Shown here: in pieces, positions 1 to 45,313 of the stretch
How positions within the stretch are numbered: position 1 is the first letter of the stretch
How the letters are laid out: every line of letters starts with the position of its first letter
Source: Candidatus Omnitrophota bacterium
GTDB lineage: Bacteria > Omnitrophota > Gorgyraeia > Zapsychrales > Zapsychraceae
Length of the DNA: 45,313 bases
NCBI GenBank assembly: GCA_023247445.1
Contig: JAHFGL010000017.1
Span: forward strand, 1-45,313
Reading direction: 5' to 3'
Translations under genes and position numbers: made by a program
Notes under the pieces: generated by a model
Told to the model about the DNA's origin: nothing
The model's input: the letters and a program-made list of their open reading frames with translations, nothing else
The model's database searches: none

Positions 1-1
1 G

Positions 2-325
2 GAGTGGATTTTGATGCAAAAACACCCTGAGATTGGTGAGAGTATTATTAAGCCAATCCGTTCCCTAAATAATTTATGCGATATTATTCGACATCATCAT
101 GAAAAATTAGATGGCAGTGGCTATCCGGATGGTCTTAAGGGCGATCAAATCACTTCTCTTGTGCGTATTACAACCATTGCCGATATTTATGATGCCTTAA
201 CAACAGATCGTCCCTATCGTTCAAAAATGACTTCTAAAGAAGCTTGTGTTATCCTTCGCCAAATGAAGAAAGAGATTGACCAAGACATTGTCGAAGCCTT
301 TATTGAATCATTAAATGAAACTTAA
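2..325 (+). CDS. HD-GYP domain protein, C-terminal part
   Basis: This is the 3' end of a gene that begins before the window. The frame is open from base 2 and reads E-W-I-L before the first internal start codon, matching the E-W-x-I-M-x-x-H-P-E-I-G stretch of HD-GYP domains. Visible motifs are HPEIG and HHEKLDGSGYPDGL, the latter holding the GYP signature, followed by the conserved ADIYDALTTDRPYR segment. HD-GYP proteins hydrolyse c-di-GMP and are often fused to a receiver or sensory domain, which would lie upstream. The family call is secure. The substrate is assumed from the family. A c-di-GMP riboswitch at 24.2 kb shows that this genome uses the signal. Confidence 0.9.
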   Translation, partial: EWILMQKHPEIGESIIKPIRSLNNLCDIIRHHHEKLDGSGYPDGLKGDQITSLVRITTIADIYDALTTDRPYRSKMTSKEACVILRQMKKEIDQDIVEAFIESLNET

Positions 326-345
326 AATCCCACCAATCCTTTTCC

Positions 346-374
346 TTGATTAATTTTATATTTTACGTTATTGT
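346..374 (+). promoter_or_regulatory. Candidate sigma-70 promoter of the integrase-like gene
   Basis: TTGATT (346-351) and TATTGT (369-374) are separated by exactly 17 bases. The expected transcription start is about 380-382, and the ATG of the next gene is at 385 with no Shine-Dalgarno sequence, so the mRNA may be nearly leaderless. Confidence 0.4.
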
Positions 375-384
375 TTGAACCATT

Positions 385-1119
385 ATGGCCGAAGTCCGCA
401 AAATTGGGGAAGAGTATTTTGTTGAATATTATGCGCAGGGGCTTTTATTCCGTAAGATTGGTGGGAAAACCCTCGAGGAAGCCCAACAGGTTTTAAAGAA
501 AATCGAAGACAGCCTACCAGACCAACACCACTGGTATAAAACAAGAGAAGATCCTTTTAATGATGTTTTTACAAATTTTTTAAAATTAGTTGAGTCAGAG
601 TATTCACCTATCACCTATGCCAGATTTGACGCTGTAACCCAAGATTTTAAACGATTTTTATCTTTAAACTTTCCCCAATATAAATTAATATCGCACATAA
701 CGCCGATCGTTATTAGCCGCTACGTTAGCTATTTATCAGCAGAATTAAATTTGAAGAATGATCGAAAGAAATCGCGGTACATCAATTTTTCTTTACTGCT
801 CTTATCAGAAATTTTTAGTCAAGCCATCAATTGGGGCGCTGTTAATGACAATCCTGTTTTACATATCAAACCATTTGGGCGGCAATATTTGAGTCGGTCT
901 TCACGCGTTGCTATTGATATTGATTTTAGTTCTTTAAATAGCGATGATCTTCAAAAAAAGAATTTGGCGCCGAATGTAAAGAAACAGTTGGCTCGACATT
1001 TAATTGAACGGGGAGTAAGGTTGATTCAAATTTTAAAATGGCTAGGAATTTCTGATATCGGGCGATTTTGTTATTTTGGTGAGACGGTGTTTGGGTGTTT
1101 TGAGAAGAAGATTTCTTAG
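385..1119 (+). CDS. Tyrosine-recombinase-like protein lacking the catalytic core
   Basis: The 244-residue product resembles the front of a phage-type integrase. Residues 1-50 look like an arm-type DNA-binding domain. Residues 55-160 are helical like a SAM-like core-binding domain and end in NDNPVLHIKPF, the usual junction to the catalytic domain. The catalytic domain (normally about 180 residues with R-H-R-Y) is reduced to about 70 residues. Its end (ARHLIERGVRLIQILKWLG) resembles the LRHTFATHLLERG...LGH block, but there is no convincing first Arg or final Tyr. It is therefore probably unable to recombine DNA. It could be a decayed integrase or a domesticated DNA-binding remnant. The start at 385 fits the promoter just upstream. 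A tRNA-Ser, a common integrase target, follows 300 bases later. Confidence 0.6.
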   Translation: MAEVRKIGEEYFVEYYAQGLLFRKIGGKTLEEAQQVLKKIEDSLPDQHHWYKTREDPFNDVFTNFLKLVESEYSPITYARFDAVTQDFKRFLSLNFPQYKLISHITPIVISRYVSYLSAELNLKNDRKKSRYINFSLLLLSEIFSQAINWGAVNDNPVLHIKPFGRQYLSRSSRVAIDIDFSSLNSDDLQKKNLAPNVKKQLARHLIERGVRLIQILKWLGISDIGRFCYFGETVFGCFEKKIS

Positions 1120-1123
1120 AGTT

Positions 1124-1394
1124 GAGAGGTGTCTGCCCTGGCGTACTTTGACTTAAGTAGCTTTTAACAAAGTACGTCCCCGTAGCACAGCGAAGGGGAC
1201 TACTATAAAAGATTTGTTGGGTGGTGTCTGCCTTGACGTATTTTGTTTAAACTTATGGAACGAAGTGAACATAAGTTTTAGCAAAATACGCTCCGAAGAA
1301 CGTAGTGATGAGGAGTTACAACAAGCTTAAAATTGAAGAGGTGTCTGCCCTGACTTATCTAATATGATTTTTGTAGTCAGGACTGCACCTCTCC
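1124..1394 (+). repeat. Array of three tRNA-5'-end-mimicking hairpin repeats
   Basis: There is no gene between 1120 and 1427. Instead three units begin with a copy of the downstream tRNA-Ser 5' end. GAGAGGTGTCTG occurs at 1124-1135, GGTGTCTG at 1223-1230 and GAGGTGTCTG at 1338-1347; the tRNA has GGAGAGGTGTCTG at 1428. Each is followed by CC(C/T)TG(A/G)C and a hairpin. Unit 1 has CGTACTTTG (1142-1150) with CAAAGTACG (1168-1176). Unit 2 has CGTATTTTG (1237-1245) with CAAAATACG (1282-1290), and a nested AAACTTATG (1249-1257) with CATAAGTTT (1270-1278). Unit 3 has CCTGACT (1349-1355) with AGTCAGG (1375-1381), plus an outer GAGGTG (1338-1343) with CACCTC (1386-1391). Units 1 and 2 differ by a compensatory C-G to T-A change. 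Function unknown. Confidence 0.7.
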
Positions 1395-1436
1395 TTATCT
1401 AAATATATTTTTTGTTTAATTATTGTAGGAGAGGTG
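1386..1436 (+). promoter_or_regulatory. Alternative hairpin that would sequester the tRNA-Ser(CGA) 5' end
   Basis: CACCTCTCC at 1386-1394 is perfectly complementary over 9 bases to GGAGAGGTG at 1428-1436, the mature tRNA 5' strand. Six of the same bases also close the upstream hairpin with GAGGTG at 1338-1343, so the two pairings exclude each other. The intervening loop begins TTATCTAAAT and ends TTATTGTA, the same loop style as in the upstream hairpin. A role in tRNA processing is inference. Confidence 0.5.
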
Positions 1437-1514
1437 TCTGAGTGGTTGAAGGTAGCGCTCTCGAAAAGCGTTGCCCCCGCAAGGGGGCCGTGAGTTCGAA
1501 TCTCACCCTCTCCG
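1428..1514 (+). tRNA. tRNA-Ser(CGA)
   Basis: An 87-base class II tRNA. The acceptor strands are GGAGAGG and CCTCTCC with discriminator G. The anticodon stem-loop is GCGCT-CTCGAAA-AGCGT, giving anticodon CGA. The long variable arm has a CCCCC/GGGGG stem, and the T-arm is GTGAG-TTCGAAT-CTCAC. No CCA is encoded. Confidence 0.95.
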
Positions 1515-1525
1515 TATTATTACAA

Positions 1526-1621
1526 GAGACCCTGGGTTCTCTCGACTTTTCTAAAATCTGTGGCAGTCGAGACCCCGCTTACCACAGATGTGAGAGAAGC
1601 GGGGGAATCCCAGCCTCTCCG
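1526..1621 (+). other. Kissing-hairpin element A inside a split T-arm-like sequence
   Basis: The sequence reads CTGGG-TTC, an insert, then GAAT-CCCAG and CCTCTCCG. The ends look like a T-arm plus the acceptor 3' end of tRNA-Ser, cut open in the T-loop. The insert holds three perfect 8-bp helices in the order a-b-a'-c-b'-c'. Helix a is TCTCGACT 1540-1547 with 1565-1572, helix b is ATCTGTGG 1556-1563 with 1582-1589, and helix c is CCCCGCTT 1573-1580 with 1597-1604. Helices a and c are adjacent hairpins, and b joins their two loops as a kissing interaction. I know of no named RNA family with this layout. Whether it is RNA or a DNA-level palindrome is not settled. Confidence 0.6.
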
Positions 1622-1632
1622 TTGATTTAAAA

Positions 1633-1729
1633 GAGTAGGAAGAGTTCTCTCGCCTTTGCTAACATCTGTAGAAGGCGAGACCCTGCTTACAGCAGATGGA
1701 AGAAAAGCAGGGGAATCTCACCTTCTCCG
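1633..1729 (+). other. Kissing-hairpin element B, diverged copy of element A
   Basis: Same order of parts as element A. GAG-TTC (1642-1647) and GAAT-CTC (1713-1719) flank the insert. Helix a is TCTCGCCTT 1648-1656 with 1672-1680. Helix b is CATCTG 1663-1668 with CAGATG 1693-1698. Helix c is CCCTGCTT 1681-1688 with 1705-1712. Helices a and c carry base changes relative to copy A on both strands, so pairing is kept while sequence changes. The 3' end (CTCACCTTCTCCG) again imitates the tRNA-Ser 3' end. From 1730 to 1797 I see only an AT-rich stretch with a CTCAAAGGGCTCCG motif (1746-1759) also found near 31.17 kb. Confidence 0.6.
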
Positions 1730-1797
1730 CCAATCTATTTTTAGACTCAAAGGGCTCCGCCAGTTTTTTTAAATAAGAATCTCGCATCTAGATCTTC

Positions 1798-3204
1798 ATG
1801 AATCATTTATCGTCCGCAAAAGAATCTTACCGAGTCCTTATAATCATCGTATTTATTTTTGCCAGTCTTTTACGTTTTTCACTAGCGTTAGTTAACGACG
1901 AATCTAATGATGACCATGTTGAAGTAATCAAAGTTATTCGCGATGAAGGTAGGCTTCCCATCAAAGAAGATTGCCGCGAGTGTTTCCACGCTAAGTTCTA
2001 CCATGCAAGTGTTGCCGGCCTTTTAAAAATATTCTCAATAACGGATGAAATGCTCGTAGTTAAGATCGCCCAAGTTGTTAATGCCCTGGCTGGGATTTTA
2101 ACGCTGTGGATTGTTTATCTTTTTTTAAAAGAGCGGGGACTCAATCCGAAAGTCGAGTTGATTTCATTTGCGTTTATTGCGCTAAATCCAAAATTGATTG
2201 GCATCAATGCCCAGGCAACGAACGACTCTTTCGCTATTTTATTCTCGACAGCGGCTTTATATAATTTGGATAAATATTTTACGTATAATCGGGTGGTGCT
2301 GTTTTGGTGGGCAGTGGTGTATGCTGTGCTGGCGGCTATAACCAAAGCCACAACACTGACATTATCGGCAGGGATTTTTTTAATTCTGTTTATAAAATGT
2401 TTTGTCACGCCGGCCATTGAAATAAAGATTAGACGACAACTGTTCATTCTTATCATTGGTTTTTCTGTGATTTGGTTGAGCATTGTTCCTGCCATAGGAC
2501 AATATTGGACAAATTATCAAAGATACGGATCCCCCATTACCATCGATCTTACTGCAACTGCTTTGCCAGATTTGTGGAAAGAAAAAATATATTATCGCCC
2601 CGGTGTAACATCGTTTACCAATACGTATTTGACCTTTCGTTTTATTGACTTATTTAAACATCCCACGATTCAAACCAATTCCGCTGACAATTATCCAGCG
2701 CATCGGACTTCGTTTTGGACTCAATTATATGGCCGCATGCATTTTGTTCATTTTGATTTTTGGCCGCCATCATGGCAAACAACGGATCCATTTGTTTTAA
2801 ACGTTGGACGTTTGATTTTTCTTCTAGCGCTATGGCCAACGTTGTTGCTCTTAAAGGGAATGGGCGCCGAGTTAAGTTTGCTGATAAGGGCTATAAAGAA
2901 TAAAAGATTCAATTATTTTAAGGATACCAACTCATGGGGGCATTTCATGATCATAGCCCTTAGTCTTTTATCTGTTATTATATTTTCCATGAAATATAAA
3001 GATTTTAGTTCAATGAAGGTTATTTACGTTTTCCCAGCTATTTTGGCCTTTCTTGATTTTTTTATCAAAGGATGCGAGAGCGCTTACAGTAAGAAACAGT
3101 TAGCGAAAATTTGTGATGGAACTTTCGTTGCCCTATTTGTTTTGTACTTTATTGATATTTCAAGTTTGATTATGCAATTATTTAACGCGACCCCACGATT
3201 GTAG
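1798..3204 (+). CDS. GT-C type membrane glycosyltransferase (ArnT/PMT-like)
   Basis: A 468-residue polytopic membrane protein. The first membrane helix (about residues 12-32) leads into an external loop with NDESNDDHVEVI, fitting the acidic active-site loop of GT-C enzymes such as the PMT/ArnT (GT39/GT83) group. At least nine further hydrophobic segments follow. These enzymes move a sugar from a polyprenyl-phosphate carrier to lipid, glycan or protein on the outer face of the inner membrane. The next gene, 13 bases downstream, is another GT-C-like protein, so the two probably work on the same glycan or glycoprotein. Donor and acceptor cannot be read from the sequence. Confidence 0.7.
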   Translation: MNHLSSAKESYRVLIIIVFIFASLLRFSLALVNDESNDDHVEVIKVIRDEGRLPIKEDCRECFHAKFYHASVAGLLKIFSITDEMLVVKIAQVVNALAGILTLWIVYLFLKERGLNPKVELISFAFIALNPKLIGINAQATNDSFAILFSTAALYNLDKYFTYNRVVLFWWAVVYAVLAAITKATTLTLSAGIFLILFIKCFVTPAIEIKIRRQLFILIIGFSVIWLSIVPAIGQYWTNYQRYGSPITIDLTATALPDLWKEKIYYRPGVTSFTNTYLTFRFIDLFKHPTIQTNSADNYPAHRTSFWTQLYGRMHFVHFDFWPPSWQTTDPFVLNVGRLIFLLALWPTLLLLKGMGAELSLLIRAIKNKRFNYFKDTNSWGHFMIIALSLLSVIIFSMKYKDFSSMKVIYVFPAILAFLDFFIKGCESAYSKKQLAKICDGTFVALFVLYFIDISSLIMQLFNATPRL

Positions 3205-3217
3205 GTAAAGACGGATT

Positions 3218-5116
3218 ATGAAAATAGATAAAAAATTATTGGCGGGGATTGTGACCATAGTGGCTATCACCTTTTTGTTTTATGCCCGCGTTTGGAATAA
3301 TGGCTTCATTTGGGATGATGATAGTTACATCACAAAGAATGAGACGCTGAAAACTTTAGAGGGTCTTAAGCGCATATGGATTGAGCCAGGGGCGACACAC
3401 CAATATTATCCTTTGACGTTTACTGTTCTTTGGATTGAACATAAATTGTGGGGGTATGAACCGTTGGGATATCATTTAGTTAATGTTTTTCTTCATGCTC
3501 TAAATGCGATTTTAATATGGTTTATTTTGCGACGATTGATGATAGGAGGAGCGTTCTTTGCCGCTTGTCTTTTTGCTGTTCATCCGGTTCATGTTGAATC
3601 GGTCGCTTGGGTGACTGAGCTTAAGAACGTACTCTCTGGGGCGTTTTATCTTTTGTCGTTATGGTTTTATTTAGTCTTTTGGGAGAAAAAGTATAAAAAT
3701 TTTGGCTTATATGGTATCTCCCTGTTTCTTTTTATTTGTGGCTTATTGAGCAAAACGGTTGTGTGCACACTACCAGTTATTGTTTTATTAATCCTCTGGT
3801 GGAAGGCTGATAATCTAAAACCAAAGGACATTAAATATTTAATCCCACATTTTTTTATTGGAGTTTTGTTAGGAATATTTACGGCGTGGTTTGAACGGCA
3901 CACAGCTGGCGCGCATGGGATCTATTGGGATTTTTCACTGCTCGAGCGCTGTTTGCTGGCCGCAAAAGCATTATGGTTTTATGCGGGCAAACTCATCTGG
4001 CCACATCCTTTATTATTTTTCTATCCTCGCTGGACAATTGATGCCACAGAGTGGATTCAATATATTCCATTACTTGGAACTTTCGTGCTGCTAATTGGCT
4101 TATGGTCTTTACGCAAGAAAACAGGGAAGGGGGCTTTAGTCGCGGTATTATTTTTTATTACCAGTCTATTCCCAGCCCTCGGCTTTTTTAATATTTATTT
4201 TATGCGTTATTCGTTGGTCGCGAACCATTTCAATTATTTGTCCAGCCTTGGCATCCTCGTATTATTATCAGCGATTGGCGCAAGTTTTTTAAGGAAATAT
4301 CCCCAATATTTACGTTATGGTATCTCGATCGCGTTAATTCTTGTTTTAGGAATACTTACTCAAGGCGCAACAACGATGTATAAGAACGAGATGACGTTAT
4401 ACAACAGTATTCTTACGACCGATCCAAATAATTTGATGGCGTATAATAATCGTGGGCTGGTTTATGAATCCAGCGGTCAATATGATTTAGCTTTAAGTGA
4501 TTATGAGAAAGCCATTGAATTAGGTCCGGCATTTGTTGAGGCGCATAATAATCGTGGGTTATTGTATGAAGCGAAGGGCCAATATGATTTGGCCTTGGCT
4601 GATTATAATCGGATACTCATGCTGGAGCCCCAATATCAGGTTCATTATAATCGTGGGAATATTTATTTTAAATTAAAGCAATATGACTTGGCTCTTTTTG
4701 ATTATAATAGGGCCATTCTTTTAAATCCCAAATGTGTCGATGCGTATAATAATCGAGCAATTGTCTATAGCCTGTTGGGCCAATATAATTTGGCCATTAA
4801 AGATTACACCCGAGCTTTATCCATTAAGGAAGATTACACAACTTATTATAATCGGGGATTAGTTTATGAGATGAGCCATCAATATGCGATGGCCATTAGT
4901 GATTATAGTAAGGTTTTGACGATAGATACAAAGAATGCTAACGTTTATTTCCGTCGATCATTACTGAATGAACAAGAAGGGAATATTCAGGGGGCCTTTG
5001 CCGATGCCCTTAAGGCACAATCGTTTGGCTACACAGTTGACCCAAAATATTTTAACCGCCTAGAATCAAAATTAGATAACCATATTTTTAAGGAGACAGA
5101 TCATGGAGCAAAATAG
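3218..5116 (+). CDS. TMTC-like membrane mannosyltransferase with C-terminal TPR repeats
   Basis: A 632-residue protein. Residues 1-390 are a GT-C membrane domain with GFIWDDDSY in the first loop and HPVHVESVAW further on, both typical of the TMTC/DUF1736 group. From about residue 395, some six tetratricopeptide repeats follow (NNRGLVYESSGQYDLALSDY and variants), ending at about 620. TMTC proteins transfer mannose from a lipid carrier to protein, and the TPR part is thought to hold the acceptor. The gene overlaps the next one by 14 bases. The exact sugar and target are unknown. Confidence 0.75.
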   Translation: MKIDKKLLAGIVTIVAITFLFYARVWNNGFIWDDDSYITKNETLKTLEGLKRIWIEPGATHQYYPLTFTVLWIEHKLWGYEPLGYHLVNVFLHALNAILIWFILRRLMIGGAFFAACLFAVHPVHVESVAWVTELKNVLSGAFYLLSLWFYLVFWEKKYKNFGLYGISLFLFICGLLSKTVVCTLPVIVLLILWWKADNLKPKDIKYLIPHFFIGVLLGIFTAWFERHTAGAHGIYWDFSLLERCLLAAKALWFYAGKLIWPHPLLFFYPRWTIDATEWIQYIPLLGTFVLLIGLWSLRKKTGKGALVAVLFFITSLFPALGFFNIYFMRYSLVANHFNYLSSLGILVLLSAIGASFLRKYPQYLRYGISIALILVLGILTQGATTMYKNEMTLYNSILTTDPNNLMAYNNRGLVYESSGQYDLALSDYEKAIELGPAFVEAHNNRGLLYEAKGQYDLALADYNRILMLEPQYQVHYNRGNIYFKLKQYDLALFDYNRAILLNPKCVDAYNNRAIVYSLLGQYNLAIKDYTRALSIKEDYTTYYNRGLVYEMSHQYAMAISDYSKVLTIDTKNANVYFRRSLLNEQEGNIQGAFADALKAQSFGYTVDPKYFNRLESKLDNHIFKETDHGAK

Positions 5117-5447
5117 GCTAACAATGTTGAAGGTCTTATTTGGTGGGATGTCGTTCTTTATGATTTATCTAGTCATTAAAACATCCATCGAAAGTGATAT
5201 GTTTAACTTAAACCCTGTTGTTCTTAATGAGCCTTGGTTTAAGACGACGCTCTTTGACTTTTATTTTAACATTACAATTATTTCAGCATGGATGGTTTAC
5301 AAAGAAGCCAATTGGGTTCGATCAGTTTTTTGGATCCTTGCCTTTATTCTTTTGGGAAGTATTGCCACTGCTTTTTATGTCTTACGGCAACTGCTTAAAT
5401 TAAAACCAGGAGATTCATTTGAAAAAGTTATTTTGAGGAGGACTTAA
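5103..5447 (+). CDS. DUF1475 family small membrane protein
   Basis: A 114-residue protein with three hydrophobic helices. The pattern EPWFKTTLFDFYFN...WMVYKE...WILAFILLGSIATAFYVLRQL matches the DUF1475 family, whose function is unknown. AAGGAGACAG lies just before the ATG at 5103, inside the end of the previous gene, and the next gene begins directly after the stop. DUF1475 and DUF1295 genes often sit beside CFA-type methyltransferase genes, as here, so a role in membrane lipid modification is likely but unproven. Confidence 0.7.
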   Translation: MEQNRLTMLKVLFGGMSFFMIYLVIKTSIESDMFNLNPVVLNEPWFKTTLFDFYFNITIISAWMVYKEANWVRSVFWILAFILLGSIATAFYVLRQLLKLKPGDSFEKVILRRT

Positions 5448-6245
5448 ATGCCGATGGCTGTTCATATTGCTTTAATTGGTTTAACAACGGTGTGTTTCTT
5501 GATGGCGATCGTTTGGATTATTCATTTGGTGATGAAAAATGCCGGTGTGGTTGATGCGTTTTGGGGCATTGGAATCGTCGTCTTAACGGCCATTTATGTT
5601 ATCTGTGGCTGTGGGTTCCAACCACGTAAACGCATGATTTATTTGATGGTTGCTATCTGGGGATTTCGTCTATCAACACACATTATTCGCCGGATGATGC
5701 AGGAACGAAGCGAAGATAGCCGTTATAAAAATATAAGAGAGGCATGGAAAACTCATGTCCCGCTTAAATTCTTTCTTTTCTTTGAATTTCAAGCGCTCTT
5801 ACAAACAGTTCTTTCCGTGCCGTTTCTTTTTATCTGTTTAAACAAAAATCCCTCGATTCAGTGGATAGAATGGGTTGGCGCAGCGATTTGGTTAATGGCC
5901 TTACTTGGTGAGACCATAGCCGATCAACAGTTAAAATCATTTCGTCTGAATCCACAAAATAAAGGTAAAGTTTGTAATATTGGATTATGGAATTATTCGC
6001 GACACCCCAATTATTTTTTTGAATGGCTTGTCTGGGTTGGGTTTGCTGTCTTCGCTTTAGGAAGCCCATATGGATGGACAGGGATTGTTTCCTGTCTCAT
6101 CATGCTTCATTTTCTTCTTAATGTCAGCGGCGTGCCCATGGCGGAGGCTCAATCGATCAAAAGTCGAGGGGATCTTTACCGCGAATATCAACGGACGACA
6201 AGTATTTTTGTTCCGTTACCAAAACGAAAGGTTACGTCATCCTGA
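5448..6245 (+). CDS. DUF1295 family membrane protein (steroid 5-alpha-reductase-like)
   Basis: A 265-residue polytopic protein. Motifs include VDAFWGIG near the start, and LWNYSRHPNYFFEWLVWVGFA with REYQRTTSIFVPLPKR at the end. These are typical of DUF1295, which belongs to the steroid 5-alpha-reductase / isoprenylcysteine methyltransferase membrane fold. An AGGAGG Shine-Dalgarno sequence precedes the ATG. The last codons (TCA-TCC-TGA) lie inside a long palindromic repeat at 6235-6302, which supplies the stop codon. The context suggests reduction or modification of an unsaturated fatty acid or isoprenoid lipid, which is inference. Confidence 0.8.
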   Translation: MPMAVHIALIGLTTVCFLMAIVWIIHLVMKNAGVVDAFWGIGIVVLTAIYVICGCGFQPRKRMIYLMVAIWGFRLSTHIIRRMMQERSEDSRYKNIREAWKTHVPLKFFLFFEFQALLQTVLSVPFLFICLNKNPSIQWIEWVGAAIWLMALLGETIADQQLKSFRLNPQNKGKVCNIGLWNYSRHPNYFFEWLVWVGFAVFALGSPYGWTGIVSCLIMLHFLLNVSGVPMAEAQSIKSRGDLYREYQRTTSIFVPLPKRKVTSS

Positions 6246-6302
6246 AGGAGCAACGCGACTGAAGGATCTCATAAGAGATCCTTCGCTATGCTCAGGATGA
6301 CG
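6235..6302 (+). repeat. Palindromic repeat overlapping the end of the DUF1295 gene
   Basis: An 11-bp outer stem CGTCATCCTGA (6235-6245) pairs with 6292-6302. An inner 10-bp stem GAAGGATCTC (6261-6270) pairs with GAGATCCTTC (6275-6284) around ATAA. CATCCTGA...AAGGATCT palindromes of this type are common intergenic repeats in many environmental bacteria. It has no T-tract, so it is not a typical terminator. Confidence 0.8.
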
Positions 6303-6323
6303 AAAACTATAAGAAATTAGATT

Positions 6324-7370
6324 ATGAAAAAATTAATTTCCCTATCACAAAACTTACTGGAAAAAGGGCTAATCCCTGATCCCGCGATACGTGTCGGGAT
6401 CCGCCAGCTTTTAAAACAAAAACTAATTGATGAGCAAAAGGATGGTTTAGAGTTTGGGCAAGAACGTTTGATCAAGTTTATTAATAAATTAAAGGCGAGC
6501 CCCATTGCCGTTAATACAAAAGAAGCGAATGAACAGCATTATGAGGTGCCTACTGAATTTTTTCAGCTCGTTCTTGGAAAGCACATGAAATACAGCAGCG
6601 GTTATTGGCGGGATGGCGTTATAGATTTTGACCAATCCGAAGAGGATATGCTTGAGATTACTACCGAGCGGGCGGATTTGTCAGATGGCCAATCGATTCT
6701 GGAGCTTGGTTGCGGGTGGGGATCGTTGTCGTTATTTATGGCCAAGAAGTTTCCCAGTAGTCAAATCGTTGCCGTTTCTAATTCCAAAACACAAAAACAA
6801 TATATCGATGCGCAAGCCGCTAGCCGCGGGATCCGTAATCTAGAAATTTTAACCGCTGATATGAATCAATTCCAAATTCATCATAAATTTGATCGAGTGG
6901 TTTCGGTTGAGATGTTTGAACATATGCGCAATTATCAGGCCCTCTTAGAAAAAGTGTCAGGTTTTCTAAAGTCAGAAGGAAAGTTGTTTGTTCATATCTT
7001 TACCCATCGAGAATATGCGTATCTCTATGATGAAACTGATCCGTCGGACTTTATTGGGAAATATTTTTTTACAGGAGGGGTGATGCCTTCCGATAATTTA
7101 TTGTTGTACTTCCAAGATCATTTTCAAATTGAGCACAATTGGCGTGTCAGCGGAACGCATTATCAAAAAACATCAGAAAGCTGGCTTGCACGAATGGATC
7201 AAAATCGAACCAAGATTATTCCAATTCTAAAAGCAACGTATGGACAAAAGGAATATAAGAAATGGTGGAACTATTGGCGCGTCTTTTTTATGGCCTGTGC
7301 AGAGTTGTGGGGATATCGAAACGGAACTGAGTGGATTGTTAGTCATTATCTGTTTAAGAAAAGATCATGA
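6324..7370 (+). CDS. CFA-family SAM-dependent methyltransferase (short form)
   Basis: A 348-residue protein of the cyclopropane-fatty-acyl-phospholipid synthase superfamily. SAM motif I is ELGCGWGSLSLFMAKKFP. Preceding it are EQHYEVPTEFFQLVLGKHMKYSSGYW, the acceptor-binding region, and later SVEMFEHMRNY. It is shorter than classic CFA synthase (about 380-420 residues) because the N-terminal lipid-binding domain is reduced. Such short forms transfer a methyl group to an unsaturated fatty acyl chain. The product may be a cyclopropane, methyl-branched or furan precursor lipid. The stop overlaps the start of the FAD oxidoreductase gene by 4 bases (ATGA), so the two are translationally coupled. 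Confidence 0.8.
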   Translation: MKKLISLSQNLLEKGLIPDPAIRVGIRQLLKQKLIDEQKDGLEFGQERLIKFINKLKASPIAVNTKEANEQHYEVPTEFFQLVLGKHMKYSSGYWRDGVIDFDQSEEDMLEITTERADLSDGQSILELGCGWGSLSLFMAKKFPSSQIVAVSNSKTQKQYIDAQAASRGIRNLEILTADMNQFQIHHKFDRVVSVEMFEHMRNYQALLEKVSGFLKSEGKLFVHIFTHREYAYLYDETDPSDFIGKYFFTGGVMPSDNLLLYFQDHFQIEHNWRVSGTHYQKTSESWLARMDQNRTKIIPILKATYGQKEYKKWWNYWRVFFMACAELWGYRNGTEWIVSHYLFKKRS

Positions 7371-8632
7371 AATCTATTGCGATTATAGGCACCGGCATTG
7401 CTGGAATGGGGTGTGGATATTTTCTAAAAGGAAAATATGACATCAGCTTTTACGAAAAGAACAATTATTCCGGTGGACACACCAACACTTTAACCATTAA
7501 TGAAGATGGCCAGCCCATTTATATTGACTCTGGATTTATTGTTTACAATGAAGTCACATATCCCAATTTGACCCGACTTTTTAAGGAGTTAGATGTTACA
7601 ACGATGCCAACAACGATGTCTTTTAGCGTACAGCATCTGCCATCGGGATTAGAGTATTCAGGCGCGGGCTTAGGCGGTTTATTTGTCCAGAAGAAAAATA
7701 TTTTTAGTCGACGTTATTGGCGGATGCTTGGCGACATGGATCGTTTCAACAAAGAGGCGCCAGAGGTACTAGAAAATGACAAATATCTTTCGTATACGAT
7801 TCTTGATTATGTAAAAGAAAATAAATTTTGCGATGATTTCTTAAGCAAATTTTTAGTTCCGATAAGTTCCGCTGTTTGGTCAACACCATTTGAACTTCTT
7901 TCCGATTTTCCAATTGTTACACTGGTTCGATTCTTTAAGAATCACGGTTTTCTTGGACTTTATACGCACTACCAGTGGCGTACGGTTATTGGGGGCAGTC
8001 GGATATACCGTGATAAAATTTTGGATTCATTTAAAGGTCGGATTTTTCTTAATCGTGGTGCAACAAAAATTATTCGAGAAAACGATAAGGTTGTCGTTTA
8101 CGATGCGCAAGGACAGAAGGCTTCGTACGATAAAGTTATTATCGCATCGCATGCGGACGAGGCATTAGGATTGCTCGCGGCTCCCACCGAATTAGAGAAG
8201 AAGTTACTGGTTAATTTTAAATATCAGAAGAATCACGTTACGTTACACACCGATCGATTGGTCATGCCAAAATCACGACGGGCCTGGTCAGCCTGGAATT
8301 CCCGCATTGAGTTTAATCAGAAAGGTCAATTGGTTCCATCAACGATTTACTACATGAATAGTCTTCAAAAGGTATCCAACAAAAAAGATTATTTTATTTC
8401 TGTTAATGATCCCGGTGGTATCGATAGATCAAAAATTATTTGGGAAAATGATTATACTCATCCAATTTATAATGTGACAACGATAGAGGCGCAGGGGGAG
8501 TTGCCAAAGTTAAATCAAAATGGGTCTATTTATTTTTGCGGAAGCTATTTTCGCTATGGGTTTCATGAGGATGCGTTTAATTCAGCGCTGGATGTGGCTA
8601 GTTTAATTTTAGGCAAGAGGGTGTGGTCATGA
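7367..8632 (+). CDS. FAD-dependent oxidoreductase (COG2907, amine-oxidase-like)
   Basis: A 421-residue flavoprotein. The N-terminus AIIGTGIAGMGCGYFLK is a Rossmann dinucleotide-binding motif. GGHTNTLTINEDGQPIYIDSGFIVYNEVTYPNL is highly typical of the COG2907 group. The end FCGSYFRYGFHEDAFNSALDVA is the second FAD-contact region. In other bacteria this family occurs next to CFA-like methyltransferases and DUF1365 proteins. Related flavoproteins act on unsaturated fatty acyl chains, for instance in bacterial furan fatty acid synthesis. The reaction here is inferred from that context. Confidence 0.85.
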   Translation: MKSIAIIGTGIAGMGCGYFLKGKYDISFYEKNNYSGGHTNTLTINEDGQPIYIDSGFIVYNEVTYPNLTRLFKELDVTTMPTTMSFSVQHLPSGLEYSGAGLGGLFVQKKNIFSRRYWRMLGDMDRFNKEAPEVLENDKYLSYTILDYVKENKFCDDFLSKFLVPISSAVWSTPFELLSDFPIVTLVRFFKNHGFLGLYTHYQWRTVIGGSRIYRDKILDSFKGRIFLNRGATKIIRENDKVVVYDAQGQKASYDKVIIASHADEALGLLAAPTELEKKLLVNFKYQKNHVTLHTDRLVMPKSRRAWSAWNSRIEFNQKGQLVPSTIYYMNSLQKVSNKKDYFISVNDPGGIDRSKIIWENDYTHPIYNVTTIEAQGELPKLNQNGSIYFCGSYFRYGFHEDAFNSALDVASLILGKRVWS

Positions 8633-9486
8633 CCCGTCTTCGCCAAATTCTTAACGTGTTTGGCTTCGACGGGTCCATCCGCCGAAGCTATGATAAGCGA
8701 AGGCGGATGAATTCCTGCCTTTACGAATGTGAAATCATGCATCTAAGGCTAAAGCCAAAAAAGCATAAATTAATCCATAAGATTTTTATGTTCTATTTGG
8801 ATTTAGATGAGATCGATTCTCTCAATCAGAAAACGAAGTTCGTCAGCCACAATCGATTTAGCATTTACAGTTTTCGTGATAGCGATCATATCGAGTTAGG
8901 GGGCAAGACGGCCAAAGAAAATCTTTTGCTGTATTTAAAATCAAAAGGAGTCACGGCCCCACCGGCAAAGATTAAACTGCTGACCAATTTAAGGACATTT
9001 GGACATATCTTTAATCCCGTCGCATTTTATTTCTGTTTTGATGAGAAAGATAATCCACTGTATGTTGTTCCTGAGATTGGGAACACCTTCGGTGAACTAA
9101 AACCCTATTTTATTGGACCACAAGATTTTGCCGAAGGAAAGTTTCGAAGTCAGCAGACAAAATATTATTACATCTCACCGTTTACGGATCTAGATATCAC
9201 GTTAGATTTTCAGATGAAGATTCCAGCTGACGAATTGGATATCCGTGTTGATGATATTCAACATGGTGCAAAGTTTCTCTATGCCACCATGATTGGCAAG
9301 CGCAAGGAACTTAATACTGGTAATCTGTTGTGGTATAGTTTAAAATTTCCATTTGTGACATTGAAAGTAATTGGTTTGATTCATTTGCATGCAGGACTTC
9401 TTTATTTGAAACGGATTCCGCATCATATGAAGGAAAGTCATCAAGAGCTACAGAAGGAGGTTTTTCGTGCCTGGCGTAGAAGTTGA
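8629..9486 (+). CDS. DUF1365 family protein
   Basis: The family core begins at MNSCLYECEIMHLRLKPKKHK (ATG 8707) and continues with FMFYLDLDEID, the usual start of DUF1365 proteins, then ITLLTNLRTFGHIFNPVAFYFCFD-like sequence and EIGNTFGE. Upstream of it, in frame, are 26 codons made of two palindromes (8631-8709). The ATG at 8629 overlaps the previous stop as ATGA and has AAGAGG before it, so I take that as the start; 8707 is the alternative. DUF1365 is nearly always found with CFA-type and FAD-oxidoreductase genes, so it probably takes part in the same lipid modification. Its biochemical role is unknown. The 3' end overlaps the next gene by 20 bases. Confidence 0.8.
   Translation: MTRLRQILNVFGFDGSIRRSYDKRRRMNSCLYECEIMHLRLKPKKHKLIHKIFMFYLDLDEIDSLNQKTKFVSHNRFSIYSFRDSDHIELGGKTAKENLLLYLKSKGVTAPPAKIKLLTNLRTFGHIFNPVAFYFCFDEKDNPLYVVPEIGNTFGELKPYFIGPQDFAEGKFRSQQTKYYYISPFTDLDITLDFQMKIPADELDIRVDDIQHGAKFLYATMIGKRKELNTGNLLWYSLKFPFVTLKVIGLIHLHAGLLYLKRIPHHMKESHQELQKEVFRAWRRS
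8631..8709 (+). repeat. Two palindromes embedded in the 5' end of the DUF1365 gene
   Basis: First palindrome: GACCCGTC (8631-8638) with GACGGGTC (8668-8675), inner GCCAAA (8642-8647) with TTTGGC (8659-8664). Second: CATCCGCC (8676-8683) with GGCGGATG (8702-8709). The pair is flanked by ATGA on both sides (8629-8632 and 8707-8710), which could be a target-site duplication. It keeps the reading frame. Confidence 0.7.
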
Positions 9487-10738
9487 GAAAAATTGGGTCG
9501 TTCAAAATATCCCTTCGAAATTTGATTTTTATCAAAAATTATTACACAGTGTTTTTCTCCCTATGGAGTTGGGACAACTGCAGATTGCTTTGCCTGATGG
9601 TCGAATGCTTAGTTATGGCCGCAAAGACGGCAATGTCGAAGCAAAAATGCGGGTTAAGGATTATCGATTTTTCAAACGTTGTGTTCTTTTTGGTGATATT
9701 GGATTTGGCGAATCTTATGTTGATGGCGATTGGGATACGGATGATGTTCGGAAGGTCATTGAATGGATGATTTTAAATGTTGAAAATCATCCCACGCTTA
9801 TGGCAGATGAGAAAAAAATATCTCCGGTTAATTTTTTAAAATTCTTAAATAAGATTTATTTTGCCTTACGAGCGAACACGATTCAAGGAAGTAAGCAAAA
9901 CATCACAGATCATTATGATTTGGGCAATGAGTTTTTTAAAATATTTTTAGATCCCACGTTGACTTATTCAAGCGCCTATTTTAAAGATCCTAAGATTAGT
10001 TTGGAAGAAGCACAGATCCAAAAGTATGAGGCCCTTTGTCAGAAATTGCGGTTTAAGGCGACCGATCATGTCCTGGAAATTGGAAGTGGTTGGGGAGGCT
10101 TTGCTATTTATGCGGCGCGAAAATATAATTGCCGGCTAACAACGATTACAATTTCCAATAAGCAGTTTGAATATGCCAAAAAGCGTATTGAGCAAGAAAA
10201 GCTGCAACACAAGATTGATATTCAATTAATCGATTATCGTCATGTTAAAGGGCTTTATGATAAGATTGTTTCCATTGAAATGATTGAAGCGGTGGGCGAC
10301 AAGTTTTTAGCAGCCTTTTTCAAGCAATGTGATGCGCTTCTTAAAAAAGATGGGCTATTAGGTCTACAAATGATTCTTTCTCCCGATCATCGCTATGACA
10401 GTTTTCGAAAGAACGTTGATTGGATCCAAAAGCATATTTTTCCGGGGAGTCTTTTGCCGTGTTTGTCGGCGATTCAGGAGGCAATAGCCCAGACCGGAAA
10501 ATTGTGTTTATTTGATTATGAAGACATAACCCCATCGTATGTTAAGACGCTTTATACGTGGCGAGAAAATTTTAACCACAACCTTGATCAAGTGCGTACG
10601 CTGGGTTTCGATGAGAAATTTATTCGTAAATGGAATTATTATAAGTCTTACTGCGAGGCGGCATTTCATATGCGTAACATCAGCGTCGCTCAGGCAGTTT
10701 TCACGCGACCCAATAACCTTCAACTACAAAAGTCTTAA
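9467..10738 (+). CDS. Cyclopropane-fatty-acyl-phospholipid synthase family protein (full length)
   Basis: A 423-residue protein with the full CFA synthase layout. An N-terminal lipid-binding part (about residues 1-120) is followed by QNITDHYDLGNEFFKIFLDPTLTYSSAYF and SAM motif I EIGSGWGGFAIYAARKYN. Next come IVSIEMIEAVGDKF, HIFPGSLLPCLSAI, and YTWRENFNHNLDQVRTLGFDEKFIRKWNYYKSYCEAAF near the end. These enzymes methylate double bonds of phospholipid acyl chains at the membrane surface. It is the last gene of the lipid cluster. AGGAGG in the end of the DUF1365 gene precedes its start. Two CFA-type enzymes in one operon suggest different substrates or successive steps. Confidence 0.85.
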   Translation: MPGVEVEKNWVVQNIPSKFDFYQKLLHSVFLPMELGQLQIALPDGRMLSYGRKDGNVEAKMRVKDYRFFKRCVLFGDIGFGESYVDGDWDTDDVRKVIEWMILNVENHPTLMADEKKISPVNFLKFLNKIYFALRANTIQGSKQNITDHYDLGNEFFKIFLDPTLTYSSAYFKDPKISLEEAQIQKYEALCQKLRFKATDHVLEIGSGWGGFAIYAARKYNCRLTTITISNKQFEYAKKRIEQEKLQHKIDIQLIDYRHVKGLYDKIVSIEMIEAVGDKFLAAFFKQCDALLKKDGLLGLQMILSPDHRYDSFRKNVDWIQKHIFPGSLLPCLSAIQEAIAQTGKLCLFDYEDITPSYVKTLYTWRENFNHNLDQVRTLGFDEKFIRKWNYYKSYCEAAFHMRNISVAQAVFTRPNNLQLQKS

Positions 10739-10743
10739 ATCAA

Positions 10744-11433
10744 ATGGCACAAGAACGTATATTAATTGTTGAAGATGATAGAAATATTTCCAAACTTCTT
10801 AAATATAATTTAGAGAAGGCGGACTTCTCCTGTGTGGGAGCGATAACCGGGGAAGAGGCCTTAACAACGCTTGGTCGGGAATCTATTGATTTAATTATCT
10901 TAGATGTGATGCTTCCTAAGATGGATGGTTTTGAAGTCTGTAAAAAGATTAAACAGAATGAGCATCTTTCATCTATTCCCTTAATTATGCTAACCGCCCG
11001 GGGAGAAGAGGTTGATCGCATTGTTGGCCTGGAGCTTGGGGCTGATGATTATATGGTTAAGCCGTTTAGTCCCCGTGAATTGGTTTTACGAGTTAAGGCA
11101 ATCTTAAAACGGCAAAAACCAAAAGAAGAAGTAGCGAAGCAAATATTAGTTGCTGGTAAAATTATGGTTGATATCCCTCGGCATAAAGTTATTGTTAATG
11201 ACAAAGATATTAATCTAACTTCTATGGAATTTAATTTACTGGTGACTTTGATGAATCGCCAGGGCCGTGTCCAATCCCGCGATCAACTTTTAGAAGATGT
11301 TTGGGATTTAAGCGCTGATGTTACAACCCGTACTGTGGATACGCACATTAAACGTCTACGACAGAAGCTTGGCAAAGAAGGCAAGTTAATTGAAACTGTT
11401 CGCGGGCACGGATATCGACTCTGTGATGAATAA
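10744..11433 (+). CDS. phoB: OmpR/PhoB-family response regulator
   Basis: A 229-residue regulator. The receiver domain (1-120) has EDD near the N-terminus, the phosphoacceptor Asp in LIILDVMLPKMDGFEV and the switch Lys in MVKPFSPRELV. The winged-helix DNA-binding domain (about 135-229) ends in TVDTHIKRLRQKLGKEG...ETVRGHGYRL, typical of the OmpR/PhoB class. It is followed by a PhoR-like kinase and the whole pst-phoU set, so assignment as the phosphate regulator is well supported. It probably binds the Pho-box repeats at 14230-14259 and perhaps at 12589-12618. Confidence 0.88.
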   Translation: MAQERILIVEDDRNISKLLKYNLEKADFSCVGAITGEEALTTLGRESIDLIILDVMLPKMDGFEVCKKIKQNEHLSSIPLIMLTARGEEVDRIVGLELGADDYMVKPFSPRELVLRVKAILKRQKPKEEVAKQILVAGKIMVDIPRHKVIVNDKDINLTSMEFNLLVTLMNRQGRVQSRDQLLEDVWDLSADVTTRTVDTHIKRLRQKLGKEGKLIETVRGHGYRLCDE

Positions 11434-12556
11434 AATTCTTAATTTTATAAAAAAGATATTCAATAGTAACGATGCTGAATTAAACCTTAAGTTGGAAGAT
11501 GCCCAACAAAAACTTGCCGCCGTACTCGCGAATCAATCAAAATTAGAAGCTGTTTTGGGAAGTATGTTTGACGGCGTTATGGTCGTTGATCAGAACGGCA
11601 ACATTTTGTTAATTAATCAGACACTGAAAGATTTATGGAATGTTTCGCGAGATCCTATCGGACATAAACCTTTAGAAATTATCCGCAACATAGAGATTCA
11701 GCAAATCACTGACACTATTTTAAGAGGGGAAACGGTTATGGCCTCTCGGGAGTTGTCGGTTTTAGTCCCGGAAGAAAAATTTCTTGAAGTTCATGCTACT
11801 CCGGTTATGCGCGACGGTCGTGTTGATGGGGCAGTTCTTGTTTTTCATGATATTACAAAGCTACGTCATTTAGAGCGAATTCGTCGAGATTTTGTGGCGA
11901 ATGTCTCGCATGAACTGCGAACGCCGATAGCCACGATTAAGGGATATGCCGAAACGCTTCTAGATGGGGCCTTGGACGATAAAGCCAATGCAAAAGATTT
12001 TATTCAGATTATTTATTCAGATTCTGATCGCTTGGCAATATTAATTAACGATTTGCTGGAATTGTCCCAAATTGAATCCGGGAACATGAATTTATCTCTC
12101 AATGAATGTTCCTTGGAAATGCTGATTAATCGGGCAATCAAATTGCTGCAGCCGATGCTTTTGGATAAATCAATTACGATTAAGTTTGATGTTCCTGTGG
12201 ATTTTCCAAAATTGAAAGTAGATGAAACAAGCATTGTTCAGGTGTTTCTTAATCTTATTGAAAATGCAATTAAATATAATAAACCTCAAGGGTCAATCAC
12301 AATTTCGGCTTATAAAAAAGACCCCGCGATTGTTATTTCGATTTCCGACACTGGGATAGGAATTCCTGAGGAAGATTTGCCACGAATTTTTGAACGATTT
12401 TATCGTGTTGATAAAGCTCGGTCTCGTCAATTAGGCGGCACTGGCTTAGGTCTTTCCATCGTTAAGCATATTATTCAAGCCCATAATGGTGAAATGTCGG
12501 TTCGTAGCGAATTGGGCCAAGGATCGACGTTTACCATTACCCTGCCTCAAGGTTAG
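11426..12556 (+). CDS. phoR: PhoR-like sensor histidine kinase without membrane segment
   Basis: Starting at MNKILNFIKK (ATG 11426) the protein has 376 residues. An upstream in-frame start at 11390 lies inside phoB and is less likely. A short coiled coil (15-45) is followed by a PAS domain (about 40-145), a HisKA domain with H162 in NVSHELRTPIATIKGYAETLL, and HATPase motifs NLIENAIKYN, DTGIGIPEEDLPRIFERFYR and GGTGLGLSIVKHI. No transmembrane helix is visible, unlike enterobacterial PhoR. It may receive the phosphate signal through PhoU and the PstB proteins in the cytoplasm. It overlaps phoB by 8 bases. Confidence 0.85.
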   Translation: MNKILNFIKKIFNSNDAELNLKLEDAQQKLAAVLANQSKLEAVLGSMFDGVMVVDQNGNILLINQTLKDLWNVSRDPIGHKPLEIIRNIEIQQITDTILRGETVMASRELSVLVPEEKFLEVHATPVMRDGRVDGAVLVFHDITKLRHLERIRRDFVANVSHELRTPIATIKGYAETLLDGALDDKANAKDFIQIIYSDSDRLAILINDLLELSQIESGNMNLSLNECSLEMLINRAIKLLQPMLLDKSITIKFDVPVDFPKLKVDETSIVQVFLNLIENAIKYNKPQGSITISAYKKDPAIVISISDTGIGIPEEDLPRIFERFYRVDKARSRQLGGTGLGLSIVKHIIQAHNGEMSVRSELGQGSTFTITLPQG

Positions 12557-12588
12557 ATTCGTCACCTTCTTCAATTAGTTTACTTAAA

Positions 12589-12618
12589 TTTCACATTCAA
12601 GCCACGATTCCTTCACAT
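12589..12618 (+). promoter_or_regulatory. Possible Pho box upstream of the broken small ORF and porin
   Basis: TTTCACAT (12589-12596) and CTTCACAT (12611-12618) are exactly 22 bases apart, twice the 11-base Pho-box period. A weaker AGCCACGA lies between them. TATAAC follows at 12627. This is weaker than the pstS site. Confidence 0.4.
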
Positions 12619-12661
12619 CCATCTTTTATAACTGTAATGGTAAAAGAAAGGAGGAGAGAAG

Positions 12662-12859
12662 ATGAATAATAGATTAAATGCTTATTCAGGCTTAGAGCTC
12701 GATGTAGTTGCCAGTCAATTGCGTATGTAAATTACGATTCTTCGCAGTATTTTGGAGTCATTAGAAAACTCCCAATCCTGTGAAAAAGACTACGTTAAGG
12801 AATCTTTAAAAACGGTTGATTTAGGAATACGCCGTTTAAAGGATTTTATTAAGGCCTGA
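12662..12859 (+). pseudogene. Small helical protein ORF interrupted by one in-frame TAA
   Basis: AAAGGAGG (12647-12654) lies at good distance before ATG 12662. The frame reads MNNRLNAYSGLELDVVASQL-R-M, then TAA (12728-12730). It continues without change of frame as ITILRSILESLENSQSCEKD and then helical sequence ending LGIRRLKDFIKA to TGA at 12857-12859. Both halves look like one 65-residue helical protein. The perfect ribosome-binding site argues that translation once mattered. It may be a recent nonsense mutation, a sequencing error, or a 22-residue peptide in its own right. It sits between phoR and the porin, inside the phosphate regulon. I do not recognise the family. Confidence 0.45.
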
Positions 12860-12955
12860 TTAAAGGGGAAACCCTTACGATTATTACCATAGAGATTTAT
12901 TCTATTTAATATAAATGTAAAACTAAACCTCACTAAAGTTATTGAAGGAGAAAGA

Positions 12956-14227
12956 ATGAAAAAAGTATGGATATCATTTTTTATGGGGGTGGGACTGATA
13001 GTGTTTTTAATTAACATATCTTGGGCAGCAGAGATGGACATTCTTCTTAATAAGTTAGTTGAAAAAGGAATTTTTACTAAAGAAGAAGCGCAGAGTGTTA
13101 AGCAAGAAGTAAAACAAGAGGCTGCTAAAGAAATAGCCGTGAATCAACCAACCAAATCGATTGATCTTCCTGAATGGGTTGGAAAAACAAAACTTAAAGG
13201 AGATATGCGTGTACGTTACCAATATGAAAAACGTCAAGCAAATGCGGAGGCACGAACAAGGGCAAGATTACGATATCGTCTTGGAATCGAAAATGAGATT
13301 GCCAAAGATATTAAAGTTGGAGCTGGTTTGGCAACAGGGGGGGCTGACCCTCGATCAACAAATCAAACATTTCAAGATTCTTTTCAGCATCCTGATATAC
13401 GTCTTGATTATGCCTTTGGAGAGTATGTTTTGAATCAAAGCGTTAGAATGGTAGTGGGTAAATTTAAATTTTCAGATTATTTGTGGACACCCGATGATTT
13501 TTTGTGGGACACAGATATTAATCCAGAGGGCGGATCGATCCACTTTGAACATAAATTAATATCCTCTGTAACGGGATATGTTAATTCAGGAGTTTGGGTT
13601 ATTGATGATAATGGAACAACCGACAAATCAGATCCGTATTTAACTTATGCGCAATCTGGATTTAAATGGAATAATGACAAAATCGATGTAAATTTAGCTG
13701 GGATTTTTTATGGGTTTAATGGGATTAAAGGAACTGGCCCTGATTGGTGTTCTGCCACTAACACGGGTTTAACTGCAATAAATTCTTCAACAGGTGCTTG
13801 CACAGGTACACTAGTTTATGACTACGATTCCGTTGGTGCTTCTTTGGAGGTTGGAATGAATAAACCAATTCATTTGCCGATTGAACGAATTGCGTTTTTT
13901 GGTGATTATATTCAGAATATTGATCCAATCCAAGAAAATCGCGGTTGGGCGGCTGGACTTAAGTTTGGTAATAAAAAAATTGTTGAAAAAGGTCAATGGC
14001 AGGGTAAATATCAATATTCGATCTTGGGACAAGATGCTTTTGTTGATTTTACTCCAGATTCTGATCGTTTAGGTGGAGCCACAGATATCACAGGACATGA
14101 AATTGAACTTCAATATGCAATTAACAAGAATGTTATTTTAGCGCTCGATTATTATCATGATCAGCGATATAGAGCAGCAAAGAATTCGAATGATTTAGTT
14201 CAAGGAGATGTTAATTTCAAGTTTTAA
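12956..14227 (+). CDS. Putative outer-membrane porin of the phosphate regulon
   Basis: A 423-residue protein with a signal peptide (about residues 1-24, ending ISWAAE). A short coiled segment carries LVEKGIFTKEEAQSVKQEV, typical of putative porins with an N-terminal periplasmic helix. A beta-barrel follows from about residue 65, with alternating patterns such as KLKGDMRVRYQYEKR and a last strand ending DVNFKF. The family resembles Porin_5 / OprP-like proteins. Placement between phoR and pstS suggests a phosphate or polyphosphate uptake channel. GAAGGAGAAAG precedes the ATG. Confidence 0.75.
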   Translation: MKKVWISFFMGVGLIVFLINISWAAEMDILLNKLVEKGIFTKEEAQSVKQEVKQEAAKEIAVNQPTKSIDLPEWVGKTKLKGDMRVRYQYEKRQANAEARTRARLRYRLGIENEIAKDIKVGAGLATGGADPRSTNQTFQDSFQHPDIRLDYAFGEYVLNQSVRMVVGKFKFSDYLWTPDDFLWDTDINPEGGSIHFEHKLISSVTGYVNSGVWVIDDNGTTDKSDPYLTYAQSGFKWNNDKIDVNLAGIFYGFNGIKGTGPDWCSATNTGLTAINSSTGACTGTLVYDYDSVGASLEVGMNKPIHLPIERIAFFGDYIQNIDPIQENRGWAAGLKFGNKKIVEKGQWQGKYQYSILGQDAFVDFTPDSDRLGGATDITGHEIELQYAINKNVILALDYYHDQRYRAAKNSNDLVQGDVNFKF

Positions 14228-14229
14228 TA

Positions 14230-14276
14230 AGTTACATAATTGTCACATAGTTGTCACATTAATATATTAATATAAT
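14230..14276 (+). promoter_or_regulatory. Pho box and -10 element of the pst operon
   Basis: Three repeats in exact 11-base phase: AGTTACAT (14230-14237), TGTCACAT (14241-14248) and TGTCACAT (14252-14259). They match the PhoB half-site TGTCA with its A/T spacer. TATAAT follows at 14271-14276, 11 bases after the last repeat. This is the arrangement expected of a PhoB-activated promoter that lacks a -35 box. Confidence 0.85.
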
Positions 14277-14294
14277 CAATCTAGGAGGAGTGGT

Positions 14295-15152
14295 GTGCGT
14301 AAACAAAAATTATTTTTAGTAATGATGATGCTTCTGACGACCACATTTTCGTGGGCCGCTTCAGGTAAAAACTCCATTCAGATTAAAGGTTCAGACACGA
14401 TGGTTAATTTGGGCCAATCCTGGGCTGAACTTTATATGGAAGAACACCCCACCGATTTTGTGGCTGTCACTGGGGGTGGATCAGGGACGGGTTTATCAAG
14501 TTTGATTAGCGGTACGTGTGATATTGCCATGAGTTCGCGTGAGATTAAGAAAAAAGAAATTGATTTGGCCAAAGCAAAAGGAATTAATCCTAATGAAATT
14601 AAAGTTGCTTTAGATGGTTTAGCGGTTGTTGTTCATCCTAAAAATTCGGTTTCTCAGTTAACCCTTGATCAATTAGCTGGAATTTTTACAGGTAAAATTA
14701 CAAATTGGAAAGAGGTGGGGGGGAGTGACAAGAAAATTGTTGTGCTTTCCCGTGAGGTAAATTCAGGAACCCATGTTTATTTTAAGGAACATGTGTTGCG
14801 CAAAGGTGATGCAAACAGCAAGGAAGAATTTGTTCCAAGTGCCTTAATGCTATCTTCATCACAGGCGATTGCGGATGAAGTAGCAACGAATACATCAGCT
14901 ATTGGTTATTATGGGATGGGATATATTTCGCCAAAACAAAAATCAATTGCTATCGCACATGATCCAGCACAGGGGTTCATTGAACCTAGTATTGATAATG
15001 TTTTATCTGGGAAATATCCAATTTCACGACCATTATTTTTATATACTAACGGCGAACCGCAAGGATTAGTTAAAAAATTTGTTGAATACATGCTTTCAAG
15101 TGAAGGACAAAAAATTGTAACTGAAACAGATTTTGTTCCTATTAAAAAATAA
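14295..15152 (+). CDS. pstS: Phosphate ABC transporter substrate-binding protein
   Basis: A 285-residue secreted protein with signal peptide (1-22, ending FSWAAS). IQIKGSDTMVNLGQSWAELY and VTGGGSGTGLSSLISGTCDIAMSSREIK are the phosphate-contact motifs of PstS. SREVNSGTHVYFKEHVL and AIGYYGMGYI complete the fold. There is no lipobox Cys, so it appears soluble in the periplasm. The start is GTG, with AGGAGG (14283-14288) six bases before it. It is the first gene of pstS-C-A-B1-B2-phoU and lies directly behind a strong Pho box. Confidence 0.93.
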   Translation: MRKQKLFLVMMMLLTTTFSWAASGKNSIQIKGSDTMVNLGQSWAELYMEEHPTDFVAVTGGGSGTGLSSLISGTCDIAMSSREIKKKEIDLAKAKGINPNEIKVALDGLAVVVHPKNSVSQLTLDQLAGIFTGKITNWKEVGGSDKKIVVLSREVNSGTHVYFKEHVLRKGDANSKEEFVPSALMLSSSQAIADEVATNTSAIGYYGMGYISPKQKSIAIAHDPAQGFIEPSIDNVLSGKYPISRPLFLYTNGEPQGLVKKFVEYMLSSEGQKIVTETDFVPIKK

Positions 15153-15163
15153 AAAGAACACGT

Positions 15164-16027
15164 ATGCGGAAATTAAAAGAATCTATTATTGAGAAGCTAA
15201 TCCTTTTGTGTGGATTAGCTTCTGTTTTTTTTGTTGTCCTAATCTTTTTGTTTTTGTTGAAGGAAGGTTTGGCTGTTTTTAAAACGATTAGCCTGAAAGA
15301 TTTTATTTTGGGTAAAAGTTGGTACCCGATCTCTGAACCTGCACAATTGGGAATCTTACCTTTAATTATGGGATCATTTTTAGTGACGATTGGTGCGGCA
15401 ATTATTTCCATTCCCATTGGAGTGGGATGTGCTATTTATATTGCAGAGATTGCGCCATTAAGATTAAAAGAAATTTTAAAAGTTGGGATTGAACTACTGG
15501 CAGCTATTCCCAGTGTTGTCTTGGGATTTATTGGTATGGTGACCATCGTTCCACTAGTTAAAAGTATTTTTCATTTGCCGACAGGTTTAACTGCTATTTC
15601 CGGCTCAATTATGCTTGCCTTTATGGCGATGCCAACAATTGTTTCGATTGCCGAAGATGCTCTCTATTCAGTTCCGAAAATATATAAAGAGGGGGCGTTT
15701 GCTTTAGGAGCAACGCATTGGCAAACGATTTATAGGGTGGTTTTACCTGCTGCTTCCAGTGGTATTGTGGCTGCGGTTATGTTGGGGATCGGTCGGGTCA
15801 TTGGGGAAACGATGGCCGTTATGATGATTACTGGAAATGCCGCTGTCATGCCAAATAGCATTTTGGCTCCGGTTAGAACATTAACAGCTACCATTGCGGC
15901 AGAAATGGGAGAGGCCGTTGTTGGAAGTGAACATTATTTTGCATTATTTGGAATTGGTATCGTTTTATTTATTATTAGTTTTTGTATTAACGTCACTGCA
16001 GATTTATTTTTACATCGAAATAAATAA
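15164..16027 (+). CDS. pstC: Phosphate ABC transporter permease PstC
   Basis: A 287-residue inner-membrane permease with six hydrophobic segments. Family motifs are IYIAEIAPLRLKEILKVGIELLAAIPSVVLGF and the ATPase-contact loop EGAFALGATHWQTIYRVVLPAASSGI, followed by GRVIGETMAVMMITGNAA. It forms the channel with PstA. It starts 11 bases after pstS and its stop shares one base with the pstA start. Confidence 0.92.
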   Translation: MRKLKESIIEKLILLCGLASVFFVVLIFLFLLKEGLAVFKTISLKDFILGKSWYPISEPAQLGILPLIMGSFLVTIGAAIISIPIGVGCAIYIAEIAPLRLKEILKVGIELLAAIPSVVLGFIGMVTIVPLVKSIFHLPTGLTAISGSIMLAFMAMPTIVSIAEDALYSVPKIYKEGAFALGATHWQTIYRVVLPAASSGIVAAVMLGIGRVIGETMAVMMITGNAAVMPNSILAPVRTLTATIAAEMGEAVVGSEHYFALFGIGIVLFIISFCINVTADLFLHRNK

Positions 16028-16875
16028 TGAGAAATCCTTATCGAACACAAAAAATTGCTTTTTTCTTTCTACTGATCGCAACTTTATTGATAGTTATTCC
16101 GGTTGGTATCATTGTATTAATCATAATTGAAAAAGGTTTGCCTGCCATTAGCTGGGAATTTTTAAGTGATATACCACGTAAAGGAATGCGTGCTGGTGGA
16201 ATATTCCCTGCAATTGTTGGAACAATTTATTTGGTTTCTGGGGCTATTGTTTTTGCGCTTCCGATTGGAGTTTTGGCGGCAATTTACTTGAGCGAATATG
16301 CTAAGGATAACTTATTAACTCGTCTTATTAAATTGGCGATTGTTAATTTGGCCGGTGTGCCTTCAGTTGTGTATGGGCTTTTTGGTTTGGCGTTATTTGT
16401 TGTTTTTTTTAAGTTTGGGGCATCGATTCTCTCAGGCTCGCTGACGCTGGGAATTATGATTTTACCCATTATCATTACAACATCGCGTGAAGCCTTGGAA
16501 AGTGTTCCTTATTCATTTCGCGAGGCCAGCTTGTCATTGGGTGTCAGTAAGTGGCAAACTATTCGTCATATTGTTTTACCTAATGCTATCCCTGGAATTT
16601 TGACAGGAACAATTTTGGGATTAGGTCGAGCGGCCGGTGAAACCGCCCCAATTTTATTTACAGTGGCGGCTTTTTATTTGCCTCAACTTCCTTCATCTAT
16701 ATTCGATCAGGCGATGGCATTGCCTTATCATCTTTATGTTATTTCAACTCAAGTTCCTAATGTTGATGAAAAAACTCGTTATGGGACGGCATTTGTTTTG
16801 CTTGCCATTGTTTTAGTAATGAACTTAATTGCAATTATTATTCGTTATCAATTTAGAAAGAAAAAGAAATGGTAA
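16027..16875 (+). CDS. pstA: Phosphate ABC transporter permease PstA
   Basis: A 282-residue permease. GLPAISWEFLSDIPRKGMRAGGIFPAIVGT is the typical PstA N-terminal region. The EAA-type loop is REASLSLGVSKWQTIRHIVLPNAIPG, and GLGRAAGETAPILFTVAAF follows. It pairs with PstC in the membrane and contacts one of the two PstB subunits. It overlaps pstB1 by 7 bases. Confidence 0.92.
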   Translation: MRNPYRTQKIAFFFLLIATLLIVIPVGIIVLIIIEKGLPAISWEFLSDIPRKGMRAGGIFPAIVGTIYLVSGAIVFALPIGVLAAIYLSEYAKDNLLTRLIKLAIVNLAGVPSVVYGLFGLALFVVFFKFGASILSGSLTLGIMILPIIITTSREALESVPYSFREASLSLGVSKWQTIRHIVLPNAIPGILTGTILGLGRAAGETAPILFTVAAFYLPQLPSSIFDQAMALPYHLYVISTQVPNVDEKTRYGTAFVLLAIVLVMNLIAIIIRYQFRKKKKW

Positions 16876-17615
16876 CTTTTGGGATTAAAAATTTAGATAT
16901 TTGGTTTGGAGCCGCTCAAGCTTTAAAGCAGGTAAATATTTCTATTGAATCGAATGAAATCTTAAGTATTATTGGCCCATCTAATAGTGGGAAAACAACT
17001 TTTTTGCGTATGCTTAATCGATTAAATGATTTGAGCTCTAATTGTAAAATGGCTGGAGAGGTAAGATTTGGTCAAGAGGATCTTATAAAAATTGACGTGG
17101 AATTATTGCGCAAAAGAGTCGGCATGGTATTTGCATTACCGTTACCTTTGCCATTATCGATTTTTGATAATGTCGCTTTTGGAGTTCGGATGCATGGTGA
17201 ACGTGATAGGAAAATACTCGAAAATCGTGTTGAAGAAGCACTTAAGCAATCATATTTGTGGGAAGAAGTTAAAGATCGTCTTGACGTGTCTGCATTTAAA
17301 TTGTCGGGTGGGCAACAACAACGTTTATGCATCGCACGTACACTCGCGGTTGAACCCGAAGTCATTCTTTTTGATGAGCCTTGTTCTGGACTTGACCCTA
17401 TTTCAACGGCCAAGGTAGAAGAGGCAATGCTTAAATTAAAGAAAAAATACACAATTGTTTTAGTAACCAATAATGTTAAACAAGCTGCACGTGTTGGTGA
17501 TCGAACCGCTTTTTTTCTATCTGGAGAATTAATTGAACTTGATAAAACAGATAAAATTTTTACTGCACCGCAAGATAAACGTACGGACGACTATATCACA
17601 GGAGCCTTTGGATGA
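16869..17615 (+). CDS. pstB: PstB-like ATPase 1, lacking Q-loop Gln and switch His
   Basis: A 248-residue ABC ATPase. Walker A is GPSNSGKT (36-43), the signature LSGGQ (145-149) is intact, and Walker B is VILFDE (165-170). Two catalytic positions are changed. The Q-loop reads [13 protein letters not shown] instead of [13 protein letters not shown], so Gln is Ala89. The H-switch reads VTNN instead of VTHN, so His is Asn201. By ABC-transporter rules its own nucleotide site should hydrolyse poorly, but it can supply a good signature motif to a partner. The next gene encodes a second PstB with the opposite defects. It overlaps pstB2 by 4 bases (ATGA). Confidence 0.9.
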
Positions 17616-18373
17616 TATCGGCAAAAATAGCCATTAAGAATTTGAATCTTTGGTACAGTGATTTTCAGGCGCTTAAAAATGTCAACACTACATTTGTCGC
17701 CAATAAGATTTCCGCCATGATTGGTCCATCGGGGTGTGGCAAGTCAACGCTACTTCGAACGTTCGATCGTATGAATGATTTGATTGAAGGCGTACGGGTG
17801 GATGGCCAAATTTTAATCGACCAAGAAAATATTTTTGATCCTAAAATGGATTTGGTTAAGCTCCGTAAAAAAGTTGGCATGGTGTTTCAACGGCCGAATC
17901 CATTTCCCTTGTCGATTTATGAAAATATTGTTTTTGGAGAGCGCATCCATAAAAGCAACTTAAAGCGTGATCAATTAGATGAGAGTGTTGAGATAAGTTT
18001 AAAGAGCGTTTTGTTGTGGGAGGAATTAAAAGATAAATTAAAAAAACCAGCTTTACGATTATCCCTTGAGCAAAAGCAACGATTATGCATCGCACGTCTT
18101 ATTGCGGTTAAGCCTGAAGTACTACTTATGGATGAACCCTGCTCAGCTCTAGATCCGCAAGCAACCGCTCGTATCGAGGAATTAATGCGTGAACTAAAAA
18201 ATAAATATACTATAATAATCGTCACACATAACATGCAGCAGGCAGCCCGCGTCTCGGATGATACCGGATTTATGCTTTTAGGCGAGCTTATTGAATTTGG
18301 ACATACACAAGAAATATTTACAGCCCCGAAAGATAAACGAACGGAAGATTATATTACAGGACGATATGGTTAA
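17612..18373 (+). CDS. pstB: PstB ATPase 2, with degenerate signature motif
   Basis: A 253-residue ABC ATPase. Walker A GPSGCGKS (38-45), Q-loop [13 protein letters not shown] (Q93), Walker B VLLMDE (170-175) and switch His206 in VTHNMQQA are all normal for PstB. The signature is LSLEQ (150-154) instead of LSGGQ. It should bind and activate ATP, but only against a partner with a good signature, which PstB1 provides. The pair is thus predicted to form a heterodimer with one active and one silent site. PstB in most bacteria is a homodimer. The C-terminal halves of the two are clearly related (AARV, IFTAPxDKRTxDYITG), which suggests an old tandem duplication. Confidence 0.9.
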
Positions 18374-18394
18374 TCCTCAAAGGAGAGCTTAAGC

Positions 18395-19090
18395 ATGGAA
18401 AGACATCTTGATGAAGAGTTGAAAAATTTAAATACCGATTTATTAACCATGGCGGCGTTATCGGAGGAGGCCATCCATAAATCAATGGAAGCCCTTAAAA
18501 CGCGTAATAAAGATTTAGCCAAGTCTGTGATCGAAAATGATCAAAGAGTTGATGAGCTTGAGAATAAGATTGAAGAACATGCCATTGAAATTTTGGCACT
18601 TTTTCAACCCATGGCCAAAGACTTGCGATTTATTACAACTGGAATGCGTATTAATACAGACTTGGAACGGATTGCAGATTTAGCGGTGAATATCAGCCAA
18701 CGGGTTTTGGAAATTGCGGATATGCCCCATTTAAAACCTTTAATTGATATCCCTAAATTAGCTGAAAATGCTAAGCGTATGGTTAAAGATGCAATTGATG
18801 CCTTTGTTAAGCATGATGAAGAAATCGCCAAGAATGTTATTTTATCCGATAAGGAATCAAATCAGTTGCGTACGCTTATTATGCAAGAATTAATTCATTC
18901 ATATATGGCCAAAGATGCTTCAACGGTGACCCGTGCGGTACCACTACTTTTAATCACACGTGATTTAGAACGAATTTCGGATCATGCCTCTAATATTGCA
19001 GAGGAAGTTATTTATATGATTGAAGCTAAATTCGTCAAACACCATCCAGAAGAGCTTAAATTCCTTCATAAAAAGACTGATAATTCGTAA
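18395..19090 (+). CDS. phoU: Phosphate transport regulator PhoU
   Basis: A 231-residue all-helical protein with the two three-helix repeats of PhoU. The metal-binding-type motifs are RINTDLERIADLAVNIS and LLITRDLERISDHASNIAEEVIYMIEA. FDEEL-like start and length agree with the family. PhoU sits between the Pst ATPases and PhoR and turns off signalling when phosphate is plentiful. AAAGGAGAGC precedes the start. It ends the pst operon, with a hairpin-plus-T-run 14 bases downstream. Confidence 0.93.
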   Translation: MERHLDEELKNLNTDLLTMAALSEEAIHKSMEALKTRNKDLAKSVIENDQRVDELENKIEEHAIEILALFQPMAKDLRFITTGMRINTDLERIADLAVNISQRVLEIADMPHLKPLIDIPKLAENAKRMVKDAIDAFVKHDEEIAKNVILSDKESNQLRTLIMQELIHSYMAKDASTVTRAVPLLLITRDLERISDHASNIAEEVIYMIEAKFVKHHPEELKFLHKKTDNS

Positions 19091-19103
19091 TTAGCTAGGT
19101 TTA

Positions 19104-19170
19104 TTAGAGGAAGTCACCAGGGGATCCTTTTCTTGGAGGAGGTAAGCCTGGCGTATTTCCTCTAAATTTT
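19104..19170 (+). terminator. Probable terminator after phoU
   Basis: TTAGAGGAA (from 19104) pairs with TTCCTCTAA (to 19165), with an inner CCAGG/CCTGG stem, followed by ATTTT. The loop is long, so strength is uncertain. Confidence 0.5.
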
Positions 19171-19171
19171 G

Positions 19172-19180
19172 TGTTATACT
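19172..19180 (+). promoter_or_regulatory. Extended -10 promoter for ppx-ppk
   Basis: TGTTATACT is an extended -10 (TG-N-TATACT). No good -35 box is seen. It lies at the end of the phoU terminator region and would give a leader of about 120 bases before ppx. Confidence 0.45.
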
Positions 19181-19198
19181 CTCAGGTGGGCATTTTTA

Positions 19199-19301
19199 AC
19201 AGTGTAGGAAAGGATAAACCTTTCCTAACTGCTAGAAAATTCCTTTCCTGCACAGCAAAGAAGATATGACGAACGAAGTGAGGAATTTTCTTGCGAAAGG
19301 G
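19199..19301 (+). promoter_or_regulatory. Structured leader of ppx with competing hairpins
   Basis: TAGGAAAGG (19205-19213) pairs with CCTTTCCTA (19219-19227). AGAAAATTCC (19234-19243) pairs with GGAATTTTCT (19282-19291). A second CCTTTC (19242-19247) is complementary to GAAAGG (19295-19300), which is the Shine-Dalgarno sequence of ppx. The last two pairings interlock, so the region could form a pseudoknot or switch folds. Alternatively it is one of the palindromic repeats of this genome. Confidence 0.4.
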
Positions 19302-19306
19302 ACAAC

Positions 19307-20842
19307 ATGCGTGCTGCTGTTATTGATATTGGTTCAAGTTCAATCAAACTGATCATCGGAGAAAAAGTCGATGACCAGATTAAGGTCTTAGAGTCACTTA
19401 AGAACATGGTGCCACTGGGGACCAACGCCTTCCTAAAAGAACGTATCTCGCAGGGCATTATTAACCAAACCATCGCCGTTATCGAACGATATAAACAAGT
19501 CATTAAAGAATACGATGTCACCAGCATTAAGGTGATCGCGACCAATGCCGTACGGGTTGCGCGAAACAAGGATTTGTTTATCGACACGGTTTATCGTAAA
19601 ACCGGTTTTAAGATCGAAGTTTTAAATGTCGGGGACGTGGTCTATTATATCGATTCATTTTTATCGCTTAAACTTAAAAAAACTTATCCAATTTTTGAGA
19701 AGAATTTATTGATTGCAGAGTTGGGGGCCGGAAGCCTCGACATCTCAATCATGGAGAAAGGTTACACATTAATTAATTTCGGGATCCCTATCGGAACCTT
19801 GCGACTTAAACAGTTTAAGGGAAAGATTGAAGGGAGCTTAGAGGAAATTAATGTGGCGATGAACGAATACATCGAGAATGAACTCTTAAGTGTCAAAGAT
19901 GATTTTCCAAAATTAACGATCGATGACGTCATTTTGATTGATGAGCGTTATACCTCATTTGTTCACAAAATCTTGCCTGATAACAAAGTTGAATCAAACT
20001 TTTTTCAATTAAAGCAAAAAGAGGCCGATGCCTTTTTGGCCAAGGTTACTGAAACCAATTTAGATGAGCTGGCCAGGCGTTACAATATCCCAACCGAGGT
20101 CGCCGATACCCTTGATGGATATGCAATCATCGTTAACACCTTGCTTAAGTTAAATAAAAGTAATTACATTTATATCCTTGAAACGTCGCTGCCGGAAGCT
20201 CTTTTGGCCAATGTCTTATTTAATTTTGAGCTTTCTAAGACAACTAACAAAACTAACCAACTGGTTTCCGTTGCCAACTTTTTGTGCCGTAAGTACAATG
20301 TCGATTTAGCCCACGTTAAACATGTGGCCCAATTATCAGAAATACTCTTTAATGATCTTAAGGAAATTCTGGGCTTAGAAGAACAAGATTCTATCTATTT
20401 AATTTTGGCGGGGTATTTGCATGATATTGGTAAGTTTATTAGTAATCGCAGCCATCATAAACATTCGGAATATATTATTAATTCACTTAACTTATTCCGG
20501 CTAACTGATGAAGATATTAAAATTATCGCCTGTATTGCCCGGTATCATCGGCGTTCATCACCACTGCCGGCACATATCCTTTATAGTTCTTTATCATCAG
20601 ATAAACAGATTTTGGTTCAAAAATTAAGTTCGCTTTTACGCATGGCCAACGCCCTAGACAGCTCACATAAACAGAAAATCAAAAAGCTCGAAGTTAAGAT
20701 TAATCAAAAGGAAGAAGTTTCGTTGGTTGTAACAACACCAGAAAATTTTATTTTAGAAAAAGCTAATTTTTTTGAGAAGAAGGAGCTGTTCGAAGAGTTA
20801 TCAGGAAATAGAATCGCCCTTATGATTAAGAGTCAGGATTAA
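19307..20842 (+). CDS. ppx: Ppx/GppA family phosphatase with HD domain
   Basis: A 511-residue protein. Residues 1-300 form the actin-like Ppx/GppA fold: AVIDIGSSSIKLIIGE, IKVIATNAVRVARNKD and AELGAGSLDISIMEKG, the last in place of the more common GGGSTE. Residues 315-500 form an HD-type domain with AGYLHDIGKFI and YHRRSSPLPAH, as in long exopolyphosphatases. It degrades polyphosphate or pppGpp. It lies 2 bases before ppk, so synthesis and breakdown of polyphosphate are encoded together behind the phosphate uptake operon. Polyphosphatase is favoured over pppGpp hydrolase by this context. Confidence 0.85.
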   Translation: MRAAVIDIGSSSIKLIIGEKVDDQIKVLESLKNMVPLGTNAFLKERISQGIINQTIAVIERYKQVIKEYDVTSIKVIATNAVRVARNKDLFIDTVYRKTGFKIEVLNVGDVVYYIDSFLSLKLKKTYPIFEKNLLIAELGAGSLDISIMEKGYTLINFGIPIGTLRLKQFKGKIEGSLEEINVAMNEYIENELLSVKDDFPKLTIDDVILIDERYTSFVHKILPDNKVESNFFQLKQKEADAFLAKVTETNLDELARRYNIPTEVADTLDGYAIIVNTLLKLNKSNYIYILETSLPEALLANVLFNFELSKTTNKTNQLVSVANFLCRKYNVDLAHVKHVAQLSEILFNDLKEILGLEEQDSIYLILAGYLHDIGKFISNRSHHKHSEYIINSLNLFRLTDEDIKIIACIARYHRRSSPLPAHILYSSLSSDKQILVQKLSSLLRMANALDSSHKQKIKKLEVKINQKEEVSLVVTTPENFILEKANFFEKKELFEELSGNRIALMIKSQD

Positions 20843-20844
20843 CT

Positions 20845-22878
20845 ATGGATAGTGAAAAACGCCCAGAACAAGATAAATTTATTCACCGCGACTTAAGTTG
20901 GCTTAAGTTTAATGAGCGCGTGCTTGAGGAAGCAGCAGATTTTTCTAATCCTCTACTTGAACGTGTTAAATTCCTAGCCATCTTTATCAATAATCTCGAT
21001 GAGTTTTTTATGGTGCGTGTTGCTGGTGTTAAGCGGCTCATTGATTCCGGATATAACAATAAAGATCGATATGGCTATTATCCGCAAGAAGTGTTCGAGG
21101 CAATTAAAGATCAATCGGAGCAACTTATCAAACGCTTGTATGATGTTTATCAAAACAAAATTTGTAAGGATTTAGAAAAAAATGAAATCTTTTTAAAAAC
21201 TTCGGAAAACTTAAATGCTGAACAAAAAAAATATGTTAAGAGATATTTTGATACAACACTTTTCCCCATCATTACACCGATGGCGGTTGATCAGGGGAGG
21301 CCATTTCCAGTTCTTCCGTCAAAAACGTTGGCCTTTGCTGTTAGTTTGAGCCGTAAAGATGAAACGCTTCTAGCTATTATTCCGATCCCGAAGAATATTC
21401 CTCGTCTTTTGAAACTTCCGGCGGAAAAAGATGAGGTCAATTTTATATTGATTGATGAAATCATTCGCCAGAATATCGACGTCTTCTTCAAGGGATATAA
21501 GATTAATAATTTTGCCCTATTTCGTTTGATGAAAGATAGTGAGTTTTCTTTGGAGGAAGAGTTTACCAGCGATCTTCTAAAAGCCATTGAGGCAGAAGTG
21601 CGTAAGCGTTCCTGGGCTAAGGTTGTTTATCTGGAAGTTGAAAAGGCCTGCCCGCCAGAGCTTTTAGAAACATTGTGTCAGGGGTTAAATTTTCTTAAAG
21701 AAGATATTGTGCGTATTAGTAGTGAATTAGACCTGGCCTATCTTTTTGAATTAAATGCCCAGGTTGAGAAACCGCAGCTATGTTATAAAAGTTTTGTCCC
21801 GGCCAAGATTAGTTATGAGAATATTTTTGATAAGATTAATGAGGGTGATTTTGTTGCGCATTTGCCGTTTCAATCTTTTTATCCAACCGTTGATTTAATT
21901 ACCGCCGCGGCTAAAGATGAAAATGTTCTCGCCATTAAAATGACGCTCTATCGAACGAATCAGGATTCGGCAATCATCCGTGCGCTTCAAGAAGCGGCAA
22001 AAAATAAAAAACAAGTAACGGTATTGGTCGAAATAAAAGCTCGGTTTGATGAAGAAAAGAATATTAATTGGGTCCGGGAATTAGAGGCCGTTGGCTGTCA
22101 TGTCATTTACGGGATTGCGGGGCTAAAAATTCACTCTAAAATGACCTTGATTGTCCGAAAAGATGAAGGACGCATTAGGCGCTACGTTCATTTATCAACC
22201 GGTAACTATAATGAAAACACCGCGAGGGTCTATACCGACATTGGTTATTTCACCGCCAATGATGATTTTGCCAAAGATATTTCTGATATGTTTAATGTGA
22301 TCACCGGATATTCGCTTCCTTCGTCATGGAAGAGAATCATTTCTTCGCCCAATGATTTACGAAAATTCTTTTTCGATTTGATTGATAGTGAGATTACTTC
22401 ACAAAAGAAATCCAAAAATGGTTTGATTATGGCCAAGATGAACTCGCTGGAGGATCCTCAGATCATTGAGAAGCTTTATGAGGCATCTGCGGCGGGCGTT
22501 AAAATTAAACTTTTAGTGCGGGGCATTTGTTGTCTTCTCCCGGGGAAAGAGGGCTTAAGTGAAAATATTGAAGTTAAAAGTGTTGTGGGACGATTCTTAG
22601 AACATTCTAGATTTTTTATTGTTCATAATAACGGCAGCCCACGTTATTTTATCTCTTCGGCCGATTGGATGACGCGCAATTTTGACAAACGCATTGAGCT
22701 TTTGTTTGAGATTTATAAAGATGAAATTAAAGAAAATTTAAGTTTTTTAATGAACAAATACTGGTCTGACAATATCAAATCCCGCCAACTATCTTCAGAT
22801 AAAACCTACCTAAAATTAAAGCCCGAAGGTGAAAAGTTTAATGTTCAGGAATATTTAATTGATTATTACGGAAAGTAG
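20845..22878 (+). CDS. ppk: Polyphosphate kinase 1
   Basis: A 677-residue PPK1. The N-terminal domain starts HRDLSWLKFNERVLEEA, and FINNLDEFFMVRVAGVKR follows. Two catalytic histidines are seen. H430 in GLKIHSKMTLIV is the autophosphorylated type, and H587 in FLEHSRFFIVHNNG matches the second. Their spacing equals that of H435 and H592 in the E. coli enzyme. PPK1 polymerises the gamma phosphate of ATP into polyphosphate. Its stop codon lies only 6 bases from the stop of the convergent ROK gene, with no terminator between. Confidence 0.95.
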   Translation: MDSEKRPEQDKFIHRDLSWLKFNERVLEEAADFSNPLLERVKFLAIFINNLDEFFMVRVAGVKRLIDSGYNNKDRYGYYPQEVFEAIKDQSEQLIKRLYDVYQNKICKDLEKNEIFLKTSENLNAEQKKYVKRYFDTTLFPIITPMAVDQGRPFPVLPSKTLAFAVSLSRKDETLLAIIPIPKNIPRLLKLPAEKDEVNFILIDEIIRQNIDVFFKGYKINNFALFRLMKDSEFSLEEEFTSDLLKAIEAEVRKRSWAKVVYLEVEKACPPELLETLCQGLNFLKEDIVRISSELDLAYLFELNAQVEKPQLCYKSFVPAKISYENIFDKINEGDFVAHLPFQSFYPTVDLITAAAKDENVLAIKMTLYRTNQDSAIIRALQEAAKNKKQVTVLVEIKARFDEEKNINWVRELEAVGCHVIYGIAGLKIHSKMTLIVRKDEGRIRRYVHLSTGNYNENTARVYTDIGYFTANDDFAKDISDMFNVITGYSLPSSWKRIISSPNDLRKFFFDLIDSEITSQKKSKNGLIMAKMNSLEDPQIIEKLYEASAAGVKIKLLVRGICCLLPGKEGLSENIEVKSVVGRFLEHSRFFIVHNNGSPRYFISSADWMTRNFDKRIELLFEIYKDEIKENLSFLMNKYWSDNIKSRQLSSDKTYLKLKPEGEKFNVQEYLIDYYGK

Positions 22879-22884
22879 ATAAGA

Positions 22885-23847
22885 TTAGGACGATGAACGA
22901 ATAAGGGCCACCGCACCTAAGAGCACGGCATCATCGCCTAACTTTGATTCGACAATTTGGCAGCGTTTTAATTTTTTAAAGAAGGGATCGCTGTAAGCCG
23001 TTTTTCGGATGATGGGCAGTATAAAATCCCCGCAGGCCTCAACGACACCGCCACCTAAGACAATCACTTGTGGATTGAAAATATGTGTCAAAGAAATACA
23101 TGCTTCGCCTAGAATGTAAGAGGCGTTGGTCATAATTTTGGTTGTTAGCGGATCATGTGATTTAAGTGCATCTTTTAAAAGTTTACTTTTGATTGGTTTA
23201 TTCGACGAAATTTTGTTGGCCAAAATAGTTTTTTTCCCTTTCTTAATCGCTTGACGGATATCACGTTCGATGGCCCAGCGGCTAGCCAAGGCTTCTAAGC
23301 ATCCTTGATTACCACAGCTGCAGAGAGGGCCATCTGTTTCCATTATCATGTGACCTAATTCCGCCGCGGCTCCTTGGGCCCCGATAAATAATTTGCCGTT
23401 AACAATAATGGCGCCACCGATTCCTGTTCCGGGAAATAAACCAATGACGTGATGAAGATTTTTAGCCGCGCCGAGCCATTGTTCACCAAGTAAGCCTAAG
23501 TTGACATCATTACCCGCCGCAACTTTGACCTTAAAAATTTTCGATAAACTTTGGCTGATGGCGAGTCCTGCCATGTCAATATTAGGAGCCGCTAATATTT
23601 TGTTTTCATCAATATCAACGATGCCCGGAATGCCGATGCCGATACCGCCAATTTCCTTAATGGATAAATCATTTTGCGTTATAAGATCGTCAACAAGATT
23701 GGTAATAGTTTTATAAATAACTGATCGTGAGACTTTCGGTGGCGTTGATATTTTTATTTTGGCTAAGATTTTTCCGGAAGGGTTAACTAAACCAGTTGCA
23801 ATCTTTGTCCCACCAATATCGATTCCAATAAAAATTTTATTTTTCAT
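22885..23847 (-). CDS. ROK family sugar kinase (glucokinase-like)
   Basis: A 320-residue protein without an N-terminal helix-turn-helix, so a kinase and not a ROK repressor. GIDIGGTKIATGLVN is the ATP-phosphate motif. LFPGTGIGGAIIVNGKLF and ELGHMIMETDGP carry the sugar-binding residues. CSCGNQGCLEALAS is the ROK zinc motif. Glucokinase is the commonest activity, but N-acetylsugar kinases share these motifs. The promoter on this strand places the transcription start within a few bases of the ATG and there is no Shine-Dalgarno sequence, so translation may be leaderless. Confidence 0.85.
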   Translation of the reverse strand: MKNKIFIGIDIGGTKIATGLVNPSGKILAKIKISTPPKVSRSVIYKTITNLVDDLITQNDLSIKEIGGIGIGIPGIVDIDENKILAAPNIDMAGLAISQSLSKIFKVKVAAGNDVNLGLLGEQWLGAAKNLHHVIGLFPGTGIGGAIIVNGKLFIGAQGAAAELGHMIMETDGPLCSCGNQGCLEALASRWAIERDIRQAIKKGKKTILANKISSNKPIKSKLLKDALKSHDPLTTKIMTNASYILGEACISLTHIFNPQVIVLGGGVVEACGDFILPIIRKTAYSDPFFKKLKRCQIVESKLGDDAVLLGAVALIRSSS

Positions 23848-23853
23848 AACTAG

Positions 23854-23913
23854 ATTATATACCGCGTTTCAAAAGAATATGCAACATTTGTTTAAGAAAA
23901 ACGCGGTATTATC
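23854..23913 (-). promoter_or_regulatory. Promoter of the ROK gene within a palindrome
   Basis: On the minus strand, TTGCAT (23884-23879) and TATATA (23861-23856) are 17 bases apart. A 10-bp inverted repeat, TACCGCGTTT and AAACGCGGTA, spans the promoter on the plus strand at about 23860-23913. One arm lies between the -35 and -10 boxes, so it could be an operator. Confidence 0.5.
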
Positions 23914-24124
23914 CCTCGTCTTTCTGGTTCGATAGGTGTTTTTAGTGTTATAAATTAATGAAACGAGGGATACCACTATTAATTTTAAGAAAAATAAGTA
24001 AGTTTAAAAACTTAAAATTGGAAACGGTTTCTTTTGTTGGTCAATCATGTTATAAATTGTTTATTTTCATATGGTTATGGAAGCTTGCTAAAAATATGGT
24101 TTTTAAGAAACCTCGGTCGGTGGC
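23914..24124. other. Intergenic stretch with one inverted repeat
   Basis: ATCCCTCGT (about 23919) and ACGAGGGAT (about 23963) form an inverted repeat with a long loop. GAAAC-G-GTTTC near 24021-24032 is a small symmetric site. I see no convincing gene. Confidence 0.3.
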
Positions 24125-24153
24125 TTGCCGATAGCATACTTAGAGAATATACT
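24125..24153 (+). promoter_or_regulatory. Promoter of the riboswitch-controlled operon
   Basis: TTGCCG (24125-24130) and TATACT (24148-24153) with a 17-base spacer. The start would be near 24160, about 35 bases before the aptamer. Confidence 0.6.
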
Positions 24154-24193
24154 TTTATTGTAAGAACAGTTCATTGATAGATTAACTAATAAG

Positions 24194-24282
24194 TACTCAG
24201 TTGATAAGGGCAAACCTAGGGTAACCTAGGGACGCAAAGCTAAAGGGTCCATTGGGGGGACAGCCAGCTACCAAAATGAGTA
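24194..24282 (+). ncRNA. c-di-GMP class I (GEMM-I) riboswitch aptamer
   Basis: The conserved blocks are present in order: AAGGGCAAACC (24206-24216), a CCTAGGGTAACCTAGG hairpin, GGACGCAAAGC (24230-24240), a GGGTCC...GGGGGGACAGCC helix and CAGCTACC. P1 is TACTCA (24194-24199) with TGAGTA (24277-24282). The middle G of AGGGCAAACC corresponds to the c-di-GMP-type guanine, not the adenine of cGAMP-binding variants. AAAATGA (24274-24280) can instead pair with TCATTTT (24284-24290), which excludes P1. This may be the switch element, although it does not overlap the terminator stem. Confidence 0.9.
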
Positions 24283-24292
24283 ATCATTTTCG

Positions 24293-24328
24293 GCGTTTGC
24301 TCTTAGTCAAAGAACAAACGCTTTTTTT
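24293..24328 (+). terminator. First terminator after the riboswitch
   Basis: GCGTTTG (24293-24299) pairs with CAAACGC (24315-24321), followed by seven Ts. It is the likely expression platform. Confidence 0.8.
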
Positions 24329-24350
24329 GTTTCTAGACTAAGACACATAC

Positions 24351-24387
24351 GGCGCTTGCTCATATCAATCGGGCAAGCGCCTTTTTT
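24351..24387 (+). terminator. Second terminator, just before the protease start
   Basis: GGCGCTTGC (24351-24359) pairs with GCAAGCGCC (24373-24381), followed by six Ts. It ends 12 bases before the ATG at 24400, so two terminators in series guard this operon. Confidence 0.8.
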
Positions 24388-24399
24388 ATTGGAAAAAAT

Positions 24400-25146
24400 A
24401 TGAAACACAACGTCAAAAATCTAGGAATGTTAATGATGGGATTGGCCGTTGTTCTTGTGACAACGGTTATTAATCCTTCTCTTATATTAGCTAAAGAAGT
24501 CAGGATCGCTATCATCGACTCGGGAGCCACGGCCCATGTCGATGAGGCGATTAGTTTCTCATCTTATCCGGCGAACACGGATCCACTTCATCACGGCACG
24601 GTTGTTTCCCAGCTTATTCGTCAGGGAGCACCAGAGGCTCATCTTTATATGTTACAAGTTTGCGAGCACAGGGATGGAAAATTAAAGCCATCGGTGGATG
24701 CGGTTAAAGACGCCATTCGATGGGCGATCGCCAATAGTATTGATGTCGTTAACATGTCATTGGTTATTGAGTATGACCAAGAGATTGATCGATTAATTAC
24801 CGACGCTTCAATACAACATGGAATATTGTTTATTGCCGCCTCAGGGAATAATGCGATGAAAAGTCAATTTGCCATGGATGCAAACGGATTTATGACTAGA
24901 AATAAATCGTCAGGGGTTATAACTTTTCCAGCTTCAAATAAATATGTTATTTCGGTTGGAGGTTTAAATAAACAAGGAAAAGTTGCGCGTTATTCTGATC
25001 AGGTAAGCGATATTTATACTGATGGTAAAGTAATGGGGCAGGAGGGATCTTCTTTTTCTTGCGCCCGCATTTCGGCTAAAGTCGCTGAAATCTTAAAGTT
25101 ATCCCAAGCCAATAATAAATCCTCAATGCTGGCCTATTTAAAATAA
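24400..25146 (+). CDS. Secreted compact subtilisin-like (S8) protease
   Basis: A 248-residue protein with a signal peptide (1-31, ending LILAKE). The S8 catalytic triad is visible: Asp in IAIIDSG, His in LHHGTVVSQLI and Ser in GSSFSCARIS. The oxyanion Asn is in FIAASGNN. There is no propeptide domain and the core is shorter than usual (about 270-300 residues). It is the first gene after the c-di-GMP riboswitch, 4 bases upstream of a secreted glycoside hydrolase gene. A role in release or remodelling of surface material under c-di-GMP control is plausible but inferred. Confidence 0.8.
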   Translation: MKHNVKNLGMLMMGLAVVLVTTVINPSLILAKEVRIAIIDSGATAHVDEAISFSSYPANTDPLHHGTVVSQLIRQGAPEAHLYMLQVCEHRDGKLKPSVDAVKDAIRWAIANSIDVVNMSLVIEYDQEIDRLITDASIQHGILFIAASGNNAMKSQFAMDANGFMTRNKSSGVITFPASNKYVISVGGLNKQGKVARYSDQVSDIYTDGKVMGQEGSSFSCARISAKVAEILKLSQANNKSSMLAYLK

Positions 25147-25156
25147 AAAGGTGCCG

Positions 25157-27112
25157 ATGAAGAATAAAAAGATATTTTATTTAATCGTCATTATGTTGTT
25201 GATCAATTTTCTTATTCTAAAGACTGAGGCCTCAGTTGTGACGGTCGAAAACCGTCAGCTAATGGTTGATCACCAGCCGTTCTTCGTCAAAGGGGTTAAC
25301 TATGAGCCAATTCCTCCTGGGAAATTTATAGGAATTCCAGCAGACAATTCATGGCAAGCTATTTGTTCCTACGTAGGTGTTCCACCCTTAGATGACAGTC
25401 GTTTTAATGTTGTTCCCGAAGGAAGCAATGACATTCAATGCACTGCAGGTATTCCTAAAAAAACTTTTTTATCTGATGAAGCAATACTAGATCGTGACTT
25501 TGTTGATATTCAGAGAATGAATGCTAATACTGTTCGCGCATGGGGAGATCCTGCACCACAGTTATTTGCGAAAGGCAAAACATATGGACTTAAAATAATG
25601 CCAGTTTATTGGATTTCATATGAGCTAAATTATATAGAGGAATTAGCCGCTGCCAAAGATGCGAAAGCCAAGGGATTGCGAAGCCCATTAGTGCAAGAAT
25701 ATGTGGATTATGTCAATAAATTTAAAGGATATGAATCTTTGCTTTTATGGAATTTGAGTAATGAAAATGCATCGTTTACTTGTCGATATAAAAATGCTGA
25801 AGCTGGTAAAAATTGTGATTTAAAAGAACAAGCCTTAGCTTTTTATGAATTAGTTAATTTTATGGCGCAAGAAGGTAAATCCGCTGAAGGCATTAATTTT
25901 CATCCTGTGATGATTGTTTCAGCAGAACCAGAGCTCAAATATTTAGATGGAAATGTTGATAGATTGTTGACGAGTATTGATATTATTGGCATAAATAGTT
26001 ATAGAGGCGAAAATTTTGGTGTAGATATTCTGGGCGTGAAATGTGAGGAGAATCCTAAAAATTTATTTAATCAATATTCATGCTTATTCAAAAGTACTAC
26101 GCCTAAACCAATTATTATCGCGGAATTTGGTACGGACGCGTGGGATCAACGTATAGGACAGGAAAATCAAGTTATGCAGCAAGAGACGATTATTTCACAA
26201 TGGAATGATATTGTTGATCATAGTGTTTCTAGTGGAGGGCCTGCCATCGGTGGAGCTGTATTTTACTGGGGAGATAATTGGAGTAAATATCCCGAAGGCA
26301 ATAAGTCAGACTGGACACCATCTGTAGCAACGCATGATTCAAATTTAAGTGTTGAGTTTAATGCTGGGCAACCAGATGGGGCACAAAATTTAGAATATTA
26401 TGGAATTATGCGGTACAAATTAAATGCCGATGATACAGTTTGTAAACTTTCAAGCGGCGCAAATTGTACCGAACCGCGTCAGGTCTATTGGGAGCTTCAA
26501 AAGAAATTTCAGGAAGCCCCCAGGTTAGTTCAATTTAATGCGGGAGGTACTGTGGCCTTTGAAGACAAGGGGCCCATAAGTATTGGACTTCGTTTAGATA
26601 AAGCTTCAAATCAACTGGTGAGTGTTAATGTTCGAGTCGTATCCGGCAGTACGGCTACATCCGGTGCCGACTATGTTGTATCGCCTTCGCCGTTAAATGT
26701 GATATTTAATCCAGGAGAGACGTCAAAAATTTTTTCCATTACATTAATAAATGATGGTATCGCTGAACCAAATGGTGAGTTGTTGAAATTGGAGTTGTAT
26801 TCTCCCGTCAACGCAGAATTGGGTTCGATAACTAAAAATAATATTACAATAAATGATCCAGTTCCACCAGGCGCATGTGTGGTCAAGACGGCGTTTAATA
26901 GCTTACCGATGGCGAAAGAAGTTGTTGCTCTGCGTCACTTTCGAGATCAAATATTGATTAAATTTGCCTCCGGCCAAAATTTTGTTGCGTGGTATTATCG
27001 CGTTAGCCCATCGATTGCCGATCAATTGGCTAGGCATTCAGTTCTTCGCGTTAGTGCACGTGCAATGTTGACGCCTTTGGTGAGAATGTCAGAATGGTTA
27101 ATGAATAAATAA
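25157..27112 (+). CDS. Secreted glycoside hydrolase (TIM barrel) with Calx-beta and CFI-box C-terminus
   Basis: The ATG at 25157 follows AAGGTG; a GTG at 25151 is also possible. A signal peptide (to about residue 27) precedes a TIM-barrel hydrolase (about 30-450) similar to GH2/GH5 barrels. QPFFVKGVNYEP and NTVRAWGD are visible, with candidate acid/base Glu in LLLWNLSNEN and nucleophile Glu in PIIIAEFGTDAWD. A Calx-beta domain follows (about 465-570, GADYVVSPSPLNVIFNPGET). The tail CVVKTAFNS...VVALRHFRDQIL...GQNFVAWYYRVSP...LRVSAR matches the CFI-box C-terminal domain seen on many secreted proteins. Substrate unknown. Co-transcription with the S8 protease under the riboswitch is likely. Confidence 0.75.
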   Translation: MKNKKIFYLIVIMLLINFLILKTEASVVTVENRQLMVDHQPFFVKGVNYEPIPPGKFIGIPADNSWQAICSYVGVPPLDDSRFNVVPEGSNDIQCTAGIPKKTFLSDEAILDRDFVDIQRMNANTVRAWGDPAPQLFAKGKTYGLKIMPVYWISYELNYIEELAAAKDAKAKGLRSPLVQEYVDYVNKFKGYESLLLWNLSNENASFTCRYKNAEAGKNCDLKEQALAFYELVNFMAQEGKSAEGINFHPVMIVSAEPELKYLDGNVDRLLTSIDIIGINSYRGENFGVDILGVKCEENPKNLFNQYSCLFKSTTPKPIIIAEFGTDAWDQRIGQENQVMQQETIISQWNDIVDHSVSSGGPAIGGAVFYWGDNWSKYPEGNKSDWTPSVATHDSNLSVEFNAGQPDGAQNLEYYGIMRYKLNADDTVCKLSSGANCTEPRQVYWELQKKFQEAPRLVQFNAGGTVAFEDKGPISIGLRLDKASNQLVSVNVRVVSGSTATSGADYVVSPSPLNVIFNPGETSKIFSITLINDGIAEPNGELLKLELYSPVNAELGSITKNNITINDPVPPGACVVKTAFNSLPMAKEVVALRHFRDQILIKFASGQNFVAWYYRVSPSIADQLARHSVLRVSARAMLTPLVRMSEWLMNK

Positions 27113-27129
27113 CACTACGGTAGGTAAAT

Positions 27130-27165
27130 AAAAAAGCGTAAATCAAATTTGATTTACGCTTTTTT
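27130..27165. terminator. Bidirectional terminator
   Basis: A 12-bp stem, GCGTAAATCAAA with TTTGATTTACGC, is preceded by a run of As and followed by a run of Ts. It can end both the hydrolase transcript and the PEP-CTERM transcript from the other side. Confidence 0.85.
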
Positions 27166-27182
27166 GATAAATAATTTTTAGT

Positions 27183-27866
27183 TTAGACTTTAACTTTACG
27201 TCGAATACCAGCAAGTCCAAGTAAACTGCTTCCTAAAAGTGTCATGGTTGCTGGCTCAGGAATAGCTGCTGAGGGACTGTTATCGGTGGCTTCAATTCGA
27301 TAGCCAATATTGTAATCATCATATTCAAAATAAGTGCCGCCAAAAAACTGGGCTTCATTAGCAAGCGGAGAAGGAATGTTTGTCCCGGGGCCATTAAAAT
27401 CACCAGCAATGCGTCCAAAGAAAGTATCTCCGAGTCTGCCTTCTACAGCAATCCAATATGTCCCGGCATTAATGTTCCATGATAGTCCAGTTAAGTTGTT
27501 AAAGGTGGAAACACCACTAGCGGTACTAACGTTTATGGCATCGGCAAATAATTCTGTGTTGCCAGGAATCTGAGCTCCTGTGTCATCATATAGAGCAATG
27601 GTTAATGTTCCGCTACCTGATCCTGGGATACCTGGATTAGACCCAAACCAAGCGCCAACACTATTAATGATCACTGGGTTGAGGGTAGTAAATCGTGCTG
27701 CTGAACCATTTTCTACGCCAGGGACAGCTGATGGATTTTGAATATTCCAACCAGTAGCATTAATAGGTTCACCGGTGTCCACTAAGAAAAAAGCGTGAGC
27801 GGAGGTAGTGATTAAAAAACTTGTAATGACAGCAATTAAAACTGCGGTTAATTTCATATTTTTCAT
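27183..27866 (-). CDS. PEP-CTERM sorting-signal protein
   Basis: A 227-residue secreted protein. The signal peptide covers residues 1-25 (LITTSAHA). The body is rich in Gly, Asn and Thr and resembles the choice-of-anchor type beta domains found in many PEP-CTERM proteins. The C-terminus is a textbook sorting signal: IPEP (near residue 202), a hydrophobic helix ATMTLLGSSLLGLAGI, then RRKVKV. Such proteins are processed by exosortase and are usually linked to exopolysaccharide. No exosortase gene lies in the window. A sigma-54 promoter is seen upstream. Confidence 0.9.
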   Translation of the reverse strand: MKNMKLTAVLIAVITSFLITTSAHAFFLVDTGEPINATGWNIQNPSAVPGVENGSAARFTTLNPVIINSVGAWFGSNPGIPGSGSGTLTIALYDDTGAQIPGNTELFADAINVSTASGVSTFNNLTGLSWNINAGTYWIAVEGRLGDTFFGRIAGDFNGPGTNIPSPLANEAQFFGGTYFEYDDYNIGYRIEATDNSPSAAIPEPATMTLLGSSLLGLAGIRRKVKV

Positions 27867-27959
27867 TTATTTTTCCCTTTCGCAAAAGAGTTCCATTTAT
27901 GTTTAAACTTGTTTCTCCCCCATAAACGGATGATATTGCGTTCAAGTAATTACTAAAGT

Positions 27960-27976
27960 AGCAAATTGTATGCCAA
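27960..27976 (-). promoter_or_regulatory. Sigma-54 promoter of the PEP-CTERM gene
   Basis: On the minus strand the site reads TTGGCATACAATTTGCT. It has TGGCA at -24, TTGCT at -12 and the exact 17-base consensus spacing. It lies 93 bases upstream of the ATG. PEP-CTERM genes are known to depend on sigma-54 with PrsK/PrsR in several bacteria. Confidence 0.7.
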
Positions 27977-28064
27977 GATGCTAATCAAAATTGACTAATT
28001 TAAGTTATTGATGCATATAAGGTTATGTGTTCGTGTCAGGCTCAGATATGTACAGAATAGGACA

Positions 28065-28107
28065 ATGTCGACTTTATTGCATGAAGTGTTGATAAAAGTC
28101 GACATTT
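28065..28107 (+). other. Long inverted repeat in the intergenic region
   Basis: ATGTCGACTTTAT pairs with ATAAAAGTCGACAT with one bulge and is followed by TTTAT. It may be an operator or a weak terminator. TTGACT near 27990 with TATAAG 19 bases later could start a short transcript ending here, but this is speculative. I see nothing else between 27977 and 28210. Confidence 0.4.
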
Positions 28108-28210
28108 TATGTGCGGTTTTATTGGTTAATATCGCTTGATGATAAAATCAACAAAATCACAAATATTAGTTAAATAACAAAAAAATTTTAGAGTTTTTCT
28201 TTTCCCTCTC

Positions 28211-28240
28211 TTGACAAATAAAACAGTATGCGTGTATACT
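28211..28240 (+). promoter_or_regulatory. Sigma-70 promoter of the Gly/Thr-rich protein
   Basis: TTGACA (28211-28216) is perfect and TATACT (28235-28240) follows after 18 bases. Confidence 0.75.
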
Positions 28241-28277
28241 TACAGCTATCTACTCCAGAAAATTGTATTCGAGAACG

Positions 28278-28322
28278 ATGAACATATTAAAAAATTTCTT
28301 TAAGGAGATTTACTCTTTATGA
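28278..28322 (+). CDS. Possible 14-codon upstream ORF
   Basis: ATG at 28278 opens MNILKNFFKEIYSL and ends with TGA at 28320-28322, overlapping the ATG of the next gene (ATGA). It contains the AAGGAG of the next gene. It has only a weak Shine-Dalgarno sequence, so chance is possible. Confidence 0.25.
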   Translation: MNILKNFFKEIYSL

Positions 28323-28885
28323 AAAATGATATTAAAAAAATCAAAGTTATTATATTTACAGCTTTGTTAATTCCTGCCTTGTTGCAAAGTATTTCTTTTG
28401 CGGCTACACCCGACGAAATTGAAAAGAAAAAAAAGAAATGTGAAGAATTAATTAAGAATTCAAAAGACGCGTCTCCTGATTTATTTACAGCGGTACTTAA
28501 TTGTGAACTTAATGCCAATGATGAAACATTTGCGGCAGCTGATGGTATTAGTACAGGTGAAGGAGATCCGCGACAGTTTATTACGGGAGGGGACTTACCT
28601 CTTACCGCTGAATTAGTTGGTGGTGGAAGTTCTGGAACGACAGATGGAGCTACTGCAGGGACAGGTGGAACGGGTGGAACAGGAACAACTGGTTCTGAAG
28701 GGACAGGCAGTGGAACGGCGGGGACAGGTGATACCGGAGGAACAACAAGCGGTGTTGGTGACGGTGGGACAAGTGGAACTGGTGGCGTTGGTGGAGATAC
28801 CGGGGGAACAACCGGCGGGACGACAGGTGGAACAGGTGGGTGTGTTCCAGCTCCGGGACATCCGTGCGGTGGTCCTTTTGGTTGA
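28319..28885 (+). CDS. Secreted Gly/Thr-rich low-complexity protein
   Basis: A 188-residue protein with a signal peptide (1-29, ending SISFAA). Residues 30-95 hold a charged helical stretch (EIEKKKKKCEELIKNSKD). Residues 100-170 consist almost entirely of Gly, Thr and Ser in GGT-like triplets. The tail is CVPAPGHPCGGPFG, with a Cys pair. AAGGAG lies before the ATG. The low-complexity part is encoded by imperfect short tandem repeats (28610-28850) and may vary in length between strains. The family is not recognised. A cell-surface or matrix role is a guess from composition. Confidence 0.7.
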   Translation: MKNDIKKIKVIIFTALLIPALLQSISFAATPDEIEKKKKKCEELIKNSKDASPDLFTAVLNCELNANDETFAAADGISTGEGDPRQFITGGDLPLTAELVGGGSSGTTDGATAGTGGTGGTGTTGSEGTGSGTAGTGDTGGTTSGVGDGGTSGTGGVGGDTGGTTGGTTGGTGGCVPAPGHPCGGPFG

Positions 28886-28907
28886 AGTTTATTTCATATA
28901 GATTTTT

Positions 28908-28946
28908 ATAAAGGATGCTTGAAATTTAAGCATCCTTTATTTTTTT
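28908..28946 (+). terminator. Terminator of the Gly/Thr-rich gene
   Basis: ATAAAGGATGCTT (28908-28920) pairs with AAGCATCCTTTAT (28928-28940), followed by a run of Ts. Confidence 0.9.
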
Positions 28947-28949
28947 GCC

Positions 28950-28978
28950 TTGACTAAGTTTTTTGTTGTTGTTAATAT
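28950..28978 (+). promoter_or_regulatory. Promoter of the beta-barrel gene
   Basis: TTGACT (28950-28955), 17 bases, TAATAT (28973-28978). It starts directly after the preceding terminator and sets the coding start at 29001, not at the TTG of the -35 box. Confidence 0.7.
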
Positions 28979-29000
28979 TAACGCAACTTTTAAAAATCCT

Positions 29001-30236
29001 ATGGAAAAAAAGTATTTTTCTACCTTAATTATCCTCTTTCTTTCAATTGTAACTTCTGCGATTATTATTCATGCCGCTGATGAAAATCAAGATCCAACAA
29101 TAAAAACAACCGCAACAACTCAAAACGCATTTATTCGATTCCTTAAAAGCTTTGACTACACAAGTCGTCTTCGATTTCAATTTGATGACAATATTTTTTT
29201 AACAGAGGATCGTGAAGATTCGGATGTTAAAGAGATTTTTACTCAGATTCTGGAATATAACCATTCGTCTGGAGATAATTTTCTTCGTTGGTCATATACA
29301 GGGGATTACGACTATTATAATGAAGAAAGCTTAGGGGTTTTAAGCCATTCGACGAATCTTCTTTACTCATACCGTCCAGTGGACAAGTTTTCATTTGGTT
29401 TGGGTAGTAATTTTTATTGGCTCAGTGATAGTCGAATCGCTTCCACGCTTGGCGATCGCTTGTTGGCGTTAGGGTATACTCAGTTTTCTCCTTATGTTGA
29501 GATGAAATATGAAATTAATCCACGTACTAGCGTGCAAACAAATATTCGATATCAAAAAGTAGATGCGCGTGATGGTAACAATGATGATTATATTGATAAC
29601 AAGCGCGTTATCGCCACTGAACAACTTAATTATAGTTTGACCGAAGACAATAATCTTATTAGCTTTTTTGGTTATCAATATGATGATATTTCATTCCCAC
29701 AAATTTTTGAAAAATCAGCGACAAGTAATCGCCCATTTGTTGGACTAACACGAAAGTTTCCAGGGGTTGTTAGTCTTACGTACGGGGTTGGGTTTGAACA
29801 GATTTATATGGATGACAATATGGATGATGATAATGTAGATCAATATTTAGGATTGGAAACGATATTCTCAATTTATACGAAATTTAAAATGTCTTATAGC
29901 CACAACTATAAGCACCCATCATTACGTCGTGAATATACACAATATGCCTCGAATCTTTATAAAATGAGTTTAGACCACACGATTAATCCTAAAACATCTA
30001 TTTTATGGGCGTATTCTTACGAGCGACAAGGCTTTAGATCAGCCGATGCGTTGGTGGGGCAGCTATCAGAAAGTAGAAAAACAGATATCCAAACGATCGG
30101 GACAACGCTTAATCGTAAGTTAAATTCAGTGTTAACATTGGGTTTAAGTTATGATTACACAAAACGCGATACAGAGTTTGCTAATGAAGGTTATACGGAT
30201 AATAAGGTAAGTATACAGTTAACGGCAAAGTATTAA
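29001..30236 (+). CDS. Outer-membrane beta-barrel protein
   Basis: Starting at MEKKYFSTL (ATG 29001), about 411 residues. An upstream TTG at 28950 overlaps the promoter and is rejected. A signal peptide (1-25, ending IIHAAD) is followed by about 14-16 amphipathic strands, and the protein ends in KVSIQLTAKY with a terminal aromatic. FDYTSRLRFQFDDNIFLTEDREDSD and repeated DYDYYNEES-like strands match the surface beta-barrel proteins associated with exopolysaccharide and PEP-CTERM loci. Function unknown, probably a channel or surface anchor. Only a short leader without a clear Shine-Dalgarno sequence is available. Confidence 0.7.
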   Translation: MEKKYFSTLIILFLSIVTSAIIIHAADENQDPTIKTTATTQNAFIRFLKSFDYTSRLRFQFDDNIFLTEDREDSDVKEIFTQILEYNHSSGDNFLRWSYTGDYDYYNEESLGVLSHSTNLLYSYRPVDKFSFGLGSNFYWLSDSRIASTLGDRLLALGYTQFSPYVEMKYEINPRTSVQTNIRYQKVDARDGNNDDYIDNKRVIATEQLNYSLTEDNNLISFFGYQYDDISFPQIFEKSATSNRPFVGLTRKFPGVVSLTYGVGFEQIYMDDNMDDDNVDQYLGLETIFSIYTKFKMSYSHNYKHPSLRREYTQYASNLYKMSLDHTINPKTSILWAYSYERQGFRSADALVGQLSESRKTDIQTIGTTLNRKLNSVLTLGLSYDYTKRDTEFANEGYTDNKVSIQLTAKY

Positions 30237-30243
30237 TCTGACT

Positions 30244-30798
30244 ATGAAAAAAATAATTTTTACACTCTTGATTTTAGGGTTTCTTAATTTAATTTCCTTT
30301 AAAGCCTTCGCTCAAGAGGTGAAGTTAGATGAGCGTTTGACTCAGGAACAATTTGCGGTTGAATTAGTTAAGATCATGAAGCTCGAGTATCGGTTACCAA
30401 CAGCGTCATTGCCGCGAGACTCGGTTAACTTGCTTGAGAGTATTGGGGTTAGTCCAATACTTGGATGGCGCAATAAAGAATTCTTAAAGCAAGAAGATTA
30501 TCTTGTCATTATTGGCAAGGCCCAAGGGAAGGAACGTTTGGTTCATAAACGCGCCCTTGACATCGAAGAAAGAAATATAGAAGTGATCAATGAAAAATGG
30601 CAAGAATCTTATGACCAAATAAAAGAGTGGTTGTCCCTTGATGCATTATTAAATAACAAAACATACTTTCCGAATGGCGCTCCCAAAAGTCCGTACGGCA
30701 CAAGCTATAACGATGCTGATGGGGACCATAGGGTTGACCGATTCTTTTCTCCGATTGCTGCTTTAGAGAAGTTCCGCGAATCCTTTACCACGCCGTAA
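30244..30798 (+). CDS. Periplasmic protein of unknown function
   Basis: A 184-residue protein with signal peptide (1-23, ending FKAFAQ). The mature part is acidic and helical. LTQEQFAVELVKIMKLEYRLP followed by SIGVSPILGWRNKEFLKQEDYLVIIGKA loosely recalls S-layer-homology-type repeats, but I cannot assign the family. The C-terminal part has FPNGAPKSPYGTSYNDADGDHRVDRFF. It starts 7 bases after the beta-barrel gene, so the two are probably one transcript and may act together at the envelope. Confidence 0.65.
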   Translation: MKKIIFTLLILGFLNLISFKAFAQEVKLDERLTQEQFAVELVKIMKLEYRLPTASLPRDSVNLLESIGVSPILGWRNKEFLKQEDYLVIIGKAQGKERLVHKRALDIEERNIEVINEKWQESYDQIKEWLSLDALLNNKTYFPNGAPKSPYGTSYNDADGDHRVDRFFSPIAALEKFRESFTTP

Positions 30799-30898
30799 TA
30801 AATCCAAAGTTTTTACTCAAAAGACAGCATATTTTCCCTGGAATAATATTTTGTTTATGTTATTCTATACCGCGTTTCAAAAAGAATTGAATAATGAA

Positions 30899-30997
30899 AG
30901 GTGGCTGCCCTGACTTTTCTAAATGATTTTATTGAAGTCAGGACTACCACCTCTCTTTTCTGGATGTATTGTTTTTATATTGTTTGTGGAGAGGTGG
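30899..30997 (+). promoter_or_regulatory. Mimic/anti hairpin leader of tRNA-Ser(GGA)
   Basis: AGGTGGCTG (30899-30907) copies the tRNA 5' region. AGGTGG (30899-30904) pairs with CCACCT (30947-30952), and the inner CCTGACTT (30909-30916) pairs with AAGTCAGG (30935-30942). CCACCTCTC (30947-30955) is also perfectly complementary to GAGAGGTGG (30989-30997) in the tRNA. Compared with the Ser(CGA) leader, both arms have changed together to follow this tRNA's own sequence. Confidence 0.6.
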
Positions 30998-31076
30998 CTG
31001 AGTGGTTGAAGGCGCACGCCTGGAAAGCGTGTGGATGTCGTAAGGCATCTCTCGGGTTCGAATCCCGACCTCTCCG
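30988..31076 (+). tRNA. tRNA-Ser(GGA)
   Basis: An 89-base class II tRNA. Acceptor GGAGAGG/CCTCTCC with discriminator G. Anticodon stem-loop CACGC-CTGGAAA-GCGTG gives GGA. Variable arm GATGTC-GTAA-GGCATC. T-arm CGGG-TTCGAAT-CCCG. No encoded CCA. Confidence 0.95.
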
Positions 31077-31177
31077 TCAGTCTACTTCAAGCAATAACTT
31101 TCAAACCCGAAGGGGAAAGTTATTGCAAATGCTAGAAAAGACTGACGGATGTCCTTTGAGCTCAACAAGCTCAAAGG
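31074..31177 (+). repeat. Palindromes abutting the tRNA-Ser(GGA) 3' end
   Basis: CCGTCAGTCT (31074-31083), which includes the last three tRNA bases, pairs with AGACTGACGG (31139-31148). Inside is a perfect 12-bp hairpin, GCAATAACTTTC (31091-31102) with 31115-31126. A second palindrome, CCTTTGAGCT (31153-31162) with AGCTCAAAGG (31168-31177), is part of a 27-base repeat found again at 37918-37944. Confidence 0.75.
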
Positions 31178-31207
31178 GCTCCGTTATGAAAATAAAAGGA
31201 AGAACAC

Positions 31208-31744
31208 TTGGATATTAACTCCGCCTGGCAAAAGGCGTTAAGAAACACAGAAATTATTCGATCACGCGTACGAAGTCTTTTGTCATCTAGTGATACCACG
31301 GTTCCGTATGTTTTATTATCTGAGTCATCGATTAATGTTGGCGACACGGTTGTTCGTAAAGGTGAGGTAGTTGTCGAGCGACCAGCGATTATTGTGCCGC
31401 CATTAACGCCACAGTTTGAAGGATTTGAGTTTGAAAAAGAAGATAATTTTAATGAAGATTTCTTGGTTAACTTTTTGATTGTGCGCGGCGTGTCATTCCC
31501 ATCATTTAAATATGATAATAAGACAAGTTCGCTTGATATTTATGAAGGAAAGCTTTCTTCTGCGATTAAAAATTTTCAAGATGAGTTGCAGCAGAAGGAG
31601 GATGTTCAAACCGGACTTATTGTCGCGTCCGAAGATTGTTGGCAGTTTTCGCTTCTGATTTTTATTTGCACACAAGTGGCTAAGAATACCGATTCAGACA
31701 TTAAACATTTATTGGAAGAATTTAAAAAGAAAAAATTAGGATAA
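31208..31744 (+). CDS. Conserved-looking hypothetical cytoplasmic protein
   Basis: A 178-residue protein without signal peptide or membrane helix. The start is TTG, with AAGGAAG seven bases before it. N-terminal helix NSAWQKALRNTEIIRSRVRSLL, then SINVGDTVVRKGEVVVERPAI, a beta-rich part, and a helical C-terminus ending in basic KKKKLG. I do not recognise the family. It ends 9 bases before the M16 protease gene, so it is likely co-transcribed. Confidence 0.6.
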   Translation: MDINSAWQKALRNTEIIRSRVRSLLSSSDTTVPYVLLSESSINVGDTVVRKGEVVVERPAIIVPPLTPQFEGFEFEKEDNFNEDFLVNFLIVRGVSFPSFKYDNKTSSLDIYEGKLSSAIKNFQDELQQKEDVQTGLIVASEDCWQFSLLIFICTQVAKNTDSDIKHLLEEFKKKKLG

Positions 31745-31753
31745 AATTTCCTT

Positions 31754-34351
31754 ATGAAAAGATTTGTTTTTTTTGTTTTTGTTTTTTTTCTTCTTTCCGC
31801 AAACATCGCTTATTCTGCCTCCCAGGAAAAATCTTCCAAAATTGTTTTAGATAATGGTTTGACTGTTTTGGTCACCGAAATGCCCACGAGTCCGATTGTT
31901 TCGGTTTATGCCTTGGTTAAAGCCGGATCAGCGACAGAGGGGAAGTATCTCGGAGCCGGCTTATCGCATTTTCTTGAGCACATGCTTTTTAAAGGAACTG
32001 AAGATCGCGCGGTTGGCGAAATTGCGGCGAAGGTTCAGGCGGTTGGGGGGAGTGTTAATGCCTCAACCAGTAAGGATTATACGATTTATACGATTTCTAT
32101 TCCCTCGGAATCATTTGATGTCGCGCTAAATATTTTATCGGATATGCTTATCCATTCCACACTTGATGCCAAAGAAATGGAGAAAGAGCGTAAGGTTATT
32201 TTAGGCGAGATGCACCTACATAATGATAATCCCGACCGTCGTTTAAATGATATGGTCTATGCCAATGCTTATCTGCGACATCCGTATCGCCATCCTGTCA
32301 TTGGTTATGAATCTGTGTTTAAGGAAGTTACGCGCGATGATCTTGCCGATTATTATCATTCATTTTATATCCCTAATAATACAGTGCTTTCAATTGCAGG
32401 AAATGTTAAAACGGATGAAATTTTGTCAAAGATCAAAGAAGCATTTAAAGATTTTAAACGTAGTCATGATGTCTTGCGAAATTTACCGCTTGAACCAACG
32501 CAGATAACGCCGCGCCGATACGAGGAAGAATATCCCACGGATTTGACACGATTATCGATAACCTTCGGTAGCGTCAGTTTGCTTGATCCTGATTTATTTG
32601 CCCTTGATGTTTTGGCTAAAATCTTGGGTGATGGAAATAGCTCGCGATTTTATCTGGATATTTATCAAAAGAAAAAACTTGTCTACGACATTTCAGTTTC
32701 TAACTACACCCCCATGGATCGTGGGCAATTTGGTATTGATGCTGTTTTAGAAGAAAAGAATGTCGATGAAACAATTAAGGCGGTCACGAGTCTAATCGAA
32801 GATGTTACGAAAAATGGCGTTCGTAAAGTTGAACTAGAAAAGGCGAAGAAACAAGTATTAAGCGAATATATCTTTAGTCGACAAACTTCTTCGCAAATTG
32901 CCTACTCACAGGCGGTTGATGAGGCGTTTGCCGGTGATTATGAATTTGCTTTAAAATATATTGAAGGGATTAGTGGTGTTACCAGCGATGCTATAAAGGC
33001 GGTTGCGCGCAAATATTTATTACCCTCGGCTATGACAGTCGTTGTCCTTAAACCAAAAGCTGCGCAGGCACAGCAAGAGGTTAAAGATAAATCGATAAGC
33101 GCGGGAGAGATTCAAAAATTTACGCTCGATAATGGACTTATCATTTTGCTTCGTGAAGACCATTCTGTTCCGATTGTTTCTTTTCGTGTCATGGCGCAGG
33201 GAGGAACTCGTCAGGAACCAATTGAATTAAATGGTTTGTCGAAAATTACAGCGGCCATGTGGCTCAAAGGAACAAAATCATATTCCGCGACAAAAATCGC
33301 CGAGATTTCAGAATCCCTGGGGATGGATATTGACAGTTATTCAGGAAAAAATAGTTTGGGTTTAAGTTTAAGTGCATTAACGCAGGATTTCGATGCGGCA
33401 ATTAATTTGTTTGAGGAGCTAATTAAAAATCCAACTTTTTTGGCCAAAGAGATTCCACAGGTTAAAGATACAATTAAGGCCGTCATTCGACAAAAACAAG
33501 ATGACATTAGTAGTTATACCAGCCACGCGTTACGTGAACTTTTATTTACTACTGATCCGCTACGTTTAGATGATGAGGGAACGATGGAGTCGGTAGAGAG
33601 AATTACTCAAAATGATATAAAGAATTATTATCAACAATTTTTGACGCCATCCAACATGGTTTTGACTGTCTTTGGAGATATTGACTCAGATAAAGTTTTA
33701 GATTTTCTAAAGAAGAAATTTGGAAGTATTAAAGCGCCAAAAGTAAATTTAAAAAATTATCAAGAGACACCCATTGATACGTTTCGTGAGAAAGTCATGT
33801 TTATGGATAAAGAGCAGGCAATGGTTATGCTTGGGTTTCACGGTGTGCGTATAGAAGATAATGACCGGTATGGCTTGGATATTTTATCCTCGGTTCTGGG
33901 TTCTTCCTTCGCGGGACGATTATTTAACGGTGTCCGTGAAAAATTAGGGCAAGCGTATACGATGGGCGGCGATTCTTTGCCGGGAATTGATACCGGCCTT
34001 ATTTATTTTTATGTGCTGACAACGGATGAGAATGTTAACTCGGTTAAAGATATTTTGACCCGTGAGATTAAAAAACTTCAAACCGAAATGATATCCGATC
34101 AAGAATTGCGCGATATGAAAGAGTATTTGAAGGGCAATTTTAAGGCGGAGCGACAAACACAAGCAAGCTTGAGCTTTATTAGTGGGTTAGATGAACTTTA
34201 TGGCTTGGGCTCCTTAAATTATATTAGCTATGACAAGAATATTGATGGAGTAACTAAAGAAGACATTAAACGTTTGGCCAATAAATATTTGCCACTTGAT
34301 AAAGCAGCGATCGTTGTCACACGGCCTTTACAACATTTGCCTCAAAAGTAG
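31754..34351 (+). CDS. M16 family zinc metalloprotease, two-domain
   Basis: An 865-residue secreted protein with signal peptide (1-23). The first M16 half has the inverted zinc motif H72-F-L-E75-H76 and the third ligand E152 at the usual distance. The second half (from about residue 455, KFTLDNGLIILLRED) has no HxxEH and serves as the non-catalytic lobe, with RLFNGVREKLGQAYTMGG near the substrate groove. This is the pitrilysin-type layout fused in one chain. It probably degrades peptides in the periplasm. The gene is preceded by a small hypothetical gene and followed by a 104-base gap. Confidence 0.9.
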   Translation: MKRFVFFVFVFFLLSANIAYSASQEKSSKIVLDNGLTVLVTEMPTSPIVSVYALVKAGSATEGKYLGAGLSHFLEHMLFKGTEDRAVGEIAAKVQAVGGSVNASTSKDYTIYTISIPSESFDVALNILSDMLIHSTLDAKEMEKERKVILGEMHLHNDNPDRRLNDMVYANAYLRHPYRHPVIGYESVFKEVTRDDLADYYHSFYIPNNTVLSIAGNVKTDEILSKIKEAFKDFKRSHDVLRNLPLEPTQITPRRYEEEYPTDLTRLSITFGSVSLLDPDLFALDVLAKILGDGNSSRFYLDIYQKKKLVYDISVSNYTPMDRGQFGIDAVLEEKNVDETIKAVTSLIEDVTKNGVRKVELEKAKKQVLSEYIFSRQTSSQIAYSQAVDEAFAGDYEFALKYIEGISGVTSDAIKAVARKYLLPSAMTVVVLKPKAAQAQQEVKDKSISAGEIQKFTLDNGLIILLREDHSVPIVSFRVMAQGGTRQEPIELNGLSKITAAMWLKGTKSYSATKIAEISESLGMDIDSYSGKNSLGLSLSALTQDFDAAINLFEELIKNPTFLAKEIPQVKDTIKAVIRQKQDDISSYTSHALRELLFTTDPLRLDDEGTMESVERITQNDIKNYYQQFLTPSNMVLTVFGDIDSDKVLDFLKKKFGSIKAPKVNLKNYQETPIDTFREKVMFMDKEQAMVMLGFHGVRIEDNDRYGLDILSSVLGSSFAGRLFNGVREKLGQAYTMGGDSLPGIDTGLIYFYVLTTDENVNSVKDILTREIKKLQTEMISDQELRDMKEYLKGNFKAERQTQASLSFISGLDELYGLGSLNYISYDKNIDGVTKEDIKRLANKYLPLDKAAIVVTRPLQHLPQK

Positions 34352-34418
34352 GCGCGATACTAACGCTTTAGGGAAATTATTATTTACAAGGCATGAAAAC
34401 GATGTTAGATTAAACCTG

Positions 34419-34435
34419 TTTTTACGTCGTAAAAA
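34419..34435. other. Short palindrome before the secretion ATPase gene
   Basis: TTTTTAC-GTC-GTAAAAA forms a 7-bp stem about 20 bases upstream of the ATG at 34456. It may be an operator or part of a weak terminator for the protease gene. Confidence 0.3.
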
Positions 34436-34455
34436 GTCATTTTAAAGTTATCCTT

Positions 34456-35811
34456 ATGATCGATCGTCTTCTAAGCATAGAATTAGAATTTCGTTTAGTT
34501 GAGCAACTCATCGGCAAGATGACCTTACTCCAAACGCAAGCAGAGCGAGAGGAACTGGTTGTCGAAGCGCTCACAGAGATTTTTAGCAAAGATGGATTTC
34601 CGCAGATAAAAGAAATTCTAGCTGACCCCAAAAACAAAGTTAAATTTATTAAAACATTTCTTTCGTATGGGATTGCGACTGATCTTTTATGTGATTTTAA
34701 TGTTGAAGACCTTGTTATTAACAATCTTAAACCCATGTATATTCACCATAGTCAGCGTGGGTTTGTTGCTACCGATGTTCAATTTGCTAATCACAAGGAA
34801 TTAGATCTTTTTATTAAGAAATTGATGCTGTTTGCCGGTAAGACGAAGTTGGGAAAGATCATGAATCTCGAATTGCCTAACTTAGAGGGGCGTGTTAATA
34901 TCGCGTTCTCACCTTTTGGTCCGCAGATAACCATTACCAAAGCTAAAATTTCTCCACTGAGTATTATTGAACTCATTCGTGCGGGCAGTTTAACCTATGA
35001 GGTGGCGGCGCAACTTTGGTTATATTTGGAAGGGTTATCGATCCGCCCCGCCAATATTATGATTGCCGGTGGACCCGGTGTTGGGAAAACAACTCTTCTT
35101 AATGCGCTACTAGCTTTTATTCCAGAATCAGATCGTATCGTCGTTATTGAAGACACGCTTGAATTAAATACATTTTTAGAAGAAAGTTGTTCACGATTAG
35201 AAAGCGATGAAGACATTACGCTAGCGGATTTGGTAAAAAATAGTTTACGTATGCGGCCAGAGCGGATTATCGTTGGCGAAGTTAGAGGGGAAGAGGCCCG
35301 TGACATGGTGACGGCCTGTAATATTGGAAAATATTGTATTGGAACAATTCATGCGCTTACTTCGAGGGAAGCGATTATTCGTCTACAAAATGAACCGATG
35401 AATATCCCGGAGATGTTGGTTAATCTTATTGATGTTTTTGTTGTTCTAAAGCGATATCATGTGCGTGATCGAATTTTTCGTGTTGTTGATGAGGTCAGTG
35501 AAACCAGCGGGATGGAACAAATTAAAATTTTACTATCTCACGTTTATAAGTATAATTACGAGTTGCACAAGTTACGCCAAGTTAATCCGAGTACTGTTTA
35601 TCGGGATCGTTTGGCCCAACAAGCCGGGATAACACCAAAAGAGGTTATGCAAGAGCATCTTTTGCGGGCATTTTTATTAGAACAGTTAGATAAAAGAAAT
35701 TTAGTAACAATGAAGGAAGTAACATCATTTTGTCATGCGTATAATAAAAATCCTGAAGCAGCTATTTCCGGCTTAGGGTTTAATCGTAATGAGTTGTTAG
35801 GGAAGAAATAA
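34456..35811 (+). CDS. CpaF/TadA-type secretion ATPase
   Basis: A 451-residue protein of the type II/IV secretion ATPase superfamily. Walker A GGPGVGKT (205-212), Asp box IVVIEDTLEL, Walker B RPERIIVGEVRGEEA and His box CIGTIHALTSREAI are all present and resemble CpaF. An extension of about 100 residues after the core (from VDEVSETSGM) is helical. CpaF powers Tad pilus assembly, but no other tad/cpa gene is in the window, so this one is an orphan locally. The start of the tRNA-Arg leader repeat follows within 10 bases of the stop. Confidence 0.85.
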   Translation: MIDRLLSIELEFRLVEQLIGKMTLLQTQAEREELVVEALTEIFSKDGFPQIKEILADPKNKVKFIKTFLSYGIATDLLCDFNVEDLVINNLKPMYIHHSQRGFVATDVQFANHKELDLFIKKLMLFAGKTKLGKIMNLELPNLEGRVNIAFSPFGPQITITKAKISPLSIIELIRAGSLTYEVAAQLWLYLEGLSIRPANIMIAGGPGVGKTTLLNALLAFIPESDRIVVIEDTLELNTFLEESCSRLESDEDITLADLVKNSLRMRPERIIVGEVRGEEARDMVTACNIGKYCIGTIHALTSREAIIRLQNEPMNIPEMLVNLIDVFVVLKRYHVRDRIFRVVDEVSETSGMEQIKILLSHVYKYNYELHKLRQVNPSTVYRDRLAQQAGITPKEVMQEHLLRAFLLEQLDKRNLVTMKEVTSFCHAYNKNPEAAISGLGFNRNELLGKK

Positions 35812-35816
35812 AATCT

Positions 35817-35898
35817 TTGTAATTTGCGCTCGCCCTTTTGCTGTTGGCAAAAGGGCTGGCACAAATTTTCTAAATAATATTATTGTAATTTGCGCTCG
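35817..35898 (+). promoter_or_regulatory. Mimic/anti hairpin leader of tRNA-Arg(ACG)
   Basis: TTGTAATTTGCGCTCG occurs at 35817-35832 and again at 35883-35898, where it contains the tRNA start. After the first copy comes a 9-bp hairpin, CCCTTTTGC (35833-35841) with GCAAAAGGG (35847-35855), then GCACAAATT (35859-35867). That last piece pairs with AATTTGCGC of either copy with one mismatch. The plan equals the two serine leaders although the sequence is wholly different. Confidence 0.6.
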
Positions 35899-35965
35899 TA
35901 GCTTAACTGGATAGAGCATCAGCCTACGGAGCTGAGGGTTGCAGGTTCGATTCCTGCCGAGCGCG
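35892..35965 (+). tRNA. tRNA-Arg(ACG)
   Basis: A 74-base tRNA. Acceptor GCGCTCG/CGAGCGC with discriminator G. Anticodon stem-loop TCAGC-CTACGGA-GCTGA gives ACG. T-arm GCAGG-TTCGATT-CCTGC. Its A34 is the usual target of TadA, whose gene lies 1.2 kb downstream. Confidence 0.95.
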
Positions 35966-35985
35966 TTATACCCTTCAAGCGAGCT

Positions 35986-37140
35986 ATGTCTCAGAAAAGA
36001 ATTTTTCTTCAGCAACTTACTCCCAGTTTTTTCAATCAATCCAAAGATATTTTTTATACTTTATGTGAACAGGCGGCCGACGGCATTTTTGTTGTCGATC
36101 TTGATGGTGTTATTCGTTATGCCAATAAATCGGTTAAAGATATTGCTGGATTTACCGCTTCAGAATATTTTGGAAAACACTTTGAACAGTTTGTTGATAA
36201 GAAATCTCTGGAACAGGCGGTTAATTCTTTTAATAAGGTTAGAAGCGGAGTTTCTGTTATTCGTGATGAGCTAAGTGTTGTCGATAAAAAGGGTCAATCT
36301 GTTCCTGTTGAGTTTACAGCCTCACCAATTTATCAAAATGGAAAGATTGTTTTTATCCATTCCATTGTCCGAAATATAAGCCAAAAGAAACAGCTTGAGG
36401 ATTTAACTCGCGGAGCCGAAAAGTTAAAGACGGTTCAACATTTTATTTCTGGGACGACAAAAGAGATTCAACACCCCTTAAACGCTGTGCTAAATCATTT
36501 GGATTATTTGTTAGAGCAATATTCGAAAAAAGATTTTGAATATATTGGTTATAAAGAGTTTACCAGTATTATCCGTGCTTTAGAAAAAATGCGAGATCAG
36601 ATCAAAAAATGTTTTGAAACAACGGAGAAATTGGTCATCATCAGCAAAAGAAAGATTGGCATTAAAGATAATCATTGCGATGCCAATGGCATTATTAAAG
36701 AAGTCGTTGATATATTTGAACATGAATTTAAAGCATCGAATATTAAATTGAAGTTAAGGCTTTCTCCCCGATTGCCGCTGATTGCTATCGGAACGTTAGA
36801 ATTAAATCAGGTGATTGTGAATGTTTTAAATAATGCTATTCAAGCCATTGCCCACGATGGCGTTATTGAGATTAAAACAACTTATGACCCATCGGCGCAA
36901 AATATCATAGTTGAATGTCATGATACAGGCATGGGAATTTCTAAAGAAGCCCTCAAACATGTCTTTGAACCATTTTTTACAACCAAACAAGATGAGGAAG
37001 CTCAAAATCTAGGGTTAGGGCTTTCAATTGTATATTCGATTCTGAAAGCTTCTCAGGGTAATATTTCGATACGAAGTAATTTGCGACAAGGAACAACGGT
37101 TGTCATTACGCTGCCGATTTATAAAAATCACAAGAAATAA
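35986..37140 (+). CDS. PAS-domain histidine-kinase-like protein with altered H-box
   Basis: A 384-residue cytoplasmic protein. The PAS domain (about 24-133) starts EQAADGIFVVDLDGVIRYAN. A dimerisation region follows with TTKEIQHPLNAVLNHLDYLL. The HATPase domain has LNQVIVNVLNNAIQAI, HDTGMGISKEALKHVFEPFFTTK and GLGLSIVYSI, all normal. In the H-box the usual HEIRNPL reads K159-E-I-Q-H163-P-L, so the phosphoacceptor His is Lys and a His occurs four residues later. It may not autophosphorylate in the standard way. No response regulator is adjacent. It starts 20 bases after tRNA-Arg. Confidence 0.8.
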   Translation: MSQKRIFLQQLTPSFFNQSKDIFYTLCEQAADGIFVVDLDGVIRYANKSVKDIAGFTASEYFGKHFEQFVDKKSLEQAVNSFNKVRSGVSVIRDELSVVDKKGQSVPVEFTASPIYQNGKIVFIHSIVRNISQKKQLEDLTRGAEKLKTVQHFISGTTKEIQHPLNAVLNHLDYLLEQYSKKDFEYIGYKEFTSIIRALEKMRDQIKKCFETTEKLVIISKRKIGIKDNHCDANGIIKEVVDIFEHEFKASNIKLKLRLSPRLPLIAIGTLELNQVIVNVLNNAIQAIAHDGVIEIKTTYDPSAQNIIVECHDTGMGISKEALKHVFEPFFTTKQDEEAQNLGLGLSIVYSILKASQGNISIRSNLRQGTTVVITLPIYKNHKK

Positions 37141-37155
37141 AACATTAGTTTTTTT

Positions 37156-37641
37156 ATGATGAAAGAACCTTTCCTTGATCAGTTTTTTATGCAAGAGGCG
37201 TTAAAGCAAGCTCAAGCAGCCTTTGAGGAAGACGAAGTCCCTGTGGGGGCAATTATTACTTTTGAAAATAAAATTATTGCTAAAGCCTATAATCAAGTTG
37301 AGACATTAAAGGATCCAACCGCGCATGCCGAGATGATTGCGATCACTCAGGCGGCCAATTCACTTTCGTCAAAATGGTTAAGCAATTGTTCATTGTATGT
37401 AACAATCGAGCCTTGCAGTATGTGTGCAGGGGCACTGGTCCTATCGCGCATAAAGCGGATTTTCTTTGGCGCGGCTGATCCTAAAACTGGAGCGTGTGGA
37501 TCAATCAACAATATCGCTTGCCACGATCAACTAAATCATAAGATTGAACTTCATCAGGGGCTTTTAGCTGATGACTGTAGCCATTTGATGAGTAGTTTTT
37601 TTAAACAAAAAAGAAAAACATCGTATCGCAATCGACTTTAA
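37156..37641 (+). CDS. tadA: tRNA adenosine(34) deaminase
   Basis: A 161-residue cytidine-deaminase-fold enzyme. Zinc and proton-shuttle motifs are HAE (57-59, in PTAHAEMIAI) and PCSMC (86-90). VPVGAIITFENKIIAKAYN and GAADPKTGACGSI are typical of TadA. It converts A34 of tRNA-Arg(ACG) to inosine, and that tRNA is encoded 1.2 kb upstream. The C-terminus ends in basic residues (KQKRKTSYRNRL). Either of two adjacent ATG codons may be the start. Confidence 0.93.
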   Translation: MMKEPFLDQFFMQEALKQAQAAFEEDEVPVGAIITFENKIIAKAYNQVETLKDPTAHAEMIAITQAANSLSSKWLSNCSLYVTIEPCSMCAGALVLSRIKRIFFGAADPKTGACGSINNIACHDQLNHKIELHQGLLADDCSHLMSSFFKQKRKTSYRNRL

Positions 37642-37714
37642 AAAGTTCTTGATTAAATCGTCTCAGTGAATTAGTTTATATGAACTTTGCTTTCTAAATT
37701 TTGTTCGTTTTTGT

Positions 37715-37801
37715 GGAGAGGTGGCAGAGTGGTCGATTGCAACTGCCTGCTAAGCAGTTGACCTGGCAACGGGTCCTCGGGTTCAAATCCCGACCTCTCC
37801 G
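37715..37801 (+). tRNA. tRNA-Ser(GCT)
   Basis: An 87-base class II tRNA. Acceptor GGAGAGG/CCTCTCC with discriminator G. Anticodon stem-loop AACTGC-CTGCTAA-GCAGTT gives GCT. T-arm CGGG-TTCAAAT-CCCG. It lacks the mimic/anti leader of the other tRNAs but keeps TCTAAAT at 37693-37699. Confidence 0.95.
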
Positions 37802-37947
37802 CCATTTTGGCTTTGCCAAAATGGCGAGACTCGCCAACCACTTAAAATTTTTAAAGGTTGGCGGTCCGTCAGGTTTTGTTAGATTCAAAGTGCTCAGCCA
37901 ATTCTTTCTACTCGGAAGTCCTTTGAGCTCAACAAGCTCAAAGGACT
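37800..37947 (+). repeat. Palindromes abutting the tRNA-Ser(GCT) 3' end
   Basis: CGCCATTTTGGC (37800-37811), which includes the last two tRNA bases, pairs with 37815-37826. CGCCAACC (37832-37839) pairs with GGTTGGCG (37856-37863). AGTCCTTTGAGCT (37917-37929) pairs with 37935-37947 and contains the 27-base repeat shared with 31151-31177. Confidence 0.75.
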
Positions 37948-37985
37948 CCGTTAGTTTCTCGGACTCCGTCAGCAAGTATCGACTA

Positions 37986-39698
37986 ATGAATAAAAAATTC
38001 CCCACAATAATAATTCTTAGTCTGTTGTCGTTAACTTTTCATTCTTATGTTTTTGCTCAAAACCTTCCTCCGGGTACCGAGCCTGGCGCTCAGGCTGAAC
38101 GTTTTAAAGCAAAAGCCATGCGTCAGCAAAAACGTTTTGAAAAGAAAATCAAACCTTCTCCAATAGAAATTCAGCCCGCAGAAACAAAACCAACACCAAA
38201 AGGTCCAACGTTTGAACTTAAAGAAATAATTATTGCTGGCAACACGGCTTTTAATTTAAAAACTCTTCGACCCATTTACGAATTTTTTCTTAATAAAACT
38301 GTTTCCTTTGAAGACCTCAACACGATCGCAAAGAAAATAGAGGAACAATATAAAAGAAAAGGATATCTTACAACGAAAGTTTATATCCCCAAACAAGATA
38401 TCATTGATGGCAAAGTAATGATTCAAGTAGATGAGGGGAAGATGGGCAAGCTTCATATTGAAGGCAATAAATATTTTTCAACCGCTTTTATTGAAAAATA
38501 TTTTCATGCTAAAAATAATGAAATCTTTAATGTCAAAAAACTTCAACGCGATATTTTGCGACTTAATAAAAATCAAGACCTTGAAGTCAAGACAGTTATT
38601 GAACGTGGCCAAGAACCACAGACATCGGACATCACATTAAAAGTTGCGGACAAGTTTCCTTGGCATCGAGGAATTGGTTTTGATAATCAAGGCACGCGTT
38701 TAACGGGGAAATATCGTTCCAGCGCTTATTTGCGTAGCTCTAATGCCACTGGCCGCGGTGACACGGTGTTTCTTAGTTCGATTTTTAGCTCGCTTACTTC
38801 TGGACAATCCTTTAATTATGCCGCGCCTATTGGAACGTATGGAACAAAATTTGCTTTTGATGTAATTTATTTTAATATGAAAATCGGTAAAGAATTTAAG
38901 CCGTTAGATATTACGGGTAACACTCAAATTTATACGCCGCATATGTTATGGGAGCTCGCCCTTACCGAAAACTTTACGGCCAATGCTGATGCTGGAATTG
39001 ATATTAAATCGATTACAAAGCATACCAGTGGAGAGCGTAGTTCCGATGATCAATTGCGGATCCCATTTTTTGGATTTCAGTTTACAAAAACTGATCCCTA
39101 TGGCCAAACATCGCTTTCACCTAAATTTAGTTTCAGTACAGCTAATTTCTTAGGCGCATCGAGTTTAAATCATCCTTCGGCTAGCCGCAGCGATACAGGC
39201 GGTTTCTTTTTTAAATATGAACAGGATTTTAATCGCATGCAGCGCATGCCTTTAGATAGTTATTTATCGATTCGTTCTCAGCTTCAGTTAGCCTCGCACA
39301 CGTTGCCGTCATCGGAACAATTTCAACTCGGTGGTGCTAATTCCATACGCGGATATCCAGAAGGAGATTATCTGGCGGATCAAGGAGGAAGTTTAAATCT
39401 TGATTGGATTATGCCGATGTATTTTATTCCAAAAAGTTGGCATATGAAGGGCTCGGATACTGATCTTCGTCATCAAATCGAACCGGTATTATTTGCGGAT
39501 GTAGGCGGTGGAGATTTACGAAAAGTTTTGCCTGGTGAATCAAACCATAAATTTTTAGCGGGAGTTGGGGGCGGATTAAGATTCCATTTTAACGATTATT
39601 TTTACCTTCGCCTTGATTGGGCAAGACGCGTTGCTGATCGTACCATTTCTGGAAGCGGACCCTCAAATTTCTATGTTACTTTTCAGATGCAATTGTAA
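37986..39698 (+). CDS. Two-partner secretion transporter (TpsB/ShlB/FhaC family)
   Basis: Starting at MNKKFPTII (ATG 37986), about 570 residues. The open frame continues upstream through tRNA-Ser, but that is non-coding. Signal peptide 1-24 (SYVFAQ). A Pro-rich linker with QKRFEKKIKPSP follows, then two POTRA domains (about 65-140 and 140-215). The 16-strand barrel carries the loop-6 motif SIRGY in GANSIRGYPEGDYLADQGG and ends FYVTFQMQL. It exports the large TpsA protein encoded 1.1 kb downstream. The two are separated by a nucleotidyltransferase/HEPN module with its own promoter. Confidence 0.9.
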   Translation: MNKKFPTIIILSLLSLTFHSYVFAQNLPPGTEPGAQAERFKAKAMRQQKRFEKKIKPSPIEIQPAETKPTPKGPTFELKEIIIAGNTAFNLKTLRPIYEFFLNKTVSFEDLNTIAKKIEEQYKRKGYLTTKVYIPKQDIIDGKVMIQVDEGKMGKLHIEGNKYFSTAFIEKYFHAKNNEIFNVKKLQRDILRLNKNQDLEVKTVIERGQEPQTSDITLKVADKFPWHRGIGFDNQGTRLTGKYRSSAYLRSSNATGRGDTVFLSSIFSSLTSGQSFNYAAPIGTYGTKFAFDVIYFNMKIGKEFKPLDITGNTQIYTPHMLWELALTENFTANADAGIDIKSITKHTSGERSSDDQLRIPFFGFQFTKTDPYGQTSLSPKFSFSTANFLGASSLNHPSASRSDTGGFFFKYEQDFNRMQRMPLDSYLSIRSQLQLASHTLPSSEQFQLGGANSIRGYPEGDYLADQGGSLNLDWIMPMYFIPKSWHMKGSDTDLRHQIEPVLFADVGGGDLRKVLPGESNHKFLAGVGGGLRFHFNDYFYLRLDWARRVADRTISGSGPSNFYVTFQMQL

Positions 39699-39707
39699 TA
39701 TTCTTTC

Positions 39708-39760
39708 TTGACAGCGTTACTGTATGACTATACAGTAACTACTGTATAGTCATACAGTAA
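39708..39760 (+). promoter_or_regulatory. Promoter buried in a 44-bp perfect palindrome (operator)
   Basis: TTGACA (39708-39713) is followed by a perfect inverted repeat with 21-bp arms (39717-39737 and 39740-39760) and a 2-base centre. Each arm itself contains ACTGTAT...ATACAGT, so four half-sites are present. A -10 candidate TACAGT (39731-39736), 17 bases after the -35, lies inside the left arm. The right arm ends at the AAGGA ribosome-binding site of the next gene. Autoregulation by that gene's helix-turn-helix domain is likely. Confidence 0.8.
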
Positions 39761-39768
39761 GGAAAATT

Positions 39769-40311
39769 ATGCTAAGTCTCCGAGCAAAACTCACCCAAAA
39801 GATATTCAATTATTTTATCCTTCAAGAAGAAAAAGAAAGCTACGTTAATGATTTGGCCAGGATTCTAGATGTTGAAAGCGGCAATCTAACCCGCAAGTTA
39901 TCAGAGCTCGAAAGAGAAGGGATTCTTAGGAGTCGTTGGCAGGGAAAGCAGCGTTATTATTCACTCAACAAAAATTTTCCGTTGCTTAAGGAATATAAGA
40001 ACATCATTTTAAAAACAGTTGGCTTTGAACAGCTTCTAAAAATTGTTCTTAAAAAAATAACTGGAATTAAGAAGGCTATTATTTTTGGATCCTATGCCCA
40101 GGATCAGATGGATTCTCATAGCGATATTGATTTATTGGTCGTCGGTGAACATGGCACGGTTGACCTTCAGAGATCGATCGCACAAGTACAAAAAGAAGTC
40201 CACAGAGATATTAATGTTGTGAGCATGTCTGTCCAGGAATATGACAAGAAAAGGAAAACAGATCCGTTTTTGAAATCTATTGGGACAAAAAAGATAATAA
40301 ATTTAATATGA
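39769..40311 (+). CDS. Winged-helix / nucleotidyltransferase fusion (MNT-type antitoxin-like)
   Basis: A 180-residue protein. Residues 1-80 form a winged helix-turn-helix (VNDLARILDVESGNLTRKLSELEREGILRSRWQGKQRYYSLN). Residues 85-180 form a minimal nucleotidyltransferase with IIFGSYAQDQMDSHSDIDLLVVG, the GS...SDxDL metal-binding motif. Such proteins pair with HEPN proteins, and in type VII toxin-antitoxin systems the nucleotidyltransferase silences the HEPN RNase by AMP transfer. The next gene is HEPN-like and overlaps by 4 bases (ATGA). The DNA-binding domain probably reads the 44-bp palindrome upstream. Confidence 0.85.
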   Translation: MLSLRAKLTQKIFNYFILQEEKESYVNDLARILDVESGNLTRKLSELEREGILRSRWQGKQRYYSLNKNFPLLKEYKNIILKTVGFEQLLKIVLKKITGIKKAIIFGSYAQDQMDSHSDIDLLVVGEHGTVDLQRSIAQVQKEVHRDINVVSMSVQEYDKKRKTDPFLKSIGTKKIINLI

Positions 40312-40718
40312 CCTCGTTTGAACAAGAATATTTTCATAAATTTAAATTTACTCAAGCTCAAATTGATCGCTATATAAAAAGTGCTGCGCGTGATTTGAAC
40401 ATTGCCCGAAAAGATCCATTTACTGAAGTGCGATTCACTTATTGTTATCAGGCATTAATCAAGATTGGGATCGCACTTTTGGCGAAAAAAGGTGGGGTTA
40501 AGGTGCGAAGCGTGGTTGGTCACCATGTTAAAATTTTAAATAAATTAAGTGAAATTCTCGCTGATCCTGATATCTTCACAATTGGTAACGCTATGCGGAT
40601 GAAACGAAATAAAGATTTATATGATGCAAGAGAGGTTGTTACCAAAAAAGAAGCGGATGATTATGTCGTTTTTATTGAGCAGGTTATTGAGCGAGCAAAT
40701 CAGGCATTAAAAAACTAA
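40308..40718 (+). CDS. HEPN-domain protein, possible RNase toxin
   Basis: A 136-residue helical protein. It has the HEPN pattern: DLNIARKDPFTEVRFTYCYQALIKIGIALLAKKG, then an R-x4-H candidate (RSVVGH, in KVRSVVGHHVKIL) and a late RMKRNKDLYD stretch. Translational coupling to the nucleotidyltransferase gene supports a two-part module. The R-x4-H motif is followed by His-Val, not the x-Tyr modified in known HepT, so the mechanism may differ. From 40719 to 40838 there is only AT-rich sequence. Confidence 0.75.
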   Translation: MTSFEQEYFHKFKFTQAQIDRYIKSAARDLNIARKDPFTEVRFTYCYQALIKIGIALLAKKGGVKVRSVVGHHVKILNKLSEILADPDIFTIGNAMRMKRNKDLYDAREVVTKKEADDYVVFIEQVIERANQALKN

Positions 40719-40838
40719 TTCTCCTTGGGCAGTGGCCTAGCAATTTTTCTTACCAGATTAGGAAATAATAGATATTTATATTGTCTTAATTTAATATGTT
40801 GGCTAAAATAGCTCATCAATAGTATTAACGAGCTAGAC

Positions 40839-43800
40839 ATGCGCAATAAAAAATACATATTATTTTTTATCCCAATATTTGTTCTGCATTTTTGTTCACC
40901 GCTTTTTGCCCTTCCTGAAATTGCCAATATTGAATCCGGCAACGTTACGTTTAATCAGCCCGATGCATCAACGTTAAATATTACAGCTGATGAAAATGCG
41001 GTGATTAATTTTCAATCCTTCAATATTTCTTCAAATGAAAAAGTTAATTTTATCCAGCCTTCAATTAATGCCAATGTTTTAAGTAGAGTCACTGGATCTT
41101 CAGCTAGTGAAATTTCTGGAACGCTTTATGCTAATGGAAATCTTTTTTTAATTAACCCAAATGGAATTCATTTTGCCGCAACCGCGCAAGTCAACGCAAA
41201 CACTTTGATTGCCTCCGCGCTTGATATCGCAACCAATAATTTTATCGCAGGCAATTATAATTTTGAACGCCAATCAAATTCTAATCGCGCGTATGTACAA
41301 AATGATGGAACAATATCTGCAAACAATGTGGCTTTAATCGGTGGCGCGGTAAATAATGGGGGAATTATTCAAGCCAAAGCTGGCATTGTTCATTTAGCTT
41401 CTGGAGATAAGATGGCGGTGACAGTTGATCGCTCTGGTCTTATCCAAGTTGCGGTGAATGAAAAAACAAGCACGCAAATTTTTGATGACAAAGGAAATCA
41501 AATTAAAAATGCAGTAACTAATTCGGGAACTATCGAAAGCGGTATGGTTACGATGACGGCTCAAACCGCTTCTGATTTATTTGCCAATGCGGTGAGCGAA
41601 AGTGGTACGGTTCGAGCCACAGGCATTGTTGAACAAAACGGTGTCATTAAAATTGTGGGAGATGGAGACATTCAAGTTGGCGGAACGATGGAAACAAACG
41701 CTGGCAACATCGAGGTAAATTCAACCGGCACAATTACGGTTACTGAAGAATTAAATACAACTGGTGATACAACCTTAAGCGCGAGTAACGATATTAATGT
41801 CAATAGTGATGTCACGACAACTTCCGGTAATCTTCAGCTGCTAGCAGATGCTGATCTAAATGGTGAGGGTTCATTTAATCAGGCCCAAGGCACAACGATA
41901 TCAACAAAAGTATTTGGCGATATCACGATTCAATCTTCAGCAGATTCGACATTAGCCAATATTAATTCCGCTGGCGATTTAATTTTAAAACAAGCTGGCG
42001 CGCCAGCTGTATTTAATCAGCAGCCTAATTCTGTGATTAATACAAAGGGTTCGATCAAAACAGAAAAGGGAACGACGCTTAACGCCGCTGATGCCCAATA
42101 TAATATTGGGAGAGATTGGATTTTTAGAGGAACCTTTGTTCCGGATCTTTCAACGGTAAACTTTATTTCTCCTGATCCAGCTCAGATTATTGGCAACAAT
42201 TTGTTTTATAATTTTACCGTGATCATGCCTGGTAAATTAATAAGTTTTGATACAGACAGCACGCAAACTATCATTGGCGCTTTGATCGCCAAAGGTGAGT
42301 ACGGTAAATTAATTTTACTTAGTTCCATTGACCCAACCAAACAATGGAAAATTAATCCACTCGGAACAACGGATATTCAATATTCCCTTATCGCTAATGC
42401 CTATAACATCCGGGGCCCCCCGGTTAAGGCCATACACTCTAGTTCTCTTGGCAACAATACGAATTTCGATCTTGATCCTTACTGGACCGGACAAGGTTTA
42501 AATAATAATTGGTCGAATCCTAATAATTGGGACACCGGAACAACCCCTACCGCGTTTGATACGGTTACTTTTGATGGCAGCGCGCATGGTGTCATCGGCG
42601 CCAATCCTCAAAAAGATTCTGTTATCGATTCCGATTTTCAAGGCACTCTCGCCAATCTTTTTCTCGATGGTTACACAGGTACGCTTCTTCTTCAGCGTGA
42701 TCTCATCTTCACTGAAACTATCACCTTAAATAGCGGCACGTTTGATGCTGGTTCACAAACCATCACGGTTTCTGGCGATTGGGCTAATGGTGATGGGGGT
42801 TTCATTGCGAACGCCTCAACGGTTGTTTTTAATGATGCGTCAAAGCCTTCGAAAGTTTTAGGGAACAACACCTTCCATAATTTCTCAAGTTTTACACCCA
42901 ATAAAGTCATCCAATTCGAAGCGGGAAAAACGCAAACGATCCTAGGCACCTGGACGCTGCGAGGCGCTTACGCCACCCACGTTCGTTTAGTTTCAACAAG
43001 TGCGCCTGATCGTTGGTTCGTTGATGCGCAAGGGCCACGTGATATTAGTTACACCTGGGTGGAGGATTCGCATAACTTAGATCCAGTTAAGATTATCATG
43101 ATCGAATCAACCAATCGCGGCAATAGCGTCAATTGGGATCCAACAGGAACATGGACGGGCGCGACCAGCGCTAATTGGGCCACCGCTAGTAATTGGAGCG
43201 GGCTTGGCGGAGCGGCCCCAGGTTCCGGCGATGATTTGGTCTTTCCAGCGGGCGCTTCGAATCTTTCGACAAGCAATAATATCGCCGCGGCGACGAGTTT
43301 TAATTCAATCACCATTCAAGCCAGCGGATACACACTCGCGACTAATTCAATCACTCTCGCTGGACCCATCACTTACAGCGCTGCCTCAGGAACCAGCACG
43401 ATCAGTTTGGCCATCGCAACAACGGCGGTGAGAACAATTACCGTAGATAATTCTGGCGCGACGCTGGTTATTAGCAGTGTTATTAGTGGAGCGGGTGGTG
43501 GATTGATTAAAGCAGGAAATGGGGCGCTAACTTTAAGTGGTAGCGCTAATACTTTTGATAGCGGAGTTTCTCTAAATGCGGGAACGCTTAATATTAACAA
43601 AGCCGCTGCTCTTGGAACAACGGCCGGAACCTTTGTCATCGCCAGCGGCACAACCATTGATAATACGAGCGGTGGTTCCATTACAACCTCGGCTTATCCT
43701 CAAACATGGAATGGTGATTTTACTTTTACGGGAAGTTCTAGCCTTAATTTTAGTACAGGGGCCGTTGCTTTAGGTGCAAATGTTCAACTAACGGCCAGTG

Positions 43801-45313
43801 CCAATACGCTGACGATCGGTGGTGTAATCAGTGGTGCCAAGAGTTTAACGAAAGCAGGGTCCGGCACGATGACACTTTCGGGAGCTAATACATTCTCCGG
43901 CGGCATGACAATGAATGCTGGGACACTTAATATCAACAATGCAACAGCGTTGGGAGATGGCGCAGGAACATTTACCATCAGCGGTGGGACAATTGATAAC
44001 ACCACGGGGGGTACGATAACTTTATCGAATAATAACCCACAGACCTGGAACGGTAATTTTACATTTGCTGGAAGTAGAAATCTGGACCTTGGAACCGGGG
44101 CTGTGACCTTAAGCGCGAATACTCAAATGACAGCAAGTGGCGCCTTCAGCTTGACTGTTGGTGGGGGGATTAGTGGTGGTTATAGTTTGACCAAAGCTGG
44201 AGCTGGAAGTGGGACCATCATTCTTTCCGGAATTGGTTCATATACTGGTGGATTAACGATAAGTGCCGGGACGTTGACTTTAAGCGGGGCTAATACGTTT
44301 ACAGGAGGCGTGACGCTTAGTGGAGGCACACTTAATCTCAATCACGCCACTGCTCTTGGAGATGCTTCAAATACTTTCACTATTAATGGTGGAACGATTG
44401 ATAACACGAGTGGCGGAATTACTCTCACAAATAATAATCCTGTGACCATAAATGCCAATTTTGCTCATACGGGTTCGTGGAACCTCAATCTAGGGACAGG
44501 GGCCATCACTTTAGGGGCAAATATCCAAATCACGTCTAATGGGAATGGAGATCTCAACCTTCAGGGGGCTATTAGTGGAGCTTATGGAATCACTAAAGCG
44601 GGCACAGGAGATCTTTCATTAAGCGGTGCTAATACTTTTACCGGGGGTGTGACTCTTAATGCTGGGGGATTAGGTATAGATAATGCCACGGCCTTGGGAG
44701 ATTCATCGGGAACTTTTACTATTAATGGTGGTACCATTTTAAATTTTAGTGGCGGTTCAATCACACTTACTAATACTAACCCACAGGTATGGAATAGTAG
44801 TTTTGCATTTGGGGGTAATAGTAGTAGTCTTAATTTGGGAACGGGTACTGTTTCTATGACCACAGATGTGACTATCACCAGTGCTACAGCTTTTGTTTTG
44901 ACCGTGGGTGGTGTTATTTCAGAATCAGGAGGATCTCGTGTATTAACAAAAGCAGGCGCTGGAACTCCTTTAGCTTTGAGTGGGGCTAATACATTTACTG
45001 GGGGAGTGACACTCTCTGCTGGTACACTCAACATCAATAGTGCCGCAGCGCTTGGCACGGGTACATTCACGATGGCCAGTGGAACTACGATTAATAACAC
45101 TAGCGGTTCTAGTGTTACCTTAACCACGAATAACCCGATGGTTTGGAATGGTAGTTTTACTTTTACAGGCACAAGCAGTTTAAATCTTGGGACTGGGGCC
45201 GTGACGTTAGGGGCAGATGTAACAATTACAGGGAGTGCCAGTACGTTAACGGTTGGCGGAATTATCAGTGGTGCGCAAGCTTTAACAAAAGCAGGAGCAG
45301 TTGGAACATTGGC
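40839..45313 (+). CDS. Giant TpsA haemagglutinin-like exoprotein with autotransporter-type repeats, partial
   Basis: The frame is open from ATG 40839 to the window end (1491 codons, no stop). Signal peptide about 1-25 (SPLFA). The TPS secretion domain (about 26-270) has INFQSFNISSNEKVNFIQP and the NPNG motif in LFLINPNGIHF. Residues 270-540 are beta-helix-like. Near residue 548 comes YWTGQGLNNNWSNPNNWDTG, and near 770 a second NWxxxxNWSG module. From about residue 880 to the end are autotransporter-associated (PATR) repeats such as LTKAGSGTMTLSGANTFSGG. TpsA proteins are surface adhesins or large exoproteins threaded out by TpsB, here encoded at 37986. A TPS head on PATR repeats is an unusual mix. 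Confidence 0.88.
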   Translation, partial: MRNKKYILFFIPIFVLHFCSPLFALPEIANIESGNVTFNQPDASTLNITADENAVINFQSFNISSNEKVNFIQPSINANVLSRVTGSSASEISGTLYANGNLFLINPNGIHFAATAQVNANTLIASALDIATNNFIAGNYNFERQSNSNRAYVQNDGTISANNVALIGGAVNNGGIIQAKAGIVHLASGDKMAVTVDRSGLIQVAVNEKTSTQIFDDKGNQIKNAVTNSGTIESGMVTMTAQTASDLFANAVSESGTVRATGIVEQNGVIKIVGDGDIQVGGTMETNAGNIEVNSTGTITVTEELNTTGDTTLSASNDINVNSDVTTTSGNLQLLADADLNGEGSFNQAQGTTISTKVFGDITIQSSADSTLANINSAGDLILKQAGAPAVFNQQPNSVINTKGSIKTEKGTTLNAADAQYNIGRDWIFRGTFVPDLSTVNFISPDPAQIIGNNLFYNFTVIMPGKLISFDTDSTQTIIGALIAKGEYGKLILLSSIDPTKQWKINPLGTTDIQYSLIANAYNIRGPPVKAIHSSSLGNNTNFDLDPYWTGQGLNNNWSNPNNWDTGTTPTAFDTVTFDGSAHGVIGANPQKDSVIDSDFQGTLANLFLDGYTGTLLLQRDLIFTETITLNSGTFDAGSQTITVSGDWANGDGGFIANASTVVFNDASKPSKVLGNNTFHNFSSFTPNKVIQFEAGKTQTILGTWTLRGAYATHVRLVSTSAPDRWFVDAQGPRDISYTWVEDSHNLDPVKIIMIESTNRGNSVNWDPTGTWTGATSANWATASNWSGLGGAAPGSGDDLVFPAGASNLSTSNNIAAATSFNSITIQASGYTLATNSITLAGPITYSAASGTSTISLAIATTAVRTITVDNSGATLVISSVISGAGGGLIKAGNGALTLSGSANTFDSGVSLNAGTLNINKAAALGTTAGTFVIASGTTIDNTSGGSITTSAYPQTWNGDFTFTGSSSLNFSTGAVALGANVQLTASANTLTIGGVISGAKSLTKAGSGTMTLSGANTFSGGMTMNAGTLNINNATALGDGAGTFTISGGTIDNTTGGTITLSNNNPQTWNGNFTFAGSRNLDLGTGAVTLSANTQMTASGAFSLTVGGGISGGYSLTKAGAGSGTIILSGIGSYTGGLTISAGTLTLSGANTFTGGVTLSGGTLNLNHATALGDASNTFTINGGTIDNTSGGITLTNNNPVTINANFAHTGSWNLNLGTGAITLGANIQITSNGNGDLNLQGAISGAYGITKAGTGDLSLSGANTFTGGVTLNAGGLGIDNATALGDSSGTFTINGGTILNFSGGSITLTNTNPQVWNSSFAFGGNSSSLNLGTGTVSMTTDVTITSATAFVLTVGGVISESGGSRVLTKAGAGTPLALSGANTFTGGVTLSAGTLNINSAAALGTGTFTMASGTTINNTSGSSVTLTTNNPMVWNGSFTFTGTSSLNLGTGAVTLGADVTITGSASTLTVGGIISGAQALTKAGAVGTL
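43483..45313 (+). repeat. Tandem about 340-bp coding repeats in tpsA
   Basis: Units begin near 43483, 43820, 44160, 44563, 44908 and 45256 (the last cut by the window end). Intervals are about 335-347 bp. The exception is the third, about 403 bp, which has an extra 21-codon LSGxxxYTGGLTISAGT piece. Each unit encodes one PATR cycle (GGxISGxxxLTKAGxGTxxLSGANTFxGG) plus a NNNPxxWNxxFxFxGS stretch. Such arrays can recombine. Confidence 0.75.

Follow-up and report, generated by a model that had tools for sequence, protein, structure and literature searches.

The window, by which we mean the whole stretch of 45,313 nucleotides analyzed here, is contig C69 of a draft Candidatus Omnitrophota genome (2.29 Mb, 75 contigs, 45 tRNAs). 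It carries four tRNA genes, namely, tRNA-Ser(CGA) at 1428, tRNA-Ser(GGA) at 30988, tRNA-Arg(ACG) at 35892, and tRNA-Ser(GCT) at 37715. According to the original prediction, the first three are preceded by a "mimic" of the tRNA 5′ end and by an "anti" segment that can pair with either the mimic or the tRNA. The coordinates of this order held at all three sites, and the order exceeds chance. The sequence also bore out that the same plan precedes tRNA-Ser(GGA) and, with different bases, tRNA-Arg(ACG), and that the serine mimics match their own isoacceptors (GTGTCTG for CGA, GTGGCTG for GGA). The fourth gene, tRNA-Ser(GCT), lacks the mimic/anti plan. The three sites are composed as follows.

1337-1347 (+): mimic of tRNA-Ser(CGA), AGAGGTGTCTG, a displaced tRNA 5′ end that stops at the insertion point past CTG, at about tRNA position 13
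1348-1386 (+): hairpin core HP1 of the Ser(CGA) site, C-CCTGACT .. AGTCAGG-ACT-GC; hairpin model match at 1343-1388, E=6e-10
1386-1395 (+): anti arm A′ of the Ser(CGA) site, CACCTCTCCT, 10 bp complementary to the new tRNA 5′ end
1396-1427 (+): long loop L2 (TTATCTAAATATATTTTTTG..), from anti to tRNA
1428-1514 (+): intact tRNA-Ser(CGA)
30897-30907 (+): mimic of tRNA-Ser(GGA), AAAGGTGGCTG
30909-30945 (+): HP1 of the Ser(GGA) site; hairpin model match at 30903-30949, E=3.7e-12
30947-30955 (+): anti of the Ser(GGA) site, CCACCTCTC
30956-31076 (+): loop L2 and intact tRNA-Ser(GGA), which starts at 30988
35819-35832 (+): mimic of tRNA-Arg(ACG), GTAATTTGCGCTCG, 14/14 identical to 35885-35898
35833-35855 (+): hairpin of the Arg(ACG) site, CCCTTTT/AAAAGGG
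35859-35867 (+): anti of the Arg(ACG) site, GCACAAATT, with one A.C mismatch
35819-35884 (+): whole Arg(ACG) unit including loop L2
35885-35965 (+): second GTAATTTGCGCTCG copy (35885-35898) and intact tRNA-Arg(ACG), which starts at 35892

The order of a unit is thus mimic, hairpin (C-stem-loop-stem′-ACT-GC), anti (the complement of the new 5′ end), a loop of about 30 bases, and the real tRNA. An Rfam scan of the window at curated thresholds returned only tRNAs and one c-di-GMP riboswitch and no family at the leaders. The riboswitch is a c-di-GMP-I-GGC aptamer at 24200-24276 (+) with 63.7 bits, above the Rfam gathering score. A sigma-70 consensus scan of 1100-1530, with a consensus that is uninformative for this phylum, gave a single weak minus-strand site and none from anti to tRNA. 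Other palindromes lie near tRNA ends in the window at 31120-31190 and 37860-37960 (GTCCTTTGAGCTCAACAAGCTCAAAGG.., TTCTACGAAGC..GCGAAGTAGAA) and, elsewhere in the genome, 3′ of tRNA-Phe, -Ala, and -Lys; they differ from the hairpin studied here.

For each tRNA, the 160 upstream bases were scored against its own 5′ end and against the 5′ ends of other tRNAs (permuted pairings). Over all 45 tRNAs the own-mimic score was 6.00 compared to 4.80 for the permuted pairings (p<=2e-4), and 18 tRNAs had a mimic match with a score of at least 7, where 2.4 were expected by permutation. The own-anti excess was weaker than that of the mimic (p=0.003). Two relatives, G032 and G033, likewise showed an own-mimic excess (p<=2e-4); for the anti, G032 behaved in the same way (p=0.004) and G033 gave p=0.055. 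The control genome G034, which has zero hairpin matches, showed neither (p=0.54 and 0.60 for mimic and anti). The mimic/anti pattern is real, yet because the hairpin-free G034 does not show it, it is a property of certain genomes and not of tRNA leaders generally.

A covariance model built on the hairpin only recovered about 50 strong copies genome-wide. An alignment of 20 hairpins shows an almost invariant foot, GC .. ACT, a TTCTAAAT-like loop, and a covarying stem, with 34 two-sided changes compared to 9.2 in shuffles; slid controls failed. Thirty-eight of the 50 matches lie within 300 bp of a tRNA, in zones that make up 1.3% of the genome. The hairpins near tRNAs are oriented in two ways: 19 are on the tRNA strand and precede the gene, and 14 are on the opposite strand and follow it. 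As they face the tRNA from both sides, the unit is no leader device as such. The hairpin core adjoins about half of the 45 tRNAs, and the other half and many relatives are without it. Relatives contain between 0 and 84 hairpin matches per genome regardless of how closely they are related, and the hairpin occurs in a patchy manner in 28 of 384 sampled Omnitrophota genomes. An exact-pattern scan of a public genome set matched only two contigs, both from Candidatus Omnitrophota MAGs.

Away from tRNAs, the copies are inverted hairpin pairs (double hairpins) of ~113-118 bp. Two of these free copies sit within a longer genomic repeat, of which three other copies are insert-free and read straight through, so that an empty site AGCAAAATCC|GCCCAAAGGG can be set beside a filled site AGCAAAATCC[113 bp]GCCCAAAGGG. 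The host repeat belongs to a separate palindromic family (CCCGGATTTTGCAATAGCAAAATCCGCCCAAAGGGCCGACAAAG..., about 150 bp), with copies L116 to L120 in G000 at C10:66009-66329, C34:14270-14419, C34:17461-17711, C37:42845-42995, and C37:72316-72465. The 2-bp flanks agreed in 15 of 16 elements inspected, and the dinucleotides varied (GG, AG, AA, CA); the sole exception was a nested tRNA-Cys unit with GG/GA. Such agreement is what a 2-bp target duplication would produce. Because of the empty sites in its own genome, insertion of the hairpin element, with a 2-bp target duplication, is regarded as demonstrated at the level of sequence. The units encode nothing and are multicopy, and with target duplications and empty sites they fit the description of MITE-like elements.

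These observations bear on the proposal that the leaders are cis-acting, with a mimic/anti switch in the precursor RNA gating how the tRNA folds or is processed. Anti is able to pair with mimic or tRNA at each of the three sites, the stem covaries, and folding in silico predicted that a co-transcribed leader abolishes the acceptor stem of both serine tRNAs (mean pair probability falling from 0.94 to 0.11 and from 0.73 to 0.01). The acceptor stem of tRNA-Arg, however, was predicted to be unaffected (0.96), and no Rfam leader family, T-box, or attenuator was detected at the sites. The free copies far from tRNAs, the empty sites, the opposite orientation downstream of tRNAs in place of a single one, the absence from about half of the tRNAs and from G034, and the interrupted tRNA copies described below likewise argue against a system that monitors or gates tRNA maturation, which we consider improbable. 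In the folding calculations anti alone was sufficient for both serine tRNAs to lose the acceptor stem, and the mimic did not rescue it at equilibrium. Anti may therefore compete with the tRNA-Ser acceptor stem if co-transcribed, with some effect on maturation. The predicted conflict would be avoided either by a transcription start inside the loop or by the mimic-anti hairpin forming first during transcription, or else it would come at a cost. The mimic-hairpin-anti plan recurs with unrelated bases, e.g., before tRNA-Ser(TGA), which together with the covariation of the stem could point to selection on an RNA and speaks against the mobile-element explanation given below.

The sequence around tRNA-Ser(CGA) is a stack, with displaced 5′ pieces at 1124, 1220, and 1337 in succession and a pair of displaced 3′ pieces. 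In addition to the mimic listed above, it contains the following features.

1124-1135 (+): oldest displaced Ser(CGA) 5′ piece, GAGAGGTGTCTG; tRNA positions 2-13 match locally at -304..-293
1124-1176 (+): the oldest piece together with the hairpin on its 3′ side, CGTACTTTG at 1142-1150 and CAAAGTACG at 1168-1176
1220-1300 (+): second displaced 5′ piece, degenerate, GGTGGTGTCTG at 1220-1230, followed by a hairpin unit CGTATTTTG .. CAAAATACG
1532-1621 (+): displaced Ser 3′ piece 1 (CTGGGTTC .. GAATCCCAGCCTCTCCG), T loop split by a double hairpin with complementary loops
1642-1729 (+): displaced Ser 3′ piece 2 (GAGTTC .. GAATCTCACCTTCTCCG), T loop split by a double hairpin

The present 5′ end of tRNA-Ser(CGA) probably came from the last insertion. 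The double hairpins in the T loops of the displaced 3′ pieces occupy 1540-1604 and 1648-1712, and the complementary loops of the former (ATCTGTGG / CCACAGAT) could make a pseudoknot. An open reading frame of 244 aa at 385-1119 (+) stops shortly before the oldest displaced piece. It has a weak match, slightly below the cutoff, to a phage-integrase SAM-like domain (PF13102, E=2e-4) and is perhaps a decayed recombinase.

Larger versions, with about 200-240 bp between the outer bases, consist of a complete tRNA flanked by two hairpins, and the split tRNA in which they lie is of the same isoacceptor. In the source genome such nested units interrupt tRNA-Cys (D loop), tRNA-Val (variable region), tRNA-Arg-TCT (anticodon stem), and tRNA-Leu-CAG (anticodon loop); in G032 they interrupt tRNA-Val, at the same site as in the source genome, and tRNA-Arg-ACG. 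When the insert is omitted, the outer halves rejoin without loss, and the inner tRNA is intact. Free elements also occupy dead outer tRNA halves. The outer copies are damaged: the outer tRNA-Val of the source genome lacks G1-G2, and that of G032 has an altered anticodon. These nested and displaced copies show, at the level of sequence, that tRNA genes have been rebuilt. In another relative, G035, the outer pieces of a tRNA-Ser (locus L277, contig C11) have their anticodon loop interrupted by CCGCGAAGCGGGTCCGCTTTGCGG, a GC-rich palindrome that represents a second palindrome family using the same site.

Two other readings of the interrupted genes were considered. If the inserts were introns, the outer tRNAs would be spliced and functional, and some introns would hold a second tRNA gene. 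In favor of this reading, the insertions are precise and acceptor-stem pairing is often retained between the outer halves, but an intact inner tRNA is always there, the outer copies carry several insertions, and Rfam revealed no group I or group II intron at the sites in the window. On account of the damaging changes in the outer copies and the occurrence of the element in non-tRNA DNA, we rejected introns as very unlikely. Chance similarity or a metagenome assembly artifact could be invoked for a draft genome in 75 contigs, but it is hardly conceivable given permutation p values of <=2e-4 in three genomes with none in the control and the recurrence of one nested tRNA-Val locus across two families of the order.

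A gene for a GIY-YIG endonuclease was not identified in the window. Of 48 GIY-YIG loci in the order, 20 are no more than 500 bp from a tRNA and without exception on the tRNA strand, compared to 1 of 30 control loci, and the domain (PF01541) was recognized in units of G032 and of the source genome with E=7e-14 and 3e-14, respectively. At eight of the tRNA-adjacent loci, the gene has an intact tRNA on one side and, on the other, a displaced copy of the 5′ or 3′ part of that tRNA. The displaced 5′ parts are from Asp (a 44-nt direct repeat), Pro (1-39), Gln (1-37), and Ser (1-13), and the displaced 3′ parts are from Ser (38-90) and Lys (56-76 plus terminator). The cleanest cases are tRNA-Asp of G015, with the 44-nt direct repeat, and tRNA-Ser of G035, with an identical 3′ part of 53 nt. 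An element within its target gene, a replacement part, and a retained displaced part were found together at Asp, Pro, Gln, Ser, Lys, and Leu loci. A simple long target-site duplication fits GIY-YIG units such as that at tRNA-Asp; it was rejected, as it fails to explain the anti arm and the nested whole tRNAs with their 2-bp duplication. At locus L201 (G033, contig C85), a GIY-YIG reading frame enters the downstream tRNA-Val(TAC) and terminates inside it.

Hairpin units and GIY-YIG units share insertion sites in G032. In its tRNA-Ser(TGA) array, two hairpin units and then a GIY-YIG unit come behind copies of the tRNA start that end in GGTGGCTG|C; the junction GGAGAGGTGGCTG|C precedes both kinds of units, and CATTGACTT is the common start of the last hairpin unit and the GIY-YIG unit. 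At tRNA-Gln, the insertion site is likewise common to hairpin and GIY-YIG units. Two identical GIY-YIG genes are present there, the second between an outer tRNA-Gln 5′ half (positions 1-37) and a complete inner tRNA-Gln.

The hairpins might instead be moved by another enzyme, e.g., a Y1 transposase (RAYT) acting on single-stranded hairpins as for REP/BIME sequences, with GIY-YIG being an independent homing system that has the same tRNA targets. The free element, an inverted hairpin pair with short unpaired feet, is BIME-like, Y1_Tnp genes are present in 42 of 55 relatives, with three in the source genome, and 2 of 30 Y1 loci have a hairpin match in their flanks. Moreover, since the GIY-YIG units of hairpin-free genomes have zero hairpin matches nearby, a mobilizer other than GIY-YIG has to be given some weight. 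A 2-bp target duplication is, however, unexpected from peel-and-paste insertion, and the arrays in which both kinds of units have a common insertion point and start are not anticipated. One of 30 Y1 loci lies near a tRNA. In hairpin-rich genomes there are 5.3 GIY-YIG genes compared to 2.7 (p=1e-4), and the surplus of Y1 transposases is slight (p=0.06), both by a statistic that ignores kinship; hairpin counts are thus tracked strongly by GIY-YIG and weakly by Y1. We regard a separate mobilizer as less likely than not.

Taken together, the leaders are likely to be traces of mobile elements that enter tRNA genes and, in doing so, rebuild them. The alternative offered in the original prediction, a palindromic mobile element copying its target, is supported by the empty sites and nested copies in a refined form: the element comes with a replacement piece or with an entire tRNA, and relatives have a version of it that codes for an endonuclease. 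Entry into the tRNA gene would occur past position 7 to 13, in the T arm, or around the anticodon, and the element would supply the part otherwise cut off, be it the 5′ end, the 3′ end, or a whole tRNA for the same isoacceptor. The original piece would be displaced and persist as the mimic or as the halves of an outer tRNA enclosing the inner one, and the host would retain one intact tRNA. The intact tRNA also makes the target available again, so that one insertion can be stacked on another. Anti would be the 5′ arm of a hairpin that ends the element, the other arm being the leader and the new tRNA 5′ end.

In relatives, the long version encodes a small GIY-YIG endonuclease and is probably a homing element whose enzyme cleaves tRNA genes that are still uninterrupted; repair would then copy the element in, and the rebuilt tRNA would keep the host alive. 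Both the cutting of tRNA genes and the homing are inferred. The short version, a gene-less hairpin pair (GC-stem-loop-stem′-ACT-GC plus an inverted twin), is taken as non-autonomous and might, more tentatively, be a derivative moved in trans by the GIY-YIG protein. The system could even be a natural cleave-and-rescue drive, in which an essential tRNA gene present in one copy is cut by GIY-YIG, a functional rebuilt tRNA comes with the element, gene-less palindromic hitchhikers share the route, and many tRNAs of hairpin-rich genomes have been captured or recaptured; we would give this full scenario slightly less than an even chance.

Several known systems share parts of this behavior. REP/BIME palindromes, with TnpA-REP (RAYT), and the double-hairpin elements of fungal mitochondrial DNA are short non-autonomous hairpins that occur as inverted pairs in many copies. 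Unlike these, the elements described here have tRNA genes as insertion sites, produce a 2-bp duplication, and can include a complete tRNA; a foot tetranucleotide of the GTAG/GGAG REP type was not found, the conserved 5′ foot being GC and the conserved 3′ foot ACT(GC). Integrases and ICEs in tRNA 3′ ends carry a piece that restores the tRNA upon insertion, but in the present units no integrase was seen, both tRNA ends and the middle are targeted, and whole tRNAs are carried. Rickettsia palindromic elements are palindromic inserts inside genes and, in contrast, come without a rescue copy of the interrupted gene.

Closer precedents are provided by fungal mitochondria and phage T4. Mobile ORFs of fungal mitochondria, which encode homing endonucleases, replace gene ends (atp6 in Allomyces; atp9, cox2, and nad3 in Glomus), so that an endonuclease gene lies in the host gene, a new gene end is supplied, and the native end is kept as a displaced duplicate (PMC3630166). 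They concern mitochondrial protein genes whose C-terminal ends are replaced, whereas here bacterial chromosomal tRNA genes are affected at 5′ and 3′ ends or as a whole, and gene-less hairpin derivatives occur. SegB of phage T4 is a free-standing GIY-YIG homing endonuclease that is located between tRNA genes and drives inheritance of the tRNA region (PMC2988022). It is similar in enzyme family and location; it belongs to a phage and cuts a tRNA intergenic region, and the available part of that source describes no displaced tRNA ends or rebuilt tRNA (PMC2988022). The arrangement reported here was not described in the open-access literature on tRNA-gene palindromes, tRNAs inserted in tRNAs, and GIY-YIG genes beside bacterial tRNAs, which also gave no precedent for bacterial chromosomal elements that rebuild tRNA genes.

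The principle of breakage and rebuilding has so far been engineered, in cleave-and-rescue drives, and is natural for mitochondrial protein genes. The tRNA genes studied here are essential and mostly single-copy, and therefore an element that breaks and rebuilds them would make the host dependent on it. Small tRNA-adjacent GIY-YIG nucleases would gain a concrete role, and split or partial tRNA copies, which annotators would call pseudogenes, would be accounted for. A "leader" that mimics its own tRNA can be a scar, which calls for caution, and the anti arm remaining in it may burden or tune tRNA maturation. If the cleave-and-rescue drive is real, the tRNA set of hairpin-rich genomes would be carried in part by mobile elements.

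Follow-up and report, generated by a model that had tools for sequence, protein, structure and literature searches.

Twin hairpins in tRNA loops: a probable small mobile element of Omnitrophota bacteria

Large islands classically dock at tRNA genes, and in the attC arrays of integrons a tyrosine recombinase is combined with folded, variable-stem hairpin sites in tandem. REPINs or REP doublets are small non-autonomous dispersed units of two inverted hairpins, imperfect palindromes present in many copies, and RAYT (Y1) transposases move them (PMC3116915). The double-hairpin elements of organelle genomes (e.g. PMC5910586) are pairs of adjacent variable-stem hairpins acting as small mobile DNA. 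In the tRNA/tmRNA islands, e.g. at ssrA of Dehalococcoides (PMC3146451), tandem insertions stand behind an intact RNA gene, each bounded by a direct repeat of its 3' end. The element described here has likenesses to all four kinds and fits the full definition of none.

Like a REPIN or a MITE, it is short, non-coding and dispersed in many copies, with two inverted palindromes per unit; unlike REPINs, it targets tRNA loops, its stems vary freely with covariation, and the aligned copies show no conserved tetranucleotide tag of the REP (GTAG) type. It differs from the organelle elements by its place in a bacterial chromosome, by its fixed point in the T-loop and by the host tRNA 3' end repeated beside each copy. 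As in integrative elements, every insertion has at its border a direct repeat of the tRNA 3' end, with the tRNA left intact, but the element itself encodes no integrase, and compared with islands its units are small (about 100 bp), gene-free, built on T-loop hairpins and spread over at least 23 tRNA species. With attC arrays it would have in common folded variable-stem hairpin sites in tandem arrays and a tyrosine recombinase, here a candidate; it differs from them in having no cargo genes, in using tRNA loops instead of attI and in a candidate recombinase that is partly degenerate, the homologues of which have a Phage_integrase domain (three tested) with the catalytic residues partly lost.

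The window, that is the whole stretch of 45,313 nucleotides of a Candidatus Omnitrophota genome that was analysed, carries two such units behind tRNA-Ser(CGA) (Table 1). Each consists of two adjacent perfect hairpins set between the TTC and the GAAT of a copy of the T-arm and acceptor 3' strand. Unit A reads linker, CTGGG-TTC, two adjoining 8-bp hairpins, GAAT-CCCAG and CCTCTCCG, and unit B is laid out in parallel, AAGAG-TTC ... GAAT-CTCAC followed by CTTCTCCG. The two are 81% identical over 86 nt, with compensated pair differences in helix a (A-T to C-G) and in helix c (C-G to T-A). The original prediction had placed twin elements at 1526-1729, with the coordinates and helices that we find, had seen in their flanks the T-arm and acceptor of a tRNA-Ser opened between TTC and GAAT, and had proposed covariation in helices a and c. 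The flanks CTGGG-TTC / GAAT-CCCAG and CCTCTCCG indeed agree with the tRNA-Ser(CGA) directly upstream, and the covariation was confirmed on homologues, the stems of which are 99.3% paired with double changes. Compared with shuffled sequences, A folds far lower (z -6.6), with minihelix-like ends, and B moderately lower (z -1.9). No family of the Rfam covariance models matches the unit. Rfam also gave a c-di-GMP-I-GGC riboswitch (RF03167) at 24200-24276 of the window and a Group I intron (RF00028, 107 bits) at 1043-1227 of locus L227, near a unit-bearing tRNA-Gly; intron-like sequence was seen by eye ahead of the 3' half of tRNA-Met-like genes at L228 and L240.

Table 1. Features at the tRNA-Ser(CGA) locus, in window positions
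Feature	Position	Strand	Basis
Tyrosine-recombinase-like ORF (244 aa) that retains the core-binding domain, with a deletion of the catalytic middle	385..1119	+	Pfam Phage_int_SAM_5
tRNA-Ser 5'-end copy	1124-1135		direct repeats D2, D3
tRNA-Ser 5'-end copy	1219-1230		direct repeats D2, D3
tRNA-Ser 5'-end copy beside leader hairpin	1336..1347	+	direct repeats D2, D3
Leader hairpin, related single-hairpin family (H1)	1345..1386	+	R2 52 bits
CACCTCTCCT, complementary to tRNA 5' strand 1427-1436	1386..1395	+	inverted repeat I6, 10 bp
Host tRNA of the array, tRNA-Ser(CGA), intact	1428..1514	+	ARAGORN; Rfam RF00005 48.6 bits
Unit A, span	1526-1621
Unit A, linker	1515..1531	+	sequence reading
Unit A, T-stem 5' strand CTGGG and T-loop start TTC of tRNA 3'-end copy	1532..1539	+
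Twin hairpin A: stem a TCTCGACT/AGTCGAGA, stem c CCCCGCTT/AAGCGGGG	1540..1604	+	R1 113 bits
A, helix a / a'	1540-1547 / 1565-1572
A, helix c / c'	1573-1580 / 1597-1604
A, b / b'	1556-1563 / 1582-1589	+	complementary, unconserved
Unit A, GAAT, T-stem 3' strand CCCAG, acceptor 3' strand copy CCTCTCC, G73	1605..1621	+
Unit B, span	1634-1729
Unit B, linker	1622..1639	+	sequence reading
Unit B, T-stem 5' strand AAGAG, TTC	1640..1647	+
Twin hairpin B: TCTCGCCTT/AAGGCGAGA and CCCTGCTT/AAGCAGGG	1648..1712	+	R1 111 bits
B, helix a / a'	1648-1656 / 1672-1680
B, helix c / c'	1681-1688 / 1705-1712
Unit B, GAAT, T-stem 3' strand CTCAC, acceptor copy CTTCTCC, G73	1713..1729	+

The helix order first proposed, a-b-a'-c-b'-c', also joined the two loops by a kissing helix b. 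Stems a and c and the T-arm flanks hold, but the kissing is private to A and B. Their loops are complementary over 8 bp in A, which is reached in 0.0008 of loop shuffles, and over 6 bp in B (0.015). In 17-20 homologues the longest loop-loop run has a mean of 3.9 within elements against 4.0 between unrelated elements, and the proposed helix b is paired in only 61% of alignment cells, against the near-complete pairing of both stems; hence we rejected kissing loops as a conserved trait. In related doublets elsewhere in the genome both hairpins are inverted copies of one loop family, and this explains loop complementarity without any kissing function. Adjacent doublets with loop-loop complementarity were also seen at L107-L114, mostly inside a GAAGGATCTC..GAGATCCTTCG repeat hairpin.

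R1, a covariance model with A and B as its sole input, gives no hit outside this locus in its own genome. Among 55 relatives it has matches in 21, full-length for the most part and in several cases arranged as tandem pairs like A and B. Nearly all the reliable matches read T-stem, TTC, a TCCCGC..GCGGGA hairpin, a CCCCGC..GCGGGG hairpin, RANT, T-stem, acceptor strand, and many stand directly behind tRNA-Ser, Leu, Thr, Pro or Asp genes. A second, later model (R3) matches in 45 of 285 Omnitrophota genomes, all from the window's own class, and adds sites behind Gly, Lys, Glu, Gln, Met, Arg, Val, Ala and Ile tRNA genes. For 35 of the 71 R3 hits fetched, a same-strand tRNA ends at most 150 nt upstream (chance would give about 0.15%); the remaining hits have a tRNA 3' end that ARAGORN did not call, or no visible tRNA. 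Many homologues lie in T-loops, others in D-loops, and the loop belongs either to a tRNA gene or to a 3' copy of one. The feature is real and wider than the original prediction suggested. In the literature on tRNA-associated repeats in Omnitrophota we found no description of it, and as a mobile element it is apparently undescribed so far.

Sites with and without units can be compared inside one genus (g4). The tRNA-Ser(gga) is followed by two units in G031 and by none in G003; the tRNA-Leu(gag) is followed by two units in G003, by one in G029 and by none in G025 and G027. At the occupied sites the flanking sequence continues immediately behind the final acceptor copy. The displaced T-arm of G003 and G029 (GGAGG/CCTCT) is of the type found on the unoccupied tRNAs while the occupied tRNA has another T-arm, and one twin hairpin occurs in different T-arm contexts. 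Empty sites are by themselves compatible with gain as well as with loss. Together with the many homologues in T-loops, these comparisons support well the idea, already voiced for A and B, of an insertion unit targeting T-loops. Other loops are also hit: tandem tRNA-Val bodies are interrupted in the D-loop and the T-loop beside an intact tRNA-Val in G040, a tRNA-Arg body of G037 has its interruptions in the anticodon loop and the T-loop, and a reversed twin hairpin lies inside a D-loop in G010. The intact copy may stand downstream or upstream of the interrupted one, and several interrupted copies show decayed acceptor stems.

We measured the tRNA parts of the units on 43 clean cases, which cover 23 anticodon species. 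Between the acceptor copy and the neighbouring tRNA, 7.74 of 8 nt are identical, as compared with 3.84 after shuffling (0 of 2000 shuffles as high). In G251 the units of tRNA-Glu(ttc) and tRNA-Glu(ctc) have closely related twin hairpins, and each unit has the acceptor end of its own host. The T-stem differs from that of the adjacent tRNA in 37 cases and mostly is still paired: where both sides of a pair were changed, 51 pairs were kept and 7 broken, and where one side was changed, 11 were kept and 20 broken, mainly in the two outer pairs. The finder accepted a T-stem only with 3 or more of its 5 pairs, which biases the counts upward; the double changes are still notable. The insertion point is almost always C56/R57 and the hairpin type almost always the same.

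We consider it probable that the units A and B represent a non-coding twin-hairpin element which is mobile, has its place in tRNA loops and is moved in trans. It consists of two adjoining GC-rich hairpins, about 65 nt here, and is set between C56 and R57 of tRNA T-loops, at times in D-loops. The occupied site is an interrupted T-arm with an acceptor 3' strand beside an intact tRNA copy, usually placed upstream; since an intact copy stands beside each occupied site, the tRNA survives. The tandem tRNA 3' ends behind tRNA-Ser(CGA) would be the record of two insertion events. Movement may take place as a folded single-strand hairpin site, in the way of REPINs or attC sites, on which a recombinase would act in trans.

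The identity of the acceptor copies could also come from plain tandem duplication with deletion between repeats, and the paired, compensated T-stems could reflect selection on an RNA. Such an RNA might be a functional tRNA trailer, of which the extra T-arm and acceptor strand would rival the 3' part of the tRNA itself or attract a processing enzyme, the twin hairpin being part of a switch. Conservation over the class behind at least 23 tRNA species, the compensated T-stems, the minihelix-like ends of A and a weak wobble bias of the sense strand (39 G-T against 23 A-C, p=0.03, a value sensitive to false hits) all agree with this reading. We nevertheless hold it to be unlikely, because units are present or absent at orthologous tRNAs within a genus, because some changes in the acceptor copies break pairing with the tRNA 5' strand, and because twin hairpins also occur in D-loops and in whole tRNA bodies with decayed ends.

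Quite unlikely is passive decay, where slippage would duplicate tRNA 3' ends and common genomic hairpins would land at random in the expendable copies. One would expect from it tandem units with identical linkers, as seen at L227, and the many dispersed related hairpins, but neither a near-constant insertion point and hairpin type nor T-stems that mostly stay paired, and these argue that insertion and duplication are coupled. Finally, the transcript could lose the insertion as it would a tRNA intron or intervening sequence, with the interrupted T-arm as part of a functional tRNA. An intact tRNA of the same anticodon stands beside or inside the interrupted copies examined, A and B do not contain a whole tRNA body, the acceptor stem is decayed in several interrupted copies, and the Rfam search at the unit gave neither a group I or II signature nor any self-splicing core or splicing motif. 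This makes the intron very improbable, even though the joined flanks of related insertions, e.g. Leu(cag), Cys and Val, are tRNAs valid for ARAGORN.

The twin-hairpin element, as we prefer to read A and B, has relatives among single hairpins (H1) that flank many tRNA genes of this genome, with the consensus CNGC-CCTGAC-TTTTCTAAAT..TTGGTA-GTCAGG-ACTG. With their model (R2) the genome gives 86 hits when E up to 1 is allowed, and 33 of 55 genomes have hits. When E is limited to 1e-3, 61 hits are left, of which 41 lie at most 350 nt from a tRNA where less than 1 is expected, the model having been trained on tRNA-flanking copies. One exact degenerate H1 pattern gave 4 stretches in a collection of 84,980 species, in Omnitrophota MAGs only, and viral contigs gave no match to the exact patterns tried. 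Hairpin a scores E 0.0096 with the order-wide leader-hairpin model and has the loop pattern in common, which hints at the link to a tRNA-leader system suggested originally. Leaders in the window (30895-30990 and 1330-1436) and at L004 and L021 show a copy of the tRNA 5' end, a covarying hairpin and then a strand complementary to that end, as if two structures competed for the tRNA 5' strand; at L142 (G050 C3) a tRNA-Gln leader unit stands in tandem with a period of about 94 nt.

Away from tRNAs, the two hairpins of a doublet either adjoin or are spaced, and in the spaced doublets the 3-bp flanks match (e.g. CGG/CGG, CCG/CCG, TGG/TGG). Spaced doublets also hold whole tRNAs inside tRNA genes of the same isotype: Val(cac), Leu(cag) and Cys in the window's own genome (L042 (G000 C23), L005 (C61) and L009 (C38)), and, in relatives, Val(tac) in G022 (L134), Arg(acg) in G035 (L141) and, by sequence reading only, Arg(acg) in G032 (L153). 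These insertions are bounded by hairpins, most with 3-bp flank duplications of the CAG/CTG type, and the joined outer halves are called as tRNAs by ARAGORN in 5 of 6; the junctions were joined by hand, as automatic excision with a 3-bp flank rule caught few cases. At L129 (G032 C98, 3627-3702) the end C72-A73-CCA of a tRNA-Phe seemingly comes from the start of an inserted hairpin element (CACCATCTTTCC). No tRNA-Glu(UUC) is called in the window's genome (G000), owing to an assembly gap or to an interrupted gene.

The units, at about 100 bp, have no room for a gene, and we found no autonomous copy of the element. The tyrosine recombinase beside tRNA-Ser is a candidate for the trans-acting enzyme, degenerate in this genome: the ORF matches Phage_int_SAM_5 just below the family cut-off (E=1.9e-4) and, compared with its homologues, is without the catalytic middle. 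Homologues, mostly about 340-350 aa long and with a Phage_integrase domain in three of three tested, lie upstream of tRNA-Ser in 8 relatives of several families, and upstream of tRNA-Ser only. A twin hairpin stands right behind the recombinase-linked tRNA-Ser in the window, G026, G033 and G040. Where this arrangement occurs, the genome has more H1 hairpins (p=1.5e-5, uncorrected for phylogeny and with an H1 model from this genome). Against these points, the position of the recombinase could be explained by conserved gene order, its clade has lost the histidine of the LGH motif and in some members Arg I also, and most of genus g4 has units without the recombinase gene. A Y1/RAYT transposase is unsupported as a discriminating partner, Y1_Tnp (PF01797) being found in 232 of 285 genomes with no hit in the unit-bearing G010, G118 and G171. 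As a larger scheme, which we put forward tentatively and think rather unlikely as a whole, an integron-like system would use tRNA T- and D-loops as attachment sites: the recombinase linked to tRNA-Ser would insert folded twin hairpins and build arrays of displaced 3' ends while the intact tRNA is regenerated, and whole replacement tRNAs would enter tRNA genes of the same isotype by way of related spaced hairpin pairs.

In a whole class of uncultured Omnitrophota bacteria, it seems to be the very loops of the tRNAs that a miniature hairpin element uses, and the displaced tRNA ends would be a readable record of its insertions. If the link with the recombinase is true, tRNA genes would be the basis of a recombination system with hairpin sites, from which tRNA duplication, T-arm exchange and the nesting of tRNAs within tRNAs would naturally arise.
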